Assembly: GCF_035917995.1 (NCBI RefSeq)
Contig: NZ_CP109131.1
Location: 6,262,001 to 6,326,000 of the forward strand
Direction: 5' to 3'
DNA from: Streptosporangium sp. NBC_01755
Lineage (GTDB): Bacteria; Actinomycetota; Actinomycetes; Streptosporangiales; Streptosporangiaceae
DNA length: 64,000 bases
Shown here: positions 1 to 64,000 of the stretch, piece by piece
How positions within the stretch are numbered: the first letter of the stretch is position 1
Layout of the letters: every line of letters starts with the position of its first letter
Notes under the pieces: generated by a model
Database searches by the model: none
The model's input: the letters and a program-made list of their open reading frames with translations, nothing else
Told to the model about the DNA's origin: nothing
Made by a program: the position numbers and the translations under genes

Positions 1-485
1 GCCGGCTGGCCGGGGGCGCGGGTCTCGTGGGCCTGTTCGTCGTCGGCCCCGACGCCGCCCCGGTCCTGGCCGGGGCGGAGGCCGCCGTACGGGGGGCCGA
101 CGCCCCCGCCGCGTCTACCGGACCGACCTCGCATGGAGAGGCCTCGCACGCGGGGATCTCGCACATAGGGGCCTCGCCCATAGGGGCCTCGCCCATAGGG
201 GCCTCGCCCATAGGGGCCTCGCGCGATGCGGGAGGCCCGCCGGGCGCGGGAGAGCCGCCGGGCACCGGTTCGGCGGCCCGCCTCTCGCCCGTCGTCGCCT
301 TCGGTGACGCCCCGGCGGCGGGGCCCCGGGGCGTCACCCGGGTCTCGCACGCCGCCGACGCGGCACAGGCGGGCGCGGAGCTGTCGGCGCTCCTGGCCCC
401 CGGCGACGTCGTGCTCATCAAGGGACCGCGCGCCGCGGGCCTCGAACGCGTGGCCGCGGCGCTGCTCGGGGGTGATCGCCGATGA
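1..485 (+). CDS. murF: UDP-MurNAc-tripeptide:D-Ala-D-Ala ligase MurF, 3' part
   Basis: This is the C-terminal part of MurF, cut by the left edge of the window. MurF is the cytoplasmic ATP-dependent ligase that adds D-Ala-D-Ala to the UDP-MurNAc peptide. The reading frame is open from base 3, and its last ~40 residues ([18 protein letters not shown]) match the conserved MurF end. The TGA at 483-485 overlaps the mraY ATG at 482, so the two are probably translationally coupled. A Ser/Gly/Ala/Pro-rich stretch of about 60 residues, including four copies of a 5-residue repeat, lies inside the C-terminal domain. It is not a feature of the family and looks like an expanded surface loop. Identity rests on this tail and on the murF-mraY-murD order. 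Confidence 0.85.
164..223 (+). repeat. In-frame 15-bp tandem repeat in murF
   Basis: Four consecutive copies of a 15-bp unit (CATAGGGGCCTCGCC; the last base differs in copy 4) encode a repeated P/H-I-G-A-S pentapeptide in the C-terminal domain of MurF. A degenerate related unit precedes it at about 139-163. The unit is a multiple of three, so copy-number change keeps the frame. Confidence 0.9.
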
Positions 486-1540
486 GGGAGATCCTCGTCG
501 CGGCGGCGGTCAGCCTGCTGCTGTCCATGCTGGGCACGCCGCTGGCGATCCGGCTGTTCTCCCGGCGAGGCTACGGGCAGAGCATCAGGGAAGAGGGCCC
601 CTCGGGCCACCACGACAAGCGCGGCACCCCCACCATGGGCGGCACCGTGATCGTGATCGCCGCGCTGGTCGGCTTCGCCTGCGCCCACCTCTACAGCTTC
701 ACGCCACCCACGGTCTCCGCGGTCCTCGTGCTTTTCCTGATGACGGGCCTGGGCGCGGTCGGCTTCCTCGACGACTTCATCAAGATCTACAAGCAGCGCA
801 GCCTCGGTCTGCGCAGCGGTGCCAAGGCGCTGGGCCAGCTCATCGTCGGCGCGGTCTTCGCGATCCTGGTGACCCGCTTCCCCAATGCCTACCTGATCAC
901 CCCGGCCGAGACGCGCCTGTCGTTCCTGAGGGACTTCGGCCCCTCCATCGGGCTCATCGGGTTCGTCATCTGGGTGCTGATCATGATCGTGGGCTTCTCC
1001 AACGCGGTGAACCTCACCGACGGCCTCGACGGCCTGGCCAGCGGCGCCACCGGCGTGGTGCTGGCCTCGTACGTGCTGATCGGCAACTGGCAGCTGCGCA
1101 ACAGCTGCACCACCCAGCTCGGACCCAACTGCTACTGGGTCCGCGACCCGCTGGACCTGGCCGTGGTCGCCGCGGCGGTGCTCGGCGCGCTGGTCGGCTT
1201 CCTGTGGTGGAACGCCCCACCCGCGAAGATCTTCATGGGCGACACCGGCTCGCTGGCCCTGGGCGGCGTGCTCGCCGGACTGGCCATCACCACCAGGACC
1301 CAGCTGCTGCTGATCATCCTCGCCGGGATGTGCGTGCTCATCACCATGTCGGTGATCATCCAGGTCGGCTCCTTCAAGATGACCGGTAAACGGGTCTTCA
1401 GGATGGCCCCGCTCCAGCACCACTTCGAGCTGAAGGGCTGGGCCGAGACGACCATCGTGGTCCGCTTCTGGTTGATCGCCGCCCTGTGCGCGGCCGCCGG
1501 GCTGGGGATCTTCTACGTGGAATGGATGCCCAGGCTGTGA
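482..1540 (+). CDS. mraY: Phospho-N-acetylmuramoyl-pentapeptide transferase MraY
   Basis: MraY is the polytopic membrane enzyme that transfers phospho-MurNAc-pentapeptide from UDP to undecaprenyl phosphate, making lipid I. The 352-residue length is typical. Visible family motifs are the early [11 protein letters not shown] loop, the LDDFIK Asp-Asp pair, [13 protein letters not shown] and [12 protein letters not shown], which carry the Mg2+- and substrate-binding aspartates. About ten hydrophobic segments are spread through the protein. The ATG overlaps the murF stop by 4 bp (ATGA), and murD follows with an overlapping start, so the gene sits in the middle of the division and cell-wall operon. 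Confidence 0.97.
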
Positions 1541-2958
1541 GTGGGAAAGGCCATGTGATCTGCGTCGCGGGGCTGGGGGTCTCGGGCACGGCCGTGGCTC
1601 GCACGATGGCCGCGAGGGGCGAGAAGGTGATCGTCCTGGAGGGCAGGGACGGCGAGCGGGCCAGGGCGATCGCGGGCGAGCTCGCCGAGCTCGGCGTCGA
1701 GGTCCGCTTCGGTGAGCCCGCCGAGCCCCCGGCGGGCACCTCGTTGATCGTCACCACCGGCTGGCCACCGCACCACCCGCTGCTCGCCGCCGCCGCGGCG
1801 GCGGGGATCGAGGTGATCGGCGAGGTCGAGCTGGCCTGGCGGCTCCGCACCGAGGGCGCCGCTCCCTGGCTGGCGCTGACCGGCACCAACGGCAAGACCA
1901 CCGTGGTCCGGATGCTCACCTCGATGCTGCTGGCCGCCGGGCACCGGGCGCTCGCCGTCGGCAACGTCGGCACCCCGGTGGTGGAGGCGGTCGCCGGAGC
2001 CGGCGACGTGCTGGCGGTGGAGCTGTCCAGCTTCCAGCTGCACCGCTCGCCCAGCATCGCCCCGTACGTGGCCGCGGTGCTCAACGTGGCGCCGGACCAC
2101 CTCGACTGGCATGGCTCCATGGAGGAGTACGCCCGGGTCAAGGGGGAGATCTTCGCCAGGGCCGGGATCGTCGTGTACAACGCCGACGACGAGTGGGCGA
2201 CCCGTCTCGCCGCGCCGTACGAGAGCGCGGCCGGGCGCGGTGCGGCGGTACGGAGCGTGGGCTTCACCCTCGGCGTGCCCGCACCGGGCCAGCTCGGCGT
2301 GGTCGAGGACCTGCTGGTGGACCGGGCGTTCGTGGCCGATCCCGCGAGCAACGCCGAGGAACTCGCCTCGTTCGGCGACGTCCGCCCGTTCGCGCCGCAC
2401 AACGTGGCCAACGCGCTCGCCGCCGCGGCCCTGGCCAGAGCCTACGGGGTGAGCGCCGCCGCGGTGCGTGCGGGCCTGCTGGACTTCGTGCCCGACCCGC
2501 ACAGGATCGCGCACGTGGCCAGGATCGCCGAGGTCGACTACGTGGACGATTCCAAGGCCACCAACCCGCATGCCGCCGCCGCCTCGCTGGCCGCCTACCC
2601 GTCGATCGTCTGGGTGGCCGGTGGGCAGCTCAAGGGTGCGGACGTCGGCGCGCTGGTACGTCGCGCCGCGCCCCGTCTGCGCGGCGCGGTGCTCCTGGGC
2701 GCCGATCGTGAACGAATTCGCGAGGCTCTGGCGCGACACGCCGGGAATGTTCCGGTGGTGGAGGTGGCCGGGCAAGACACTGGGGTCATGGACCGTGTCG
2801 TCACCGAAGCCGCCAGGCTCGCCACCCCCGGAGACACCGTGCTGCTGGCCCCGGCCGGAGCCTCCCTGGACATGTTCGCCGGTTACCCCGCCCGAGGGGA
2901 GGCGTTCGCCCGAGCCGTGCACCGTCTCGCCGCAGGGCAAGACGGGAGACGGGCGTGA
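1522..2958 (+). CDS. murD: UDP-N-acetylmuramoylalanine--D-glutamate ligase MurD
   Basis: MurD is the cytoplasmic ligase that adds D-Glu to UDP-MurNAc-L-Ala using ATP. The N-terminal Rossmann-like segment has VAGLGVSG, the P-loop is GTNGKTT at about residue 130, and the C-terminal domain has [11 protein letters not shown], a typical MurD signature. The start is uncertain. An ATG at 1522 and a GTG at 1537, whose last bases form the mraY stop (GTGA), are both in frame; the GTG would give a natural [12 protein letters not shown] start. The stop overlaps the ftsW GTG at 2955 by 4 bp. Length (about 473-478 residues) is normal. Confidence 0.96.
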
Positions 2959-4235
2959 GCGCGACGGCGCAGGAGAGCGCGCCCCGGGGTCAGGACGGCT
3001 TCCGCGAGCACCTGCTCGCCTTCCGCGAGCTGCTCAACCGGCCGTTGACCTCGTACTACCTGATCCTGGGGTGCAGCGCCCTGCTGCTCGTCCTCGGCCT
3101 GATGATGGTGCTTTCCGCATCCAGCATCGAGGCGTTGCAGGAGATGGGCGATCCCTTCTACTGGTTCTTCAAGCAGTCGATCTCGGCCGCGCTCGGTCTC
3201 CCGCTGATGTGGGTCTGCGCGCAGCTGCCACCCCGGTTCTTCAGGCTCGCCGGATACCCGCTGATGGCGCTGTCGATCCTCGGGCTGGTGCTGGTGCTGT
3301 TCGTCGGCACCTCACAGCTCGGCGCCCAGCGGTGGATCGACCTCGGCCCCATCTACCTGCAGCCGTCCGAACCCGCCAAGCTCGGGCTGGTCCTCTGGGG
3401 TGCCGACCTGCTGGCCCGCAAGGCGCGCAACGGCCTGATCGAGTGGCGCAACCTGTTCATCCCGCTGATGCCGGGCACCGCCATCCTGGCCGTCATGGTC
3501 ATGCTGGGAAGCGACCTCGGCACCACGCTGGTGCTGCTGATGATCTTCCTGTCGCTGCTGTGGGTGGTGGGGGCGCCGCTGCGACTGTTCGGCGGGATCC
3601 TCGCGGTGGTGGTGCTCGCGACCGTCGTCATGATCAGCACCGAGGGTTACCGCTCGGACCGGATCACGGGCTGGCTCGACCCGTGGGGCAACGCCCAGGG
3701 AACGGGCTTCCAGGCCGTGCAGGGGCAGATCGCGATGGGCAGCGGCGGCTGGTTCGGGGTGGGGCTGGGGTCCAGCAGGCAGAAGTGGAGCTGGATCCCG
3801 CACGCGGAGAGCGACTTCATCTTCTCCATCCTCGGTGAGGAGCTCGGCCTGATGGGCACGCTCGTCGTGGTGGCCCTGTTCGGACTGCTGGGCTACGCGG
3901 GGCTGCGGGTGGCCACCCGGGTCAAGGACCCGTTCGTCCGGCTCGCCTCCGCCGCCGCGGTCGCCTGGATCGCCGGCCAGGCGATCGTCAACATCGGCGC
4001 CGTCATCGGGGTGCTGCCCATCACCGGGATCCCGTTGCCGCTGGTCTCCTACGGTGGGTCGGCCCTGCTGCCCACCCTCGCCACCCTCGGCATGCTCCTG
4101 TCGTTCGCCAAGCACGAGCCCGGCGCCCGCGAGGCTCTCGCGGCCCATGGCCCCGGACCGGTGGCGCGGGGCCTAAGCTGGCTTGGCCTGGGTGGTCCGG
4201 CCAGGAAACGACGGCCGGGCCGTGGAAGACGATAA
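2955..4235 (+). CDS. ftsW: Lipid II polymerase FtsW (SEDS family)
   Basis: FtsW is the septal SEDS peptidoglycan glycosyltransferase, an integral membrane protein that works with the class B PBP FtsI. About ten membrane segments are visible. The family signature near the C-terminus ([20 protein letters not shown]) is intact, as is the [12 protein letters not shown] segment after transmembrane segment 4. The first 35 residues are cytoplasmic and polar. The GTG start overlaps the murD stop (GTGA). The C-terminal tail is basic (KRRPGRGRR). Clustering with murD and murG favours FtsW over the RodA paralogue. Confidence 0.95.
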
Positions 4236-4249
4236 GCGAAAGGACCGAC

Positions 4250-5338
4250 ATGAGGGTGGTCCTCGCCGGCGGCGGGACGGCCGGTCATATCGAACCGGCG
4301 CTGGCTCTGGCAGACGCGCTGCGCCAACTCGACCCCAACATCGGGATCACATGCCTCGGCACCGAGAGAGGTCTGGAGACCAGGCTGGTTCCGGCCAGAG
4401 GGTATGAACTGCAGCTGGTGCCCGCGGTGCCGCTGCCCCGGACACTGACGCCCCAACTGCTGAGCGTGCCGGGCCGCCTGGCGGGTGCCATCAGCACGGC
4501 CGCCGCCATCATGGACCGCGTGCAGGCCGACGTCCTGGTCGGCTTCGGCGGCTACGTGGCGACCCCCGCCTACCTGGCGGCGCGGCGCCGCGGCGTGCCG
4601 ATCGTGGTCCACGAGGCCAACCCGCGCCCCGGCCTGGCCAACCGGCTGGGCGCGCGCCTCACCGACCACGTGTTCACCGGCCACCCGGACACGCCGCTGA
4701 ACAACGCCGAGTACATCGGCATCCCCCTCCGCCGTGAGATCGTCAACCTCGACCGGCTCTCCATGGGCGACAAGGCCCGGTCCTGGTTCGGCCTGGAGGC
4801 CGATCTGCCCACGCTGCTGGTCACCGGCGGCTCCCAGGGGGCCCGCTCGCTCAACCAGGCGGCTCTGGCCGCCGCCCCCGCGCTGCGCCGGGCCGGGGTG
4901 CAGGTGCTGCACGTCATCGGCCTGAAGAACACGCTGGAGGAGGAGCCCCCGCCCGGCGACCCGCAGTACGTCGTGCTGCCGTACGTCGACCGGATGGACC
5001 TGGCCTATGCCGCCGCCGACTTCGCCCTGTGCCGCAGCGGTGCGATGACCTGCGCCGAGCTGACGGCGGTGGGCCTGCCGGCCGCGTACATCCCGCTGCC
5101 GCACGGCAACGGTGAGCAGCGGCTCAACGCCATGCCGATCGTGCGGGGCGGCGGCGGCCTGATGATCGACGACGCGGAGCTGTCACCGGGGTGGATCATT
5201 CAGAGTGTGCTGCCCATCCTGTCCGATCCCGAACGCGTGGTCACCATGTCGGAGGCGGCATCCAGGATGGGCAGGAAGGACGCCGACGTGGCGCTGGCGC
5301 GCAGGGTGCTGCAGGTCGCGGCGCGGGGGAGAGGCTGA
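4250..5338 (+). CDS. murG: UDP-GlcNAc:lipid I GlcNAc transferase MurG
   Basis: MurG adds GlcNAc to lipid I at the inner face of the membrane, making lipid II. The N-terminal Gly-rich loop is [15 protein letters not shown]. The conserved [15 protein letters not shown] and [10 protein letters not shown] segments are present, and the C-terminal donor-binding segment includes [11 protein letters not shown] and [17 protein letters not shown] two-domain fold is expected from the family. Length is 362 residues. The gap to ftsW is only 14 bp and contains a GAAAGGA ribosome-binding site. A 116-bp spacer without a convincing gene separates it from murC. Confidence 0.96.
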
Positions 5339-5454
5339 ATGGGCGCGGAGCGGATCCGACACGGTGAGCGCGGGGCCGCCCGTGCTCGCCTCCGGCGAGA
5401 GGGCCGGGCGGGACGAGGCCGCCCACGCGGCGAACGAGGAGAGGTGAGCGGCCG

Positions 5455-6861
<1,407 letters not shown>

Positions 6862-6895
6862 CCCATGCCAGCGGGCGCGGGTCGCCGGAGGGGGA

Positions 6896-7570
6896 GTGGC
6901 ATTGAACGGCGTGTGGCGGTCGGCCTTCCTGGCCCTGCTCACCGCGGGAGTGGTGGGCATCGCCGCGTGGCTGGTGTTCTTCTCCCCGGTGCTCGGGGTG
7001 CGGGAGATCCAGGTGGTGGGCAACGCGGCCCTGTCCACCGAGCAGATCCGGCGGGCGGCGCAGGTGGCCGGTGGCAGGCCCCTCGCCACGGTCGACCTGG
7101 CCGAGGTCGAGGAGCGAATAGGCCGGATCACGCAGATCGAGTCGGTGACGGTCAGCCGCGCCTGGCCTGGGACCCTGTGGGTGAAGGTCGTGGAGCGCAG
7201 GCCGGTGGCGGTGGTGCCGGTCGGTGGCAGGTCCGCGCTGATGGACCGGCACGGGATGGTCACCGAGGTCAAGGATATCGCGCCCCCGGCGCTGCCCGTG
7301 CTGCGGGTGGACCGGCCGGGGCCGGGGGACCCGGCGACCGCGGCGGCGCTCACGGTCATCGCCGCGCTGCCGGAGAATCTGGCCCGCCGGGTCGCGGAGG
7401 TGCTCGCACCGTCGGCGGAGACGGTCTCGTTGCGGCTGAAGGACGGCCGCGCGATCGTGTGGGGTGGCGGTGACCGGCCCGCGGACAAGGCACGGATCCT
7501 TGTTACGCTGCTCAAGCGTCCGGCCGACACCTATGACGTCAGTTCGCCTGACGTCGTGACGGTTAAGTGA
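6896..7570 (+). CDS. ftsQ: Cell division protein FtsQ/DivIB (POTRA domain)
   Basis: This is a bitopic division protein with a very short cytoplasmic N-terminus, one membrane segment (about residues 7-30) and an extracytoplasmic POTRA domain beginning VREIQVVGNAALSTEQI. The conserved RAWPGTLWVKVVERRPVAV segment of the FtsQ beta domain follows. In the family it links FtsB/FtsL to the septal synthase complex. GTG 6896 is chosen because a purine-rich GGAGGGGGA precedes it; another ATG at 6865 is in a different frame. At 224 residues it is shorter than many actinobacterial FtsQ proteins, mainly through the absent cytoplasmic extension. Confidence 0.9.
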   Translation: MALNGVWRSAFLALLTAGVVGIAAWLVFFSPVLGVREIQVVGNAALSTEQIRRAAQVAGGRPLATVDLAEVEERIGRITQIESVTVSRAWPGTLWVKVVERRPVAVVPVGGRSALMDRHGMVTEVKDIAPPALPVLRVDRPGPGDPATAAALTVIAALPENLARRVAEVLAPSAETVSLRLKDGRAIVWGGGDRPADKARILVTLLKRPADTYDVSSPDVVTVK

Positions 7571-7795
7571 TCTCATCGGATGGCGGGCGTTCCCGGAAAA
7601 GGACGGCCCGCGACACGCTGGACGTGCTTGCGGCGCGGTTAGTTGACCCGCCAGGAGCGTAACTCCTACTGTCCGTATCACTCCTCAGGTTGACATAAAG
7701 CTAAATCTCAACTTGAGGGTGAGGGTTTTGGAAACGACGGCACGGGCCCCGTGCCGCATGAAATTGCAAGTCAACGAGCGGAAAGGCCCCTCGTC
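7571..7795 (+). promoter_or_regulatory. ftsQ-ftsZ intergenic region with probable ftsZ promoter
   Basis: This 225-bp spacer is unusually AT-rich at 7688-7735. It contains TTGACA at 7690-7695, followed by AAAGCTAAATCTCAACTTGAGGG. The AACTTGAGGGTGAGGGTTTTGG stretch recalls the conserved segment upstream of actinobacterial ftsZ genes. No -10 hexamer at ideal spacing from TTGACA is obvious, so the exact start point is not assigned. The GGAAAGG ribosome-binding site at 7780-7786 serves GTG 7796. Confidence 0.55.
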
Positions 7796-9157
7796 GTGGC
7801 AGCACCGCAGAACTACCTCGCGGTCATCAAGGTTGTAGGAATCGGCGGAGGCGGAGTCAACGCCGTCAACCGGATGATCGAGGAGGGACTCAAGGGCGTC
7901 GAGTTCATCGCCATCAATACCGACGCCCAGGCGCTGCTGATGAGTGACGCCGACGTCAAGCTCGACGTCGGGCGCGAGCTCACTCGCGGCCTCGGCGCGG
8001 GAGCCAACCCCGAAGTCGGGCGCAAGGCGGCCGAGGACCACCGTGAGGAGATCGAAGAGGTCCTCAAGGGCGCCGACATGGTTTTCGTCACGGCCGGTGA
8101 GGGCGGTGGCACGGGCACCGGAGGTGCCCCGGTGGTGGCCAACATCGCCCGCACCCTGGGCGCGCTGACCATCGGCGTCGTGACCCGGCCCTTCAGCTTC
8201 GAGGGGCGGCGCAGGGCGATGCAGGCGGACGCGGGCATCGAGACCCTCCGAGAGGAGGTCGACACCCTCATCGTGATCCCGAACGACCGGCTGCTGTCGA
8301 TCTCCGACCGGCAGGTGAGCGTGCTGGACGCCTTCAAGGCGGCGGACCAGGTGCTGCTCTCCGGTGTCCAGGGCATCACCGACCTGATCACCACGCCCGG
8401 CCTGATCAACCTCGACTTCGCCGATGTGAAGTCGGTCATGTCCGGTGCCGGCTCGGCCCTGATGGGCATCGGCCACGCGCGCGGCGACGACCGTTCGGTC
8501 GCGGCGGCCGAGATGGCCGTGTCCAGCCCGCTGCTGGAGGCCAGCATCGACGGCGCGCACGGCGTGCTGCTGTCGATCGCCGGCGGCTCCGACCTCGGCC
8601 TGTTCGAGATCAATGAGGCGGCCCAGCTCGTCTCCACCGCCGCGGCACCGGACGCCAACATCATCTTCGGTACGGTCATCGACGACGCCCTCGGCGACGA
8701 GGTGCGCGTCACCGTGATCGCGGCAGGGTTCGACGAGCCCGCTCCCGAGCCCAAGCAACTCCCGCAGCCGGCGGCCCGCACGCAGCCCGCCTCGCGTCCC
8801 GCCCCGCCACCGCCCTCGGCGGCCCCCCCGGTCCGCCCGCTGGCGCCCACGGTCAAGGCGGAGCCCCGTCCGGAGCCCAGGGTGGAGCACGCGCCGCCCC
8901 CACCGGTGCGCTCGGTCGTCACCCCGCCGCCCGCGCCGGTGGAGCCGACGCCTCCGCCCCAGCAGATCCACCCGGTCCACCCGGTGGAGCACTTCGAGCC
9001 GCACTCCCCTCCGCTGTCGATCCCGCGTCCGGCTCCCGAGCCCTCGCAGCCGACGCCGATCTCCGCGAGGGTCACCGACCCCGCCCGGCGCCGACCGGTG
9101 ATCTTCGAGGAGCAGGAAGAGGAGTTGGACGTCCCCGACTTCCTGAAGGAGCGGTGA
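7796..9157 (+). CDS. ftsZ: Cell division GTPase FtsZ
   Basis: FtsZ is the tubulin-like GTPase that forms the Z-ring. The frame extends to GTG 7751, but GTG 7796 fits better: it gives [20 protein letters not shown] and has GGAAAGG about 10 nt upstream. The tubulin signature GGGTGTGG, the T7-type [11 protein letters not shown] and the [10 protein letters not shown] segment are present. A Pro-rich disordered linker of about 115 residues leads to the C-terminal peptide [12 protein letters not shown]. That peptide is encoded inside a 56-bp tandem duplication, and the ancestral ending was probably DVPDFLK followed by stop (see the repeat at 9098-9259). Length is 453 residues. Confidence 0.97.
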
Positions 9158-9259
9158 TCTTCGAGGAGCAGGAAGAGGAGTTGGACGTCCCCGACTTCCT
9201 GAAGGAGCGGTGATCTTCGAGGAGCAGGAAGAGGAGTTGGACGTCCCCGACTTCCTGAA
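9098..9259 (+). repeat. 56-bp tandem triplication over the ftsZ stop codon
   Basis: Copies lie at 9098-9153, 9154-9209 and 9210-9259 (the last lacks 6 bp) and are identical. Copy 1 encodes the FtsZ C-terminal peptide. The stop TGA at 9155-9157 is created by the junction with copy 2. Copy 3 ends CTGAAGTGA, so in the frame of copy 1 it would encode DFLK-stop, the expected FtsZ ending. Because 56 is not a multiple of 3, the duplicated copies are not read as FtsZ. The array occupies most of the ftsZ-yggS gap. Confidence 0.95.
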
Positions 9260-9354
9260 GTGATATCGCTCACGGTGGGGGTGGGCGAAGAGCCTCCCGA
9301 CCGTGCCGGGAAGAATGGGCTCCGCCGGTTTGCCACTGTCCGAGCGGCGGAGAT

Positions 9355-10059
9355 GTGACGGAAACAACACGACGAGATGAGATAGCGGCCGGACTGGCCC
9401 GGGTCGAGGCGGAGATCGCCGAAGCCTGCCGGGCCGCCGGCCGCGGTCGCGAGGAGCTGACGCTCGTCGCGGTGAGCAAGACCTACCCCGCCTCCGACGT
9501 GCGACTGCTGGCCGGGCTCGGGATCGCCGACGTCGGGGAGAATCGCGACCAGGAGGCTTCGGTCAAGGCGCGAGAGTGCGCCGACCTCGGCCTCCGCTGG
9601 CACTTCGTCGGCCAGTTGCAGACCAACAAGGTCCGCTCGGTGGTCGGCTACACGGACGTCGTCCACTCGGTCGACCGCCCGCGCCTGGTCACCGCCCTCA
9701 GCCGGGAGGCACTCGGGGTGGGACGCCGGATCACCTGCCTGGTGCAGGTCGCGCTCGGCGGTGACCCGGCCAGGGGCGGCGTGCCTCCAAAGGAGGCCGA
9801 GGCGCTGGCGGACGCCGTGGCCGGGGCGCCGGGGCTGGAGTTGGGCGGGGTGATGGCGGTCGCGCCGCTGGGGGAGGAGCCGGGCAGGGCGTTCGCGAGG
9901 CTGAGGGAGATCGCGCGGTCCGTCCAGGAGGCCCACCCGGGCGCCGACGTCATCTCGGCGGGGATGAGCGGGGATATGTCCCAGGCCATTGCCAACGGTG
10001 CGACACACCTGCGTGTTGGTACGGCGTTGCTCGGTCGCAGGAAGCCCTTCGTCAGGTAA
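9355..10059 (+). CDS. yggS: YggS/PLPBP family pyridoxal-phosphate homeostasis protein (YlmE)
   Basis: This is a single-domain PLP-binding TIM-barrel protein of the YggS/YlmE/PROSC family, implicated in PLP homeostasis rather than a known reaction. The PLP lysine is in LVAVSKTYP at about residue 42. WHFVGQLQTNK and the C-terminal SAGMSGDMSQAIANGATHLRVG are family signatures. GTG 9355 has GGCGGAG upstream. The gene lies between ftsZ and sepF, as in other actinomycetes, where pgeF (ylmD) normally sits between ftsZ and yggS. Here that gene is absent. Confidence 0.93.
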   Translation: MTETTRRDEIAAGLARVEAEIAEACRAAGRGREELTLVAVSKTYPASDVRLLAGLGIADVGENRDQEASVKARECADLGLRWHFVGQLQTNKVRSVVGYTDVVHSVDRPRLVTALSREALGVGRRITCLVQVALGGDPARGGVPPKEAEALADAVAGAPGLELGGVMAVAPLGEEPGRAFARLREIARSVQEAHPGADVISAGMSGDMSQAIANGATHLRVGTALLGRRKPFVR

Positions 10060-10177
10060 TGTCCATTCAAGTGGACCTTGGCGTCCGCGTACCCGGACAG
10101 CGGTCGAACGGTGGTGAGCTCAGGGCGGTCGGGCTGTCCCTCGGGCACATCGAGGTAAGACGGAGGAAGAAGTAGCG

Positions 10178-10681
10178 ATGGCCGGCGCGATGCGCAAGAT
10201 GGCGGTCTACCTCGGTCTTGTCGAGGACGACCGCTACGAGAGATACGACAGCTACCCCGACGACGAGTACGAGGAGTTCGACGACCCTCGCAGGGAGGGC
10301 GACGAGCGTCCTGGCACGGTCCACGACCTCTCGGACGACACCGATCCCGGCGTACCCGCTCCGAGGCCCGCGACGGCTGTCCTGGAGCGCCGCACGACCG
10401 ATCTGGCGCGCATCACCACCCTCCATCCCCGCACGTACAACGAGGCGCGGACCATCGGTGAGCACTTCCGTGACGGCACTCCTGTCATCATGAATCTGAC
10501 CGAGATGGTTGACAGTGACGCAAAGCGGCTCGTTGATTTCGCGGCAGGTCTCGTCTTTGGCCTACATGGCAGCATTGAACGTGTTACCAACAAGGTGTTC
10601 TTGTTGTCCCCAGCCAATGTCGAGGTGACCGCCGAGGACAAGGCTCGAATCGCGGAACGCGGATTCTTCAACCAGAGCTAG
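10178..10681 (+). CDS. sepF: Cell division protein SepF
   Basis: SepF is a cytoplasmic FtsZ-binding protein that tethers the Z-ring to the membrane in actinobacteria, which lack FtsA. The short N-terminal segment [18 protein letters not shown] fits the membrane-binding helix. An acidic linker follows, and then the globular domain from about residue 75 ([38 protein letters not shown]). Length is 167 residues. The ATG at 10178 is preceded by GGAGGAAG. The downstream neighbours yggT and divIVA are typical. Confidence 0.95.
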
Positions 10682-10763
10682 AGTTCCACTATGAACAGTG
10701 ACCGGCCCGACGGGTCCCGATGGGACGAAGGACGGCAGAGCGGAGTGGAGGCGAGGACGGACC

Positions 10764-11051
10764 GTGGGGATCGTTAGCGGGATCTTGGTCTTCGTCCTGT
10801 CCATCTATCTCGTTCTGCTGATCGGCAGAATGATCTTTGAGACGGTGCAGGCGTTCGCACGTCAGTGGCGCCCCACAGGCATCGTCCTGGTGCTGGCGGA
10901 AGCCGTATACACGGTGACCGATCCACCTCTCAAGTTCCTCCGCCGTTTCATTCCACCACTCCGGTTGGGTACGGTGGCCTTTGACCTAAGCTTCACAGTG
11001 CTGTTCATTGTGGTCTTGGTCTTGATCCAACTCGTGTCCGCGCTTCGTTGA
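10764..11051 (+). CDS. YggT family membrane protein (YlmG)
   Basis: This is a small protein with two membrane segments and the family core GRMIFETVQAF...DPPLKFLRRFIPPLRLGTVAFDLSF. YggT/YlmG proteins are found next to sepF and divIVA and have a loosely defined role in envelope or division processes. The frame is open from 10698, but GTG 10764 (MGIVSGILVFVL) starts directly before the first membrane segment and has GGAGGCGAGGA upstream. The resulting 95 residues match the usual family length. Confidence 0.88.
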   Translation: MGIVSGILVFVLSIYLVLLIGRMIFETVQAFARQWRPTGIVLVLAEAVYTVTDPPLKFLRRFIPPLRLGTVAFDLSFTVLFIVVLVLIQLVSALR

Positions 11052-11100
11052 TCGGGTACCGTCCCCCCGGACAGACTCCAAGCGCGCCAAGGAGACCGAA

Positions 11101-11958
11101 ATGCCGCTGACTCCCGCCGATGTGCGGAACAAGCAATTCAGTACGACCCGCCTTCGGCCGGGTTACGACGAGGAAGAGGTAGATGCCTTCCTCGATGAGG
11201 TCGAGTCCGAGTTGGACCGTCTCATTCAGGAGAACGAGGAGCTCCGCGCCAAACTGGCGGAGTGCCTGCGGGGCAAGGTCCCCGGCGGGATGGGCATGGC
11301 CATGGCGCCCGCCCCCATTGCCGAGCCCAAGCCCGAGATGATGATGCAGCAGCCGGAGCCGATGCGCGCTCCCGAGCCGGTGCAGCATCAGCAGCCCGTT
11401 CCCGTCGGAATGGGAATGCCGCCGGCCGAGGACAACATGGACACCGCGGCACGCGTGCTCGCCCTCGCGCAGCAGACCGCGGACCAGGCCATCGCCGACG
11501 CCCGCCGGGAGGCGGACGAGACGGTGACCCGGGCGCGCCGCGAGGCCGACGACATCCTCGGCAAGGCGCGTCGCCAGGCCGAGCAGGTCATCGGTGACGC
11601 TCGTGCCCGAGCCGAGACGCTGGAGCGCGACGCGCAGGAGCGGCACCGCCAGGCCATGGGCTCGCTGGTGCAGACCCGTGACGAGCTCGAACGTAAGGTC
11701 GAGGAGCTCCGTAGTTTTGAGCGCGAGTACCGTAGCCGCCTGAAGCTGTATCTGGAGAACCAGCTGGCCGAGCTCAACGTGGCTGCCGAGAGCAGCGGCG
11801 GGTTCCCGATCGTGAGCGGGCCTCCGGCCATGTCCCACGCGGTGACCCCGGGTGGTCAGCCGACGCTCCAGAGTGCGCCCAACCCGTTCGGCGGCGACCC
11901 GTCGCAGCACTCGGGCGCCTTCCAGGGCGTTGACGGTCCGCACAACGACCGCCGCTAA
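11101..11958 (+). CDS. divIVA: DivIVA/Wag31 polar growth scaffold
   Basis: DivIVA is the coiled-coil protein that marks curved membranes at the pole and directs apical growth in actinobacteria. The N-terminal lipid-binding domain (MPLTPADVRNKQF...LRPGYDEEEVDAFLDEV) is intact. A Met/Pro/Gln-rich linker follows at about residues 58-110, and then a long Glu/Arg/Ala coiled coil at about 115-225. The C-terminal tail is Gly/Pro-rich. AAGGAGA precedes the ATG. Length is 285 residues. Confidence 0.95.
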   Translation: MPLTPADVRNKQFSTTRLRPGYDEEEVDAFLDEVESELDRLIQENEELRAKLAECLRGKVPGGMGMAMAPAPIAEPKPEMMMQQPEPMRAPEPVQHQQPVPVGMGMPPAEDNMDTAARVLALAQQTADQAIADARREADETVTRARREADDILGKARRQAEQVIGDARARAETLERDAQERHRQAMGSLVQTRDELERKVEELRSFEREYRSRLKLYLENQLAELNVAAESSGGFPIVSGPPAMSHAVTPGGQPTLQSAPNPFGGDPSQHSGAFQGVDGPHNDRR

Positions 11959-12001
11959 GGTGTCGGGTCACCCCCTTTGACCCGCATCCGGGAGTCTTTC
12001 T

Positions 12002-13861
12002 GTGATCCTTATCAGCGCCGGTTTGGTACTCACGGCCATCGTCCTGCTCATCGTGGGATTCGTGTTGGCCAAACCGTTTCTGGTCATGTGGTCGATCGCG
12101 GTCAGCGTGCTGTCCGCCGTCTTCCTGGTGATCGGGGCGTTGTTGCGGCGCCACGAGCTGTTCCCCGGTGCTCCCGCCGGGGCCGCTCCGCCCCTTCCCC
12201 CGAAGGGACCGATGCCGGCCGGGTCCGTCCCCGCGCCGCACGGCATGCCGAACCAGCCTTCCGCTCCACCGCACATGATGGCGCAGCACGGGATGCGGCA
12301 GCAGGTGCCCGCGGCCCCGACCCAGCCACGCCGCGGCCCGGTGGCCGGGCCGGCCACCGCCACCGCCGCGAGGCGGGGTGCCCTGGACGCCGAGGCGATC
12401 GTTCTGGTCGTCCCCGGCCGCAAGCGTTATCACATCGCGGGGTGCCGCCAGTTGGCCGGCAGGGATCATGAGGAACTCACCCACGAGGAGGCTCGTGAGG
12501 AGGGCTTCACGCCCTGCACCACCTGCCTGCCCGAACCCGCCGCCGGAACCCGGCCGTACCAGACCCCGCCAGGGGCGCGGGAGGCCGCCGAGCCCCTGAG
12601 CGCCTCCCGGGAGTCCGGGTCCTTCGACGGCGCCGGTGAGCCCGGCCCGCACGAGGCCACGGCCAGATTCACCGCCCCGTACCGGCCCGCGCGGCCCGCG
12701 GCCCCCTCCGGCGGGCAGCAGGCCCCCGGAACGCGGTCCGAATCCCAGCCCAGGCCGGACACTCCCGCCGCCAGGCGAGAGAGCACCGTGTCCCGGCAGG
12801 AGGCCGTGTCCCGCCACGAACCCCCGCGTTCCCCGCAGGAGCCCGTCACCCCGGCCCGGCCCTACATCCAGTCTCCCGAGCCGCAGGCACGGCCCCAGGA
12901 GCCCGTGAGCCCTCCGCTCCGCGCCGCGGAGCCGCCGACCCCCTCGGTGCCGATCCGGCTGCCGAAGATCCCCGAGATCCCGCACGCCGAGTCCGAGGCC
13001 ACCAGCTGGTTCAGCCGTGACGTGGTCGTCCAGGCGTCCAAGCCCAAGCCGGAGACCCCGGTGGCTCCGGCCAGGCCCGAGCCCGAGGCGGCGGAGCCCG
13101 CCAAGCCCGGACCGGCCGTGGGCGGCGCCTCCGCGAGCCGGGGAGGGGCGCCTGAGAGCGCCAAGCCGGAAACCGGCGAGGCCGAGCGCACCGGCCCCGG
13201 GGCCGTCGAGCCCGAGAACGCCGCGTCCGAGAACGCCGCGTCCGAGAACGCCGCGTCCGAGAACGCCGCGTCCGAGAACGCCGCGTCCGAGAACGCCGCG
13301 TCCGAGAACGCCCCGTCCGGGGCCGCCAAGGCCGGGGCGCAGGCGAAGGCCGAAGCCGGGCCCTCGGCGCCCGGGACCCGCCCAGGGGCCGAGACCGCCG
13401 GGCGAGACTCCGCCCCGTCGGAGCCGTCCCCCTCGGGCAAGTCCGGAGCTGCCGACTCAGGCTCCGCGGAGCCTGAGAGGTCCGAGGAGCCGGGCCCCCG
13501 AGAGGCATCGGATTCCGGGCGCCGGTCCACCGCCGATGGCACGACACCTGATCCGGTGGAGCCGGCCGAGACCGTACCCGGGCGCGCCGGGCAGGTAGCG
13601 GCCGACTCCACCTCGGCGGAGTCCGCAGCCGACCCCTCTCCCGAGAACCGTGATGCCGGCGACCCCGGGGCCGAGAAGCAAAAGGCGGGCGATGGGACTG
13701 TCATGGTCATCATCGGCACCCGTCGCTTTCATGACCCCGCCTGCCCTCTGATCAAGGGTGCGGGCGACGGCGGCACCGAGGTCATCTCCCTGGTCGAGGC
13801 CGAGGGAGCCGGCCTGATCAACTGCTCGATCTGCCTGAACGACCACCGGGACCAGAGCTGA
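12002..13861 (+). CDS. Membrane-anchored protein with two His/Cys modules and a long disordered linker
   Basis: No named family is recognised. The first 55 residues form two membrane segments. A first module near residues 138-180 reads RKRYHIAGCRQL...GFTPCTTCL, and a second at the extreme C-terminus reads TRRFHDPACPLI...GLINCSICL. Both follow the plan aromatic-H-x3-C ... C-x2-C, which suits a small zinc site like those ending some secreted nucleases. About 390 residues of Pro/Glu/Ala/Ser-rich sequence separate them, including a seven-fold pentapeptide repeat. GTG 12002 follows GGGAG. Position directly after divIVA suggests an envelope or polar role, but that is inference only. Confidence 0.75.
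   Translation: MILISAGLVLTAIVLLIVGFVLAKPFLVMWSIAVSVLSAVFLVIGALLRRHELFPGAPAGAAPPLPPKGPMPAGSVPAPHGMPNQPSAPPHMMAQHGMRQQVPAAPTQPRRGPVAGPATATAARRGALDAEAIVLVVPGRKRYHIAGCRQLAGRDHEELTHEEAREEGFTPCTTCLPEPAAGTRPYQTPPGAREAAEPLSASRESGSFDGAGEPGPHEATARFTAPYRPARPAAPSGGQQAPGTRSESQPRPDTPAARRESTVSRQEAVSRHEPPRSPQEPVTPARPYIQSPEPQARPQEPVSPPLRAAEPPTPSVPIRLPKIPEIPHAESEATSWFSRDVVVQASKPKPETPVAPARPEPEAAEPAKPGPAVGGASASRGGAPESAKPETGEAERTGPGAVEPENAASENAASENAASENAASENAASENAASENAPSGAAKAGAQAKAEAGPSAPGTRPGAETAGRDSAPSEPSPSGKSGAADSGSAEPERSEEPGPREASDSGRRSTADGTTPDPVEPAETVPGRAGQVAADSTSAESAADPSPENRDAGDPGAEKQKAGDGTVMVIIGTRRFHDPACPLIKGAGDGGTEVISLVEAEGAGLINCSICLNDHRDQS
13214..13318 (+). repeat. In-frame 15-bp tandem repeat (ENAAS)
   Basis: Seven 15-bp units (GAGAACGCCGCGTCC; the last has one change) encode repeated E-N-A-A-S in the disordered linker of the preceding gene. 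The unit length preserves the frame. Confidence 0.95.
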
Positions 13862-14040
13862 CACCTGGCGTGACCACCGCCCGCCTCGCTCACCGTTCAC
13901 CACGAGGAGTCGGGTGTGTCACGGTGCCCGCGGACCGCCGTCCGCGGGCCGGGTCCGCCGCTCCCGTGCGGTGACGGTCCTCTCCGGGCCGCGACGGACA
14001 CCGAGCACCACCTGAGGCGCCGGGTTGGCCCGGTGTGAAC

Positions 14041-14077
14041 CGGGACTGCCGGGCTCTCTGGGAGCCCGGCAGTCCCG
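14041..14077. terminator. Bidirectional stem-loop between convergent genes
   Basis: A perfect 16-bp stem (14041-14056 with 14062-14077) has a 5-nt loop. It lies between the convergent 12002-13861 gene and ileS. There is no U-run on either side, which is common for actinobacterial terminators. Position and stem strength are the only evidence. Confidence 0.75.
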
Positions 14078-14135
14078 TGACGCCGGAACGCTCCGCCGTC
14101 AGGCCGTCCCGTGACGCCGGAACCGCCGTCAGGCC
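14072..14135. repeat. ~30-bp tandem duplication across the ileS stop codon
   Basis: Two copies of GTCCCGTGACGCCGGAAC...CCGCCGTCAGGCC lie at 14072-14105 and 14106-14135. Copy 1 carries 4 extra bases. The ileS stop codon (complement of 14129-14131) lies in copy 2, and copy 1 lies just downstream of it on the minus strand. Confidence 0.85.
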
Positions 14136-17100
14136 GTGGCCGTCGCGCGACGGAGCTGGAAGGTCAGGCCCAGTTCGGCGTCGCTGTGAGCGGGAAGGCC
14201 GTCGGTGCCGCCCTCGGTGAGGGAGACGGCGAGGACCTCGTCGGCCACCGCCCGGCCCTGGGTCCGCAGGGCCTCGGCCAGGTCGGCGTCATCGGTGGAC
14301 CACCACACGTCGATCCGGTCGGAGATCGACAGGCCGGTGGACTTGCGGGTGTCCTGGAGCAGGCGGACGACGTCGCGGATCAGGCCCGAGCGGCGCAGCT
14401 CGTCGGTGATGGTCAGGTCGAGGGCGACGGTCTCGCCGGAGGCGGCCTCCACCGCCCAGCCGGACCTGGGCTGCTCGGTGACGATCACGTCGTCGGCGCC
14501 GATCTCCACCGCCCCCAGCTCGCCCGCGTCGACCAAGACCGCCGGGCCGGTACGGAGCGCGCGGGCGAGCTCCGCGGGGTCGGCGGCGGTGACGGCCGCG
14601 GCGACCAGCTTGGTCTGCGAGCCGAACCGCTTGCCCAGTGCCCGGAAGTTGGGCTTGACCGTGAAGGACACCAGGTCCGCCCCGATCCCGGACAGGTCCT
14701 CCAGCCCCTTGACGTTGAGCTCGTCGGCGATCAGCTCACGCAGCTCGGGGGGGAGCGCGGCCCAGCCGGGGGCGCCGACCAGGGCGCGACCGAGCGGCTG
14801 GCGGGTCTTCACCCCGCTGGAGGCGCGGGCCGAGCGGCCCAGCTCCACCAGACGGCGGACCAGGGCCATCCGCTCCGACAGCTTCTCGTCCAGCAGCTCG
14901 TCGTCGACCTCGGGCCAGGTGGCCAGGTGGACCGAGGTGGGGGCGTCGGCGTCGCGCAGCACGTCCCAGACGTAGTCGGTGGTGAACGGCACCACCGGCG
15001 CCATCAGCCGGGTGACGGTCTCCAGGCACTCGTAGAGCGTGGCGAACGCCGCGGTGTCACCGGCCCAGAACCGGCGGCGGGAGCGTCGCACGTACCAGTT
15101 GGACAGGTCGTCGAGGAACTCCGCGAGGCGCCGCCCGACGCGGGCGGTGTCGAAGACGTCCATCGAGGCGGTGACCTCGGCCACGGTCCGGTGCAGCTCG
15201 GCGAGGGCCCAGCGGTCGATCAACGGGCGCTGGGCGTACGCGGGAGCCTCGGCGAGCCGGGACGGAGACCAGGACTCGGCGCCTGCGTACAGGGTGAAGA
15301 AGGAGGTGGTGTTCCAGTAGGTGAGCAGGACCTTGCGGACGATCTCCTCAAGGGCGCCGTGCCCGACTCTGCGGGCCGCCCACGGCGAGCCGGAACAGGC
15401 CATGTACCAGCGCAGCGCGTCCGCGCCGTGCTGGTCCATCAGCGGCATCGGCTGGAGCACGTTGCCCAGGTGCTTGCTCATCTTGCGGCCGTCCTCGGCC
15501 AGGATCAGGCCGAGACAGAGCACGTTCTCGTACGAGGACCTGTCGAAGACGAGCGTGCCGACCGCCATCAGCGAGTAGAACCAGCCGCGGGTCTGGTCGG
15601 TGGCCTCGCAGATGAACTGCGCCGGGTAGGCCTTCTCGAGCATCTCCTCGTTGTGGTGCGGCGCCCCCCACTGGGCGAACGGCATCGAGCCCGAGTCGTA
15701 CCAGGCGTCGATCACGTCGGGAACCCGCCTGGCCTCGGCCCCGCAGGTGGGGCAGGACAGTGTGACGTCGTCCACGTAGGGGCGGTGCGGGTCGAGCGCG
15801 GAGACGTCCTGGCCGGACAGCCGGCTCAGCTCCTCCAGCGAGCCGACGCAGGTGACGTGCGACTCGTCGGCGGTGCAGATCCACAGCGGCAGCGGGGTGC
15901 CCCAGTAGCGCGAGCGCGACAGTGACCAGTCGACGTTGTTGCGCAGCCACTCGCCGAAGCGGCCCCACTTGATCGTCCCGGGGTACCAGTTGGTCTTCTC
16001 GTTCTCGGCGAGGAGCCGGTCCTTGATCGCGGTGGTGCGGATGTACCAGGCGGGCAGGGCGTAGTAGAGCAGCGCGGTGTGGCAGCGCCAGCAGTGCGGG
16101 TAGCTGTGCTCGAAGTGGCCGCCCCGGTAGAGCAGGCCGCGCGTCCGCAGGTCGGCCGTGAGCCCCTCGTCGGCGTCCTTGAAGAACTGGCCGCCGACCT
16201 GGGGCACGCTGCCGAGGAACCGGCCGTCGGGTCCGATCGGGTTGACCACGGGCAGCCCGTACCGCTTGCAGGTCGTCATGTCGTCGGCGCCAAAGGCGGG
16301 CGCCTGGTGGACCAGGCCGGTGCCGTCCTCGGTGGTGACGTAGTAGCCGAGCACCACGTAGTGCGCGCCGGGGATGTCGACCAGGTCGAAGGGGCGCGAG
16401 TAGGTGGTGTGCTCCAGCTCGGCGCCCTGGAAGGAGGCCAGGATCTCGGCGCCCTCGCCCAGCGCGGAGACGACCAGCGGCTCGGCCACCACCAGGACCT
16501 CGTCGGATCCCGCGGGACGCGCCGCGACGTAGGTCACGTCGGGATGCACGGCCACGGCGGTGTTGGAGACCAGCGTCCAGGGCGTGGTGGTCCAGATCAG
16601 CAGCGAGGCGCCGAGGTCGGCCAGCGGCCCTGAGGTGGCGGGCATGCGGACGTGGACCGACGGGCTGGTGACGGTCTCGTAGCCGCCCGGCTGGCCCAGC
16701 TCGTGATCGGACAGGCCGGTGCCGCAGCGGGGACAGTAGGGGGTGATGCGGAAGTCGCGGGAGAGTAGATCCTTGTCAAAGATGACCTTGAGCGACCACC
16801 AGACGGACTCCACGTAGGCCGGGTCCATCGTGCGGTAGGCCTGGGACAGGTCGATCCAGTACCCCATCCGCTCGGTCATCTCCTCGAAGGCGTCCACGTG
16901 CCGCAGCACGGACTCGCGGCACCTGGCGTTGAACTCGGCGACGCCGTACGCCTCGATGTCCTTCTTGCCGGAGAGCCCGAGGGTTTTCTCGACGGCGACC
17001 TCGACGGGCAGTCCGTGACAGTCCCAGCCCGCCTTGCGGGGCACGCTGTAGCCCCGCATCGACTTGTAGCGGGGGAAGACGTCCTTGAAGACACGGGCCT

Positions 17101-17287
17101 CGACGTGGTGGACGCCGGGCATGCCGTTGGCGGTGGGCGGGCCCTCGTAGAAGACCCAGGTGGGGCCGTCGGCGTTCTGCTCGACCGAGCGCTCGAAGAT
17201 CTTGCCGTCCCGCCAGCGGCCGAGCACCTCGTGCTCAAGCGCGGGAAGGTCGACCTGCGCAGGAAGAGGGCGGAAATAGGCGGACAT
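14129..17287 (-). CDS. ileS: Isoleucyl-tRNA synthetase
   Basis: IleRS charges tRNA-Ile. At about 1052 residues with KMSKHLGN (KMSKS-type loop) and the N-terminal PTANGMPGVHHVEARVFKD (HIGH-type loop), it is the long class I form. The anticodon-binding C-terminal domain includes two Cys pairs in the editing/insert region (CPRCGTG, CPTCGAE). The frame continues to a GTG at 17305, but that codon overlaps the Shine-Dalgarno sequence. ATG 17287 (MSAYFRPLP) is the logical start, 11 nt after GGAGG. Expression is probably controlled by the T-box leader upstream. The gene is convergent with the divIVA-side cluster. Confidence 0.97.
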   Translation of the reverse strand: MSAYFRPLPAQVDLPALEHEVLGRWRDGKIFERSVEQNADGPTWVFYEGPPTANGMPGVHHVEARVFKDVFPRYKSMRGYSVPRKAGWDCHGLPVEVAVEKTLGLSGKKDIEAYGVAEFNARCRESVLRHVDAFEEMTERMGYWIDLSQAYRTMDPAYVESVWWSLKVIFDKDLLSRDFRITPYCPRCGTGLSDHELGQPGGYETVTSPSVHVRMPATSGPLADLGASLLIWTTTPWTLVSNTAVAVHPDVTYVAARPAGSDEVLVVAEPLVVSALGEGAEILASFQGAELEHTTYSRPFDLVDIPGAHYVVLGYYVTTEDGTGLVHQAPAFGADDMTTCKRYGLPVVNPIGPDGRFLGSVPQVGGQFFKDADEGLTADLRTRGLLYRGGHFEHSYPHCWRCHTALLYYALPAWYIRTTAIKDRLLAENEKTNWYPGTIKWGRFGEWLRNNVDWSLSRSRYWGTPLPLWICTADESHVTCVGSLEELSRLSGQDVSALDPHRPYVDDVTLSCPTCGAEARRVPDVIDAWYDSGSMPFAQWGAPHHNEEMLEKAYPAQFICEATDQTRGWFYSLMAVGTLVFDRSSYENVLCLGLILAEDGRKMSKHLGNVLQPMPLMDQHGADALRWYMACSGSPWAARRVGHGALEEIVRKVLLTYWNTTSFFTLYAGAESWSPSRLAEAPAYAQRPLIDRWALAELHRTVAEVTASMDVFDTARVGRRLAEFLDDLSNWYVRRSRRRFWAGDTAAFATLYECLETVTRLMAPVVPFTTDYVWDVLRDADAPTSVHLATWPEVDDELLDEKLSERMALVRRLVELGRSARASSGVKTRQPLGRALVGAPGWAALPPELRELIADELNVKGLEDLSGIGADLVSFTVKPNFRALGKRFGSQTKLVAAAVTAADPAELARALRTGPAVLVDAGELGAVEIGADDVIVTEQPRSGWAVEAASGETVALDLTITDELRRSGLIRDVVRLLQDTRKSTGLSISDRIDVWWSTDDADLAEALRTQGRAVADEVLAVSLTEGGTDGLPAHSDAELGLTFQLRRATATA

Positions 17288-17540
17288 GATGGGCTGGACC
17301 TCCACGCTGGAACCGGCTGCGGCGTGGAGGGACGAGGCCGCCTGGGCCCCGCGGTACCACCCTCCTTGGCCTTCGCATGCGAGAAGGCCCTCTTCCTTTG
17401 GTCTGCTGCCGGGTCTACTTGGCCGTCACGGCCGTTCTTCCGGCGGCTCCGGGGTGATCTTCCCTCCGCGCCTCGCCCCGGGCTCGCACCGTCCCCGGGT
17501 CGCTCGTGCGAGGGGGTGCAGAGGTGGCTGTCCCCATCAA
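17288..17540 (-). promoter_or_regulatory. T-box leader (tRNA-Ile-sensing, translational) of ileS
   Basis: Read on the minus strand, the conserved T-box element AGGGTGGTACCGCG (complement of 17350-17363) follows a GC-rich stem III hairpin (GGCCTTC...GAAGGCC). An AUC triplet, an Ile codon, lies at 17458-17456 in AAGAUCACC and is the candidate specifier. Downstream, CCTCCACGC (17330-17322) can pair perfectly over 9 bp with GCGTGGAGG (17307-17299), which holds the GGAGG of ileS. This is the layout of actinobacterial T-boxes that regulate translation by hiding the ribosome-binding site. The 5' boundary is approximate. Confidence 0.9.
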
Positions 17541-17746
17541 CGCCGTGCAGGCTCAAACGATAACGCACCCGCCTGCCGGAAGCTTCCCCATATCAGAAGC
17601 GGCTGGGCGGAATCAGGGGGAAGTGACCGGATGTTACTGGATTGGCAAACAGTGCGGCGGGTCGTTTGTCGTTCTGTTACGAGAGACCTAGGCTGCCCGC
17701 ACCGTTTACCACATTGGATACGGTCCGATCGAGCAAGGAGGTCGCC

Positions 17747-18166
17747 ATGGCCGCGACCGTGCGCGCAGACAACAGTGCGGCAGCGCCGTCATCCGACGGA
17801 GCCGTCGTCACCTGGTCCGCCGGGGAACTCGCGGAGGTCCGCGGGCGGCTGGCCGCGGAGAGCCGCGAGCTCACCGAGGAGATCGCCAAGGCCGAGATAG
17901 AGATCGCGTCAAGCGACGTTACCGACGGTGCCGGCGACGACCAGGCCGACGCCGGGGCGCGGACGTATGAACGTGAGCGCGAAATCGCCCTTACCCTGAA
18001 CTCGCGCGACCTGGTCGCGCAGAACGAGCGAGCGATCGCCCGGATCGACGCGGGGACCTACGGAGTGTGCGAATCGTGCCATCAGCCGATCGGAAAGGAG
18101 CGCCTTCAGGCGTTTCCGAGGGCGACGCTGTGCGTGGCCTGCAAGCAGCGGGAGGAGCGCCGCTGA
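17747..18166 (+). CDS. DksA/TraR-type zinc finger protein
   Basis: This is a 139-residue protein with an N-terminal helical hairpin (about residues 25-95, Glu/Arg/Ala-rich) and a C-terminal C4 zinc finger (CESC at about residue 108, CVAC at about residue 129). Together these define the DksA/TraR family, whose members bind RNA polymerase through the secondary channel. Actinobacterial members are poorly characterised. ATG 17747 is preceded by AAGGAGG at good spacing; an earlier in-frame start at 17642 has none. It is divergent from ileS and lies directly upstream of lspA. Confidence 0.88.
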   Translation: MAATVRADNSAAAPSSDGAVVTWSAGELAEVRGRLAAESRELTEEIAKAEIEIASSDVTDGAGDDQADAGARTYEREREIALTLNSRDLVAQNERAIARIDAGTYGVCESCHQPIGKERLQAFPRATLCVACKQREERR

Positions 18167-18756
18167 CCGGCGACACCGAGGACGGGGCGGTCTCGGCCGC
18201 CCCGCTCGCTGCGCGGCGGATCGCCGTGCTCGCGGTGATCGTCCCCATCGTCTACGCCCTCGACCTCGCCACGAAGACCCTTGTGCTGAAGACCCTGGAG
18301 GGCAGGGAACCCATCGTGGTCATCCCCGACGTGCTCCAGTTCCGGGTGATCTTCAATTCCGGTGCCGCCTTCGGCCTCGGCACCGGAATGACGATCGTCT
18401 TCACCTGTGTCGCGGCCGCCGTCGTGGTGGCGATCCTGCGCACCGCGCGCAACCTGCGCAGCCTGCCCTGGGCGATCACGCTGAGCCTGCTGCTCGGCGG
18501 GGCGCTCGGCAACCTCACCGACCGGATCTTCCGCTGGCCCTCGGGCTTCGGCTCCGGCAGGCCCGCACCGCTGCAGGGACACGTGGTCGACTTCGTGGAG
18601 ACCTTTCCCGGCCACTTCCCGGTCTGGAACATCGCCGACTCGGCGATCGTCTGCGGCGGCATCCTGGCGGTCATCCTCGCCTGGCGGGGCTACCAGATCG
18701 ACGGCACGCGCGACACGGGAGCCAAGAAGGAAGCGAAGGAGAACGACAATGGCTGA
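18130..18756 (+). CDS. lspA: Lipoprotein signal peptidase LspA
   Basis: LspA is the aspartic membrane peptidase that removes signal peptides from prolipoproteins. Four membrane segments are visible. The catalytic motifs are NLTDRIF (first Asp) and NIADSAIV (second Asp), with [10 protein letters not shown] upstream. The start is unclear. GTG 18067 and GTG 18130 are in frame but overlap dksA deeply. A CTG at 18163 overlaps the dksA stop (CTGA) and has GGAGG 7 nt upstream, and it would begin LTGDTEDG. The coordinates use GTG 18130. Length is then 208 residues, of which about the first 20 may be untranslated. Confidence 0.92.
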
Positions 18757-19678
18757 TCGGCGGAGTCTCCCCGTCCCCGACGGGCTGGAGGGCGAGCGCC
18801 TCGACGCCGCCCTGTCGCGCCTGTTCGGCCTCTCCCGCACCCGGGCGGCCGAACTGATCGTCGCCGGTGACGTGCTGGTGGACGGCTCGACCGCGGCCAA
18901 GTCCGACCGGCTCCACGGGGGCGCGTGGCTGGAGGTCACCCTCCCGCCGCCGCCCACCACGCCGATGCCGGTGGCCGAACCCGTGCCAGGCATGCACATC
19001 GTGTACGAGGACGACGACATCGTCGTCGTCAACAAGCCCGTCGGCGTGGCCGCCCACCCGACCACCGGCTGGACCGGCCCCACCGTGATCGGCGGCCTGC
19101 TCGGCGCCGGCCACCGGGTGGCCACCAGCGGCGCGGCCGAACGCCAGGGCATCGTGCACCGGCTGGACGCCAACACCACCGGCGCGATGGTCATCGCCAA
19201 GAGCGAGCACGCCTACTCCCACCTGAAGCGGGCCTTCAAGGAGCGCACCGTCGACAAGCGCTACCACGCGCTGGTCCAGGGCCACCCCGACCCGCACCGC
19301 GGCACCGTGGACGCGCCGATCGACCGCCACCCCGTCGGGGACGGCCGCTGGGCGGTCGTGGCGGGGGGCAAGGAGTCGGTCACCCACTACGACACGATCG
19401 AGGCCTTCCGCGCGGCGTCGCTGCTGGACATCAAACTGGAGACGGGCCGGACCCACCAGATCCGGGTCCACATGTCGGCGCTGCGCCACCCGTGCGTCGG
19501 CGACATGCTGTACGGGGCCGACCCGACCCTGGCCGCGCGGCTGGGCGTGAGCCGGCAGTGGCTGCACGCGGTCTCCCTGGCCTTCGAGCACCCCAGCACC
19601 GGCGAGTGGGTCTCCTTCACCACGGCCTACCCCGAGGACCTCGCCCACGCCCTGACGGTCGTCGCCGCCGAGTCCTAG
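18749..19678 (+). CDS. RluA/RluD family RNA pseudouridine synthase
   Basis: An N-terminal S4 RNA-binding domain ([20 protein letters not shown], residues 12-75) is followed by the RluA-type synthase domain. The catalytic motif [14 protein letters not shown] carries Asp at about residue 140, and the later [11 protein letters not shown] segment is typical. By homology it isomerises uridines in 23S rRNA. The ATG overlaps the lspA stop by 8 bp, the standard lspA-rluD pairing. Length is 309 residues. Confidence 0.94.
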
Positions 19679-19681
19679 CGC

Positions 19682-19707
19682 GGTCGGCCGGTCCTTCCGG
19701 CCGGACC
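19682..19707 (+). terminator. Stem-loop after the pseudouridine synthase
   Basis: A GC-rich imperfect hairpin (GGTCGGCCGG / CCGGCCGGACC around TCCTT) starts 4 bp after the rluD-type stop codon. It has no T-run. It would separate this operon from the converging kinase remnant. Confidence 0.6.
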
Positions 19708-19746
19708 CGGCCCTCCCACGGCGGGCATGCCTTCGCGCCGGTGGCC

Positions 19747-20193
19747 CTACCGGCGTGTCCGGCCGTTGCCGGGTTCACAGCGAGGGAGCGACCCTGCGGG
19801 GTTTCGTGCGGGCTCGCCGGCCCGGCGGATTACTTCGCGGCGATCAACATCGGTCGCCGGCAGCGGACCGTCCTCCCTGATCACCGCTCCCAGCGTGCGG
19901 GAGTCGACCAGCTGCATGACGATCCAGGGGCGCCCGTGCTCCTCGATCACGTCGTACACCGTGGCGACCCCCGGATGCCCGATCCGCCCGGCGGCCCGGG
20001 CCTCCCTGAGCGTCCGCACGGTGAACACCTCGCGCTCGGGATCGGTGAGGTCGGGGGAGGGGATGACCTCCTTGACCGCCACATCGCGGCCCAGCACCTC
20101 GTCCCGTGCCCGCCAGACCGTCCCCATGCCCCCTCGGCCGATACGTTCGAGCAGGCGGTAGCGGGCTCCGATGATCCCCTGAGAATCGGTCAT
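19747..20193 (-). pseudogene. Truncated Ser/Thr protein kinase (N-lobe only)
   Basis: ATG 20193 opens MTDSQGIIGARYRLLERIGRGGMGTVW, a standard Hanks-kinase N-lobe. The ATP-binding lysine is in DVAVKEV, and the region up to WIVMQLVDSRTLGAVI matches the two intact kinases nearby. After GPLPATD the sequence changes to unrelated Arg-rich residues and stops. No HRD or DFG motif follows, so it cannot be a working kinase. The truncation point falls about 110 residues in, and the missing part is not found elsewhere in the window. It lies downstream of azlD on the same strand. Confidence 0.8.
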
Positions 20194-20249
20194 GCGCCGA
20201 CGCCTACCCAGGATCGACCACGGCATTCGGAACGGGTCACACGGGCTCC

Positions 20250-20561
20250 TCAGCTCAGGACATGACGCAACGCGGCGGTGACGACGGCCGCCGCCGCGAG
20301 GACCACCAGGAACGGTGCGCGCAGCAGCAACGCCACCACGGCCGCGCCCATTCCCACGGTGCGCGGCCAGTCCAGATGCAGAGCCTGCCCGTGCCCGAAG
20401 GTCTGCACGGTGATCAGCGCCGCCAGCAGGGCCACCGGGATCAGCGTAGCGAAGCGCTGCACCCCCGGGTGGTCGAGGATCCGGCGCGGTGCCGACAGCC
20501 CGGCGAGCTTCAGCGCGTAGCAGGCCGCGCAGGTGGCGACGATCGCCCACCAGATGGTCAC
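20250..20561 (-). CDS. azlD: AzlD-type branched-chain amino acid export subunit
   Basis: This is a small 103-residue hydrophobic protein with three to four membrane segments. AzlD is the small partner of AzlC; together they export branched-chain amino acids and analogues. The GTG start at 20561 overlaps the azlC stop codon by 4 bp (GTGA), so the two are translationally coupled, which supports the pairing. Conserved LLRAPFLVVLAAAAVVTAALR at the C-terminus is typical. Confidence 0.85.
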   Translation of the reverse strand: MTIWWAIVATCAACYALKLAGLSAPRRILDHPGVQRFATLIPVALLAALITVQTFGHGQALHLDWPRTVGMGAAVVALLLRAPFLVVLAAAAVVTAALRHVLS

Positions 20562-21238
20562 TTGGGTCTCCTCAGGACAACCGCGAGCACGGCCGCGGAC
20601 GCGAGCAGCACGGGCACGCCCGGCGGGGTGAGCGGGGTCGCGGCCAGCGCGATCGCCGCGCCGCCGCCCGCGATCAGCCGCAGCGTACGGGCCTCGGGGC
20701 CGCTGCCGGTGAGCCGGGGCCACAGGATGGCCAGGAACGTCGCGGGGCCGACCGCGTCCAGGCCGAACACCGCGGGGTCGGCCACCCAGGAGGTGCCCAG
20801 CGCGCCGAGAAGGGTGGTGGCGTTCCAGGTCAGGTAGAGGGTGACAAAGGTGACCAGGAACGCCGTCCTGGACGACTCCTCGTCCGGCTGGGCCAGGGCG
20901 ACCGCCGCCGTCTCGTCGATCACGCCCTGGGCCGTCAGCGGCCTGCGCCAGCCCCGGATGTCGAGCACGTCGGCCATGCGCAGGCCGTACAGGCTGTTGC
21001 GGGCGCCCAGCAGCATCGCGCCGGCCGTGCCCGCGACCAGGTTGCCGCCGCCCGCGACGACTCCGACGAGGGCGAACTGCGAGGCGCCGGTGAAGGTGAA
21101 CAGGCTCAGCACGGATGCCTGCGCGACGCTCAGTCCCGCGGTGACCGCCGCGGCGCCGAAGGCCACCCCGGACAGCCCGACGGCGATCCCCACGCCCAGT
21201 CCGTCCCTTATCGCGGAGGAGCGAGTGGTTGTATCCAT
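20558..21238 (-). CDS. azlC: AzlC family branched-chain amino acid permease subunit
   Basis: The 226-residue membrane protein starts MDTTTRSSAIRDGLGVGIAV and carries the AzlC core FTFTGASQFALVGV and GARNSLYGLRMADVL. AzlC and AzlD form a two-component exporter for Leu, Ile, Val and analogues. ATG 21238 is preceded by AAGGGAG on the minus strand, and only 23 bp separate it from the AraC-type regulator upstream. The regulator is therefore the likely controller of azlCD. Confidence 0.9.
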   Translation of the reverse strand: MDTTTRSSAIRDGLGVGIAVGLSGVAFGAAAVTAGLSVAQASVLSLFTFTGASQFALVGVVAGGGNLVAGTAGAMLLGARNSLYGLRMADVLDIRGWRRPLTAQGVIDETAAVALAQPDEESSRTAFLVTFVTLYLTWNATTLLGALGTSWVADPAVFGLDAVGPATFLAILWPRLTGSGPEARTLRLIAGGGAAIALAATPLTPPGVPVLLASAAVLAVVLRRPK

Positions 21239-21261
21239 GGAAAGGGAGCTTATGTCTGGTT

Positions 21262-22095
21262 TTAAGTTCCGGTCTTGTACGTTCCTGCGCGTTGGTACGC
21301 GGCAGGGGGAACGCCCACCATCCGTTTGAAGTGCCTGCTCAGGTGGGCTTGGTCGGTGAACCCCACGTCCCCGGCGACCTGCGCGGGAGGCGTGCCCGCC
21401 TGGAGCAGCCGCCGGGCACGCATGATCCGCAACGTGTTCAGGTAGGCGTGCGGGGGCAGCCCGGTGGCCGCCTTGAAGGCCCGGATCAGGGTGAACGGCC
21501 TGGCGTCCACGGCCCGTGCCAGGTCCTCGATCGTGGGCGGGTCGACGAGCCGCTCGTGCAGGATCTCCCTGGCGCGCCGCACCGCCGGGTCCTGGTCGTG
21601 GGAGCGCGCCTCCGGGGGGGAGCGGGTGGCGTGGCGCCGGAGCAGGGCGGCGAAGGCGGTGCGGGCCAGCGTCGAGGAGGCGAGGTCGTCGCCGTGCTCC
21701 GCGGCCTGGTGCGCGGTCCGCAGCAGCTCGACGGTGGGCCGGTGGTAGGTGAGGGTCTCGGGGAAGCAGGGGGTGCCGCGTCCGGTCATCACCTCGGCGG
21801 CGATCCCGGAGACGAACTCCACAGACGGGTAGAGAACCCGGTAGGTCCATCCCTCGGGGACGCCCGCGTGGCCGTGGTGCACCTCCTGGGGGTTGAGCGT
21901 GCTCAGGCTGCCCGCGCTCGCGTGGTGGCGGGCGCCCCGGTAGCCGAACTCCTGCATCCCGGAAAGGACCAGCGCGATCGTGTAGCTCTCGTGCGCGTGC
22001 GGGGTGAAGCGGTGGGTCACGTACCTGGCCTTGAGGAGGTCCACCCCCGGCAGTCCCGGGCTGCGCCAGAAGCGCGCCCTCTCCGGCCCGTTCAC
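21262..22095 (-). CDS. AraC family transcriptional regulator
   Basis: An N-terminal cupin-like AraC-binding domain (HRFTPHAHESYTIALVLSG, about residues 28-100) is followed by a C-terminal double helix-turn-helix (about 180-275). The second HTH ends in the classic GFTDQAHLSRHFKRMVGVPP. The GTG at 22095 overlaps the stop of the kinase upstream by 4 bp (GTGA), and the azlCD genes follow within 25 bp. The layout suggests a regulator of amino acid export, co-transcribed with the kinase. The effector is unknown. Confidence 0.9.
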   Translation of the reverse strand: MNGPERARFWRSPGLPGVDLLKARYVTHRFTPHAHESYTIALVLSGMQEFGYRGARHHASAGSLSTLNPQEVHHGHAGVPEGWTYRVLYPSVEFVSGIAAEVMTGRGTPCFPETLTYHRPTVELLRTAHQAAEHGDDLASSTLARTAFAALLRRHATRSPPEARSHDQDPAVRRAREILHERLVDPPTIEDLARAVDARPFTLIRAFKAATGLPPHAYLNTLRIMRARRLLQAGTPPAQVAGDVGFTDQAHLSRHFKRMVGVPPAAYQRAGTYKTGT

Positions 22096-23915
22096 GAGCT
22101 GAAGGTCCTGGTGAAGTCGTCGAAGAGGGATCGGTCCCACTCCGACTCCGGGCTCTCCCAGTAGATCGCGTACGGCCTGCCGGCGAGGGTGCGGAAGCCC
22201 CGGTCCAGGACGTGGGTGCGGACCCCGTTCTTGAGGTAGGTGAACTCCCAGTCGGCGGCGGGCACCCCCCGGTATCTCAGCGAGGTGATGCCGATCCGCT
22301 CGTAGCCCGGCCAGACGTTGTCGGCCGTCCCGGCCCGCTCCACCTTCTCCCAGTGCCTGACCGGATTCTTCTCCGGGTCGTCCGTCGACTCGATCCACAG
22401 GAAACCGCTCGCCCCGGGGGCGCGGAACTCCACCCGGTCGCGGCCGGAGAACCGCTTGACCGTCCAGCCCCTGGGCACCGCGACGGAGAAGCCCATCGGG
22501 TCGCGGTGCCACCGCCAGCCCGCCGGAGCCGTCCGGCTCGGACGCGGGGTCGCCGTCGTCGCGGGGGTGGGGGCCGGGGTCGTCTCGGCCGGGGGGGTGG
22601 GGGTGGTGTCGACGATTGTGGTCGTGACCGTCGGCAGGCCGGAACCGGGGTCGGCGGTGCCGTCCTGGTTCCGCACGATCAGCCACCCGCCGACCCCGAT
22701 GGCCACCGCGAGCGCGGGAACCCCGGCCAGGAGCGCCAGCCGCCCCGCCCCTGCCCGCCGCACGGTGGGCCCGCCCCCGCCCCCGGTGCCGGTGGGCTGC
22801 TCCTGCAGCGGCCAGGAACCCGGACGCAGGGGTTGGGAGCCGTATGCTCCGTGCCCGGGGTGCGTGTAGGGGGACTGCCCGGGGTGCGTGTAGGGGGACT
22901 GCCCGGGGTGCGTGTAGGGGGACTGCCCGGGGTGCGTGTAGGGGGACTGCCCGGGGTGCGTGTAGGGGGACTGCCCGGGGTGTTGGTGCGTGGCGGGGTG
23001 TTGGGGCTGGTCGGGGTGGGTGTGTCCGCCCGGGTACGGGGACTGTCCGGGGGGCGGCTCCCAGCCGGAGACCGGCCCCGCGGATGACGTGGGAGGGGAG
23101 GAGGCGGCAGGGGAGGAGGCGCGGCTGAGCAGGGCCTCGACCTGGTCGGGCACCATCCGGGCGGCCGGGTCCCTGGCCATCAGGCCGAGGATCGCCATCG
23201 CCAGGGGACCCGAGTGGGTCATGGGGCTCGGCTCGCCGTGCAGGACGGCCATCATGGTGGCGGCGGCGGTGGCCCGCTCGAACGGGGGCCGGCCCTCGGC
23301 CGCCGCGTACAGAGTCGCCCCGAGCGACCACAGGTCCGACTCGGGAGTGGCGCTCAGCCCGTGCAGCCGCTCGGGGGGCAGGAACGCGGGTGTGCCGACC
23401 ATCCCGCCCGTACGGGTGATGCCGGTCTCCTGCGTCATGGAGGCGATGCCGAAGTCGGTCAGCACCACCCGGCCGTCGTCGGCCAGCAGCACGTTCTCCG
23501 GCTTGACGTCGCGGTGCAGCACCCCCGCGGCGTGCGCGGCCCGCAGCGCGCCCAGCACGTGCAGTCCCACCGAGGCCACCCGCTCCGGCGGGAGGGGCCC
23601 GCGCTCGCGGACGATCTCCCCCAGCGACCGGGACCTGACCAGCTGCATGACGATCCAGGGGCGCCCCTCCTCCTCGACCACGTCGTGCACGATGATCACG
23701 GAGGGGTGGTCGAGGCGCCCGGCGGTCCTGGCCTCGCGGATCGTGCGCCGGTTCAGGTCGACGCGCGCGGCTTCGTCGACTCCCCGGTAGCGGACCTCCT
23801 TGACCGCGACGACCCGGTCGAGGAGCTCGTCATGGGCCCGCCAGACGATGCCCATGCCGCCCTCGCCGAGGTGTTCGAGCAGCCGGTAGCGGCCCGCCAC
23901 CTTTCTCTCCGCCAT
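22092..23915 (-). CDS. Membrane Ser/Thr protein kinase 1
   Basis: The 607-residue protein starts MAERKVAGRYRLLEHLGEGGMGIVW at ATG 23915, with GGGAGGG upstream. The kinase domain (about residues 8-265) has Lys in VAVKEV, HRDVKPEN and DFG. A Pro/Gly/His-rich juxtamembrane region with five octapeptide repeats follows, then one membrane segment near residue 395. An extracellular domain of about 150 residues ends the protein (GFSVAVPRGWTV, ADWEFTY, GRPYAIYW). The same outer domain is present in the neighbouring kinase 2. PASTA repeats are absent. The ligand and substrates are unknown. Confidence 0.93.
   Translation of the reverse strand: MAERKVAGRYRLLEHLGEGGMGIVWRAHDELLDRVVAVKEVRYRGVDEAARVDLNRRTIREARTAGRLDHPSVIIVHDVVEEEGRPWIVMQLVRSRSLGEIVRERGPLPPERVASVGLHVLGALRAAHAAGVLHRDVKPENVLLADDGRVVLTDFGIASMTQETGITRTGGMVGTPAFLPPERLHGLSATPESDLWSLGATLYAAAEGRPPFERATAAATMMAVLHGEPSPMTHSGPLAMAILGLMARDPAARMVPDQVEALLSRASSPAASSPPTSSAGPVSGWEPPPGQSPYPGGHTHPDQPQHPATHQHPGQSPYTHPGQSPYTHPGQSPYTHPGQSPYTHPGQSPYTHPGHGAYGSQPLRPGSWPLQEQPTGTGGGGGPTVRRAGAGRLALLAGVPALAVAIGVGGWLIVRNQDGTADPGSGLPTVTTTIVDTTPTPPAETTPAPTPATTATPRPSRTAPAGWRWHRDPMGFSVAVPRGWTVKRFSGRDRVEFRAPGASGFLWIESTDDPEKNPVRHWEKVERAGTADNVWPGYERIGITSLRYRGVPAADWEFTYLKNGVRTHVLDRGFRTLAGRPYAIYWESPESEWDRSLFDDFTRTFSS
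22861..22980 (-). repeat. 24-bp in-frame tandem repeat in kinase 1
   Basis: Five identical 24-bp units in tandem encode repeated S-P-Y-T-H-P-G-Q in the juxtamembrane linker. A sixth partial unit flanks them. Exact identity between copies indicates recent amplification. Confidence 0.95.
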
Positions 23916-23961
23916 CCCCGTCCCTCCCAAGCTCACTGATCGCGGCCGGTGGGGATCCCGC

Positions 23962-26271
23962 TCACTTTTTCGAGGAGAAGGTCGCGGTGAACCCTTCGAA
24001 GAAGTGCATGTTCTTCTTCCAATTCTTGGCCAGGGTATGCCAGTAAATCGCATATCCCCGGCCGCCCTTGGTGACGAACCCCCGGTTGATCACCCGGGCC
24101 TTGCCCGAACTCGTCTGCCAGGTGAACTCCCAGTCGGCGGCCTTCACCATGTAGTCGACCTTCGCGATCTTGACCCGCTTGTAGCCGGGGAAGTTGCCGC
24201 GGCTGTACCCCTCCTGGTTCTCCCAGTCCCCCTTGGGGTCGGGACCCGCGCGGTCGACGTACTCGACGAAGACGAAGCTCGTCCGGTCGGGGCCGCGGAA
24301 CCATACCTGCTGGCCGGGCCGTTTGTCCACGTTCCAGCCCTTGGGCAGGCCGATCGAGAAGCCGTTGGAGTCCTTGTGCATCCGCCAGCCGGAGGGAAGA
24401 TCGGACTTCTTCTCCGTCTTGGTGGGGCTCGGGCTGGGCGGCGCGGAGGAGGGCGCCGGCTCGGGTGAGCCCTGCGGGGTCGTCTTGGCGCCGCCGCTCG
24501 GGGCGCTCGGCGCGTTCGGCGTGCTGGACGCGCCCGGCTTCCCCGAACCGGTCCGAGAGGCGTCCTCGTTCTCGCGGCTGCGCATGCCGAGCCAGCCGGC
24601 GACCCCGCCGACGACCAGCAGCGCGGGCAGCAGCACCAGCAGCCCTCGCTTCATCTGAGAGCCGCCCCGCTTCTGCGAGGCGAGCGTGGCCGTGGCCGCT
24701 CCGTAGTCATGGTCGGCGTAGGAGGGCGCCACGGGCTCCTGCCAGTGGGCGGGTGCGGGCTCGGCGGGCTCCTTTGCCGGCTCAGGTCTGGGCGAGGGTT
24801 CGCGTCCCACGGGTGGGAAGGGGTTGGGCCGCGAGACGGGGGTGGGCCTCTGACGCGCGAATCCCCGCCCGGCCACGGTGGGAGGGGCGTCCTCGCGGCT
24901 CGCCGCGGGTTTCTCCTCGGGCGCGCCGGCGGGGGAGGCGGCAGCGGAAGGGGGTGTGGCACGGGACACGTCGGCGGGCTTCGCCTCCGAGACCGGTGTG
25001 GCCGTCGGTGCGGTGGAGGGCTTCGCCTCCGAGACCGGTGTGGCCGTCGGTGCGGTGGCGGGTTTCGCATCGGCCGCCCCGGCCGCTGCGGCCCCGGCGC
25101 CGGAGGTGACCCTGTTCGTGGGCCGGTTCGCCTCGAAGCCGCCCGGGGCCTCCGGAGCGGGACCGCTCCCGGCGCCGGGAGCGGCCTTGGAAGCGGGCTT
25201 CGCCGCCGCCTTCGCCCCGGCACCCGGCTCCTGCCGTACGTCTCCGGCGGGCGTTTCCGCGGCGGCCTTCGACGGCCTCTCGCCCCGCGCGGGCGCCGCC
25301 TTGTCCTTGGCGCCGGCGGGTGCGGCGTCCAGCTTCGCGCCCGTCTCGGGGAGGGCGCCGGCCTGGAAGCGGGCTCCCGGATCGGTGTCGGCCGCCGGGC
25401 TCACGGCGGGCATGAGGGCGGTCCTGGCGGGCCGGTCGAGGTTGCCCGCGCCCTCGGCCACCCTGCGCAGCAGCCGCTCGGCCTCCTTGTAGGGCATGCG
25501 CAGCGCCGGATCCTTGCGGAGCAGCCCCTCCAGGACCGGGGCCAGCGGCCCGGCGTGGACCGGGGTCTCGGGCTCGTCGTTCAGGATGGCGTGCATGGTC
25601 GGCAGCGCCCCGCCCCGGTCGTGCGGGGGCTTGCCCTCGACGGCGGCGTACATGGTCGCGCCGAGCGACCACAGGTCCGACTCGCGCTGCGCGGCGCCGC
25701 CCTTGATGCGTTCGGGAGGGATGAACGCGGGGGTGCCCGCGATGCCGGTCATGGTCAGCGCGGTCTCGGCTTCGAGCGTCGCGATGCCGAAGTCGGTCAG
25801 CACCACCCGGCCGTCGTCGGCCAGCAGCACGTTCTCCGGCTTGACGTCGCGGTGCAGCACTCCCTGGGCGTGGGCGGCGCGCAGCGCATCCAGCACCTGC
25901 AGGCCGATCTCCGCCACCCGCTGCGGCGGCAGCGGCCCGTCCTGCCTCAGCACCTTGCCGAGGGAGCGCGACTCCACCAGCTGCATGACGATCCAGGGAC
26001 GCCCGTCCTCCTCGACGACGTCGTGGACGACCACCACGTTCGGGTGGGTCAGACGCCCGGCGGCACGCGCCTCGCGCTTGGTGCGCCGGTTGAAGTCCTC
26101 CTGGTTGTCCTCGCCGAGCATGTCGGCGTAGCGGACCTCCTTGATCGCGACCTCGCGGTCCAGGAGCTCGTCGTGGGCCCGCCACACGATGCCCATGCCA
26201 CCCCGGCCGATGGCTTCGAGCAGGTGGTAACGGGAGGCGATAAGGCGCCCCTCGGGCTGTGCTTCGGCCAT
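23962..26271 (-). CDS. Membrane Ser/Thr protein kinase 2
   Basis: The 769-residue protein starts at ATG 26271 (or TTG 26274), with AAGGAGG upstream. The kinase domain (about residues 10-270) keeps Lys in VAIKEV, HRDVKPEN and DFG. A disordered Ala/Pro/Glu-rich linker of about 290 residues follows, then a membrane segment (LLVLLPALLVVGGVAGWLG). The extracellular domain (GFSIGLPKGWNV, ADWEFTW, GRGYAIYW) is clearly related to that of kinase 1. The two genes are 46 bp apart and most likely arose by tandem duplication. Confidence 0.93.
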   Translation of the reverse strand: MAEAQPEGRLIASRYHLLEAIGRGGMGIVWRAHDELLDREVAIKEVRYADMLGEDNQEDFNRRTKREARAAGRLTHPNVVVVHDVVEEDGRPWIVMQLVESRSLGKVLRQDGPLPPQRVAEIGLQVLDALRAAHAQGVLHRDVKPENVLLADDGRVVLTDFGIATLEAETALTMTGIAGTPAFIPPERIKGGAAQRESDLWSLGATMYAAVEGKPPHDRGGALPTMHAILNDEPETPVHAGPLAPVLEGLLRKDPALRMPYKEAERLLRRVAEGAGNLDRPARTALMPAVSPAADTDPGARFQAGALPETGAKLDAAPAGAKDKAAPARGERPSKAAAETPAGDVRQEPGAGAKAAAKPASKAAPGAGSGPAPEAPGGFEANRPTNRVTSGAGAAAAGAADAKPATAPTATPVSEAKPSTAPTATPVSEAKPADVSRATPPSAAASPAGAPEEKPAASREDAPPTVAGRGFARQRPTPVSRPNPFPPVGREPSPRPEPAKEPAEPAPAHWQEPVAPSYADHDYGAATATLASQKRGGSQMKRGLLVLLPALLVVGGVAGWLGMRSRENEDASRTGSGKPGASSTPNAPSAPSGGAKTTPQGSPEPAPSSAPPSPSPTKTEKKSDLPSGWRMHKDSNGFSIGLPKGWNVDKRPGQQVWFRGPDRTSFVFVEYVDRAGPDPKGDWENQEGYSRGNFPGYKRVKIAKVDYMVKAADWEFTWQTSSGKARVINRGFVTKGGRGYAIYWHTLAKNWKKNMHFFEGFTATFSSKK
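24979..25062 (-). repeat. 42-bp in-frame duplication in kinase 2 linker
   Basis: Two adjacent 42-bp units differing at one base near the end encode a repeated 14-residue S-E-A-K-P-x-T-A-P-T-A-T-P-V segment. A diverged third unit follows. Confidence 0.9.
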
Positions 26272-26790
26272 CAACCGGCTTACCTCCTTCGGAACCTCCG
26301 AATACTCTCATAGCCCGGTAAAGTGATCGACTCACTCGCCGGGGAAAAAGTCCATATCTTGAGATGCGCTGTCCAGTACGTGGCGGGGGGCTGGGATATG
26401 GCCTAGGATCGGGTACGTGTTGCGTCCTGGAAGCTGGTCCAGGCCTGCGGGTGGAAGTCCCGTCCGGGTAAGCACTGGAGCGCCCGGTAGCAGGCCCCGG
26501 TTCGTTGTGGAGACATGGCGGGCTGAGCGGGGCGTCAAGAGCCTCTTTGGAGGGAGCAAGCACGCGGGCCGTAGCGTAAAGCGAACCTTGCAGCCTCGTC
26601 AGATTCACAATGGAGAAGCCGAGCCGCTCATGTCACGGCGAAGGCCATGTCCGGTGGGCCTTGTTCCAGGGTCGGTCTGCCAGGTTCTCCCGGGGTATGG
26701 AGGATGGCACGTGTGCATGGTCTGGGCCGGAACAGGAGAGACCCGTCTGACCACGCCTTTCGTCGGGCACGAGACCGGGCGTATAAGCCG

Positions 26791-28263
26791 ATGGTGAAGT
26801 CGTCCGGAGGGCAGCGGGAGTCCGAGGGGGCCGTAGTACCGCTGATCGGCGTGCAACATAACGCGCCGGGAGGGAAGGGCCCCCACTTTGATCACGTCCG
26901 TGGCGAGGGTAAGCGCGAGGGCATGGCCGGGGTGACCCGGTCCAACCACCCCGATGGGCGAGCGTCCATCGTCAAAGTGCGAAAACTTCAACGCGGGCTA
27001 TGGGCTGCGGCCAAGCAGTCTGAGGAGCGGCGCTTCCACGCCCTGTATGACCGTATCCACCGGGGTGACGTCCTGTGGGAGGCGTGGGAGCGAGTCCGGA
27101 GTAACCGGGGAGCGGCTGGGGTGGATCGGATCACCCTGGCGCATGTGGAGGAGTACGGGGTCGGGCGGATGCTTGCCGGACTCCAAGACGATCTCCGGGC
27201 AGGTGTGTACCGTCCCGCGCCGGCCAGGCGAGTGGACATTGCTAAATCCTCAGGTGGCAAGCGGCCCTTGGGGATTCCGACGATTCGTGACCGGGTGGCG
27301 CAGGCGGCGGCCAAGCTCGTGCTGGAGCCCATTTTCGAGGCGGACTTCTTGGAGGTCTCCTACGGGTTTCGGCCGAAACGGTCGGCGTTGCAGGCCAAGG
27401 AGATGATCCGTAAACGGTTCATCGAAGGCCACACTCATGTCGCCGAGTTTGACATCGCCAACTTCTTCGGGGAGATCGACCATGGTCGGTTGCTTGCCGA
27501 GGTGGGGCGGCGGGTGTCGGATCGCCGGGTTCTCAAGTTGATCCGCTTGTGGCTTCAGGCGGGGGTGATGGCGGATGGGGAAGTCACGCGGTCGGTCGCG
27601 GGCACGCCTCAGGGTGGAGTGATTTCGCCTCTGTTGTCCAATATCTACCTGCACCTTCTCGATATCGAGCTGAGTAGGCGAGGGGTGGGGGTGCTGGTGC
27701 GGTACGCGGATGACGGTGTTGTCTGCTGCCGGTCGGCTGCCCAGTCCCACGCCGCGCTCGTGGTGGTGGAGGAGGTCCTCACTTCGCTGGGGTTGAGGCT
27801 GCATCACGGCAAGTCGAAGGTTGTTGACCTCAGGGAAGGCCGGGAAGGCTTTGACTTCCTGGGCTGTCATTTCCGGGCTCGTTTTTCGGGCCGGATGTGG
27901 GAGAAGTACGGCATGGTCCGCTACTACCTGCATCGCTGGCCCTCGGCGCAGGCGATGAGCCGCTTGCGCGAGAAGGTCCGGGTACGGACGGGCCGCCGCC
28001 GGTCGGGAACGGATATCCGGGTGATCATCGCGGATCTCAATCCGGTCCTGCGCGGCTGGGGTAACTACTTTCGCACCGGGAACGCCGCCAGAAAGTTCGG
28101 CCAGGTGGATGACTACGTGGTGTGGATGCTGTGCCGCTTGATGATCAAGAAGCGGGGTCGCAATCTGCGGGCGGGTCAACACCAGGCATGGACTCGTGAG
28201 TGGTTTGAAGGGCACGGCCTGCTCCGCCTACGCGGGACCGTCCGCTATCCGAAGGCAGCGTAA
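26791..28263 (+). CDS. ltrA: Group II intron reverse transcriptase/maturase
   Basis: This is a reverse transcriptase with the full set of motifs: GKRPLGIPTIRDRVAQ, FDIANFFGEIDH (first catalytic Asp), GTPQGGVISPLLSNIYLH and YADD (catalytic pair). The maturase (X) domain is recognisable from LRGWGNYFRTGNA. There is no C-terminal HNH endonuclease domain, so target-primed reverse transcription would use a nick-free or replication-fork primer, as known for related introns. The frame is open from 26647, but ATG 26791 better fits the start of conserved sequence. The frame is complete, so the protein may be active. Confidence 0.9.
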   Translation: MVKSSGGQRESEGAVVPLIGVQHNAPGGKGPHFDHVRGEGKREGMAGVTRSNHPDGRASIVKVRKLQRGLWAAAKQSEERRFHALYDRIHRGDVLWEAWERVRSNRGAAGVDRITLAHVEEYGVGRMLAGLQDDLRAGVYRPAPARRVDIAKSSGGKRPLGIPTIRDRVAQAAAKLVLEPIFEADFLEVSYGFRPKRSALQAKEMIRKRFIEGHTHVAEFDIANFFGEIDHGRLLAEVGRRVSDRRVLKLIRLWLQAGVMADGEVTRSVAGTPQGGVISPLLSNIYLHLLDIELSRRGVGVLVRYADDGVVCCRSAAQSHAALVVVEEVLTSLGLRLHHGKSKVVDLREGREGFDFLGCHFRARFSGRMWEKYGMVRYYLHRWPSAQAMSRLREKVRVRTGRRRSGTDIRVIIADLNPVLRGWGNYFRTGNAARKFGQVDDYVVWMLCRLMIKKRGRNLRAGQHQAWTREWFEGHGLLRLRGTVRYPKAA

Positions 28264-28285
28264 CCATGTCAAGAAGATCATCGGT

Positions 28286-28318
28286 AAGCCGTATGCGGGA
28301 AAACCGCACGTACGGAAT
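28286..28318 (+). ncRNA. Group II intron domain V
   Basis: AAGCCGTATGCGG-GAAA-ACCGCACGTACGG forms the expected bulged hairpin with a GNRA-like tetraloop. The catalytic AGC triad lies at 28287-28289. It closely resembles published bacterial domain V sequences, and it fixes the intron strand as plus. Confidence 0.9.
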
Positions 28319-28459
28319 TGAAAGGGGGATGGGGAACCGGGCCTTCGGGCACCGCGCCCCTGACTACCAATGACCTGTTATTTCGCGTTTACCAGCCCGG
28401 CTCCGGAGAGCCGGTCGTGACAGCGTGATCTAGCGACCAGCCGGAGCCGACACGAGGCG

Positions 28460-28484
28460 GAGACGTGAAGTCTCTGCCTTTTTC
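28460..28484 (+). terminator. Weak stem-loop followed by T-run
   Basis: GAGAC-GTGAA-GTCTC followed by TGCCTTTTTC lies in the spacer between the intron and the next gene. The stem is only 5 bp, so termination is uncertain. A second palindrome (CCGGCTC CGGA GAGCCGG) lies at about 28398-28415. Confidence 0.4.
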
Positions 28485-28489
28485 ATTTC

Positions 28490-28517
28490 GAACGTCTCTT
28501 TCCGAACGTCTCTTTCC
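28490..28517 (+). repeat. 14-bp tandem repeat upstream of the 28569 gene
   Basis: Two exact copies of GAACGTCTCTTTCC are followed by the start of a third. They lie 50-80 bp before the next start codon. No function is evident. Confidence 0.8.
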
Positions 28518-28568
28518 GAACGACCACCGGCTCGCGGGACGCGCGCCGGCCGAGCATGGGGGAGCCTC

Positions 28569-29495
28569 ATGTCGTCCACCGCACATCTGGAACGCGCGAC
28601 GGTAGGGCTGGGCGCGCTCACGGTGGGTGCCGGACCGGCCGTGGTGATCGGCGGACCCGGTGCGGACGCCCGCTGGATCAGTCTGCGAGACCGGCGCGGT
28701 GGGCTCCCCGCCGCGGAGTCCGTGGTGGCGGTCCGCGCCGAGGGAACGGGGCCGGTCCTGGTGGAGCCGTCCTCGGCGGAAGACCTGCCGGTGATCGCCG
28801 AGAGGGCGGACGGCGTGCTGGTCGGCGCGGCCTGGATGCGGGACTCCGCGCTGGTGCGCGCCGCCGCCAGGCTGGGCCTGCCGGTGCTCGTCCAGCGGGC
28901 CCCCTCCGCGACGCTGGAGGAGTGGCTGGCGGTCGCCGGCCACTGCGCGGCGGAGGGCAACGACCAGATCATGCTCTGTGAGAGCGGCCGTACCCACCCG
29001 GACGGCGCCACCTTCGACCTCGCCCTGATGCGCGCCGCGCGGATGAGGTCGGACCGTCCCGTCCTGGCCGACCTCGGCGCGGACCCCGCGCTGGCCGCCG
29101 CCGCGATCGCCGCCGGTGCCGACGGCCTCCTGCTGGACCCCGGCTCCACCGAGCAGGACGCGCTGGCCGCGCGGGAGGCCACCAGGATCGTCGGTGCCGT
29201 CACCCGCAGGGAGGTCCCCGACTCGGTGCCCGCCGCCCGCGACGCCATCGACCGGGTCGACGCCGCCCTCGCCGTCCTGCTGGAACGCCGCGCCGAACTG
29301 GCCGGCACCATCCAGCGCCTCAAGCCCGTCGGAGGCTTCGCCGGCCGCGACGCGGCCCGCGAGCGCCAGGTGGTCGCCGAGATGGCCCGCCGCGCCCCCG
29401 TGCTGGGCGAGGCCCGGCTCGCCCCCATCATGAACGCCGTCATCGAGGCGGGCCTGCACCTCGCCGAGGAACGCCGGTCGGTGCCCTCGGACTGA
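28569..29495 (+). CDS. Chorismate mutase fused to a degenerate DAHP-synthase-like domain
   Basis: Residues 1-210 follow the fold order of type I (AroF/KDO8P-like) DAHP synthases: VLVEPS, LVGAAWMRDSALVRAAARLGLPVLV, SATLEEWL, AAGADGLLLDPG. Residues about 215-305 form an AroQ-type chorismate mutase helix bundle (AIDRVDAALAVLLERRAELAGTIQRLK). Active-site signatures of DAHP synthase are altered: KRG became QRA, CERG became CESG, and DPSH became DLGAD. The first domain is therefore probably a non-catalytic regulator or scaffold. The mutase half keeps its Arg/Lys-rich helix. The start ATG at 28569 has GGGGGAG upstream. Confidence 0.8.
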   Translation: MSSTAHLERATVGLGALTVGAGPAVVIGGPGADARWISLRDRRGGLPAAESVVAVRAEGTGPVLVEPSSAEDLPVIAERADGVLVGAAWMRDSALVRAAARLGLPVLVQRAPSATLEEWLAVAGHCAAEGNDQIMLCESGRTHPDGATFDLALMRAARMRSDRPVLADLGADPALAAAAIAAGADGLLLDPGSTEQDALAAREATRIVGAVTRREVPDSVPAARDAIDRVDAALAVLLERRAELAGTIQRLKPVGGFAGRDAARERQVVAEMARRAPVLGEARLAPIMNAVIEAGLHLAEERRSVPSD

Positions 29496-29596
29496 GACCG
29501 GGGAAGGGACGACCTGGAGCGCACGGGTCACTTCGGCAACTCGGATTTGGATACGCTTTCCCCGCCGACGGTGCGACTAGGGGAGGACGGGGCCGC

Positions 29597-32500
29597 ATGT
29601 CAGACTCGTTTGTGCATCTGCATGTTCACACGGAGTACTCCATGCTGGATGGAGCCGCCCGTTTGAAGCAAATGTTCAAGCAGGTCGGCGACCTGGGCAT
29701 GCCCGCCATCGCGATCACCGACCACGGCAACATGCACGGGGCCTACGACTTCTACAAGCAGGCGACCGGGGCCGGGATCAAGCCGATCATCGGCATCGAG
29801 GCCTACGTCGCCCCGGCCTCCCGGCACCAGAAGAAGCCGGTGCTGTGGGGTGAGCCGCACCAGAAGCGCGACGACGTCTCGGCGGGTGGCTACTACACCC
29901 ACATGACCATCTGGGCGAAGAACGCCACGGGCCTGGGCAACCTGATGAAGCTCTCCTCGCGCGCCTACACCGAGGGCTTCGTCCGCAAGTGGGCCCGGAT
30001 GGACGAGGAGATCCTCGCCGAGCACGCCGAGGGGCTGATGGCCACCACCGGCTGCCCGTCGGGTGAGGTGCAGACCCGCCTGCGCCTGGGGCAGTACGAC
30101 GAGGCGGTCGCGGCGGCGGCCAGGTTCCAGGAGCTGTTCGGCAAGGACAACTACTACCTGGAGATCATGGATCACGGGCTCGACATCGAGCGCAGGGTCC
30201 GGGACGGCCTGACCCGTATCTCGCGCGAGCTGGACATCCCGCCACTGGTGACCAACGACTCCCACTACACCTACGAGTCGGACGCGACCTCCCACGACGC
30301 GCTGCTGTGCATCCAGACCGGCAAGCAGCTGTCCGACCCCGACCGCTTCCGCTTCGACGGCAGCGGCTACTACATCAAGAACGCCGACGAGATGCGCGCG
30401 GTCGACTCCTCGGACCTGTGGGCCGAGGGCTGCCGCAACACCCTGCTGGTCGCCGAGAAGGTCGACCCGAGCGGCATGTTCGGTTTCAAGAACCTGATGC
30501 CCACCTTCCCGCTGCCCGAGGGGGAGAGCGAGGAGAGCTGGTTCCGCAAGGAGATCTGGCAGGGCATGGAGCGGCGCTTCCCCGAAGGCGTCGACGAGGA
30601 GCACCGCGCGCAGATCGAGTTCGAGATGGGCGTCATCCTGCAGATGGGGTTCCCCTCCTACTTCCTCGTGGTCGCCGACTTCATCATGTGGGCCAAGAAC
30701 AACGGCATCCGGGTCGGCCCCGGCCGAGGCTCGGCCGCCGGGTCGCTGGCCGCGTACGCGCTGGGCATCACCGACCTCGACCCGCTGCCGCACGGGCTGA
30801 TCTTCGAGCGGTTCCTCAACCCCGACCGCGTCTCCATGCCCGACGTCGACATCGACTTCGACGAGCGTAGGCGCGGCGACGTGATCCGCTACGTGACGGA
30901 GAAGTACGGGGCCGACAAGGTCGCCATGATCGCCACCTTCGGCACCATCAAGGCGAAGGCTGCCATCAAGGACGCGGCCCGCGTCCTGGGCCACCCGTAC
31001 GCGCTGGGCGACAAGGTCTCCAAGGCGTTCCCGCCCGCGGTGATGGGCAAGGACATCCCGCTGTCGGGCATCTTCGACAAGGATCACCCGCGCTACAACG
31101 AGGCCGGCGAGCTGCGCAGGCTGTACGAGGAGGACGTCGACGTCAAGTCGGCCATGGACCTCGGCAAGGGCCTGGAGGGCCTGATCCGGCAGACCGGCGT
31201 GCACGCCGCCGGGGTCATCATGTCGGCGGAGGTGCTGACCGACTACATCCCGATCATGCGCCGCGACTCCGACGGTGTGATCATCACGCAGTTCGACTAC
31301 CCGACCTGCGAGACGCTCGGCCTGCTGAAGATGGACTTCCTGGGCCTGCGCAACCTCACGATCATCGACGACTGCCTGAAGATGATCGAGGCCAACACCG
31401 GCGAGCAGATCGACCTGCTCAAGCTGCCGCTGGACGACCGCAAGACCTACGATCTGCTCGGCCGGGGCGACACCCTGGGGGTGTTCCAGCTGGACGGTGG
31501 CGGCATGCGGTCGCTGCTGCGGCTGATGAAGCCCGACAACTTCGAGGACATCTCCGCCGTCGGCGCGCTGTACCGGCCTGGACCGATGGGCGCCAACTCC
31601 CACACCAACTACGCGCTGCGCAAGAACGCTCAGCAGGAGATCGTCCCGATCCACCCGGAGTTCGAGGAGTCGCTGCAGGAGATCCTCGGCACCACGTACG
31701 GCCTGATCGTCTACCAGGAGCAGGTCATGGCCATCGCGCAGAAGGTCGCCGGGTTCTCGCTCGGCAAGGCCGACCTGCTGCGCCGCGCGATGGGCAAGAA
31801 GAAGAAGTCGGAGCTGGACAAGCAGTTCGAGTCGTTCGAGCAGGGCATGAAGGACAACGGCTACTCCGCGGCCGCGATCAAGACGCTCTGGGACATCCTG
31901 CTGCCCTTCTCCGACTACGCCTTCAACAAGGCGCACAGCGCCGCCTACGGCCTGGTCTCCTACTGGACCGCCTACCTCAAGGCCAACTACCCGGCCGAGT
32001 ACATGGCCGGGCTGCTGACCTCGGTCAAGGACGACAAGGACAAGTCGGCCCTCTACCTCAACGAGTGCCGCCGGATGGGCATCAAGGTGCTGCCGCCGGA
32101 CGTCAACGACTCCGACTTCGACTTCACACCGCGCGGCACCGACGTCCGGTTCGGCCTGTCGGCCATCCGTAACGTCGGCGGCAACGTGGTCGACGGGATC
32201 ATCGCCGCCCGCAGGGAGAAGAGCCGCTTCGCCGACTTCAAGGACTTCCTGCGCAAGGTCCCCATGGTCGTCTGTAACAAGCGGGTCATCGAGTCACTGG
32301 TCAAGGCCGGTGCCTTCGACTCGTTCGGGCACGTGCGCAAGGGCCTGGTGATGGTCCACGAGCAGGCGGTCGACAGCATCATCGGCATCAAGAAGAACGA
32401 GGCCCAGGGGCAGGACTCCCTGTTCGGCGCCGTCGAGGGCGCCGAGGACCAGACCTTCGACGTGCAGATCCCGATGGGTGAGTGGGACAAGAACACGCTG

Positions 32501-33118
32501 CTGCAGTTCGAGCGGGAGATGCTCGGCCTGTACGTCTCCGACCACCCGCTCTTCGGCGTGGAGCACATCCTCGCCTCCGGCGCCGACTGCTCGATCGCCT
32601 CGCTCCAGGACGAGCACCGTCCCGACGGCCAGGTCGTCACCGTCGGCGGCATTCTGAGCGGCCTGCAGCGCAAGGTCACCAAGAAGGGCGACACCTGGGT
32701 GCTGACCCAGCTGGAGGACCTGGAGGGCGCCATCGAGGTGATGATCTTCCCCTCGGCGTACCAGCTCTGCGCGACGGTGCTCGCCGAGGACGCCATCGTC
32801 TTCGTCAAGGGCCGCCTGGACAAGCGCGAGGACGTGGGAAAGATCATCGCCATGGAGGTGACGGCCCCCGACCTGACCCGCGAGGCAGGCGGTCCGCTGG
32901 CGGTCAGCCTCGCCCTGACCCGCTGCACCCCGCCGGTGGTCGGCCGCCTCAAGGAGGTGCTGACCGCCCACCCGGGCACCACCGAGGTGCACCTGCAGGT
33001 GCACAACGGCCCGAAGACCACCATCATGCGCCTCGACGACCGGCTGCGGGTATCGCCCTCCCCGGCCCTGATGGGCGACCTGAAGCAGCTGCTCGGACCC
33101 GCCTGCCTCGGAGCCTGA
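29597..33118 (+). CDS. dnaE: DNA polymerase III alpha subunit DnaE
   Basis: This is the main replicative polymerase. The N-terminal PHP domain starts HLHVHTEYSMLDG. The polymerase catalytic aspartates are in PDVDIDFDERRRGDV at about residue 415, and later FNKAHSAAYGLVSYWTAYLK is typical. A C-terminal OB fold (VTVGGILSGLQRKVTKKG) and the C-terminal tail complete a 1173-residue DnaE1-type protein. ATG 29597 is preceded by GGGGAGGACGGGG. A TACGCT hexamer at about 29550 may be part of the promoter. Confidence 0.97.
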   Translation: MSDSFVHLHVHTEYSMLDGAARLKQMFKQVGDLGMPAIAITDHGNMHGAYDFYKQATGAGIKPIIGIEAYVAPASRHQKKPVLWGEPHQKRDDVSAGGYYTHMTIWAKNATGLGNLMKLSSRAYTEGFVRKWARMDEEILAEHAEGLMATTGCPSGEVQTRLRLGQYDEAVAAAARFQELFGKDNYYLEIMDHGLDIERRVRDGLTRISRELDIPPLVTNDSHYTYESDATSHDALLCIQTGKQLSDPDRFRFDGSGYYIKNADEMRAVDSSDLWAEGCRNTLLVAEKVDPSGMFGFKNLMPTFPLPEGESEESWFRKEIWQGMERRFPEGVDEEHRAQIEFEMGVILQMGFPSYFLVVADFIMWAKNNGIRVGPGRGSAAGSLAAYALGITDLDPLPHGLIFERFLNPDRVSMPDVDIDFDERRRGDVIRYVTEKYGADKVAMIATFGTIKAKAAIKDAARVLGHPYALGDKVSKAFPPAVMGKDIPLSGIFDKDHPRYNEAGELRRLYEEDVDVKSAMDLGKGLEGLIRQTGVHAAGVIMSAEVLTDYIPIMRRDSDGVIITQFDYPTCETLGLLKMDFLGLRNLTIIDDCLKMIEANTGEQIDLLKLPLDDRKTYDLLGRGDTLGVFQLDGGGMRSLLRLMKPDNFEDISAVGALYRPGPMGANSHTNYALRKNAQQEIVPIHPEFEESLQEILGTTYGLIVYQEQVMAIAQKVAGFSLGKADLLRRAMGKKKKSELDKQFESFEQGMKDNGYSAAAIKTLWDILLPFSDYAFNKAHSAAYGLVSYWTAYLKANYPAEYMAGLLTSVKDDKDKSALYLNECRRMGIKVLPPDVNDSDFDFTPRGTDVRFGLSAIRNVGGNVVDGIIAARREKSRFADFKDFLRKVPMVVCNKRVIESLVKAGAFDSFGHVRKGLVMVHEQAVDSIIGIKKNEAQGQDSLFGAVEGAEDQTFDVQIPMGEWDKNTLLQFEREMLGLYVSDHPLFGVEHILASGADCSIASLQDEHRPDGQVVTVGGILSGLQRKVTKKGDTWVLTQLEDLEGAIEVMIFPSAYQLCATVLAEDAIVFVKGRLDKREDVGKIIAMEVTAPDLTREAGGPLAVSLALTRCTPPVVGRLKEVLTAHPGTTEVHLQVHNGPKTTIMRLDDRLRVSPSPALMGDLKQLLGPACLGA

Positions 33119-33189
33119 CCCGGCGCGACGCGGGCAGGGCCGCGAGCGATCCCGACGCGGTGACGGCGGTGGTGTCGCGGTGGGCCGGG

Positions 33190-35463
33190 TCAGCGGTGGC
33201 GGGGGCGGGCGGGCCACTGCGCGACACGGCCTCCCCGGGGCCCGTGGTAGGCGCCGTACTCGCTGTCACCGCGGCGCCTGCGATCACCGCGCCCCTCGCG
33301 GTCCCGGTGGCGCTCGCCGCGCTCGCCGTCCCTGCCCGCCTTGCGCTCGGCCTCCAGTGCCTCCTTCATGCCGGGGGTGAACCCGCCGCCGAAACGGCCC
33401 ATGTCCGGGTGGTGGAAGGAACGCGGCGAGACGTCCCGCAGGGCGGCGGACATGGACGACACCCAGATCGGCCCCGGCAGGGAGGCCCCCTGAACCGCTC
33501 CGTAGTACTCGCCGCCGATCTCGACATCGCTCAGCGGGTAGCGGTACGAACCGCGGATGTCGCCCACGCTGACCGCCGCGGCCAGATCGGGGGTGTAGCC
33601 GGCGAACCAGGCGGACGTGTAGCCGTTGTTGGTGCCGGTCTTGCCCGCCGCGGGGCGGCCGATGCTCTGACCGGTCATGGTGCCCTTGGTGAACACCCCG
33701 GACAGCAGGTAGTTGACCGCGTCGGCCACGTCGCGCTCGATCGCCTGCGCGCAGCTGGGCGGGACGCGGAAGTGCCTGCCGTTCCGCTCGACGATCTCGA
33801 CGATGGACAGCGGGCGGCAGTAGCGGCCCCGCGCCCCGAACGCGGCGAACGCCGCCGCCACGGTCACCGGGTCCATCTCGTTCACCCCCAGGGTGAAGGT
33901 CGGCACCTCCCGCAGCGGGGTGCCGTCGGCGCGGGCGATGCCCATCGCCTTGGCGGTCCTGACGACCGGGCACAGGCCCACCCGCTGCTCCAGCATCATG
34001 TAGAAGATGTTCACCGACTTCCAGGTGCCGGTGGACAGGCTCTGCGGGCCGCCCTTGCCCTCGCCGCTCGCGTTGAAGATCTCCGCGCCGGGGTCGTTGA
34101 CCTTGCGCCCCCGGCAGTCCTTGAAACCGCCGGCGGGCACGAAGCTGCCGGGTGTCATGAAACCCTGGTCGAACCGCCAGCCCTGGCTCAGCGCGGTCGC
34201 CAGGGTGAACACCTTGAACGTCGACCCCGCCTGGAATCCCTGACCGCCTCCGTGCGCGGTGTCGGCGACCAGGTTGTAGGTGGTGCGGGGGCCGTTGTTC
34301 TTGTCGCCGGCGTTGCGGCCGTACTTCTTGCTCGCCGCCATGGCCCGGATCCGCCCGGTGCCAGGCTGGATCATGGCCTCGGCCGCGACCTCGGTGTCCT
34401 TGGTACCGACGCGCGCGGCGATGGCGCGTTCCGCGGCCCGCTGGGCCCTCGGCGCCAAGGTGGTGCGCAGCACGAGGCCGCCCCTGGCCAGGCGGCGCTC
34501 CCGCTCCACGCGGGTATGGCCGAAGACCGGGTTGGTCAGCAGCTCCCTGTGCACGTACAGGCAGAAGTAGGGGTAGACGCTCCCGTCGCAGCCGCCGGGC
34601 ATCGGCTGCAGCCTGAGGTTCAGCGGCCGTCTCATGGCGGCCTCCGCCCGGGGCCGGGGAACGTAGGACAGCTGGGCCATCCGCTCCAGGACGATGTCCC
34701 TGCGTTCTCGCAGCCTCTTTCTGCGCGCCGCGTCCAGCGACGGGTCCGTGATGTACGGGGTGCGGACCGCGCCGGCCAGCGTCGCCGCCTGCGCCAGGGT
34801 CAGCCGGGAGGCGGCGACGGAGAAGAACCGCTGGGCGGCGGCCTCCACCCCGAAGGCCCCCGCGCCGAAGTAGGCGATGTTGAGGTAGCGCTCCAGGATC
34901 TCCGCCTTGGTGTACTTCTTCTCCATCGCCAGCGCGTACCGCAGCTCGGTGATCTTGCGCTGGATGCTGGGCGCGCGGGCCTGGGCGCGCTCGGTCTCGC
35001 TCTCGGAGTTCTCGACCAGGATGTTCTTCACCAGTTGCTGGGTGAGCGAGGACCCGCCCTGGCGCACCCCGCCCGCCTTGGTGTTGGTCACCAGGGCGCG
35101 CAGGGTGCCCTTGAAGTCCAGGCCCGCGTGCTCGTAGAAGCGCGAGTCCTCGATCGCCACGATCGCCTCACGCATGACGGGGGCGATCTGGTCGAGCCGA
35201 ACGACGGTCCGGTTCTCCGTGTAGAACTGGGCGAACCGCTTGCCGTTCCGGTCCAGGAGCACGGTGCGTTGGGCGAGCGGATTCTCCCGTGGGCTCGGCG
35301 GCAGGTCGGTCAGGGTCCTCGTGACATTGTTGACGGTGACCCCCACCGTGCCGACCAGCGGCAGCGCGGCCAGGGCGGCCAGCAGCCCGCCGAGCACCCC
35401 GCAGGCCGTCAGCGCGCGCAGGCACGCGCCGGGTCCGCGTCTCACCTCCGGGTGCGATGTCAC
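33190..35463 (-). CDS. Class A penicillin-binding protein (transglycosylase/transpeptidase)
   Basis: This is a bifunctional peptidoglycan synthase. A short cytoplasmic N-terminus and one membrane segment (about residues 15-42) are followed by a GT51 domain with EDSRFYEHAGLD and GGSSLTQQLVKN. The transpeptidase domain then has SxxK in GSTFKVF, SVN in KSVNIFY and KTGTNN. The C-terminal 60 residues are Arg/Asp/Glu/Gly-rich and disordered, and PASTA domains are absent. The GTG start is at 35463. Length is 757 residues. It lies tail-to-tail with dnaE and is followed upstream by murA, so the two wall genes are on the same strand but separated by about 50 bp. Confidence 0.95.
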   Translation of the reverse strand: MTSHPEVRRGPGACLRALTACGVLGGLLAALAALPLVGTVGVTVNNVTRTLTDLPPSPRENPLAQRTVLLDRNGKRFAQFYTENRTVVRLDQIAPVMREAIVAIEDSRFYEHAGLDFKGTLRALVTNTKAGGVRQGGSSLTQQLVKNILVENSESETERAQARAPSIQRKITELRYALAMEKKYTKAEILERYLNIAYFGAGAFGVEAAAQRFFSVAASRLTLAQAATLAGAVRTPYITDPSLDAARRKRLRERRDIVLERMAQLSYVPRPRAEAAMRRPLNLRLQPMPGGCDGSVYPYFCLYVHRELLTNPVFGHTRVERERRLARGGLVLRTTLAPRAQRAAERAIAARVGTKDTEVAAEAMIQPGTGRIRAMAASKKYGRNAGDKNNGPRTTYNLVADTAHGGGQGFQAGSTFKVFTLATALSQGWRFDQGFMTPGSFVPAGGFKDCRGRKVNDPGAEIFNASGEGKGGPQSLSTGTWKSVNIFYMMLEQRVGLCPVVRTAKAMGIARADGTPLREVPTFTLGVNEMDPVTVAAAFAAFGARGRYCRPLSIVEIVERNGRHFRVPPSCAQAIERDVADAVNYLLSGVFTKGTMTGQSIGRPAAGKTGTNNGYTSAWFAGYTPDLAAAVSVGDIRGSYRYPLSDVEIGGEYYGAVQGASLPGPIWVSSMSAALRDVSPRSFHHPDMGRFGGGFTPGMKEALEAERKAGRDGERGERHRDREGRGDRRRRGDSEYGAYHGPRGGRVAQWPARPRHR

Positions 35464-35515
35464 GCAAGGTAACGTGCAACCGGATGATCACCCATAAACA
35501 CCCGGTTGCCAATCC

Positions 35516-36832
35516 TTACCCCTCCTGCACCTTTTCTCGACTGATCTTCAGCCCGAGCGAGGCGAACTGCTCGAACGGCCGGTGGTAGCCCCGCTCGATG
35601 TGGTGCACCCCGCGCAGCGTGGAGACGCCCTCCGCGGCGGCCGCCGCCAGCACGGCGGAGAACCCGGCCCGGATGTCGGGCAGCGTCACGTCGGCGCCGC
35701 TCAGCCTGGACACGCCGCGCACGACCGCCGAGTGCTTGGCGTTGGTGTCGTGGTAGCGGCAGGCCGGGCCGCCCAGACAGACGTCGAACACCTCGATCTC
35801 GCAGCCCATCTTCTGCAGCGCGGGCACGTAGACCAGGCGGTTCTCGAACACCGTTTCGTGCAGCACCGACATGCCCTGGGCCTGGGTGAACAGCACCATC
35901 AGGGGCGTCTGCCAGTCGGTCATGAACCCCGGGTGCGTGTCGGTCTGCACCGCCGCGGCCCGCAGCCCGTGCGGCGCCGACGCCGACAGGTAGTCGTCGG
36001 TGATGTCGACCTCGGCGCCCATCCTGGCCAGGGTGGTGATCGCGGTGACCAGCCGGTCCTGCGGGCAGCCGTGCACCCGCACCTGGCCGCCGGTGATCAG
36101 ACCGGCCGCCAGGTAGGAGAACGCCTCGATGCGGTCGCCGTTGAGCCAGGTGGAGGCGCCGTGCAGGCGCTCCACCCCCTCGATCACGATGCGCCGGTCC
36201 GGGCTCAGCTCTATGCGCGCGCCCATCCGCTGCAGGAACAGGGCGAGCTCCACCACCTCGGGCTCCATCGCCGCGCCCTTCAGCACGGTCTTGCCCTCGG
36301 CCAGCACCGCGGACATCAGGATCGTCTCGGTGGCGCCGACGCTGGGGTAGGGCAGCTCGATCCGGCTGCCGCGCAGCCGCTTGGCCTTGGCGTACACACC
36401 GGTGTCGCTCACCTCGACCTCGGCGCCCATCGCGCGCAACGCCTCGACGTGGAAGTCGACGGGCCGGCGGCCGATCGGGTCGCCGCCGACCAGCGGTACG
36501 AACGCCTCGCCCGCCAGGTGCAGCAGCGGGCCCAGCATCAGGATCGGGATTCGGTTGAGGCCGGTGAACGCCGCCGGGACATGCGGGTTGATCTTCTCCC
36601 CGGGAGAGACGGTGATCTCCCCGGAGCTGATCTCCACGTCGATGCCGAGCGCCCTCAGCATCTGCGCGGTGATCCCCACCTCACCCACGTCCGGGGCGTT
36701 CTGGATCGTGCTCTCACCGGTGCCGAGCATCGCGGCGACCATGTGCTTGGAGACGCCGTTCTTGGAACCGCGGACCTCGACGTCACCGCGGAGCGGCCCG
36801 GAGGGTTCGATCAGCCATGCCTCTTCGTTCAC
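35516..36832 (-). CDS. murA: UDP-GlcNAc 1-carboxyvinyltransferase MurA (Asp-type)
   Basis: MurA catalyses the first committed step of peptidoglycan synthesis, transferring enolpyruvate from PEP to UDP-GlcNAc. The N-terminal substrate lysine and asparagine are in RGSKNGVSKHM. The loop that holds Cys115 in E. coli reads GGDPIGRRPVD here, so the cysteine is replaced by aspartate, as in mycobacteria. Such enzymes are fosfomycin-resistant in the characterised cases. The Arg-rich RPFEQFASLG end is typical. At 438 residues it is slightly longer than average. A second enolpyruvyl transferase paralogue elsewhere cannot be excluded. Confidence 0.9.
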   Translation of the reverse strand: MNEEAWLIEPSGPLRGDVEVRGSKNGVSKHMVAAMLGTGESTIQNAPDVGEVGITAQMLRALGIDVEISSGEITVSPGEKINPHVPAAFTGLNRIPILMLGPLLHLAGEAFVPLVGGDPIGRRPVDFHVEALRAMGAEVEVSDTGVYAKAKRLRGSRIELPYPSVGATETILMSAVLAEGKTVLKGAAMEPEVVELALFLQRMGARIELSPDRRIVIEGVERLHGASTWLNGDRIEAFSYLAAGLITGGQVRVHGCPQDRLVTAITTLARMGAEVDITDDYLSASAPHGLRAAAVQTDTHPGFMTDWQTPLMVLFTQAQGMSVLHETVFENRLVYVPALQKMGCEIEVFDVCLGGPACRYHDTNAKHSAVVRGVSRLSGADVTLPDIRAGFSAVLAAAAAEGVSTLRGVHHIERGYHRPFEQFASLGLKISREKVQEG

Positions 36833-36844
36833 CCCGCAAGCGTA
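36833..36844 (-). promoter_or_regulatory. Probable leaderless promoter of murA
   Basis: On the minus strand TACGCT (36844-36839) is followed by exactly 6 nt and then the GTG start codon of murA. A TANNNT -10 element at this distance places the transcription start on the start codon. There is no Shine-Dalgarno sequence. Confidence 0.6.
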
Positions 36845-36927
36845 ACGGGGTTCGGTGGGAACCTCGGGTGGCGCCGGGCGGGCGGATGGGTAACATCGGG
36901 CACATCTGCACAGAGGGTGAGGGGGCC

Positions 36928-37491
36928 GTGGTGCGCGGTGCGCGTGACTTTGTGATCACCGTGCTGGTGCTCGCCCTGGCCGGAGTCGTCGCCGGGATCC
37001 TGTGGTCGCTGGCCGCGCCGCGACCGCCGTACGTCGTGACGGGCAAGGGGCCGCTGCCGGCCGATCCCTCCACGCAGGCGCTGATCGCCGCCGACGGCTG
37101 GTTCGCCGTCATCACGGGCGTGCTCGGGCTGGTCTGCGGGGTCATCGGTTACGGCGTGTCGCGTGGAGGCCGCCCGCTGCCGGTGGTGGTGGGCCTGGCG
37201 GCGGGCGGTCTGCTCGGCGCGCACCTCGCGCTGCTGGTCGGCGCGGCGGCCAACCTCGGCGCGGTGAGCATCGCCGCCTCGGGGAGCTCCGTGGGGAGCT
37301 CCATGCCGCTGGTCCCGGGGCCCCTGGCGCTGACCGCCAGGGGCGTGCTGTACGCGTGGCCGACGCTGGCCGCCGGTGTCTTCTTCGTCCTGGAGGGCGT
37401 CGCGGGCTACCGCGACTCGCCGCTGCGCAACCCGTTCGGCGAGGGCGAACCCTACGGGCCGCTGTCGTCGTACGACATCGACGGCCGGTAG
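36928..37491 (+). CDS. DUF2567-like membrane protein
   Basis: This is a 187-residue protein with four predicted membrane segments (about 10-32, 62-85, 90-115 and 145-170). The plan is consistent with DUF2567 proteins of actinobacteria: a first segment ending LAAPRPPYVV, a loop of about 30 residues, DGWFAVITGVLGLVCGVIGY, and GLAAGGLLGAHLALLVG. The frame is open from 36817, but GTG 36928 or 36931 is a better start and has GAGGGTGAGGGGG upstream. It is divergent from murA. Function is unknown. Confidence 0.7.
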   Translation: MVRGARDFVITVLVLALAGVVAGILWSLAAPRPPYVVTGKGPLPADPSTQALIAADGWFAVITGVLGLVCGVIGYGVSRGGRPLPVVVGLAAGGLLGAHLALLVGAAANLGAVSIAASGSSVGSSMPLVPGPLALTARGVLYAWPTLAAGVFFVLEGVAGYRDSPLRNPFGEGEPYGPLSSYDIDGR

Positions 37492-37512
37492 TGACCCGGC
37501 CGCCCGGTCGCG

Positions 37513-38901
37513 TCAGAGGGGCGGCCTGCGCGTGCCGTGCCCGGTGGCGCGCTCGAAGGCGTGGGCCAGCCGGAGCACCGCCATGTCGGCGAAGGGACGC
37601 CCGACGATCTGCACGCCCACCGGCAGCCCGCCCGAGGTGAACCCGCACGGCACCGACGCCGCGGGGGCGTGCAGCACGCTGACCCAGTAGGCGGAGCGCA
37701 TCCACGCCAGGTAGTCGGGCAGCGCCTGTCCGTTGATCTCCGAGACGTACGGGGCGTCCACCGGGAACGGCGGCACCTGGCTGACCGGGGCGATCAGGAA
37801 GTCGTAGGTGCCGAAGAAGGAGTCCATCCGCTGGTACAGCCCGCTGCGCAGCCGCTCGGCGCGGGCCAGGTCGGCCCCGGTCACCTCGTGGCCCCGCTCG
37901 ACGTTCCAGCGCACGTTCGCCCCCAGGCGCTCCTGGGGCAGGTCGCCGTAGCAGAGCGCGTAGTACCAGGCCCGGTAGATCCGGAAGGCGTCCTCGGCGT
38001 CCGACAGGTCCAGCTCCACCCGGTCCACCCGCGCGCCCAGCTCCGCGAGCACGGCGGGGGCGTCCGCGGTGACCTTGGCGGTCTCCGCGTCGACGGGCAG
38101 CCCGCCCAGGTCCGGGCTCCAGGCCACGCGCAGGCCGGTCAGGTCCAGCTCCAGCGGCCCGGCGAAGGCGGTGCCGCTCTCGGCGATCGACAGGGGGGAG
38201 GAGGCGTCGAACCCGGCCACCGCGCTCATCAGCAGCGCCAGGTCCCCGGCGGTACGGGCCATCGGCCCCGGCACGCCGAGGGTGAACCAGGCCGCGACGG
38301 CGGAGGGCGCCGGCACCCGCCCGGGGGTGGGCCGCAGCCCCGCCACGTTGCAGAAGGAGGCGGGGTTGCGCAGCGAGCCGCCCATGTCGGAGCCGTCGGC
38401 CAGCGCCACCATACCGGTCGCCAGCGCGGCGGCGGCCCCGCCGCTGCTGCCCCCGGCCGACCTGGTCGGGTCGTAGGGGTTGCGGGTGGCGCCGAAGATC
38501 TCGTTCACGGTGTGCGAGCCGGTGCCGAACTCCGGGGTGTTGGTCTTGCCGACCGTGATCGCCCCGGCCTCGCGCATCCGCCGCACGATCGGCGCGTCGG
38601 TGCCGGGGACGTGGTCGGCGAAGAGCGGCGAGCCGTACGTGGTGCGGATCCCCGCGGTGTCGGCCAGGTCCTTGTGCGCGACCGGCAGCCCGTGCAACGG
38701 TCCCCGCCATCGGCCGCGCGCCAGGTCCAGGTCGGCCTCCCTCGCCTCCCGCCTGGCGCGCTCGGCGGTCAGCGTGACGATCGCGTTGACCTCCGGGTTG
38801 ACCTCCTCGATCCGCCGCAGGTGCGCCTCGAGCAGCTCGGCCGCGCTGACCTGCCTGGTGCGCAGCAGTTCGAGCATCTCGGTAGCGGTCAGGTAGTGCA
38901 T
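37513..38901 (-). CDS. Amidase-signature family hydrolase
   Basis: This is an amidase-signature enzyme with the Ser-cis-Ser-Lys triad: catalytic Lys in LPVAHKDLADT (about residue 75), and the Gly/Ser-rich GGSSGGAAAALATG and DMGGSLRNPASFC segments (about residues 150-175). It hydrolyses an amide bond; the substrate cannot be told from sequence. Absence of gatB or gatC nearby argues against the GatA subunit. ATG 38901 has GGGGGACAG before it. Length is 462 residues. Confidence 0.9.
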   Translation of the reverse strand: MHYLTATEMLELLRTRQVSAAELLEAHLRRIEEVNPEVNAIVTLTAERARREAREADLDLARGRWRGPLHGLPVAHKDLADTAGIRTTYGSPLFADHVPGTDAPIVRRMREAGAITVGKTNTPEFGTGSHTVNEIFGATRNPYDPTRSAGGSSGGAAAALATGMVALADGSDMGGSLRNPASFCNVAGLRPTPGRVPAPSAVAAWFTLGVPGPMARTAGDLALLMSAVAGFDASSPLSIAESGTAFAGPLELDLTGLRVAWSPDLGGLPVDAETAKVTADAPAVLAELGARVDRVELDLSDAEDAFRIYRAWYYALCYGDLPQERLGANVRWNVERGHEVTGADLARAERLRSGLYQRMDSFFGTYDFLIAPVSQVPPFPVDAPYVSEINGQALPDYLAWMRSAYWVSVLHAPAASVPCGFTSGGLPVGVQIVGRPFADMAVLRLAHAFERATGHGTRRPPL

Positions 38902-39012
38902 CTGTCCCCCCGATCGGTACGGCCTGTCGCAGACGAGTCTGGCCGAACGCCGCCGCGTGCCGCGTCGGCAACCTTCGACAGGGCGGTGGGGGGAGCTCCG
39001 GCCCACCTTGTG

Positions 39013-39095
39013 CGACGAGATCTTCGGCCCACCTTGTGTGACCCTTGTGCGACGAGATCTTCGGGCCGACGCACAGGGGGGCCGAAGATCTCGTC
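39013..39095. repeat. Repeated and inverted GACGAGATCTTCGGCC segment
   Basis: Two direct copies (39013-39028 and 39051-39067) face one inverted copy (39080-39095), all within the amidase-ybaK spacer. The inverted copy can pair with either direct copy over 14-16 bp, so two mutually exclusive hairpins are possible. Read on the minus strand, it follows the ybaK stop and could act as a terminator. No T-run is present. Confidence 0.85.
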
Positions 39096-39120
39096 GGCTC
39101 TCCGGGCCGGAAAGCCCTTG

Positions 39121-39621
39121 CTAGCCGTTCTTGCCGATGGGCGCGGTGACGGCTCCGGTGAGGCGTACCAGCTCCGAGGGGGAGGCCTCGATCTGCAGCC
39201 CGCGCCGACCGGCGGAGAAGTAGATCGTCGGAAAGTCCAGCGCGGAGGCGTCGACCACGGTCGGCAGCCGCTTGCGCTGCCCCAGCGGGCTGATGCCGCC
39301 GACCACGTAGCCGGTGACCCGCTCCACCTTGGCCGCGTCGGCCATCGCGGCCCGCTTGCTCCTCAGCGCCGCCGCGAACGCCTTGAGATCGAGTTTGCCC
39401 GCCACCGGCACCACCGCGACGGCCAGCCCGCTCTCCACCTCGGCCACCAGGGTCTTGAAGATCTGCCCGTACGGCACGCCGAGGGCGTCGGCCGCCTCCT
39501 CGCCGTAGGCCTGCGCGTTCGCGTCGTGCTCGTAGGGGTGCAGGGTGAAGGCGGCTCCGGCCTGGGTCAGGGCCACGGTCGCGGGGGTTCCCTGGCCGCC
39601 CTTGCTCTTGCTCTTGCTCAC
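39121..39621 (-). CDS. ybaK: YbaK/EbsC family Cys-tRNA(Pro) deacylase
   Basis: This is a single-domain trans-editing protein that hydrolyses Cys-tRNA(Pro) in characterised members. Family motifs are the early PATVALTQAGAAFTLHPYEHD, FKTLVAEVE, KLDLKAFAAALRSKRAAMA and the G-[VY]-GGISP loop (GYVVGGISPLGQRKRLP). The 166-residue length is standard. The N-terminus MSKSKSKGGQG is basic. The GTG start at 39621 has a -10-like TACGCT 6 nt before it, so it may be translated from a leaderless mRNA. Confidence 0.92.
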   Translation of the reverse strand: MSKSKSKGGQGTPATVALTQAGAAFTLHPYEHDANAQAYGEEAADALGVPYGQIFKTLVAEVESGLAVAVVPVAGKLDLKAFAAALRSKRAAMADAAKVERVTGYVVGGISPLGQRKRLPTVVDASALDFPTIYFSAGRRGLQIEASPSELVRLTGAVTAPIGKNG

Positions 39622-39633
39622 GGGGCAAGCGTA
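39622..39633 (-). promoter_or_regulatory. Probable leaderless promoter of ybaK
   Basis: TACGCT (39633-39628, minus strand) plus 6 nt precedes GTG 39621. The sequence TACGCTTGC before the start is shared with murA. Confidence 0.6.
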
Positions 39634-39708
39634 GCGGCTGGTTAAAATCTACATAGTAAAGGCGCTGTCCGGATAATGGACGTGACGATACCGGGTGGCG
39701 GACCTCCG

Positions 39709-39720
39709 TAGACTGAACGG
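39709..39720 (+). promoter_or_regulatory. Probable leaderless promoter of the his operon
   Basis: TAGACT at 39709-39714 is followed by 6 nt and GTG 39721 of hisD. No ribosome-binding site is visible before this start. Confidence 0.6.
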
Positions 39721-41028
39721 GTGATTTCGCGTACCGATCTGCGCGGGCCTCTTCCCGAGGACCTGCGCGACGTGCTGCCCCGCGCCGACCTCGACGTCGA
39801 AGCCGCCCTGGAGAAGGTGCGGCCCATCTGCGACGACGTGCATCATCGTGGGGTCGCCGCGGTGCGGGAGCTGACCGCCAGGTTCGACGGCGTCGAACTG
39901 GAGTCCACCCGGGTGCCGGTCGAGGCGATCTCCGGGGCACTGGAGAGGCTCGACCCGAAGGTCAGGGCGGCACTGGAGGAGTCGATCCGCCGCGCCCGCC
40001 TCGTCCACCGTGACCAGCGGCGCACAGACGTCACCACCCAGGTCGTGCCCGGCGGCACCGTCACCGAGCGCTGGGTGCCCGTCGACCGGGTGGGACTGTA
40101 CGTCCCCGGCGGCCGGGCGGTCTACCCCTCCAGCGTGGTCATGAACGTCGTCCCCGCCCAGGAGGCGGGGGTGGGCTCCCTGGCGGTCTCCTCGCCCGCG
40201 CAGCGCGAGTTCGGCGGCCTGCCGCACCCGGCCATCCTGGCGGCGTGCGCGCTGCTCGGTGTGGACGAGGTCTACGCGGTCGGTGGCGCCCAGGCGGTGG
40301 CGATGTTCGCCTACGGCACCGAGGAGTGCCCGCCGGTCACCATGGTCACCGGTCCCGGCAACATCTGGGTCGCCGCGGCCAAGCGCCTGCTCAAGGGCCG
40401 TATCGGCATCGACTCCGAGGCCGGTCCGACCGAGATCGCGATCCTCGCCGACTCCACGGCCGACCCGGTGCACGTCGCCGCCGACCTGATCAGTCAGGCC
40501 GAACACGACACGATCGCCGCCGCCGTGCTCGTCACCGACTCGGTGGAGCTGGCCGAGGCCGTCGAGCGGGAGTTGCCGGCGCAGGTCGCCGCCACCAAGC
40601 ACGCCGAGCGGATCACCGAGGCGCTCTCCGGGCGCCAGTCCGGCATCCTGCTGGTCGACGACATGGAGGCGGGGCTGCGCGTCGTCGACGCCTACGCCGC
40701 CGAGCACCTGGAGATCCAGGCCGAGGGAGCGTCCGCGCTGGCCGCCCGGGTCCGCAACGCCGGGGCGATCTTCGTTGGAGCCTACGCGCCGGTCTCGCTC
40801 GGCGACTACATGGCCGGTTCCAACCACGTGCTGCCCACCGGCGGCTGCGCCTGTCACTCGTCGGGGCTGTCGGTGCAGACGTTCCTGCGGGGCGTTCACG
40901 TCGTCGACTACAGCCGCGAGGCCCTCGCCGGGGCCGCCGCCCACGTGTGCGTGCTGGCCGACACCGAGGACCTGCCGGCGCACGGTGCGGCGATCAGGGC
41001 GCGGTTCGACTGGGAGGTGCCCTCGTGA
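39721..41028 (+). CDS. hisD: Histidinol dehydrogenase
   Basis: HisD is a zinc- and NAD-dependent enzyme that oxidises histidinol to histidine in the last two steps of the pathway. The family signatures [43 protein letters not shown] and the zinc-binding Gln/His segment [18 protein letters not shown] (about residues 255-275) are present. [10 protein letters not shown] follows near residue 365. Length is 435 residues, which is normal. It is the first gene of the his operon and appears to be leaderless. A 118-bp spacer with a T-run (GGGTTTTTTCC) separates it from hisC. Confidence 0.96.
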
Positions 41029-41146
41029 GGGTTTTTTCCATGCTTACCAGCCAGGTGGCTCGACGGGTCCCCGCGAGAGCCGCAGGGGTCTGCCCGTCCG
41101 TGCGAGACGTGGCCGTCCGTTTCCGGTTCGAGGTGGAGATCCCGTC

Positions 41147-42232
41147 GTGAAGCTCGAAGACCTGCCGATCCGAGACGATCTCCGGGGGCGCACGCCGTAC
41201 GGTGCCCCGCAGATCGACGTCCCGGTCAGGCTCAACACCAACGAGAACCCATACGGGCCCTCGGCGTCGCTGGTCGCCGACCTGGCCGAGGCGGTGCGGA
41301 GCGTCACCGCCGAGCTCAACCGCTACCCCGACCGCGACGCGCTCGGCCTGCGCCGGGAGCTGGCCGGATACCTCGGTCACGGCCTTGGACCGGAACAGCT
41401 CTGGGCTGCCAACGGCTCCAACGAGGTGCTCCAGCAGATCCTGCAGGCCTTCGGCGGTCACGGCCGCACCGCGATGGGCTTCGAGCCGTCCTACTCGATG
41501 CACCCGATCATCACCACCGGCGCCTCGACCGAGTGGATCTCCGGGGCGCGTGAGGAGGACTTCGGGATCGACCCGGGCAAGGCCGTCGCCGCGATCGAGG
41601 AGCACCGGCCCGACGTCGTCTTCCTGACCTCGCCCAACAACCCGACCGGCACCGCCCTGGAGCCGGAGGTGATCGCCCGGATCGTCGAGGCGGCGCCGGG
41701 CATGGTGGTGGTGGACGAGGCCTACTTCGAGTTCGCCCGCACCGGCACCCCGTCGGCGCTGACCCTGCTGCCGGGCAATCCCCGGCTGATCGTCACGCGG
41801 ACGATGTCCAAGGCGTTCGCCATGGCCGGCACCCGGGTTGGCTACCTGGCCGCCCACCCGGCGGTGGTCGAGGCGTTGCTGCTGGTCCGTCTGCCGTACC
41901 ACCTGTCCACGCTCACCCAGACGGCGGCGCGCGTCGCGCTCGCCCACCGCGCCGAGCTGCTCGGCGCGGTCGACGCGCTGCGGGCCGAGCGTGACGCCGT
42001 CGTGGACTGGTTGCGCGCCCGGGGGCTGAAGGTCGCCGACTCGGACGCCAACTTCGTGCTGTTCGGGCTTTTCGAGGACCGGCGCGCGGTGTGGCAGGGG
42101 ATGCTGGATCGCGGGGTGCTGATCCGCGAGGTGGGACCGCCCGGGTGGCTGAGAGTGTCCATCGGAACGACAGAGGAGATGGCGGCGTTTCGCGCCGCCC
42201 TGGAGGAGATCCTGTCAACGACCCCCTCCTGA
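41147..42232 (+). CDS. hisC: Histidinol-phosphate aminotransferase
   Basis: HisC is a PLP-dependent fold-type I aminotransferase converting imidazole acetol phosphate to histidinol phosphate. The N-terminal [17 protein letters not shown] is typical, as are [10 protein letters not shown] and the PLP lysine in [22 protein letters not shown] 41147 has GAGGTGGAGA upstream; an in-frame extension to 40775 overlaps hisD and is not coding. The last residues (LSTTPS) and the TGA lie in a palindrome at 42222-42241 that may belong to the IscB element, so the native C-terminus may have been altered by the insertion. Confidence 0.95.
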
Positions 42233-42241
42233 GGGAGGGGG
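42222..42241 (+). repeat. Left-boundary palindrome over the hisC stop
   Basis: An 8-bp perfect stem (CCCCCTCC with GGAGGGGG) has loop TGAG. The hisC stop codon lies in the loop. Layout resembles the right-end palindrome at 43919-43938, which has C-rich arm, TGAA loop and G-rich arm. Confidence 0.85.
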
Positions 42242-42561
42242 CTCGAGGTGCAGCGATGCGCTTTGAAGCCCCGCGTTGACCAGCCCTGGCCGTCAGCTCA
42301 AGGAGGTGCGTTTTGATGGCTACGTTGAACATGAGATCGCAGACCCACCGGCGGGTGCTTCCTCAGCCTGCCGCTCTGGAATCCGTGGGAGCAGACACGC
42401 CCGAGGGTGGGCACGAAACGGCTCGCGGACACCGCCTGGCGGCGGTACCTGGTGTTCAACCTGGGCGAGGGGAGATCGAGCGGACCGGCACCCGGTCTGC
42501 TCGGCGTCACCCCGAGGACGCTTCGGCGTCCGAGGGAGCGAACCGTGAGGTTCACCCGGTC
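42239..42561 (+). ncRNA. Candidate omega-RNA region of the IscB element
   Basis: The ~320 bp between hisC and the IscB core holds no independent gene. Several perfect short hairpins are visible: GGGGCT/AGCCCC (42238-42243 with 42267-42272), ACCGCC-TGGC-GGCGGT (42431-42446), GACCGG-CAC-CCGGTC (42483-42497) and GGACGC-TTCG-GCGTCC (42516-42531, a UUCG loop). In known IscB loci the guide RNA is encoded here, directly upstream of iscB, with the guide at its 5' end taken from the flanking DNA. By that rule the guide would match the 3' end of hisC. Precise RNA ends cannot be read from sequence alone. Confidence 0.6.
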
Positions 42562-43869
42562 GTGTTCGTCCTGGACGTCCGCGGCCACCCGCTCGACCCC
42601 TGCCATCCTGCCCGTGCCCGTCGCCTGCTGGCGGCCGGGCGGGCGGTCGTGGCCCGTCGCACCCCGTTCGTCATCCGTCTCAAGGACCGGTCGCTGGCCG
42701 ATTCCACCGTGGCAGGCGTGCAGGTCGGTATCGACCCCGGCAGCAAGCACACCGGCCTGGCGGTGTTCACCGACCATGAGGGGAGCCGGGCCGGACGGTA
42801 TGCGATCCGGCTCGACCATCGGGGCGCACTGATCCGCGACAGGCTTGCCTCGCGGGCCGCGTTGCGCCGGGGCCGCCGGGGGCGGAACCTGCGCTACCGC
42901 GCCCCCCGATTCCTCAACCGCACCAAGCCGAAGGGGTGGCTCGCGCCATCCCTGCGACACCGCGTCGAGGGCACCATGTCGCAGGTGGCGCGGCTGACCC
43001 GGTGGGCGCCCGTGACCGCCGTCCACATGGAGAAGGTCTCCTTCGACACCCACGCCCTGTCGGCGGGCAAGCCGTTGGAAGGCGTTGAGTATCAGCAGGG
43101 CACCCTGGCCGGGTACGAGGTCCGCGAATACCTGCTGACCAAGTGGGGGCGCACCTGCGCCTACTGCGGCGCGAGCGGCGTACCGCTCAACCTCGACCAT
43201 ATCCACCCCCGCAGCCGGGGCGGCTCCGACCGGATCAGCAACCTCACCCTGGCCTGCGTCCAGTGCAACCAGACCAAGAACGCCACCCCCGTGCGGGAGT
43301 TCCTGAAAACCAGCCCCGCACTCCTGGCGAAGATCCTCAAGCAGGCGAAGGCTCCACTGCGGGACGCCGCCGCCGTCAACGCCACCCGGTGGGCGCTGTG
43401 GCGGGCACTGGAAGCGACCGGCCTGCCCGTTCACACCGCCTCGGGCGGTCGTACGAAGTGGAACCGCTCGCGCACCGGCGCGCCGAAGTCGCACACGTTG
43501 GACGCGTTGCACGTCGGAGAATTGGAGACCGTGACCGCCTGGCCGCCGGTGGTCCTGGTGGTCGCGGCGACCGGTCGCGGCGCCTACGCCCGCACCACCC
43601 CCGACCGATACGGGTTCCCCCGCCTTCTCCGGCCACGGATCAAACTGCGCCACGGCTTCCAAACCGGCGACCTGGTCCGGGCGAACGTTCCGGCGGGCAA
43701 GAAGGCCGGGGTTCACGCCGGGCGAGTCCTGGTCCGCTCCTCCGGTTCGTTCGACATCACCACCCGGCACGGTCGCATCGCCGGGATCAACCACCGGCAC
43801 GTCCGTCATCTTCAACGCGCGGACGGCTACGGCTACACGACTCAGAAAGAAGCTGATCGAAATGACTGA
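42562..43869 (+). CDS. iscB: IscB RNA-guided nuclease (OMEGA system)
   Basis: This is a 435-residue IscB. The N-terminal PLMP domain reads FVLDVRGHPLDPCHPARAR (residues 2-20). RuvC-I is GIDPGSKHTG with Asp58. An Arg-rich bridge helix lies at about 92-120. RuvC-II has Glu157 (VHMEKVSF). The HNH domain (195-240) has zinc pairs C199/C202 and C232/C235 and catalytic D212-H213 with N227. RuvC-III is SHTLDALHVG with His311 and Asp314. A C-terminal TAM-interacting region completes it. All catalytic residues are kept, so it may be active. The frame remains open to 42313 (SD AGGAGG, ATG 42316), but that extension covers the candidate omega-RNA and lacks conserved sequence. Confidence 0.93.
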   Translation: MFVLDVRGHPLDPCHPARARRLLAAGRAVVARRTPFVIRLKDRSLADSTVAGVQVGIDPGSKHTGLAVFTDHEGSRAGRYAIRLDHRGALIRDRLASRAALRRGRRGRNLRYRAPRFLNRTKPKGWLAPSLRHRVEGTMSQVARLTRWAPVTAVHMEKVSFDTHALSAGKPLEGVEYQQGTLAGYEVREYLLTKWGRTCAYCGASGVPLNLDHIHPRSRGGSDRISNLTLACVQCNQTKNATPVREFLKTSPALLAKILKQAKAPLRDAAAVNATRWALWRALEATGLPVHTASGGRTKWNRSRTGAPKSHTLDALHVGELETVTAWPPVVLVVAATGRGAYARTTPDRYGFPRLLRPRIKLRHGFQTGDLVRANVPAGKKAGVHAGRVLVRSSGSFDITTRHGRIAGINHRHVRHLQRADGYGYTTQKEADRND

Positions 43870-43918
43870 CCGGTCAGGGCACGCTCGGGCCTGGGCGGCA
43901 CTCCCGCTCCCAATGCCT

Positions 43919-43938
43919 CCCCGGCCTGAAGGCCGGGG
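43919..43938 (+). repeat. Right-end palindrome of the IscB element
   Basis: CCCCGGCC-TGAA-GGCCGGGG forms a perfect 8-bp stem with a 4-nt loop, 50 bp after the iscB stop. Palindromes of this form are typical near the right end of IS200/IS605-family elements, where the transposase binds them as single-strand hairpins. Confidence 0.85.
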
Positions 43939-43956
43939 CATCCTCGGGAGGTTCTG

Positions 43957-44562
43957 GTGAGTATCACCGCACCGCGTCGCGGTCGCGTCGAGCGCGTCAC
44001 CAAGGAGACCTCGGTGCTGGTCGAGGTCGATCTCGACGGCACCGGGAAGGTTGAGGTGTCCACCGGTGTCGGGTTCTTCGATCACATGCTGAACCAGCTC
44101 GGCAAGCACGGGCTGTTCGACCTGGTCGTGAAGACCGAGGGGGACCTGCACATCGACGCCCACCACACGATCGAGGACACCTCGCTCGCGCTGGGCGCCG
44201 CGTTCCGTGAGGCGCTGGGCGACAAGTCGGGCCTGCGGAGGTTCGGTAACGCCTCCTGCCCGCTGGACGAGTCGCTCGCGGAGGTCACGGTCGACCTGTC
44301 GGGGCGGCCGTACCTGGTGCACAGCGAGCCCGAGGGTATGGCTCCGATGATCGGCCCGGAGTACGACACGACGATGACCAGGCACATCCTGGAGTCGTTC
44401 GTCGCTCAGGCCGCCGTCTGCCTGCACGTGCGCGTCCCCTACGGCCGCAACGCCCACCACATCGTGGAGGCGCAGTTCAAGGCCCTGGCCAGGGCGCTGC
44501 GGGCGGCCTGCGAGCGCGACCCGCGCGCCACCGGGGTGCCGAGCACGAAGGGTGTGCTGTGA
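43957..44562 (+). CDS. hisB: Imidazoleglycerol-phosphate dehydratase
   Basis: HisB dehydrates imidazole glycerol phosphate. The two Mn2+-binding repeats are visible: GFFDHMLNQLGKHG with DAHHTIEDTSLALG, and later ESFVAQAAVCLHVR with RNAHHIVEAQFKALARALR. At 201 residues it is the monofunctional form without a histidinol phosphatase domain. GTG 43957 uses GGGAGG at 43946-43951, which lies at or inside the right end of the IscB element, so the ribosome-binding site may be shared with it. Confidence 0.96.
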   Translation: MSITAPRRGRVERVTKETSVLVEVDLDGTGKVEVSTGVGFFDHMLNQLGKHGLFDLVVKTEGDLHIDAHHTIEDTSLALGAAFREALGDKSGLRRFGNASCPLDESLAEVTVDLSGRPYLVHSEPEGMAPMIGPEYDTTMTRHILESFVAQAAVCLHVRVPYGRNAHHIVEAQFKALARALRAACERDPRATGVPSTKGVL

Positions 44563-44590
44563 TTTCTGCCGGGGAGAGGGGGAGGCGACG

Positions 44591-44746
44591 GTGAGCGACA
44601 ACTGGTCGGCCATCGCGATGGCGTTCATCGCGCTCTTCTTCGTCGGTGGGATTGTCTCATTCCTCAAACAGGGTCTGAAGAAGGGCGCGGTGCTGCTCGC
44701 CGCCCTCGCGGCCCTGGCGACCACGGCGGCGGTGCTCTGGTGGTGA
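44591..44746 (+). CDS. 51-residue membrane protein in the his operon
   Basis: This short protein has two membrane segments ([18 protein letters not shown] and [19 protein letters not shown]) joined by KQGLKKG. GTG 44591 has GGGGGAGG upstream; an earlier in-frame ATG at 44552 overlaps hisB and has no good site. The stop overlaps the hisH GTG. Small membrane proteins occupy this spot between hisB and hisH in related actinomycetes, but no function is known. Confidence 0.7.
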
Positions 44747-45375
44747 AGAAGGTAACCGTTCTCGACTACGGATCGGGCAACCTCCGTTCGGCGGAGCGCG
44801 CGCTGGCCCGGGTCGGTGCGGAGGTCACGGTGACCGCCGACTACGAGGCGGCGATGGAGGCCGACGGTCTCGTCGTCCCCGGCGTGGGGGCGTTCGCCGC
44901 GTGCATGGCCGGGCTGCGCGAGGTGCGGGGGGAGCGGATCATCGCCCGGCGCCTGTCGGCCGGGCGGCCGGTTCTGGGCATCTGCGTCGGCATGCAGATC
45001 CTCTTCGAGACGGGCGTCGAGCACGGCGTCACGACCGAGGGTTGCGGGGAGTGGCCGGGCACTGTGGAGTCCCTGGAGGCGCCGGTCCTGCCGCACATGG
45101 GGTGGAACACGGTCAAGGCGCCCGCTGAGAGCGTGCTGTTCGCCGGGCTCGACGCGGATACGCGCTTCTACTTCGTGCACTCGTACGGCGTGCGAACCTG
45201 GGAGCTCCAGCCTGGGCCCGGGTTTGCCGATCCGCTGGTCACCTGGGCCGAGCACGGGGTGCCGTTCGTCGCGGCGGCGGAGAACGGCCCGCTGATGGCC
45301 ACTCAGTTCCATCCGGAGAAGTCGGGCGACGCCGGAGCCCGGTTGCTCACCAACTGGCTCGGGATCGTCGGCTGA
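44740..45375 (+). CDS. hisH: Imidazole glycerol phosphate synthase glutaminase subunit HisH
   Basis: HisH is the class I glutamine amidotransferase that feeds ammonia to HisF. The nucleophile elbow is [12 protein letters not shown] (Cys at about residue 83). The His-Glu pair is TQFHPEKSG near the C-terminus. The early [15 protein letters not shown] is typical. The start is GTG 44740 or 44743, overlapping the preceding stop. Length is 211 residues. Its partner hisF lies 1.1 kb downstream in the same operon. Confidence 0.96.
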
Positions 45376-45393
45376 GTTTTTGATGGGCCTTTG

Positions 45394-45735
45394 ATGAGTA
45401 GGGAACGGGCCAGGCGCAGGGCCGAGCGGGAGGCCGAGCAGGTGCGCTTGGCCGCGCTGCGCGCCGAGCGGGAGGCGCGGCTGGCGCGGCGGCGCGAGCG
45501 CGTCGGCAGGGTGACCGCGTTGCTGCCGGGCAGGCCCGTCCGGATCGTCTCCCAGGGCGGCATCATGGCCCGCCGCCGCCGGGCGCAGAACGGTGTCGCG
45601 GCGGTGCTGTTCCTGATCGTGCAGGTGATCGTCTGGCTGCTGTGGTCCTCGTGGGCGGCACGGTTCGGCGTGCTCGTGCTTTCCTTGCTGTTCGTTCCGC
45701 TTTTTCTCACGCTTGTCTTCGACCGGAGGTCTTGA
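45394..45735 (+). CDS. Basic small membrane protein in the his operon
   Basis: The first half (about 60 residues) is very rich in Arg, Glu and Ala and probably forms a charged helix. The second half has two close membrane segments ([18 protein letters not shown] and [19 protein letters not shown]). ATG 45394 follows TTG 45391. The gene lies between hisH and hisA, and its 3' end holds the hisA ribosome-binding site. No family is recognised; such filler genes occur in actinobacterial his operons. Confidence 0.65.
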
Positions 45736-45739
45736 ACAG

Positions 45740-46462
45740 ATGTCGCTTGAGCTGCTCCCCGCCGTGGACGTCGCCGACGGTCAGGCGGTCCGCCTGGTCC
45801 AGGGCGCGGCCGGCACCGAGACGTCGTACGGCGACCCCCTGTCCGCGGCGCTCGCCTGGCAGGAGGCCGGCGCCGAGTGGATCCACCTGGTCGACCTCGA
45901 CGCGGCCTTCGGCCGGGGCAGCAACCGTGAGTTGCTCGCCACGGTGGTCGGCGCGCTGGATGTGAACGTGGAGATGTCCGGGGGCATCCGTGACGACGCC
46001 TCGCTGGAGCTCGCGCTGGCCACCGGCTGCCGCCGGGTGAACATCGGTACCGCGGCGCTGGAGAACCCCGCCTGGTGTTCTAAGATCATCTCTGAGTACG
46101 GTGACCGGATCGCGATCGGCCTCGACGTCCGGGGGACCACCCTGGCCGCCCGGGGCTGGACCCAGGAGGGCGGTGACCTGTGGGAGGTTCTGGCCCGGCT
46201 GGAGAAGGACGGCTGTCCCCGGTACGTCGTCACCGACGTCACGAAGGACGGCACGCTGCGCGGCCCGAACCTGGACCTGCTCCGCGAGGTCTGCTCCCGT
46301 ACCGACAAGCCGGTGGTCGCCAGCGGCGGGGTCTCGTCCCTGGAGGACCTGCGCGCGCTGGCCTCGCTGGTCCCGATCGGCGTCGAGGGGGCCATCGTGG
46401 GCAAGGCGCTGTACGCGCAGGCCTTCACCCTCGAAGACGCCCTTGCCGCTGTGCGTTCCTGA
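45740..46462 (+). CDS. priA: Phosphoribosyl isomerase PriA/HisA
   Basis: This is a TIM-barrel isomerase that opens ProFAR in histidine synthesis. In actinobacteria the same enzyme (PriA) also performs the TrpF step of tryptophan synthesis. Signatures are [18 protein letters not shown] (catalytic Asp), [25 protein letters not shown] (second catalytic Asp) and [16 protein letters not shown] 45740 has GGAGG upstream. The dual role is inferred from taxonomy and from the absence of trpF beside trpC, trpB and trpA in this window. Confidence 0.93.
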
Positions 46463-46473
46463 AGGAGTTGTCG

Positions 46474-47244
46474 ATGAGTGTCGCGGTGCGTGTGATTCCC
46501 TGTCTGGACGTGGACGCCGGGCGGGTGGTCAAGGGCGTCAACTTCGAGAACCTCCGCGACGCCGGAGACCCGGTCGAGCTGGCCCGTCGCTATGACGCGG
46601 AGGGGGCCGACGAGCTGACGTTCCTGGACATCACTGCTTCGAGCTCTGACCGGTCGACGATGTACGACGTGGTCAGCCGGACGGCCGAGCAGGTGTTCAT
46701 CCCGCTGACCGTGGGCGGGGGAGTGCGCTCGGTCGAGGATGTCGACAGGCTGCTGCGGGCGGGCGCGGACAAGGTGGGGCTGAACACGGCGGCGATCGCG
46801 CGGCCTGAGCTCTTGACCGAGGCGTCGCAGCGGTACGGGGCGCAGTGCATCGTGCTGTCGGTGGACGCCCGCCGGGTCGTCGACGGGCCGCCGACGCCGT
46901 CCGGTTTCGAGGTGACCACGCACGGCGGTCGCCGGGGGACCGGGATCGACGCGGTGGAGTGGGCTCGGCGGGGCGCGGAGCTGGGGGCGGGGGAGATCCT
47001 GCTCAACTCGATGGACGGCGACGGGACCCGGGACGGCTACGACCTGGAGATGATCCGGGCGGTGCGGGCCGTGGTGTCGGTTCCGGTGATCGCCAGTGGT
47101 GGTGCCGGTGCCGTTGGGGATTTTCCCCCGGCGGTGGAGGCGGGGGCGGACGCGGTGCTGGCGGCGTCGGTGTTCCACTTCGGGCAGCTCAAGATCGGCG
47201 ATGTGAAGGACGCTTTGCGGGGGGCGGGGTATCCCGTTCGCTGA
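46474..47244 (+). CDS. hisF: Imidazole glycerol phosphate synthase cyclase subunit HisF
   Basis: HisF is the TIM-barrel cyclase that makes IGP and AICAR with ammonia from HisH. It starts [24 protein letters not shown], with the catalytic Asp in CLDVD. The second Asp lies in the segment [15 protein letters not shown], and [17 protein letters not shown] is typical. ATG 46474 has AAGGAG upstream. It is the last gene of the his cluster. Length is 256 residues. Confidence 0.97.
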
Positions 47245-47299
47245 CGTCGTTCGTTGTTTTTGATGCTGGTTCCTGGTTCCTGTGGGCTGGTCGGGGGCG

Positions 47300-47592
47300 C
47301 GGGGTTGGTGCGCGCTGCGGCGGGCCGGTGGTCCGGGCGGCCGTCTCAGTTGCTGTCCGGTGGTTCAGGCCTCCGGCCTGTTCGGGCGCTCGGGGTTGCG
47401 CTTTTTTATACGCCGCCCGGACCACCGGCCCGCCTCCGCGCACATGTTCCTGTTCTCACGGGGTGCGGGCCGTAGCTGCTTTCTTTCCGGCCGTCCAGGG
47501 GACTTTCCGGTGCTGAAGCCTTCGTACGGGCTGCTTTTAGGGGTGGTCGCCGTAGCTGAAGCGCTGCTGCGGGAAGGAGCTCAGGGTTGGGC
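47300..47592. repeat. ~290-bp repeat, copy A
   Basis: Copy A shares its layout and most of its sequence with copy B at 48345-48631, in the same orientation. It contains a 22-bp perfect inverted repeat (47320-47341 with 47412-47433) that extends imperfectly to about 34 bp per arm. A small hairpin CAGGCC-TCC-GGCCTG (47366-47380) and the string GCGCTTTTTTATA lie between the arms. The last third carries GGTGCTGAAG and CGCCGTAGCTGAAGCGC. No recognised gene lies within it, although a short open frame with partly conserved residues is shared with copy B. Confidence 0.85.
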
Positions 47593-47615
47593 TCCAATGC
47601 GAAGCGGCCGTAGCC

Positions 47616-48194
47616 TCAGGCGAGGGTTGCGGGGTCGATGGTCAAGGGGACGGGGCCGGGCAGGAGGGCGGCGGTGCCGGGAGTGAGGGCGGTCACCTGT
47701 CGGTAGAGGTCGCCGTCGAGTTGGTAGACGTCGATGACGAGGGTGTTCTGGTCGATGATCCAGTACCACTCACACTTGGTGCGGGCGTAGCGGTTCATCT
47801 TGGTGAGGCGATCGCGGTTGGAGTTGGTGGAGGTGACCTCCGCGAGGATCTCGATCTCGTGTGGTTCCACGTAGAGGTCACTGTCGGTGTCGCGCCGGAA
47901 GACGGCGATGTCGGGGGCGAACACGGTGTCGGAGTTGAGGCGGTAGTTGACCGGCCCTTCCACATCCAGGCCCAGGTTTTCGGCCTGCAGGCATGCCTCG
48001 ATGGCGTTGATGAGGCGGCGGGCGATGCGCTGGTGCCGGATGGAGGGCGCGGGGGTCATCACGATGCAGCCGTCCTCAAGCTCGAAGCGGCGGCCGATGT
48101 CGCCGAAGTCGTAGATCATGAATTCGTCGGAGCCCCAGTAACGCGGAGCCCATGGAAGCGATCCGTAAGGCTCGGACTCATGCGCAACGGTCAT
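47616..48194 (-). CDS. Uma2 family endonuclease-like protein (first)
   Basis: The Uma2 (DUF820) fold belongs to the PD-(D/E)xK nuclease superfamily, and members are very abundant in actinomycetes and cyanobacteria without an established role. Residues consistent with the fold are PDIAVFRR (Asp), EIEILAEVTS (Glu plus E) and the later K in DRLTKMNRYA. ATG 48194 is preceded by TAATCT with 7 nt between, so the mRNA may be leaderless. The gene lies between two direct repeats and reads toward copy A. Length is 192 residues. Confidence 0.8.
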   Translation of the reverse strand: MTVAHESEPYGSLPWAPRYWGSDEFMIYDFGDIGRRFELEDGCIVMTPAPSIRHQRIARRLINAIEACLQAENLGLDVEGPVNYRLNSDTVFAPDIAVFRRDTDSDLYVEPHEIEILAEVTSTNSNRDRLTKMNRYARTKCEWYWIIDQNTLVIDVYQLDGDLYRQVTALTPGTAALLPGPVPLTIDPATLA

Positions 48195-48344
48195 AGGTAC
48201 CAGATTATCGGGGGGCCTGGGCGTCTCATAGCACGGTTTCCTGAGCCGGACAGCGTGTTCACCGGCGTGCGGGCTCATGCTGCTGGATGGGCTGATTGTG
48301 AACTCCTACTGATTCGTGACGATTGGGCGCGAGGCGCCGGGCCG

Positions 48345-48631
48345 GGCGTGGTTCGCGCTGCGGCGGGCCGGTGTTCCGGCGGACGTCGTGGCGGAGGTCT
48401 GGTTCTTCAGGCCTCCGGCCTGCTCGGGCGTGGGGGTTGCGCTTTTTATACGCCGCCCGGAACACCGGCCCGCCTCCGCGCACTGTGGTTCCGTCGTGTG
48501 GGGCGCGGGCCGTAGTCACTCTGTTTCGGGCCGCCCAGGGGGCATTCCGGTGCTGAAGCTCTCGTACGGGCTGCTCTGGTGGTCGCCGTAGCTGAAGCGC
48601 CTCTGAGGAAAGGAGCTCAGGGCTGGGCAAC
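48345..48631. repeat. ~290-bp repeat, copy B
   Basis: Copy B is the second copy of the element at 47300-47592. Its inverted repeat (48363-48379 with about 48457-48473) differs from copy A at one base on each arm, G to T on the left and C to A on the right, and these paired changes keep the stem. The CAGGCC-TCC-GGCCTG hairpin (48408-48422) and GCGCTTTTTATA are conserved. Confidence 0.85.
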
Positions 48632-48735
48632 AGGCTCTCCCCGCCGGCCGACAGTGTCGTCGCGCCCCTGGTCGGTGAATGATCTGCTCGGGGGATGTGT
48701 GCTGGCGTGGCCGGGCATTCCGCATGGGAATCGGC

Positions 48736-49075
48736 TCAGGCGATGATGGAGAGGGTACGGAGTCGTTCGTCCAGGTCGTGGACGTGTCTGTTGTCCTCCC
48801 ACGGTTGGAGGCGGGTGCGGGCCTGGCGTATGGAGTTGGCGAGTCTGGCGGAGCTGTGGCCGATGACGATCTGGGCGGCTTCGCCGATCATCGCGGCGGC
48901 TGCGGGGATCTCGCGTTTCTGGATCAGTGCGGTCGCGTATCGCAGTTGAAGGATGCCTCGTTCTCGGAGGAGACCGGTGCCCATTGTCGCGATTCGTTGC
49001 TGTAGTTCAGAGATCGCTTGGTCGGATCGTTTGAGTTCGACGAGGCAAAACGTTCCGTAGGAGCCGATGGTCTAC
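48736..49075 (-). pseudogene. 3' remnant of a TPR-containing transcriptional regulator
   Basis: Reading from a TAG just above 49075, the frame gives TIGSYGTFCLVELKRS...ALIQKREIPAAAAMIGEAAQIV...SIRQARTRLQPWEDNRHVHDLDERLRTL. This strongly resembles the C-terminal end of the long actinobacterial HTH-TPR regulators, which usually finish with an Arg-rich R-x-L-x-P-W-x-x-N segment. The DNA-binding half is missing. ATG 48984 is the only start in the open part. The fragment is flanked by repeat B and a second Uma2 gene. Confidence 0.65.
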
Positions 49076-49188
49076 GGGGTCTGCGGAGGCGGCCGTGACC
49101 ACCATGGCCCGACGATGATCTGGGGCATGCGCCAGACCACCCCGTTCGCTGACATCATTGGATGTAGGTGCGGAGAGAAGGGGCCGAG

Positions 49189-49731
49189 ATGTCAGACGAT
49201 TCGAGGACGTTCAGCGAACTCCTCGCGTTGGCGGCGGAGCGCGACGGGTACAAGGTCGAGTGGTACGCCGGGAAGATCGTGATGCAGGCGTCCGCGTCCG
49301 CCTTTCATAACCTGATCGTCAGTGAGACGATCCGGCAGATTCCCTCCGACGCGTGGTGGGCTCTGCCTGACATGGGGGTCGGGACCCCCGGCGACCACCG
49401 GGGGCCACAGCCTGACATTGTGATCATTCCGGCTGGGAGCCTCAGTGATGACGAGAATCCGGTTCGGAAGGAGATCGTGGCGGCGGTCGTCGAGGTGGTG
49501 TCGAAGAACACCCGCTCCGAGGACTACGGCGACAAGCCGGAGGCGTACGCCTTGATGAGGATTCCCGTCTACGTGATCATCGATCGTAAGTGCGAGACCA
49601 TCAGGGTGTTCAGCGAGCCCGACGGCCACCGCTACACACGCGAGAGCGTGAGTTCCTTCGGCAAACCGTTCACGCTGCCGGAGCCGGTGCTGCTGACGAT
49701 CGACACGGGCGGGTATCCGGCCGCTCTGTAG
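49189..49731 (+). CDS. Uma2 family endonuclease-like protein (second)
   Basis: This 180-residue protein has PDIVIIPAGSL (Asp), IVAAVVEVVSKNTRSEDY (Glu) and YALMRIPVYVIID, all consistent with Uma2. It starts MSDDSRTFSELLALA at ATG 49189, preceded by GGAGAGAAGGGG; GTG 49168 is an alternative. It is only moderately similar to the first Uma2 protein and is on the opposite strand. Role unknown. Confidence 0.8.
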   Translation: MSDDSRTFSELLALAAERDGYKVEWYAGKIVMQASASAFHNLIVSETIRQIPSDAWWALPDMGVGTPGDHRGPQPDIVIIPAGSLSDDENPVRKEIVAAVVEVVSKNTRSEDYGDKPEAYALMRIPVYVIIDRKCETIRVFSEPDGHRYTRESVSSFGKPFTLPEPVLLTIDTGGYPAAL

Positions 49732-49798
49732 GGCGTGGCGGTCTCGCCGAGGCGCTCACCCCGGGGTGTGACGTCTTCGTGAACGCTCTCAGTGCCGC

Positions 49799-51205
49799 TC
49801 AGAAGACCCGGAAGTGGTGGAAGAGTTCGTAGGCGGTGTTGTGGGCCGCGAAGGAGCGGGCCTCGGAGCGTTTGACGGCGAGGTAGGCGGAGGCGCGCAG
49901 CGGGCCGAGGGCGTGCATGAGGACGTCGTCGGCCTCTAAGGCGTCCAGGGCCTCGTCCAGGGTGGTGGGAAGGCGGGAGACGCGGCCGGCGGGGAGGGTG
50001 GCGGGGTCGACGTTGACGGGGTCGCCGGGGTCGAGTTCGCTGCGGATGCCGTCCAGGCCGGCGTGGATGACGGCGCCGAGCGACAGGTAGGGGTTGGCCG
50101 AGGAGTCGGAGGGTTTGAGCTCCAGGTTGGTGGATGCCGCGGCGTCCCGGCCGGTGGGGGAGCAGATGCGCACCGCGGCCTCGCGGTTGTCCATTCCGTA
50201 GCAGGCGTACGCGCTCGACCATGCCCTCGGGGTGAGACGCCGGAAGCTGTTCACCGAGCCGCAGGTCAGCGCGGTGAGCGCGGGCAGGTGGGCGATCAGG
50301 CCGCCGATGAAGCGGTAGGCCGCGGCCGACAGGCCGTACCGGTCGGAGGGGTCGGCGAAGAGGTTGGTCTGCAGGGCGGGGTCCCAGAGGGAGAGGTGCA
50401 GGTGGGTGCCGTTGCCCGCCTGGTCGGCGAGGGGTTTGGGGGCGAGGGAGGCCCACATCGACATGCGGGTGGCGACGCCCCTGACGGTCTCGCGGTAGAT
50501 CAGGTGGTTGTCGGCGGCGCGCAGGGCGGGGGCGTGGTGGATCGACAACTCCTGCTGGCCGTGGCCGAGTTCCGGGTGGTAGTGCTCGACCCGCAGGCCC
50601 TGGTTCTCCAGGGCGTGGATCAGACTCGTCGCGTAGTCGTGGGCCTGGTTGAAGCCGACCGTCGAGTAGCAGAGGCTGTCGTCGGCGGGGATCAGGCGGT
50701 CCAGGCCGCCCTCGGGGTCGGGTTGGCGGCGGCCGAGGGTGAACTCGGGTTCGAAGGCGGCGACGAGGGCATGGCCCTCGCCGGCCAGGGTGGCGACGGC
50801 CTCGCGCAGGAAGGTGCGCGGGCAGGCGGGCCAGGGGGAGCCGTCGACCTGGCGCAGGTCCGACAGCATGGCGGCCGAGCCGGGGGCGTAAGGCAACTGG
50901 ACGAAGGTGGCCGGGTCGGGGACGAGACGGACCTCGCCGACCGGGCCGAGCCCCTTGACGTTCTGGAGTTCGTCGAGCATGTTCATCGCCATCATCGCGA
51001 CGGTGTGCCCGATGCCGGTACGGAGCCGTTCGGCCAGCAGGGAGCGGGAGGTGGCCTTACCCCTGATCACGCCGCCGTGGTCGGCGTACAGGAAGCGGAT
51101 CAGTTTGATGCCGTCGGTGTTGACGCGTTCGGTGACACGTTCGATGACGCGTCGTGTCGCGGAGTCGAGCGTGTCGGCTCCGCCGGCGTCGTGATGATCT
51201 CCCAC
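49799..51205 (-). CDS. Glutamine synthetase family protein (type III-like, GlnT or polyamine-ligase group)
   Basis: This is a glutamine-synthetase fold protein. The beta-grasp N-terminus starts about residue 20 and the catalytic domain carries AFEPEFTLG (Glu pair), ELGHGQQELSIHHA (Glu), NGTHLHLSLWD and RICSPTGRDAAASTNLELKPSDSSANPYLSLGAVIHAG. In similar proteins the substrate is often ethanolamine, a polyamine or another amine instead of ammonia. The frame opens at GTG 51244; GTG 51205 is used here. Neither has a clear ribosome-binding site. It stands alone, away from glnA or nitrogen genes, so a catabolic or specialised role is more likely than primary ammonia assimilation. Confidence 0.82.
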   Translation of the reverse strand: MGDHHDAGGADTLDSATRRVIERVTERVNTDGIKLIRFLYADHGGVIRGKATSRSLLAERLRTGIGHTVAMMAMNMLDELQNVKGLGPVGEVRLVPDPATFVQLPYAPGSAAMLSDLRQVDGSPWPACPRTFLREAVATLAGEGHALVAAFEPEFTLGRRQPDPEGGLDRLIPADDSLCYSTVGFNQAHDYATSLIHALENQGLRVEHYHPELGHGQQELSIHHAPALRAADNHLIYRETVRGVATRMSMWASLAPKPLADQAGNGTHLHLSLWDPALQTNLFADPSDRYGLSAAAYRFIGGLIAHLPALTALTCGSVNSFRRLTPRAWSSAYACYGMDNREAAVRICSPTGRDAAASTNLELKPSDSSANPYLSLGAVIHAGLDGIRSELDPGDPVNVDPATLPAGRVSRLPTTLDEALDALEADDVLMHALGPLRASAYLAVKRSEARSFAAHNTAYELFHHFRVF

Positions 51206-51379
51206 GCTTTCTGCGTAACACGTCTTCGGGGAGAGTGGAAGCACTTCGGCATTTCCCCCGGACCGGTTCGGGGGGGTCCAGTAGTCTTTGACCTGTTGTT
51301 ATGTGCTGGGACCGCGCTGCTGGGGCGTTGATCTCGCGGGGTCGCGAGCGGTCTTGCCGGTCGGTTCGGCGTCGTGGGG

Positions 51380-51940
51380 TCAGCCGGGTGAGCGAGCCGG
51401 GCCGGAGGGGGAGGAGGCCGGGGCCGTGGCCGTGGGGAGCGGGCCGGCGCAGCGGCAGGTGATGGTGATCGTCACCGTGCCGGTGGTGCAGGCGCCGGAG
51501 GGGGCGCACGCCTCGATGGGGACCGTCCAGGTGCCGGGCACCCGGGAGGCGCCGCCGAGCAGGCCGTCCGCGTCGAGTGTGATCCCGGCGGGCAGGAGGG
51601 TGGGGTCGGCCACCCTGAAGCCGAGCGTCTCGCCGGTCGGGTTGGCCAGGGTGATCCTGCCTCGCAGCGGCCGGTCGGCGGGGGCGCCGAAGTGGCCGAG
51701 GGACGGGTGGGCGGAGGGCGGCGGGGGGTCGGCGTCGTCCACGATGGGCCGCTCGGGTTTCACGGCGGGTCGTTCGACACCGTCGTCGGCCGGTGTCCGT
51801 ACCGGTGCCGGGCCCTTGGAGGCGGCTGCCTGGACGGAGGCCGGGGTCGCCAAGGTGACCTGTGGGGTCGCCGGTGGGCCGAAGGTGACGGCTCCGGCGA
51901 CGAGCGACCCGACCAGGGAGAAACCCCGCGTGCCCCGCAT
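51380..51940 (-). CDS. Secreted protein with one putative Ig-like domain
   Basis: A signal-peptide-like N-terminus starts at ATG 51940 (MRGTRGFSLVGSLVAGAVTF), and a Pro-rich spacer of about 60 residues follows. The C-terminal 100 residues contain FRVADPTLLPAGITLDADGL and PGTWTVPIEACAPSG, which match the putative-Ig (He_PIG) plan 'LPxGLxLdadGxlsG...GtYtvtv'. Four Cys may form two disulphides. Length is 186 residues. Function is not known. Confidence 0.7.
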   Translation of the reverse strand: MRGTRGFSLVGSLVAGAVTFGPPATPQVTLATPASVQAAASKGPAPVRTPADDGVERPAVKPERPIVDDADPPPPSAHPSLGHFGAPADRPLRGRITLANPTGETLGFRVADPTLLPAGITLDADGLLGGASRVPGTWTVPIEACAPSGACTTGTVTITITCRCAGPLPTATAPASSPSGPARSPG

Positions 51941-52050
51941 GAACGATCCTCCCGTACGAGAAACGGACCTCCCTCTCAAGGTGCCGGAAAGATCATCAAG
52001 GGAGTGCCGTGATGTTTCCCGTGGTCATCCATGATCGGGTCAGACCGTTC

Positions 52051-52070
52051 GCCGTACCACTCTGTACGGC
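52051..52070. repeat. Short perfect palindrome
   Basis: GCCGTAC-CACTCT-GTACGGC (7-bp stem, 6-nt loop) lies in the 334-bp gap between the secreted protein gene and the 53-residue gene. It could be a terminator for the latter or an operator for the former. The rest of this gap shows no gene. Confidence 0.5.
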
Positions 52071-52274
52071 GGGGCCGCGCGGCTCTGGGCGGCGGGTGGG
52101 GTTTCGGTCGGTGGCTCGCGGGTAGGGGGTGGCGGCCTACGGCGATCCTCGTGATGCGTTCCCGGGATCGGTGAAGTAGGTGGTGCGGCGTTCTGGTGTC
52201 GGAGGGGACGCTCCTCCGTGGATCGGTCAGGAGCGCGGGTGACATGGTTCGGGGCGGGGGTTCCCGCCGGGCGG

Positions 52275-52436
52275 TCAGCTAAGTACTCGTGTCACGAACA
52301 GAGCCAATTGGTCTGCTCCCCTCACGATCCCGTCGAAGACTCCGTTGACCGCGCCCGCCGCCTCGGCGGGCTTGGTGAACAGATAGAAGACCACGAACGC
52401 TACCCCGAGGTAGGTGAGGACCTTCTTGACCTGCAT
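52275..52436 (-). CDS. 53-residue single-pass membrane protein
   Basis: ATG 52436 opens a frame that codes for a basic N-terminus (MQVKKVLTYLG), one membrane segment (VAFVVFYLF), then TKPAEAAGAVNG and a short C-terminal tail. AGGAGG at 52441-52447 is an ideal ribosome-binding site. Codon use is GC-rich at third positions, consistent with a real gene. Small proteins of this plan occur in many actinomycetes and remain unstudied. This call is by inspection only. Confidence 0.65.
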   Translation of the reverse strand: MQVKKVLTYLGVAFVVFYLFTKPAEAAGAVNGVFDGIVRGADQLALFVTRVLS

Positions 52437-52773
52437 GGGGGCCTCCTGGCAGTTCCAATCCCAGCCGTATATACCCGAATTTTATCGATCTTTGGCATCT
52501 GCGGCCCGGGTGGCTCCCGGATTTTGATGATCATACCCATCCCACAGGGGCAAACCATGGTCTGGTCGCGAGTTTGACATAGGTCACATCAGCCATCGTG
52601 CGGTGGCGAGGCGCTCCTGTCCAATCCTCACTGTCAGGTATACCGGTAGGGCTAGGGATAGGCGGTGGGATCGCGAATACCGGTGTGCGGGAAGCCGCCG
52701 GAAAAACTAAGGAAACTCGGTGTCCGGTGGCATCCGGTCACCCCGGCGTGCCGCCGCCGGGGGCCGGTCAGGC
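52437..52773. other. Gene-less spacer with an AT-rich promoter-like region
   Basis: This 337-bp gap is AT-rich at about 52470-52500 and 52560-52590. On the minus strand GATAAAATTCGGGTATATACGG (52467-52488) could hold the -10 for the 53-residue gene. A small GC palindrome lies near 52505-52522. No gene is seen. Confidence 0.5.
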
Positions 52774-53406
52774 TCAGACGCCCAGGGGGGCGTCCATCAG
52801 CTTGGCCACCGCCTCGTCGTCGCCGCTCAGGTCGACCTTGGCGTGGGATTGGCGGCCGAAGCAGAACAGCAGCAGCTCTCCGGCCCGGCCCGTCACCTCG
52901 ACCTGCCGCGGGGCGTCCTTGGGGCCGCCGATGGCGACGCCCCCGCCGATGCGGTGCAGGACCACCCGGACGGGGGAGCGGCGAAGGAACACCCGGATGC
53001 CGCCGCGGATCTGCTTCCAGAACCTCTCCTCAAGGTCGGCGGGCAGCTCGCGCGGCTCCCAAACCCGCTGCGCGCGCCGCACGTCCTCGTGGTGGATGAA
53101 GAACTCCGTCGCGTTGACGGTCTGGTCGAGGCCGGGAAGGCGGTAGAGCCCGGACGGCCCTGAGCGCACGAGCTCGACGAGGCCCGGGTAGCCCTTCCTG
53201 GTCTTCAGTGACTCCTGCACCCTGTCGGTGTATCCGGCCAGCGGCTTGAGGAGGATTCCGCCGAGCGCGTCGGCGCGGCGCTCGCGCAGCACGAGGTGGG
53301 CGGCGAGGTCGAAGGTGGTCCAGCCCTCGCAGAGGGTAGGGGCATCCGGGCCGAGCTGGGCGAACAGGTCGCTGAGCGCGGCGCGTTCGGCACGGGCGTG
53401 ATTCAT
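52774..53406 (-). CDS. TIGR03085 family (DinB-like, mycothiol-type) protein
   Basis: This is a 210-residue helical-bundle protein of the TIGR03085 group within the DinB/maleylpyruvate isomerase superfamily. Family features are the N-terminal RAERAALSDLFAQLGPDAPTLCEGWTTFDLAAHL (metal-binding His) and EFFIHHEDVRRAQ in the middle (second metal-binding His pair). These proteins are confined to actinobacteria and are thought to act with mycothiol. The ATG at 53406 has TAGGAT 6 nt before it, so the mRNA is probably leaderless. Confidence 0.88.
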   Translation of the reverse strand: MNHARAERAALSDLFAQLGPDAPTLCEGWTTFDLAAHLVLRERRADALGGILLKPLAGYTDRVQESLKTRKGYPGLVELVRSGPSGLYRLPGLDQTVNATEFFIHHEDVRRAQRVWEPRELPADLEERFWKQIRGGIRVFLRRSPVRVVLHRIGGGVAIGGPKDAPRQVEVTGRAGELLLFCFGRQSHAKVDLSGDDEAVAKLMDAPLGV

Positions 53407-53547
53407 TTGATGATCCTAACAATATCGTTGTGTGAGCAATCAGAGGTGTATGTGTGATCTTGTCGGGGTTGCTTCGGGAATAACCGCATGATCCAGCTTG
53501 ATAGGGACTTAGGTAGAAATGTTTCCCGTCGAAAGGACACCTCCCGC

Positions 53548-55380
53548 GTGGCGAGCAAGGTGACCACCGCAGTCATGCGTCAGGGGCTCGGTGTCCTCGG
53601 GGTGGCGATCCGAGCGGAAAAAGCGATCTTCGCCGCCGCGGTGCTGTCCAGCGCCCTGTACGGCCTGATGACCGTCGCGGCGGCGTGGGCGCTCGGCTGG
53701 GCGACCGACCACGTCGTGCTGCCCGCCTTCGAGAACGGGCGGATCACGACCGGCGCGCTGACCTTCGGCGCGCTGATCATCCTCGGAGTCTCCCTGCTCA
53801 AGGCGCTGGGCGTGGCGGGTCGGCGGTATTTCGCCGGGGTCATGCAGTACCGGATGCAGGCCCGCTCCCGCCGGGACGTCACCCGGCAGTATCTGAGGCT
53901 TCCGCTGGCCTGGCACCACAGGCACCCGACCGGGCAGCTGCTGTCGAACGCCGGCTCCGACGTCGAGGCCGCCTGGGCGCCGCTCGCGCCGCTGCCGATG
54001 GCGGTCGGCGTCGTGGTGATGCTGGTCACCGCGGCCGTCGCAATGGTGATCACCGACCCGATCCTCGCCCTCGTCGGTTTCCTGGTCTTTCCCGCGATCG
54101 CCGTGCTCAACCTGGTCTACCAGCGAAGACTCAACCCGCTGGCCACCCGCGCCCAGCAGCTGCGCGCGGAGGTCAGCGAGATCGCCCACGAGAGCTTCGA
54201 CGGCGCCCTGGTCGTCAAGACCCTCGGCCGCGAGGACGATGAGACCGCCAGGTTCCTGGCCAAGGCCGATGAGCTGCGCGACGCCAACATCGCCGTCGGC
54301 CGGGTCCGCGGCCTGTTCGACCCGGTGCTTGAGGCGCTGCCCACCCTGGGTGTGCTCGCCGTGCTGCTGATCGGCGCGATGCGGCTGGAGAGCGGCGCGA
54401 TCGGCTCCGGCGTGCTCGTCCAGGTCGCCTACCTGTTCACCCTGCTGGCCTTCCCGATCCGCGCGCTGGGCTGGGTGCTCGCCGAACTGCCCCGGGCCGT
54501 CGTCGGCTACCGGCGGATCCGGGAGGTGCTCGACGCGACCGGCTCCATGGAGCACGGCGCCGTCGAGCTGGCCGGCACCGCCCCCGCCAGGCTGGAGGTC
54601 CGCGGCCTCGGCTACGCCTACGGCGGCGGTGACGGTGACGGTGACGGTGACTTCCCCGTTCTGCACGACGTGAGCCTGGAGGTCGACCCCGGCCGCACCG
54701 TCGCCCTGGTCGGCCCCACCGGTTCCGGCAAGTCCACGCTCGCCCAGACCTTCGTCCGCCTGGTCGATCCGGTACGGGGCAACGTCCTGGTGGACGGCAC
54801 GGACCTGCGCGAGGTCACCAGGGGCGGGGTCAGCGACGCGGTGGCGCTGGTGCCGCAGCAGACGTTCCTGTTCGACGACACCGTACGGGGCAACGTCACC
54901 CTCGGCCGGCCGGTCGGCGACGAGGACGTCTGGGAGGCGCTGCGCCTGGCCCAGGCCGAGGGGTTCGTCAGCGCCCTTCCCACGGGGCTGGACACCAAGG
55001 TCGGAGAGCGCGGCACCACCCTCTCCGGTGGCCAGCGCCAGCGGATCGCCCTGGCCCGCGCGCTGGTGCGCCGCCCGCGGCTGCTCGTCCTGGACGACGC
55101 CACCTCCAGCGTCGACCCGCAGGTCGAGGCCAGAATCCTGTATGGGCTGAGGGACGCGGCCCAGGTCTCCACGGTGGTCGTCATCGCCTACCGGATGGCC
55201 ACCATCGCCCTGGCCGACGAGATCGTCTATCTGGAGCACGGCCGGGTCGTCGACAGGGGCGGCCACGCGGAGCTGCTCGCCCGCTGCGAGGGCTACCGCA
55301 ACCTGGTCACCGCCTACGAACGTCAGGAAGCCGAACGCGACGCGCTCGACGCGGAGCAAGAGGAAGAGGTCAGCGCTTGA
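53548..55380 (+). CDS. ABC exporter half, degenerate-site subunit
   Basis: An ABC transmembrane domain (about residues 20-310) precedes an ATPase domain. Walker A is GPTGSGKST, the signature LSGGQRQ, and Walker B LLVLDDATSS. The catalytic Glu after Walker B is Asp, and the H-loop His is Tyr (VVIAYRM). With the partner subunit downstream this gives one canonical and one degenerate site. A (GGTGAC)n stretch encodes Gly-Asp repeats between the domains. The GTG at 53548 has GAAAGG upstream; the frame is open to 53488. The stop overlaps the next gene by 4 bp. Confidence 0.92.
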   Translation: MASKVTTAVMRQGLGVLGVAIRAEKAIFAAAVLSSALYGLMTVAAAWALGWATDHVVLPAFENGRITTGALTFGALIILGVSLLKALGVAGRRYFAGVMQYRMQARSRRDVTRQYLRLPLAWHHRHPTGQLLSNAGSDVEAAWAPLAPLPMAVGVVVMLVTAAVAMVITDPILALVGFLVFPAIAVLNLVYQRRLNPLATRAQQLRAEVSEIAHESFDGALVVKTLGREDDETARFLAKADELRDANIAVGRVRGLFDPVLEALPTLGVLAVLLIGAMRLESGAIGSGVLVQVAYLFTLLAFPIRALGWVLAELPRAVVGYRRIREVLDATGSMEHGAVELAGTAPARLEVRGLGYAYGGGDGDGDGDFPVLHDVSLEVDPGRTVALVGPTGSGKSTLAQTFVRLVDPVRGNVLVDGTDLREVTRGGVSDAVALVPQQTFLFDDTVRGNVTLGRPVGDEDVWEALRLAQAEGFVSALPTGLDTKVGERGTTLSGGQRQRIALARALVRRPRLLVLDDATSSVDPQVEARILYGLRDAAQVSTVVVIAYRMATIALADEIVYLEHGRVVDRGGHAELLARCEGYRNLVTAYERQEAERDALDAEQEEEVSA

Positions 55381-57149
55381 GCTCGTTTCAGGGGGTCGAG
55401 CGTTCCGGGGTGGCCACCGTCAGGCATGGGCTCTCGCTCACGCCGGAATTCCGCAAGGGGCTGGCCGGGACGCTCGCACTGGCCGTGGTGGCCACGGTCG
55501 GCAAGATCATCGTACCGATCGCGGTCCAGCAGACCATCGACACCGGGCTCGGCGGAGCGGCCCCCGACCTGGCCTACGTCCGCACCGCGGTGCTGCTGTG
55601 CGCCGCGGCCGTGGTGCTCACCGCACTGTGCGCGTACCTGATGAACGTCCGCCTCTACCGGGCCACCGAGTCCTCCCTGGCCACCCTCAGGGTGCGCGGC
55701 TTCCGGCACGTGCACGACCTGTCGGTCCTCACCCAGAACTCCGAGCGGCGCGGCGCCCTCGTCTCCCGGGTCACCGGCGACGTGGACCAGATCAGCACGT
55801 TCATGCAGTGGGGCGGGCTGATGATCATCATCGCCCTGGGGCAACTCCTGGTCTCCACCGTGCTGATGTTCGTCTACTCCTGGCAGCTGGCCCTGGTGGT
55901 GTGGGCGTGCTTCCTGCCGCTCATGGTCGTCCTGCCGCGCTTCCAGCGGTGGCTGTCCGGCGCCTACACCCGGGTCCGCGAGCGCACCGGTGACATGCTC
56001 TCCGCGGTCAGCGAGTCGGTGGTGGGCGCCGCGGTGATCAGGGCCCACGGCTCCGAGGCCCGTACGGCGGAAAGGCTCGACGCCACGATCGACGCCAACA
56101 AGGCGGCGCAGGCCCGCACCCAGCGGATCGTCGCGACGGTGTTCCCGCTGACCGAGATCGTCGCCTCGGTGGCCCTGGCCGCCGTGGTACTGGTCGGAGT
56201 GCGACTCGGCCTGGCCGGTGAGATCACCGTGGGGCGCCTGGTCGCCTTCCTGTTCCTCATCACGCTGTTCGTCTCGCCGATGCAGGTCGCCACCGAGGTG
56301 CTCAACGAGGCGCAGAACGCCATCGCCGGATGGCGGCGCATCCTCGGCGTGCTCGACACCCCGCCCGACGTCGCGGACCCGGGTCCGGAGGGTGTCGAAC
56401 TGCCGCGCGGTCCAATCTCCGTCTCCTTCGAGGACGTCGGATTCTCCTATCCCGGCGGGGTGCCGGTGCTGCACGAGGTGTCGGCGAACATCCCGCCGCG
56501 CTCGCGGATCGCCGTGGTGGGGGAGACCGGTTCGGGCAAGACCACCTTCGCCAAGCTGCTAACCCGTCTGATGGACCCCGTCTCGGGGCGGATCACGGTG
56601 GACGGTCACGACCTGCGGACCGTCAGGTTCTCCTCGTTGCGTCGGCGCATCGTGATGGTCCCGCAGGACGGGTTCCTGTTCGACGGCACCCTGGCCGAGA
56701 ACATCGCCTTCGGCCGCCCCTCGGCGACCGAGGAGGAGATCCGGCTGGCCATGACCGAGCTGGGGCTCACCGACTGGCTGGAGGGGCTGCCCGCCGACCT
56801 GTCGACCAGGGTGGGCCAGCGCGGTGAGTCGCTGTCGGCGGGCGAGCGCCAGCTCGTCGCGCTCGCCCGTGCCTACCTGGCGGACCCCGACCTGCTGCTG
56901 CTGGACGAGGCCACCTCCGCGGTGGACCCGGCGACGGAGGTACGGCTGGCCCGCGCCCTGGAGGGCGTCACCCGGGGCCGCACCGCCGTCTCCATCGCCC
57001 ACCGGCTCTCCACCGCCGAGGCGGCCGACGAGGTGCTCGTCTTCGACCGGGGCCGGATCGTGCAGCGCGGCCCGCACGCCGAGCTGGTGGCGCGGCCCGG
57101 CGTCTACGCGGACCTGCACGCCTCCTGGGTCTCGTCCGCCCGTTCCTAG
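55377..57149 (+). CDS. ABC exporter half, canonical-site subunit
   Basis: This is the second half-exporter of 590 residues, with TTG 55377 overlapping the previous stop (TTGA). Walker A is GETGSGKTT and Walker B LLLLDEATSAVDP, with the catalytic Glu present, and the H-loop is AHRLST. Its own signature motif is altered to LSAGERQ, which completes the degenerate site on the partner. The two genes form a typical heterodimeric exporter. Substrate unknown. Confidence 0.93.
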   Translation: MSSFQGVERSGVATVRHGLSLTPEFRKGLAGTLALAVVATVGKIIVPIAVQQTIDTGLGGAAPDLAYVRTAVLLCAAAVVLTALCAYLMNVRLYRATESSLATLRVRGFRHVHDLSVLTQNSERRGALVSRVTGDVDQISTFMQWGGLMIIIALGQLLVSTVLMFVYSWQLALVVWACFLPLMVVLPRFQRWLSGAYTRVRERTGDMLSAVSESVVGAAVIRAHGSEARTAERLDATIDANKAAQARTQRIVATVFPLTEIVASVALAAVVLVGVRLGLAGEITVGRLVAFLFLITLFVSPMQVATEVLNEAQNAIAGWRRILGVLDTPPDVADPGPEGVELPRGPISVSFEDVGFSYPGGVPVLHEVSANIPPRSRIAVVGETGSGKTTFAKLLTRLMDPVSGRITVDGHDLRTVRFSSLRRRIVMVPQDGFLFDGTLAENIAFGRPSATEEEIRLAMTELGLTDWLEGLPADLSTRVGQRGESLSAGERQLVALARAYLADPDLLLLDEATSAVDPATEVRLARALEGVTRGRTAVSIAHRLSTAEAADEVLVFDRGRIVQRGPHAELVARPGVYADLHASWVSSARS

Positions 57150-57426
57150 GAGCCGGTCGTCCGCGATTCACCGCGCCCGCCGATGTCCGGCGAACGTCCT
57201 TTTCGACCCGCGAGCCGAGTGCCGGGGAGGCGTTCGCCGGAATGGCCGGCGGGCGGTGGCACGGTCGGCCCTGCGCTTCCCGGATGGTCTTCTCGAAGGG
57301 GGGCCTTTGCGCGGCGCCGGGTCGGATCGGTACAAATCGGGCAGCCTGCCGATGATTAGCCTGCTCAAAGCGAGGTAGGGGGCAAGTTGGGGGTGGATTC
57401 GATGTCCGCCCGAGGGGAAGGGAACG

Positions 57427-58374
57427 ATGGCAGAGGCGGAGCACGCGGAGAAGCGGCCCCCCGTTGTGGACCTCCGTTCGGCGCTGGCCCGCGGGGGCCT
57501 GCTCGACGACCTGTCCAACCTGCGGGTCGACGACGATGACGACGACGACCCCGTTCTGGTCCGCCTGGACGGTACCCCCATCGACACCTGGCGGGAGAGG
57601 TATCCCTACGGGGAACGGATGAACCGGATCGAGTACGACCGGCTCAAGCGGCTGCTCCAGATCGAGCTGCTCAAGCTTCAGTACTGGATCAAGGACACCG
57701 GGGGGCGCCTGGTCATCCTCTTCGAGGGGCGCGACGCGGCGGGCAAGGGCGGCACGATCAAGCGGTTCATGGAGCACCTCAACCCCCGGGGGGCGAACGT
57801 GGTGGCGCTGGAGAAGCCGAGTGAGCGCGAGAGCACCCAGTGGTACTTCCAGCGCTACGTCTACCACCTGCCGTCCGCCGGAGAGATGGTCTTCTTCGAC
57901 CGCTCCTGGTACAACCGCGCCGGGGTCGAACGGGTGATGGGCTTCTGCAGCCCCGGGGAGTACCTGGAGTTCCTGAAACAGACACCCGAGTTCGAGCGGA
58001 TGCTCGTTCACGACGGCATCCACCTGGTGAAGTTCTGGTTCTCGGTCTCGAGTTCCGAGCAGCGCACCAGGTTCGTGATCCGCCAGGTCGACCCGGTGCG
58101 GCAGTGGAAGCTGTCGCCGATGGACCTGAAGTCGCTCGACAAGTGGGAGGAGTACACCGCCGCCAAGGAGGACATGTTCGTCCACACCGACACCGAGGAG
58201 GCCCCGTGGACGGTGATCAAGAGCAATGACAAGAAACGGGCCAGGGTCGAGGCCATGCGCCACGTCCTTAGCCTCTTCGAGTACGAGAACAAGGACCACG
58301 AGGTCGTCGGCACCCCCGACCCCAGGATCGTCGTCCACGCCGCCGACGTGCTCGACGACGACCGTGCCCGCTGA
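57427..58374 (+). CDS. ppk2: Polyphosphate kinase 2
   Basis: PPK2-family kinase of 315 residues that transfers phosphate between polyphosphate and nucleotides. The P-loop is FEGRDAAGKGGTIKRF, the lid region includes FFDRSWYNRAGVERVMGF, and SPMDLKSLDKWEEYTAAKEDMF is a further typical segment. An acidic run of seven Asp lies in the N-terminus. The ATG at 57427 follows AGGGGAAGGGAACG. A 23-bp minisatellite begins directly after the stop. Confidence 0.95.
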   Translation: MAEAEHAEKRPPVVDLRSALARGGLLDDLSNLRVDDDDDDDPVLVRLDGTPIDTWRERYPYGERMNRIEYDRLKRLLQIELLKLQYWIKDTGGRLVILFEGRDAAGKGGTIKRFMEHLNPRGANVVALEKPSERESTQWYFQRYVYHLPSAGEMVFFDRSWYNRAGVERVMGFCSPGEYLEFLKQTPEFERMLVHDGIHLVKFWFSVSSSEQRTRFVIRQVDPVRQWKLSPMDLKSLDKWEEYTAAKEDMFVHTDTEEAPWTVIKSNDKKRARVEAMRHVLSLFEYENKDHEVVGTPDPRIVVHAADVLDDDRAR

Positions 58375-58527
58375 GCCGCGCCCGCTGTGCCTGCTGAGCC
58401 GCGCCCGCTGTGCCTGCTGAGCCGCGCCCGCTGTGCCTGCTGAGCCGCGCCCGCTGTGCCTGCTGAGCCGCGCCCGCTGTGCCTGCTGAGCCGCGCCCGC
58501 TGTGCCTGCTGAGCCGCGCCCGCTGTG
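58375..58527. repeat. 23-bp minisatellite after ppk2
   Basis: Six full identical units (GCCGCGCCCGCTGTGCCTGCTGA; 58375-58512) and a 15-bp partial copy lie directly against the ppk2 stop codon. The last bases of ppk2 (CCGTGCCCGCTGA) resemble the unit. There are no spacers, so it is not a CRISPR array. The remaining 160 bp to hisI show no gene. Confidence 0.95.
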
Positions 58528-58687
58528 AGCCGCGCCCGGCCCGCTCACCGACGCGCCCCGGTACCTGGAGTGGCGGCCTCCACCACCGCGAGGCATCTCG
58601 CCGGATCGGTCTTCAGGGGAGCCCCCGGCCTGCTCGCGAGGCCATGCCGGACGCCACCCCTCTCCCTGGTTACGGCACAATTGCCGC

Positions 58688-59035
58688 ATGCCCCTTGACC
58701 CTGCCATCGCGGCCCGGCTGAAGCGCACCGCCGACGGGCTGGTTCCCGCCGTCGTCCAGCAGTACGACACCGGTGAGGTGCTCATGCTCGCCTGGATGGA
58801 CGACGAGGCGCTGCATCGTACGCTCACCACCGGCAGGGCCACCTACTGGTCGCGCAGCCGAGGGTCCTACTGGGTGAAAGGCGACACCTCAGGCCACGTC
58901 CAGCACGTCAGGTCCGCCGCGCTCGACTGTGACGGCGACACCATCCTGCTCAAGGTCGACCAGGTGGGCGCCGCCTGCCACACGGGCGACCGGACCTGCT
59001 TCGACGCCGACGAGCTGGCGGTGAACCGGGCGTGA
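58688..59035 (+). CDS. hisI: Phosphoribosyl-AMP cyclohydrolase
   Basis: HisI opens the adenine ring of PR-AMP. The conserved metal-binding segment reads [27 protein letters not shown] (Asp-x-Asp-x-Asp and three Cys), and [18 protein letters not shown] precedes it. The 115-residue length shows it lacks a fused HisE domain. The stop overlaps the next GTG (GTGA). It lies away from the main his operon, as in other actinomycetes. Confidence 0.96.
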
Positions 59036-59628
59036 CGGCCAAGCGGGAGCTGTGGACCTGGCTGGCGGCGTGTGTGGCCGGCGCCGCGCTCGTGCTGCTC
59101 GCCGCCGGGCGCGACTGGTTCACCGTGACGTACGGCACCCGCGAGGTGGCGGTCCCCGCCGCGGAACTGGCCCCCGCGCTGGGGCCCGCGGCCTGGGCGG
59201 CACTCGCCGCCGTGGTCGCCGTGCTCGCGACGGCGGGCGTGTGGCGCAGGGTCGTCGGCGTGGTGATGGTGTTCTGCGGGGCCGGGATGGTGGCCGCCTC
59301 CTGGTGGGGGAGCGGCGCGAGCGCCGCGCTGCGGATCTCCGCGGCGCAGGCACCGATGGCCGTGGACTCCGTGCCGCGGGTCGCCTCGGCCGTCGTCTGG
59401 CCGATCCTCGCCTCCGTGGGAGGGCTGCTCCTGCTGGCCGGGGGGGTGACGGCCCTTCTGCGGGGCGGCCGATGGCCGGGCATGTCCGACCGCTACCACC
59501 GCAAGGGACACGCCTCCGGTGGCACGGGCTCCGTCGCCGCCGAGAGCGCCCCCAGCGAGCGGGCGCTGTGGGACGCCCTCGACGAGGGCACCGACCCGAC
59601 GGTCGACCCGGACCCCAGGGAGCGCTGA
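59032..59628 (+). CDS. TIGR02234-type Trp biosynthesis-associated membrane protein
   Basis: This is a four-pass membrane protein (segments about 10-28, 50-70, 75-97 and 125-147) with the early [15 protein letters not shown] of the TIGR02234 family. Members cluster with trp genes in actinobacteria and have no known function. GTG 59032 overlaps the hisI stop. In related genomes trpE often lies between hisI and this gene; here the two overlap directly. The last codons and stop are part of a 38-bp tandem repeat. Confidence 0.85.
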
Positions 59629-59707
59629 CCCATCGGACGGTCGACCCGGACCCCCGGGAGCGCCGACCCATCGGACGGTCGACCCGGACCCCCGGGAGCG
59701 CCGACCC
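59598..59707. repeat. 38-bp tandem repeat over the stop of the TIGR02234-type gene
   Basis: Copies lie at 59598-59635, 59636-59673 and 59674-59707 (partial). Copy 1 carries the TGA stop (59626-59628). Copies 2 and 3 have CGA at that place and differ from copy 1 at two bases. Confidence 0.93.
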
Positions 59708-59894
59708 GGCGGAGCCGCGGCCTCCGCGTACTCGGTGCGTCGTCCTTGATCCCGTACTCCGGGGTCCGGATCCGGGGGTGTGCGCCCCGGCTACGACTTG
59801 CTCACGACGTGCTTACAGGCGTGTACGGATCCCTTCGGCCCAGGAGTGTTTTCGCTAGGATTTCGCCCGCAACTCAGATAATCGGGAGTCATTC

Positions 59895-60305
59895 ATGAGT
59901 TATGGCAATCAGCCGGGTGGTTACGGGCAACCTCCGGGAGGTGGTGGCTATGGACCCCCGGGTGGCTATGGCTCGTCCGGCGGTTACGGTCCGCCGCCCG
60001 GTGGCGGCTACGACGCCTACGGTGGTTATGGCGCGCCGCCTCCTCGGGGTAACAACGGCATGGCCATCGCCGCGCTGATCATGGGCATCGCGGGGCTGTT
60101 CCTCTGCGGCCTCACCTCGATCGTGGGCGTGGTGCTCGGCCACATCTCGCTGGGGCAGATCAAGCGGACGGGCGAGGAGGGGCGGGGCATGGCCGTCGCC
60201 GGCCTGGTCCTGTCCTACTTCGGGATCGCCTGCTGGCTGGCGGTGCTGGCCTGGCTGGTCGTGGTCGGCGCCCTCGTCGGCAGCGCCTCCCTGACGGGTG
60301 TCTGA
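59895..60305 (+). CDS. DUF4190 domain-containing membrane protein
   Basis: A Gly/Tyr/Pro-rich N-terminus of about 52 residues precedes two membrane segments with the DUF4190 core MAIAALIMGIAGLFLCGLTSIVG and GHISLGQIKRTGEEGRGMAVAGLVLSY. The ATG at 59895 has CGGGAG upstream, and a TAGGAT hexamer lies near 59857. DUF4190 proteins are common in actinobacterial membranes. Function unknown. Confidence 0.88.
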   Translation: MSYGNQPGGYGQPPGGGGYGPPGGYGSSGGYGPPPGGGYDAYGGYGAPPPRGNNGMAIAALIMGIAGLFLCGLTSIVGVVLGHISLGQIKRTGEEGRGMAVAGLVLSYFGIACWLAVLAWLVVVGALVGSASLTGV

Positions 60306-60398
60306 CCTGACCTGACCTGATCTGGCGACCTGACGGGCCTGTGCGGCGGGTTCGCGTCCGGCGCAAGTAGGGTGGCCGGTGAGGGGGTGCCGACGGCC

Positions 60399-60845
60399 AT
60401 GCCCATGGGGAAGATCGCTGGTTCGCGTGCGCAGGCCATGTCGGCGCCGCTCGGCGCCGCGCTGGTGGCGGGCGCCGCCGTCGCGTTCGTGGGGACGGTC
60501 GATCCGAGCGAGCCGGGCCACTACCCGACCTGTCCGTTCCTCATGCTCACCGGCCTGTACTGCCCAGGCTGCGGCGGCCTGCGGACCGTGCACGCGCTCG
60601 TCCACGGCGATCCCGTGACGGCCCTGGGGCTCAACCCGCTCGTCACCCTCATGATCCCGGTGCTGGTCGTGCTCTGGGGGCGCTGGGCGCTGCGTGCCTG
60701 GCGGGGGGCTCGGTCCGGAGGGGAATCGAGTGGGCCGTCCGTGGCGAAATCCATACGCCCCGCCTATGTCTGGTTATTTCTTGCTTTAATGATCGTGTTT
60801 TGGATAGTACGAAATCTCCCTTTTGGGGAATTCTTAGCCCCATAG
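60399..60845 (+). CDS. DUF2752 domain-containing membrane protein
   Basis: Conserved CPFLMLTGLYCPGCGGLRTVHALVHGD with the CPGCGGxR core defines the DUF2752 family of small membrane proteins. Three membrane segments are visible. ATG 60399 has GAGGGGG upstream; GTG 60372 is an alternative. The last 25 codons (60770-60845) are much richer in A and T than the surroundings, and the C-terminal tail is less conserved. Function unknown. Confidence 0.85.
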   Translation: MPMGKIAGSRAQAMSAPLGAALVAGAAVAFVGTVDPSEPGHYPTCPFLMLTGLYCPGCGGLRTVHALVHGDPVTALGLNPLVTLMIPVLVVLWGRWALRAWRGARSGGESSGPSVAKSIRPAYVWLFLALMIVFWIVRNLPFGEFLAP

Positions 60846-60937
60846 TCACCTTTGTGCTTCACCCAGTGGCGGGGCGACCCCGGCCGGGCCGATAGCATCG
60901 GCGAGACAAGGGCAGTCGATCGGGAGGGGCCTTACTC

Positions 60938-61018
60938 GTGAGCGAGCGGAGCGAGCGAACCACGGACACGGCAGCGTTCGCGAACCTGGCCTCTGAACTT
61001 CGCGGGGAGGGCAAATGA
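60938..61018 (+). CDS. Possible 26-residue leader ORF of trpC
   Basis: GTG 60938 is preceded by GGGAGGGG and opens a 26-codon frame ([18 protein letters not shown]...) whose stop overlaps the trpC ATG (ATGA). It has no Trp codons, so it is not a classical attenuator peptide. Translational coupling to trpC is plausible. The SERSER part comes from a GAGCGAGCGGAGCGAGCG motif that recurs in actinobacterial genomes, so chance is possible. Confidence 0.4.
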
Positions 61019-61824
61019 GCGTGCTTGAGGAAATCCTCGAAGGAGTCCGCGCCGACCTGGCCGAGCGGCAGGGGAGGGTGACGCTGGCCGAGCTCAAGGA
61101 GCGGGCCGGGCGGGCGCCCGCCCCCCGTGACGCCTACGCGGCGCTGGGCGGCGACCAGGTGGCCGTCATCGCCGAGGTCAAGCGTTCCAGCCCGTCCAAG
61201 GGCGCGATGGCCGCGATCGCCGACCCCGCCGCGCTGGCCGGCGACTACGAGTCGGGTGGCGCCCATGTCATCAGCGTGCTCACCGAGCGGCGCCGTTTCG
61301 GCGGCAGCCTCGACGACCTGGCCGCCGTACGCGCCGTCGTCGACATCCCGGTGCTGCGCAAGGACTTCATCGTCACCTCGTACCAGCTCTGGGAGGCCCG
61401 CGCCTACGGCGCCGACCTGGCGCTGCTGATCGTCGCGGCGCTCGACCAGAACGCGCTGGTCTCGCTCATCGAGCGGGCCGAGTCGATCGGGCTGACCCCG
61501 CTCGTCGAGGTGCACACCGAGGAGGAGCTCGACCGGGCGCTCGCCGCCGGAGCCAAGATCATCGGTATCAACGCGCGGAACCTCAAGACCCTTGAGGTGG
61601 ACCGCGACGTGTTCGCCAAGCTCGCCCCCAAGGTTCCCGACGGGATCATCAAGATCGCCGAGTCGGGCGTGCGCGGACCCCACGACCTGCTCGCCTACGC
61701 CAGGGCGGGCGCCGACGCCGTCCTGGTAGGCGAGAGCCTGGTGACCGGCAAGGATCCGCGGGCCGCCGTGGTCGACCTGGTCACCGCCGGTGCCCACCCC
61801 GCATCCCGACCCGAGGGGCAGTAA
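61015..61824 (+). CDS. trpC: Indole-3-glycerol phosphate synthase
   Basis: This TIM-barrel enzyme closes the indole ring. [13 protein letters not shown] (catalytic Lys), VLRKDFIV (second Lys), [12 protein letters not shown] and [11 protein letters not shown] are typical. Length is 269 residues. ATG 61015 overlaps the stop of the small preceding ORF and follows GGGGAGGG. It is the first trp enzyme in the window; trpE, trpD and trpF are absent. Confidence 0.96.
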
Positions 61825-61827
61825 GCA

Positions 61828-63072
61828 GTGACAACGCACGAAGGAACCGTCCTCACCGCCGCGGATCTCGCCGGGAACGGCCTTCACGGCAACGACCCGG
61901 ACATCCACGGCAAGTTCGGCATCTTCGGTGGCCGCTACGTGCCCGAGGCGCTCATCCCGGCCCTGGACGAGGTCGCGGCGGAGTACGACAAGGCGAAGAG
62001 CGATGTGGAGTTCCTTCGGGAGTTCGACCATCTGCTGCGCACCTACGCCGGGCGGCCGACCACGCTGACCGAGGTGCCCCGCTTCGCCGAGCAGGCGGGG
62101 GGCGCCCGGATCATCCTCAAGCGTGAGGATCTGACCCACACCGGCGCACACAAGATCAACAATGTGCTCGGCCAGGCCCTGCTGACCAAGCGCCTGGGCA
62201 AGACGCGAGTGATCGCCGAGACCGGTGCCGGCCAGCACGGCGTCGCCACCGCGACCGCCGCCGCCCTGATGGGCCTGGAGTGCGTGATCTACATGGGGGC
62301 CGTCGACTGCGAGCGTCAGGCGCTCAACGTCGCCCGGATGAAACTGCTCGGTGCCACGGTCGTCCCGGTCACCAACGGCAGCCAGACCCTCAAGGACGCC
62401 ATCAACGAGGCCTTCCGCGACTGGGTCGCCAACGTCGACCACACCCACTACCTCTTCGGCACCATCGCCGGGCCGCACCCGTTCCCGGAGATCGTCCGTG
62501 ACTTCGCCCGCATCATCGGCGTCGAGGCCCGCCGCCAGATGCTGGAGCTCACCGGCAGGCTGCCCGACGCGGTCGCCGCGGCGGTCGGCGGCGGTTCCAA
62601 CGCGATCGGCATCTTCCACGCCTTCCTCGGCGACCAGGACGTCCGGCTGCACGGCTACGAGGCAGGTGGCCGCGGCCTGGAGAGCGGCGAGCACGCCCTC
62701 ACCCTCACCGCCGGCTCCATCGGGGTGCTGCACGGCTCGCGCACCTACGTGCTGCAGGACGACGAGGGCCAGACCGTCGAGTCACACTCGATCTCGGCCG
62801 GGCTCGACTACCCGGGCGTCGGCCCCGAACACGCCTGGCTCAAGGACACCGGCCGCGCCACCTACCACGGCATCACCGACGCCGAGGCGATGGACGCCTT
62901 CTCGCTGCTCGCCCGCACCGAGGGCATCATCCCCGCGATCGAGTCCTCGCACGCGCTCGCCGGAGCCCTCAAGCTCGGCCGCGAGATGGGGCCCGAGGCG
63001 ACGATCCTGGTCAACCTCTCAGGACGGGGCGACAAGGACATGGGCACCGCGATGAAGTACTTCAACCTCTGA
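61828..63072 (+). CDS. trpB: Tryptophan synthase beta chain
   Basis: This PLP enzyme condenses indole with serine. [36 protein letters not shown] (PLP Lys in HK), [19 protein letters not shown] and GGGSNAIG are the family motifs. GTG 61828 lies only a few bases after trpC. Length is 414 residues. Confidence 0.97.
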
Positions 63073-63130
63073 CTACCGACTTGCCTTCCCTCCGGCGGGC
63101 CGGAGGGGACGAACCGCAACGGAAACAACG

Positions 63131-63925
63131 ATGACGACTCTTCAGACGGTGTTCGCCAAGGCCAAGGCAGACGGCCGCGCCGCCCTCATCGGATACCTCC
63201 CCGCTGGGTTTCCCAGCAAGGAGGGGGCGATCGCCGTCGCCGCCGCCATGGTGGACGCGGGCTGCGACGTGATCGAGATCGGCCTGCCCTACTCCGATCC
63301 CCTCATGGACGGCCCGACGATCCAGGACGCCGTCCACCGGGCGCTGACCAACGGCACCCGCATCGCCGACGTGCTGCGCACCGTCGAGGGCGTGGCCAAG
63401 ACCGGTGCCGCCACCCTGGTCATGACGTACTGGAACCCGATCGACCGTTACGGCGCCGACCGCTTCGCCCGTGACCTGGCGAACGCGGGCGGGGTGGGTA
63501 CCATCACCCCCGACCTGACCCCCGAGGAGGCCGGGCCCTGGCGCGAGGCCAGTGCCGGGGCCGGGATCGACACGGTCTTCCTGGTCGCGCCCAGCTCCAC
63601 CGAGGCCCGTATCAAGGCGGTCGTCGACAGCTGCACCGGCTTCGTCTACGCGGCCTCGCTGATGGGTGTCACCGGTGCCCGCGACTCGGTCGGCTCGGCC
63701 GCGCAGGGCCTGGTCGAGCGCACCCGCCCGCACACCTCCCTTCCGGTCTGCGTCGGCCTGGGCGTCGGCACCGGCCGGCAGGCCGCCGAGGTGGCGGGCT
63801 ACGCCGACGGCGTCATCGTGGGCTCGGCGTTCATCCGCCGCGTCCTCGACGCGCCGGACGAGGCCTCGGGGCTGGCGTCGGTCCGTGAGCTGGGCGCCGA
63901 GCTGGCGGCGGGCGTCCGCGGCTGA
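63131..63925 (+). CDS. trpA: Tryptophan synthase alpha chain
   Basis: TrpA cleaves indole glycerol phosphate and passes indole to TrpB. Catalytic Glu and Asp lie in CDVIEIGLPYSDPLMDGPTIQ (about residues 45-62). The later VGLGVGTGRQAAEVAGYADGVIVGSAF is the phosphate-binding end. The ATG at 63131 follows GGAAACAACG after a 58-bp gap from trpB. Length is 264 residues. Confidence 0.97.
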   Translation: MTTLQTVFAKAKADGRAALIGYLPAGFPSKEGAIAVAAAMVDAGCDVIEIGLPYSDPLMDGPTIQDAVHRALTNGTRIADVLRTVEGVAKTGAATLVMTYWNPIDRYGADRFARDLANAGGVGTITPDLTPEEAGPWREASAGAGIDTVFLVAPSSTEARIKAVVDSCTGFVYAASLMGVTGARDSVGSAAQGLVERTRPHTSLPVCVGLGVGTGRQAAEVAGYADGVIVGSAFIRRVLDAPDEASGLASVRELGAELAAGVRG

Positions 63926-63940
63926 CGAGCCCGTTGGAGG

Positions 63941-63969
63941 GCGGTTCCCTTCCTCGGCGAAGGGGCCGC
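63941..63969 (+). terminator. Stem-loop after trpA
   Basis: GCGGTTCCCTTC and GAAGGGGCCGC form an imperfect stem 16 bp after the trpA stop. It has no T-run. A further palindrome (GCCTGCC/GGCAGGC) reaches the right edge of the window. Confidence 0.6.
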
Positions 63970-64000
63970 TCCCGCGCACGTGCCTGCCAGGCAGGCTTAT

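Follow-up and report, generated by a model that had tools for sequence, protein, structure and literature searches.

Start-Codon Landing of HEARO-Type IscB Elements, Seen at Base Resolution at the hisC-hisB Junction of a Streptosporangium Genome

Introduction

IscB proteins are relatives of the ancestors of Cas9, and in their elements the guide is host sequence lying 5′ of the RNA scaffold, with a length of ~16–20 nt. Weinberg and colleagues are said to have given ATGA and GTGA as HEARO integration sites in 2009. The target-adjacent motif (TAM) of DtIsrB is NTGA (PMC9581776), and few HEARO nucleases are accompanied by TnpA (PMC9755519). For TnpB, cutting of the donor joint, by which its element would be restored, has been proposed (PMC8612924), and TnpB is reported as a drive in plasmids (PMC11870625). 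None of the titles and abstracts among the matches listed concerned IscB/HEARO insertion at start codons, a weak sign that no such account exists, and none of the matches listed concerned guides as ribosome-binding leaders or a Shine-Dalgarno (SD) sequence in the right end.

Here we describe an IscB element from Streptosporangium sp. NBC_01755, whose genome comprises 8.15 Mb in a single contig. It lies in a 64,000-nucleotide stretch (positions 6,262,001–6,326,000 of NZ_CP109131.1), hereafter the window, to which all coordinates refer unless a locus is named. The main interest of the element is that it displays at base resolution a habit of landing at start codons.

Results

The Window Encodes an Intact IscB

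The open reading frame at 42562–43869 (+) is complete, starts with GTG, and encodes 435 residues. Pfam searches identified an RRXRR domain (PF14239, E = 4e-65, residues 2–180) and an HNH domain (PF01844, E = 4.1e-13, residues 199–241) inserted in RuvC, and the top matches among solved structures are IscBs (TbaIscB, E = 6.9e-41; HfmIscB, E = 2e-28). The protein is thus placed in IscB both by these structures and by the profile search against IscB-type families that an earlier note, made from the sequence alone, had proposed as a check on its own assignment. The RuvC catalytic residues named there (Asp58 in RuvC-I, Glu157 in RuvC-II, His311 and Asp314 in RuvC-III) are present, as are the HNH/zinc residues His213, Asn236, and Cys199/202/232/235, the last of which form the two Cys pairs that it had described. 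In an alignment of 51 full-length proteins, Asp58 is conserved in 48, Glu157 and Cys202 in 50, and His213, His311, Asp314, and the other Cys residues in all 51. With the frame full length and the catalytic residues in place, the ORF is an intact IscB, predicted to be an RNA-guided HNH/RuvC endonuclease. The N-terminal motif, which had been read as PLMP, is in fact P-L-D-P (residues 10–13); Pro10 and Pro13 occur in 51/51 aligned relatives and Leu11 in 49/51, and the third position of this PLxP motif is Met in 21/51 and Asp in 17/51.

The Element Lies Exactly before the hisB Start Codon

The gene order around the element is hisD-hisC-[element]-hisB-hisH-hisA-hisF, where hisD, hisH, hisA, and hisF were identified by eye from translations; hisB (43957–44562, +) encodes an IGPD domain (Pfam, E = 7.5e-60) and hisC an aminotransferase domain. 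The earlier claim of a location within a his operon, in the same orientation, is borne out by the Pfam domains of HisB and HisC, and the comparison with near relatives that had been suggested alongside it revealed an uninterrupted hisC-hisB junction in 15/15 other genomes of the genus, such that 1/16 carries the element there. In the 15 congeners hisC and hisB share a 4-nt GTGA stop/start overlap (e.g., ...GAGATCCTGTGAGC...), and the occupied site in the window genome reads ...GAGATCCT[GTCAAC...TTCTG]GTGAGTATC..., with the element placed exactly before the GTGA of the overlap, i.e., directly 5′ of the hisB start codon. This GTGA (43957–43960, +), of which GTG is the start codon, is the target seen in the empty sites and in the alignment of the six genomic copies, and is the predicted TAM.

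The coordinates 42562–43869 assigned earlier hold for the ORF and fall short of the mobile element, which spans 42214–43956 (+) as judged from the six-copy alignment, the empty sites in 15 congeners, and the same boundaries at two other gene starts; at the left boundary, the first G may equally be on the host side. The element comprises a HEARO/omega-RNA, then iscB, then a right-end hairpin, begins with GTCAAC... and ends with ...GGGAGGTTCTG, and has no visible target duplication. Its hairpin ends, fixed short target at one end, and lack of a target duplication are traits of the IS200/IS605 superfamily; a further trait of that superfamily, a tnpA of its own, is absent.

The hisC gene (41147–42232, +; aminotransferase domain, start placed by eye) now ends inside the element. 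Its last codons read CTG TCA ACG ACC CCC TCC TGA, five residues longer than in the congeners, which end ...TG TGA; all codons after the CTG (S-T-T-P-S-stop; 42215–42232, +) come from the left end. The right end contains a hairpin, CCCCGGCC-TGAA-GGCCGGGG (43919–43938, +; also supported by the six-copy alignment), with no T run after it, and a GGGAGG SD-like sequence (43946–43951, +) 5 nt before the GTG, for which the calculated anti-SD duplex is −11.0 kcal/mol, compared with −3.0 kcal/mol for shuffled sequence. We considered whether the insertion damages hisC or hisB and rejected this, both reading frames being intact. A terminator role for the right end was likewise rejected, as it has no T run and the sole terminator-like match in 42000–44100 is on the opposite strand, inside iscB. 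Elsewhere in the window, far from the IscB element, there is a match to a Group II intron domain (RF02003, E = 5.1e-21) at 26445–26579 (+).

The omega-RNA and the Predicted Guide

A HEARO/omega-RNA scaffold was identified at 42214–42480 (+) by its match to Rfam RF02033 (81.9 bits, E = 1.8e-16). The score is 1.1 bits under the gathering score of the family, so the window omega-RNA is absent from a scan at that curated cut-off; over the six genome copies, scores range from 74 to 98 bits, with two (the window copy and L006) under the gathering score. Similarity among the six copies ends abruptly at GTCAAC, the upstream flanks being unrelated, as a guide taken from the host flank would require, and nothing is shared downstream of the RTGA adjoining the right end.

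The predicted guide segment (42194–42213, +) consists of the 20 nt of native hisC sequence that abut the left end of the element, a flank that differs from those of the other five copies. At the empty site, 4/15 congeners carry exactly these 20 nt followed by GTGA; the remaining 11/15 have 2–5 mismatches in 16 nt of the predicted guide. Across the window genome, 16 nt of the guide plus GTGA has no match with two or fewer mismatches besides the occupied site, and matches with three mismatches occur at four places. Within the predicted guide region lies the GGAGG that is found ahead of hisB in the 15 congeners, where the operon is uninterrupted. In the predicted minimum-energy fold of 42198–42561 this GGAGG pairs with a CCTCC of the left-end hairpin, a pairing that would compete with the omega-RNA fold.

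Because the predicted guide is upstream of the element, its promoter must be upstream too. A simple consensus scan of 42000–44100 found no sigma70-like promoter, which in an actinobacterium is weak evidence. The view of the earlier note that iscB expression would ride on his transcription remains a proposal, if a better founded one, from the arrangement of the sequence.

Further Copies in the Genome Have Been Kept under Selection, and Some Abut Gene Starts

The genome carries six full-length copies (the window copy and five others, with 77–100% protein identity), and therefore the window IscB is not a chance occurrence. Across ten pairwise comparisons of copies, of which six are between copies of the window genome, dN/dS is 0.21–0.32; these values imply that the protein has been maintained under selection. 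The closest named match is from S. amethystogenes (92%), and the relatives are, by name, Streptosporangium; among 60 relatives, 46 of the 52 genomes of good quality have some match, many of these being merely distant HNH matches. The genome also contains a remnant and an internally deleted copy. The latter (G000:C1:4841252-4841590, corresponding to L009 2902-3653) retains both ends, which are 96–99% identical to L004-type ends, and, though short and non-coding, this derivative might still be mobilised.

Empty-site comparisons place two further copies exactly before start codons, those of an OsmC-like gene (L004 versus L162) and of a zf-UBP gene (L005 versus L146, in which the congener reads ATGC). 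At a Cu-oxidase_4 gene (L003 versus L130–L144), ~14 nt of the leader are missing beside the left end; the lost leader includes TAAGGT/TAGGGT, resembling the −10 box of a leaderless gene in the congeners. For two of the six copies (L002 and L006), no gene could be recognised at the RTGA.

Related Elements Land at Start Codons

We compared 55 loci from named genomes, plus loci from relatives. By a strict rule the left end was visible in 48 of 75 loci, a set that includes five duplicates and several truncated loci, and all but one of these ends read GTCAAC or GTCAAT. For the right ends, five duplicates (L061, L063, L064, L066, and L097) were removed to give 58 non-redundant loci, seven of which were excluded for an unclear right end (L039, L041, L067, L076, L079, L099, and L118), leaving 51 elements; three of these are broken elements with the right part only (L042, L112, and L114), and L068 and L114 probably descend from a single insertion. 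The right ends were hand-picked from a list made with [AG]TGA, so the motif is present by construction; the gene start behind the motif is not. In 44/51 elements the right-end RTGA begins an ORF that is 80 residues or longer, compared with 34.9% of 1361 control RTGA sites taken from these flanks (binomial p = 5e-14), the controls including intragenic sites, so that the comparison does not demonstrate a preference over neutral intergenic sites; in the other 7/51 elements the downstream ORF is short. When right ends were called by a fully automatic rule, 36/58 loci yielded one; the ORF reached 80 residues or more in 28 of these, and 31 agreed with the hand-picked set. Genes opened in this way include dnaN, uppS, lptA, smpB, tsaD, yicC, and those for homoserine dehydrogenase, serine dehydratase, and an epimerase.

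Among the proteins encoded by these ORFs, the N-terminal-most Pfam domain begins at profile position 5 or earlier in 37/44, compared with 5/20 control ORFs picked at random from 50 prepared (Fisher p = 8e-6). In 7 of the 37 (L034, L037, L042, L070, L085, L086, and L096) the domain starts after residue 65 and hence carries little information on the gene start; a stricter count in which the domain must also lie within the first 65 residues gives 30/44 versus 3/20 (p = 8e-5). The exceptions are L002, L033, and L038, which have no match, L094, with a single sub-threshold match, and L068, L081, and L114, in which the match starts later in the profile.

Plasmid elements annotated by others afford a second comparison. 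From 40 matches listed (52 records) 20 were examined, chiefly those with an annotated iscB, and 19 are non-redundant (L203 duplicates L202). Right ends coincide with an annotated start in 8/19 loci, compared with 10/227 other RTGA sites (p = 7e-6); one further right end is 3 nt off an annotated start and 10/19 do not abut one. The gene table of the plasmid collection is incomplete. At two of the eight (L204 and L206) the right end reads ATGATGA, so that the ATG annotated as the start may belong to the element itself, and without them the count is 6/19 (p = 5e-4). Tandem start codons also arise at Marinobacter right ends (e.g., L102), where a terminal ATG directly precedes the host ATGA. Plasmids from two distant phyla carry iscB in the interval from parA to parB, at the start codon annotated for parB (L210, Deinococcus; L214, the cyanobacterium Trichormus), and on a Polaromonas plasmid it lies behind a gene annotated as pilin. 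As far as can be read from sequence, these comparisons show that the HEARO-type IscB family has a habit of landing at start codons.

At the left end, a stop codon at +19, in frame with the TGA of the target, occurs in 32 of 41 left ends; about four of the 41 (L090, L092, L096, and L103) were probably mispicked by the simple GTCAA rule. The stop may serve to end an overlapping gene upstream, or may reflect only the hairpin loop. We rejected its interpretation as a selected “stop cassette”, since right-end hairpins have the same TGAA/TAAA loop and structure alone may explain it.

Some Lineages Supply a New Shine-Dalgarno Sequence

Anti-SD binding was calculated for the 15 nt ending 3 nt before the start codon and compared with shuffled sequence. 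For 18 right ends of the Streptosporangium/Acrocarpospora type the mean is −8.7 kcal/mol versus −2.7 kcal/mol shuffled, and 16/18 lie at or under the lowest 5% of shuffles; for the other 33 right ends the values are −1.5 and −1.2 kcal/mol. Within these 33, no SD stands out in right ends from Gammaproteobacteria and Nocardiopsis, so translational repair is not general, and the right end supplies an SD in some cyanobacteria (L085 and L089). In the left flanks, positions −13 to −8 are rich in purines (anti-SD −5.1 versus −3.5 kcal/mol shuffled, n = 41), as would be expected of the displaced native SD.

Transposases and TnpB Elements

None of the genome's ten Y1 transposase matches lies inside the window element. 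In a search for a transposase acting in trans, five of the ten loci were compared: a single one, a tnpA-tnpB element at ~1.963 Mb, shows weak end similarity (82% across 39 nt), and since its kind ends at CTGAA the comparison does not identify it as the mobiliser. A tnpA-tnpB element at ~2520–4231 of L128 has an end like the IscB left end, is found at the stop codon of a gene resembling thiD (named by eye), and contributes S-T-stop from its left end.

As a control, 41 TnpB matches in the genus were reduced to 30 loci, in 23 of which a right end was visible and read by eye. The hairpin ends are similar to those of the IscB elements, and the right ends read CTGAA in 20, TTGAA in two, and are unclear in one, with RTGA at none of the 23. 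The start-codon/RTGA habit is not general to all IS605-like elements.

Discussion

We consider the window element to be a non-autonomous IS200/IS605-type OMEGA/HEARO element with a complete IscB, one that lands preferentially at start codons, relies on host transcription, and is predicted to cut empty alleles for self-retention; we put the probability of this reading at about three in four. The his transcript would carry the guide, omega-RNA, and iscB together, and IscB would bind the omega-RNA with its hisC-derived guide. The complex may then cut an unoccupied hisC-hisB junction, where the guide match lies beside the predicted GTGA TAM, either in incoming DNA or, once the element has been excised, on the sister chromosome; the element would be copied back as the cut empty site is repaired. 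With the predicted guide lying beyond the left end of the element, at the 5′ terminus of the RNA, its transcription would have to begin in host DNA; landing at a start codon would supply a host promoter for a guide that the element could not transcribe from within its ends, and would keep the host gene translatable.

That the nuclease is no longer in use at hisC-hisB, the element being an inert passenger of a benign landing without homing or retention, is unlikely in our judgement: occupation of the site in a single genus genome would fit it, as would the deleted copy and the remnant, by which decay evidently happens, and it is opposed by the full-length frame, the intact catalytic residues, the omega-RNA match, and the dN/dS values between copies. 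Recruitment of IscB by the host as a regulator of the his operon is very improbable. Such a role would accord with the shared orientation within the operon and with a predicted guide that matches the operon's own sequence; yet the site is occupied in one genome of 16, five further full-length copies lie at unrelated places, and the RuvC and HNH residues are intact, unlike those of the known nuclease-dead recruited relatives.

A broader proposal takes HEARO-type IscB elements in general to be start-codon dwellers, in which the RTGA target/TAM would contain the host start, the guide would be the ribosome-binding leader, the host promoter would transcribe the guide, and the right end would give a new SD in some lineages. 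The nuclease would then be directed by its guide to the start of a gene that is expressed and in many cases essential, with every empty allele a target. We would give this proposal even odds. The habit might instead reflect a transposase with an RTGA target and selection against broken genes, with guide expression and the right-end SD playing no part, a possibility that we hold to be real if somewhat the less probable way for the matter to fall out. RTGA alone favours start codons, many right ends have no outstanding SD, the controls contain intragenic sites, and the different target of the genus TnpB elements fits transposase specificity; a target preference of this kind has more difficulty with the size of the enrichment, among plasmids as among the 51 elements, and with the strong SD kept in 16/18 related right ends.

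Persistence of IscB elements, mostly without their own transposase, is the problem that start-codon landing would address, and it would solve two difficulties, transcription of an external guide and survival of the host gene. Were the start-codon-dweller proposal correct, RTGA would be the TAM in nature, ribosome-binding leaders would serve as natural guides, and the places to look for active IscBs would follow. A clean test is offered by the hisC-hisB junction, which is empty in 15 related genomes, four of them matching the guide perfectly.

Among known systems, the element is closest to the IscB/OMEGA elements (HEARO RNA and ORF, RF02033), with which it shares the PLxP N-terminus, the HNH-split RuvC, the Arg-rich RRXRR, the omega-RNA directly upstream, and host flank at the position where the 5′ guide is predicted; it is distinct in that its exact host site is resolved, the guide place being the end of hisC, the TAM-like GTGA the start of hisB, and an SD lying in the right end. 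An omega-RNA, RuvC, and an NTGA TAM (predicted for the window element) are shared with IsrB (DtIsrB; PMC9581776), which lacks the HNH domain that the window protein has. ISDra2-type TnpA/TnpB elements have in common with it hairpin ends, no target duplication, a flank-derived guide (predicted for the window element), and proposed donor-joint cutting (PMC8612924), but TnpB RNA comes from the right end, and the TnpB elements of the genus end at CTGAA/TTGAA, unlike the window element at RTGA. With Cas9 the window protein shares RuvC and HNH and, by prediction, an RNA guide; the REC lobe of Cas9 is missing, the 435 residues being too few to hold one and filled by RRXRR, HNH, and RuvC-III; no CRISPR-like repeat array occurs in 37000–49000, and the guide position is occupied by hisC sequence.
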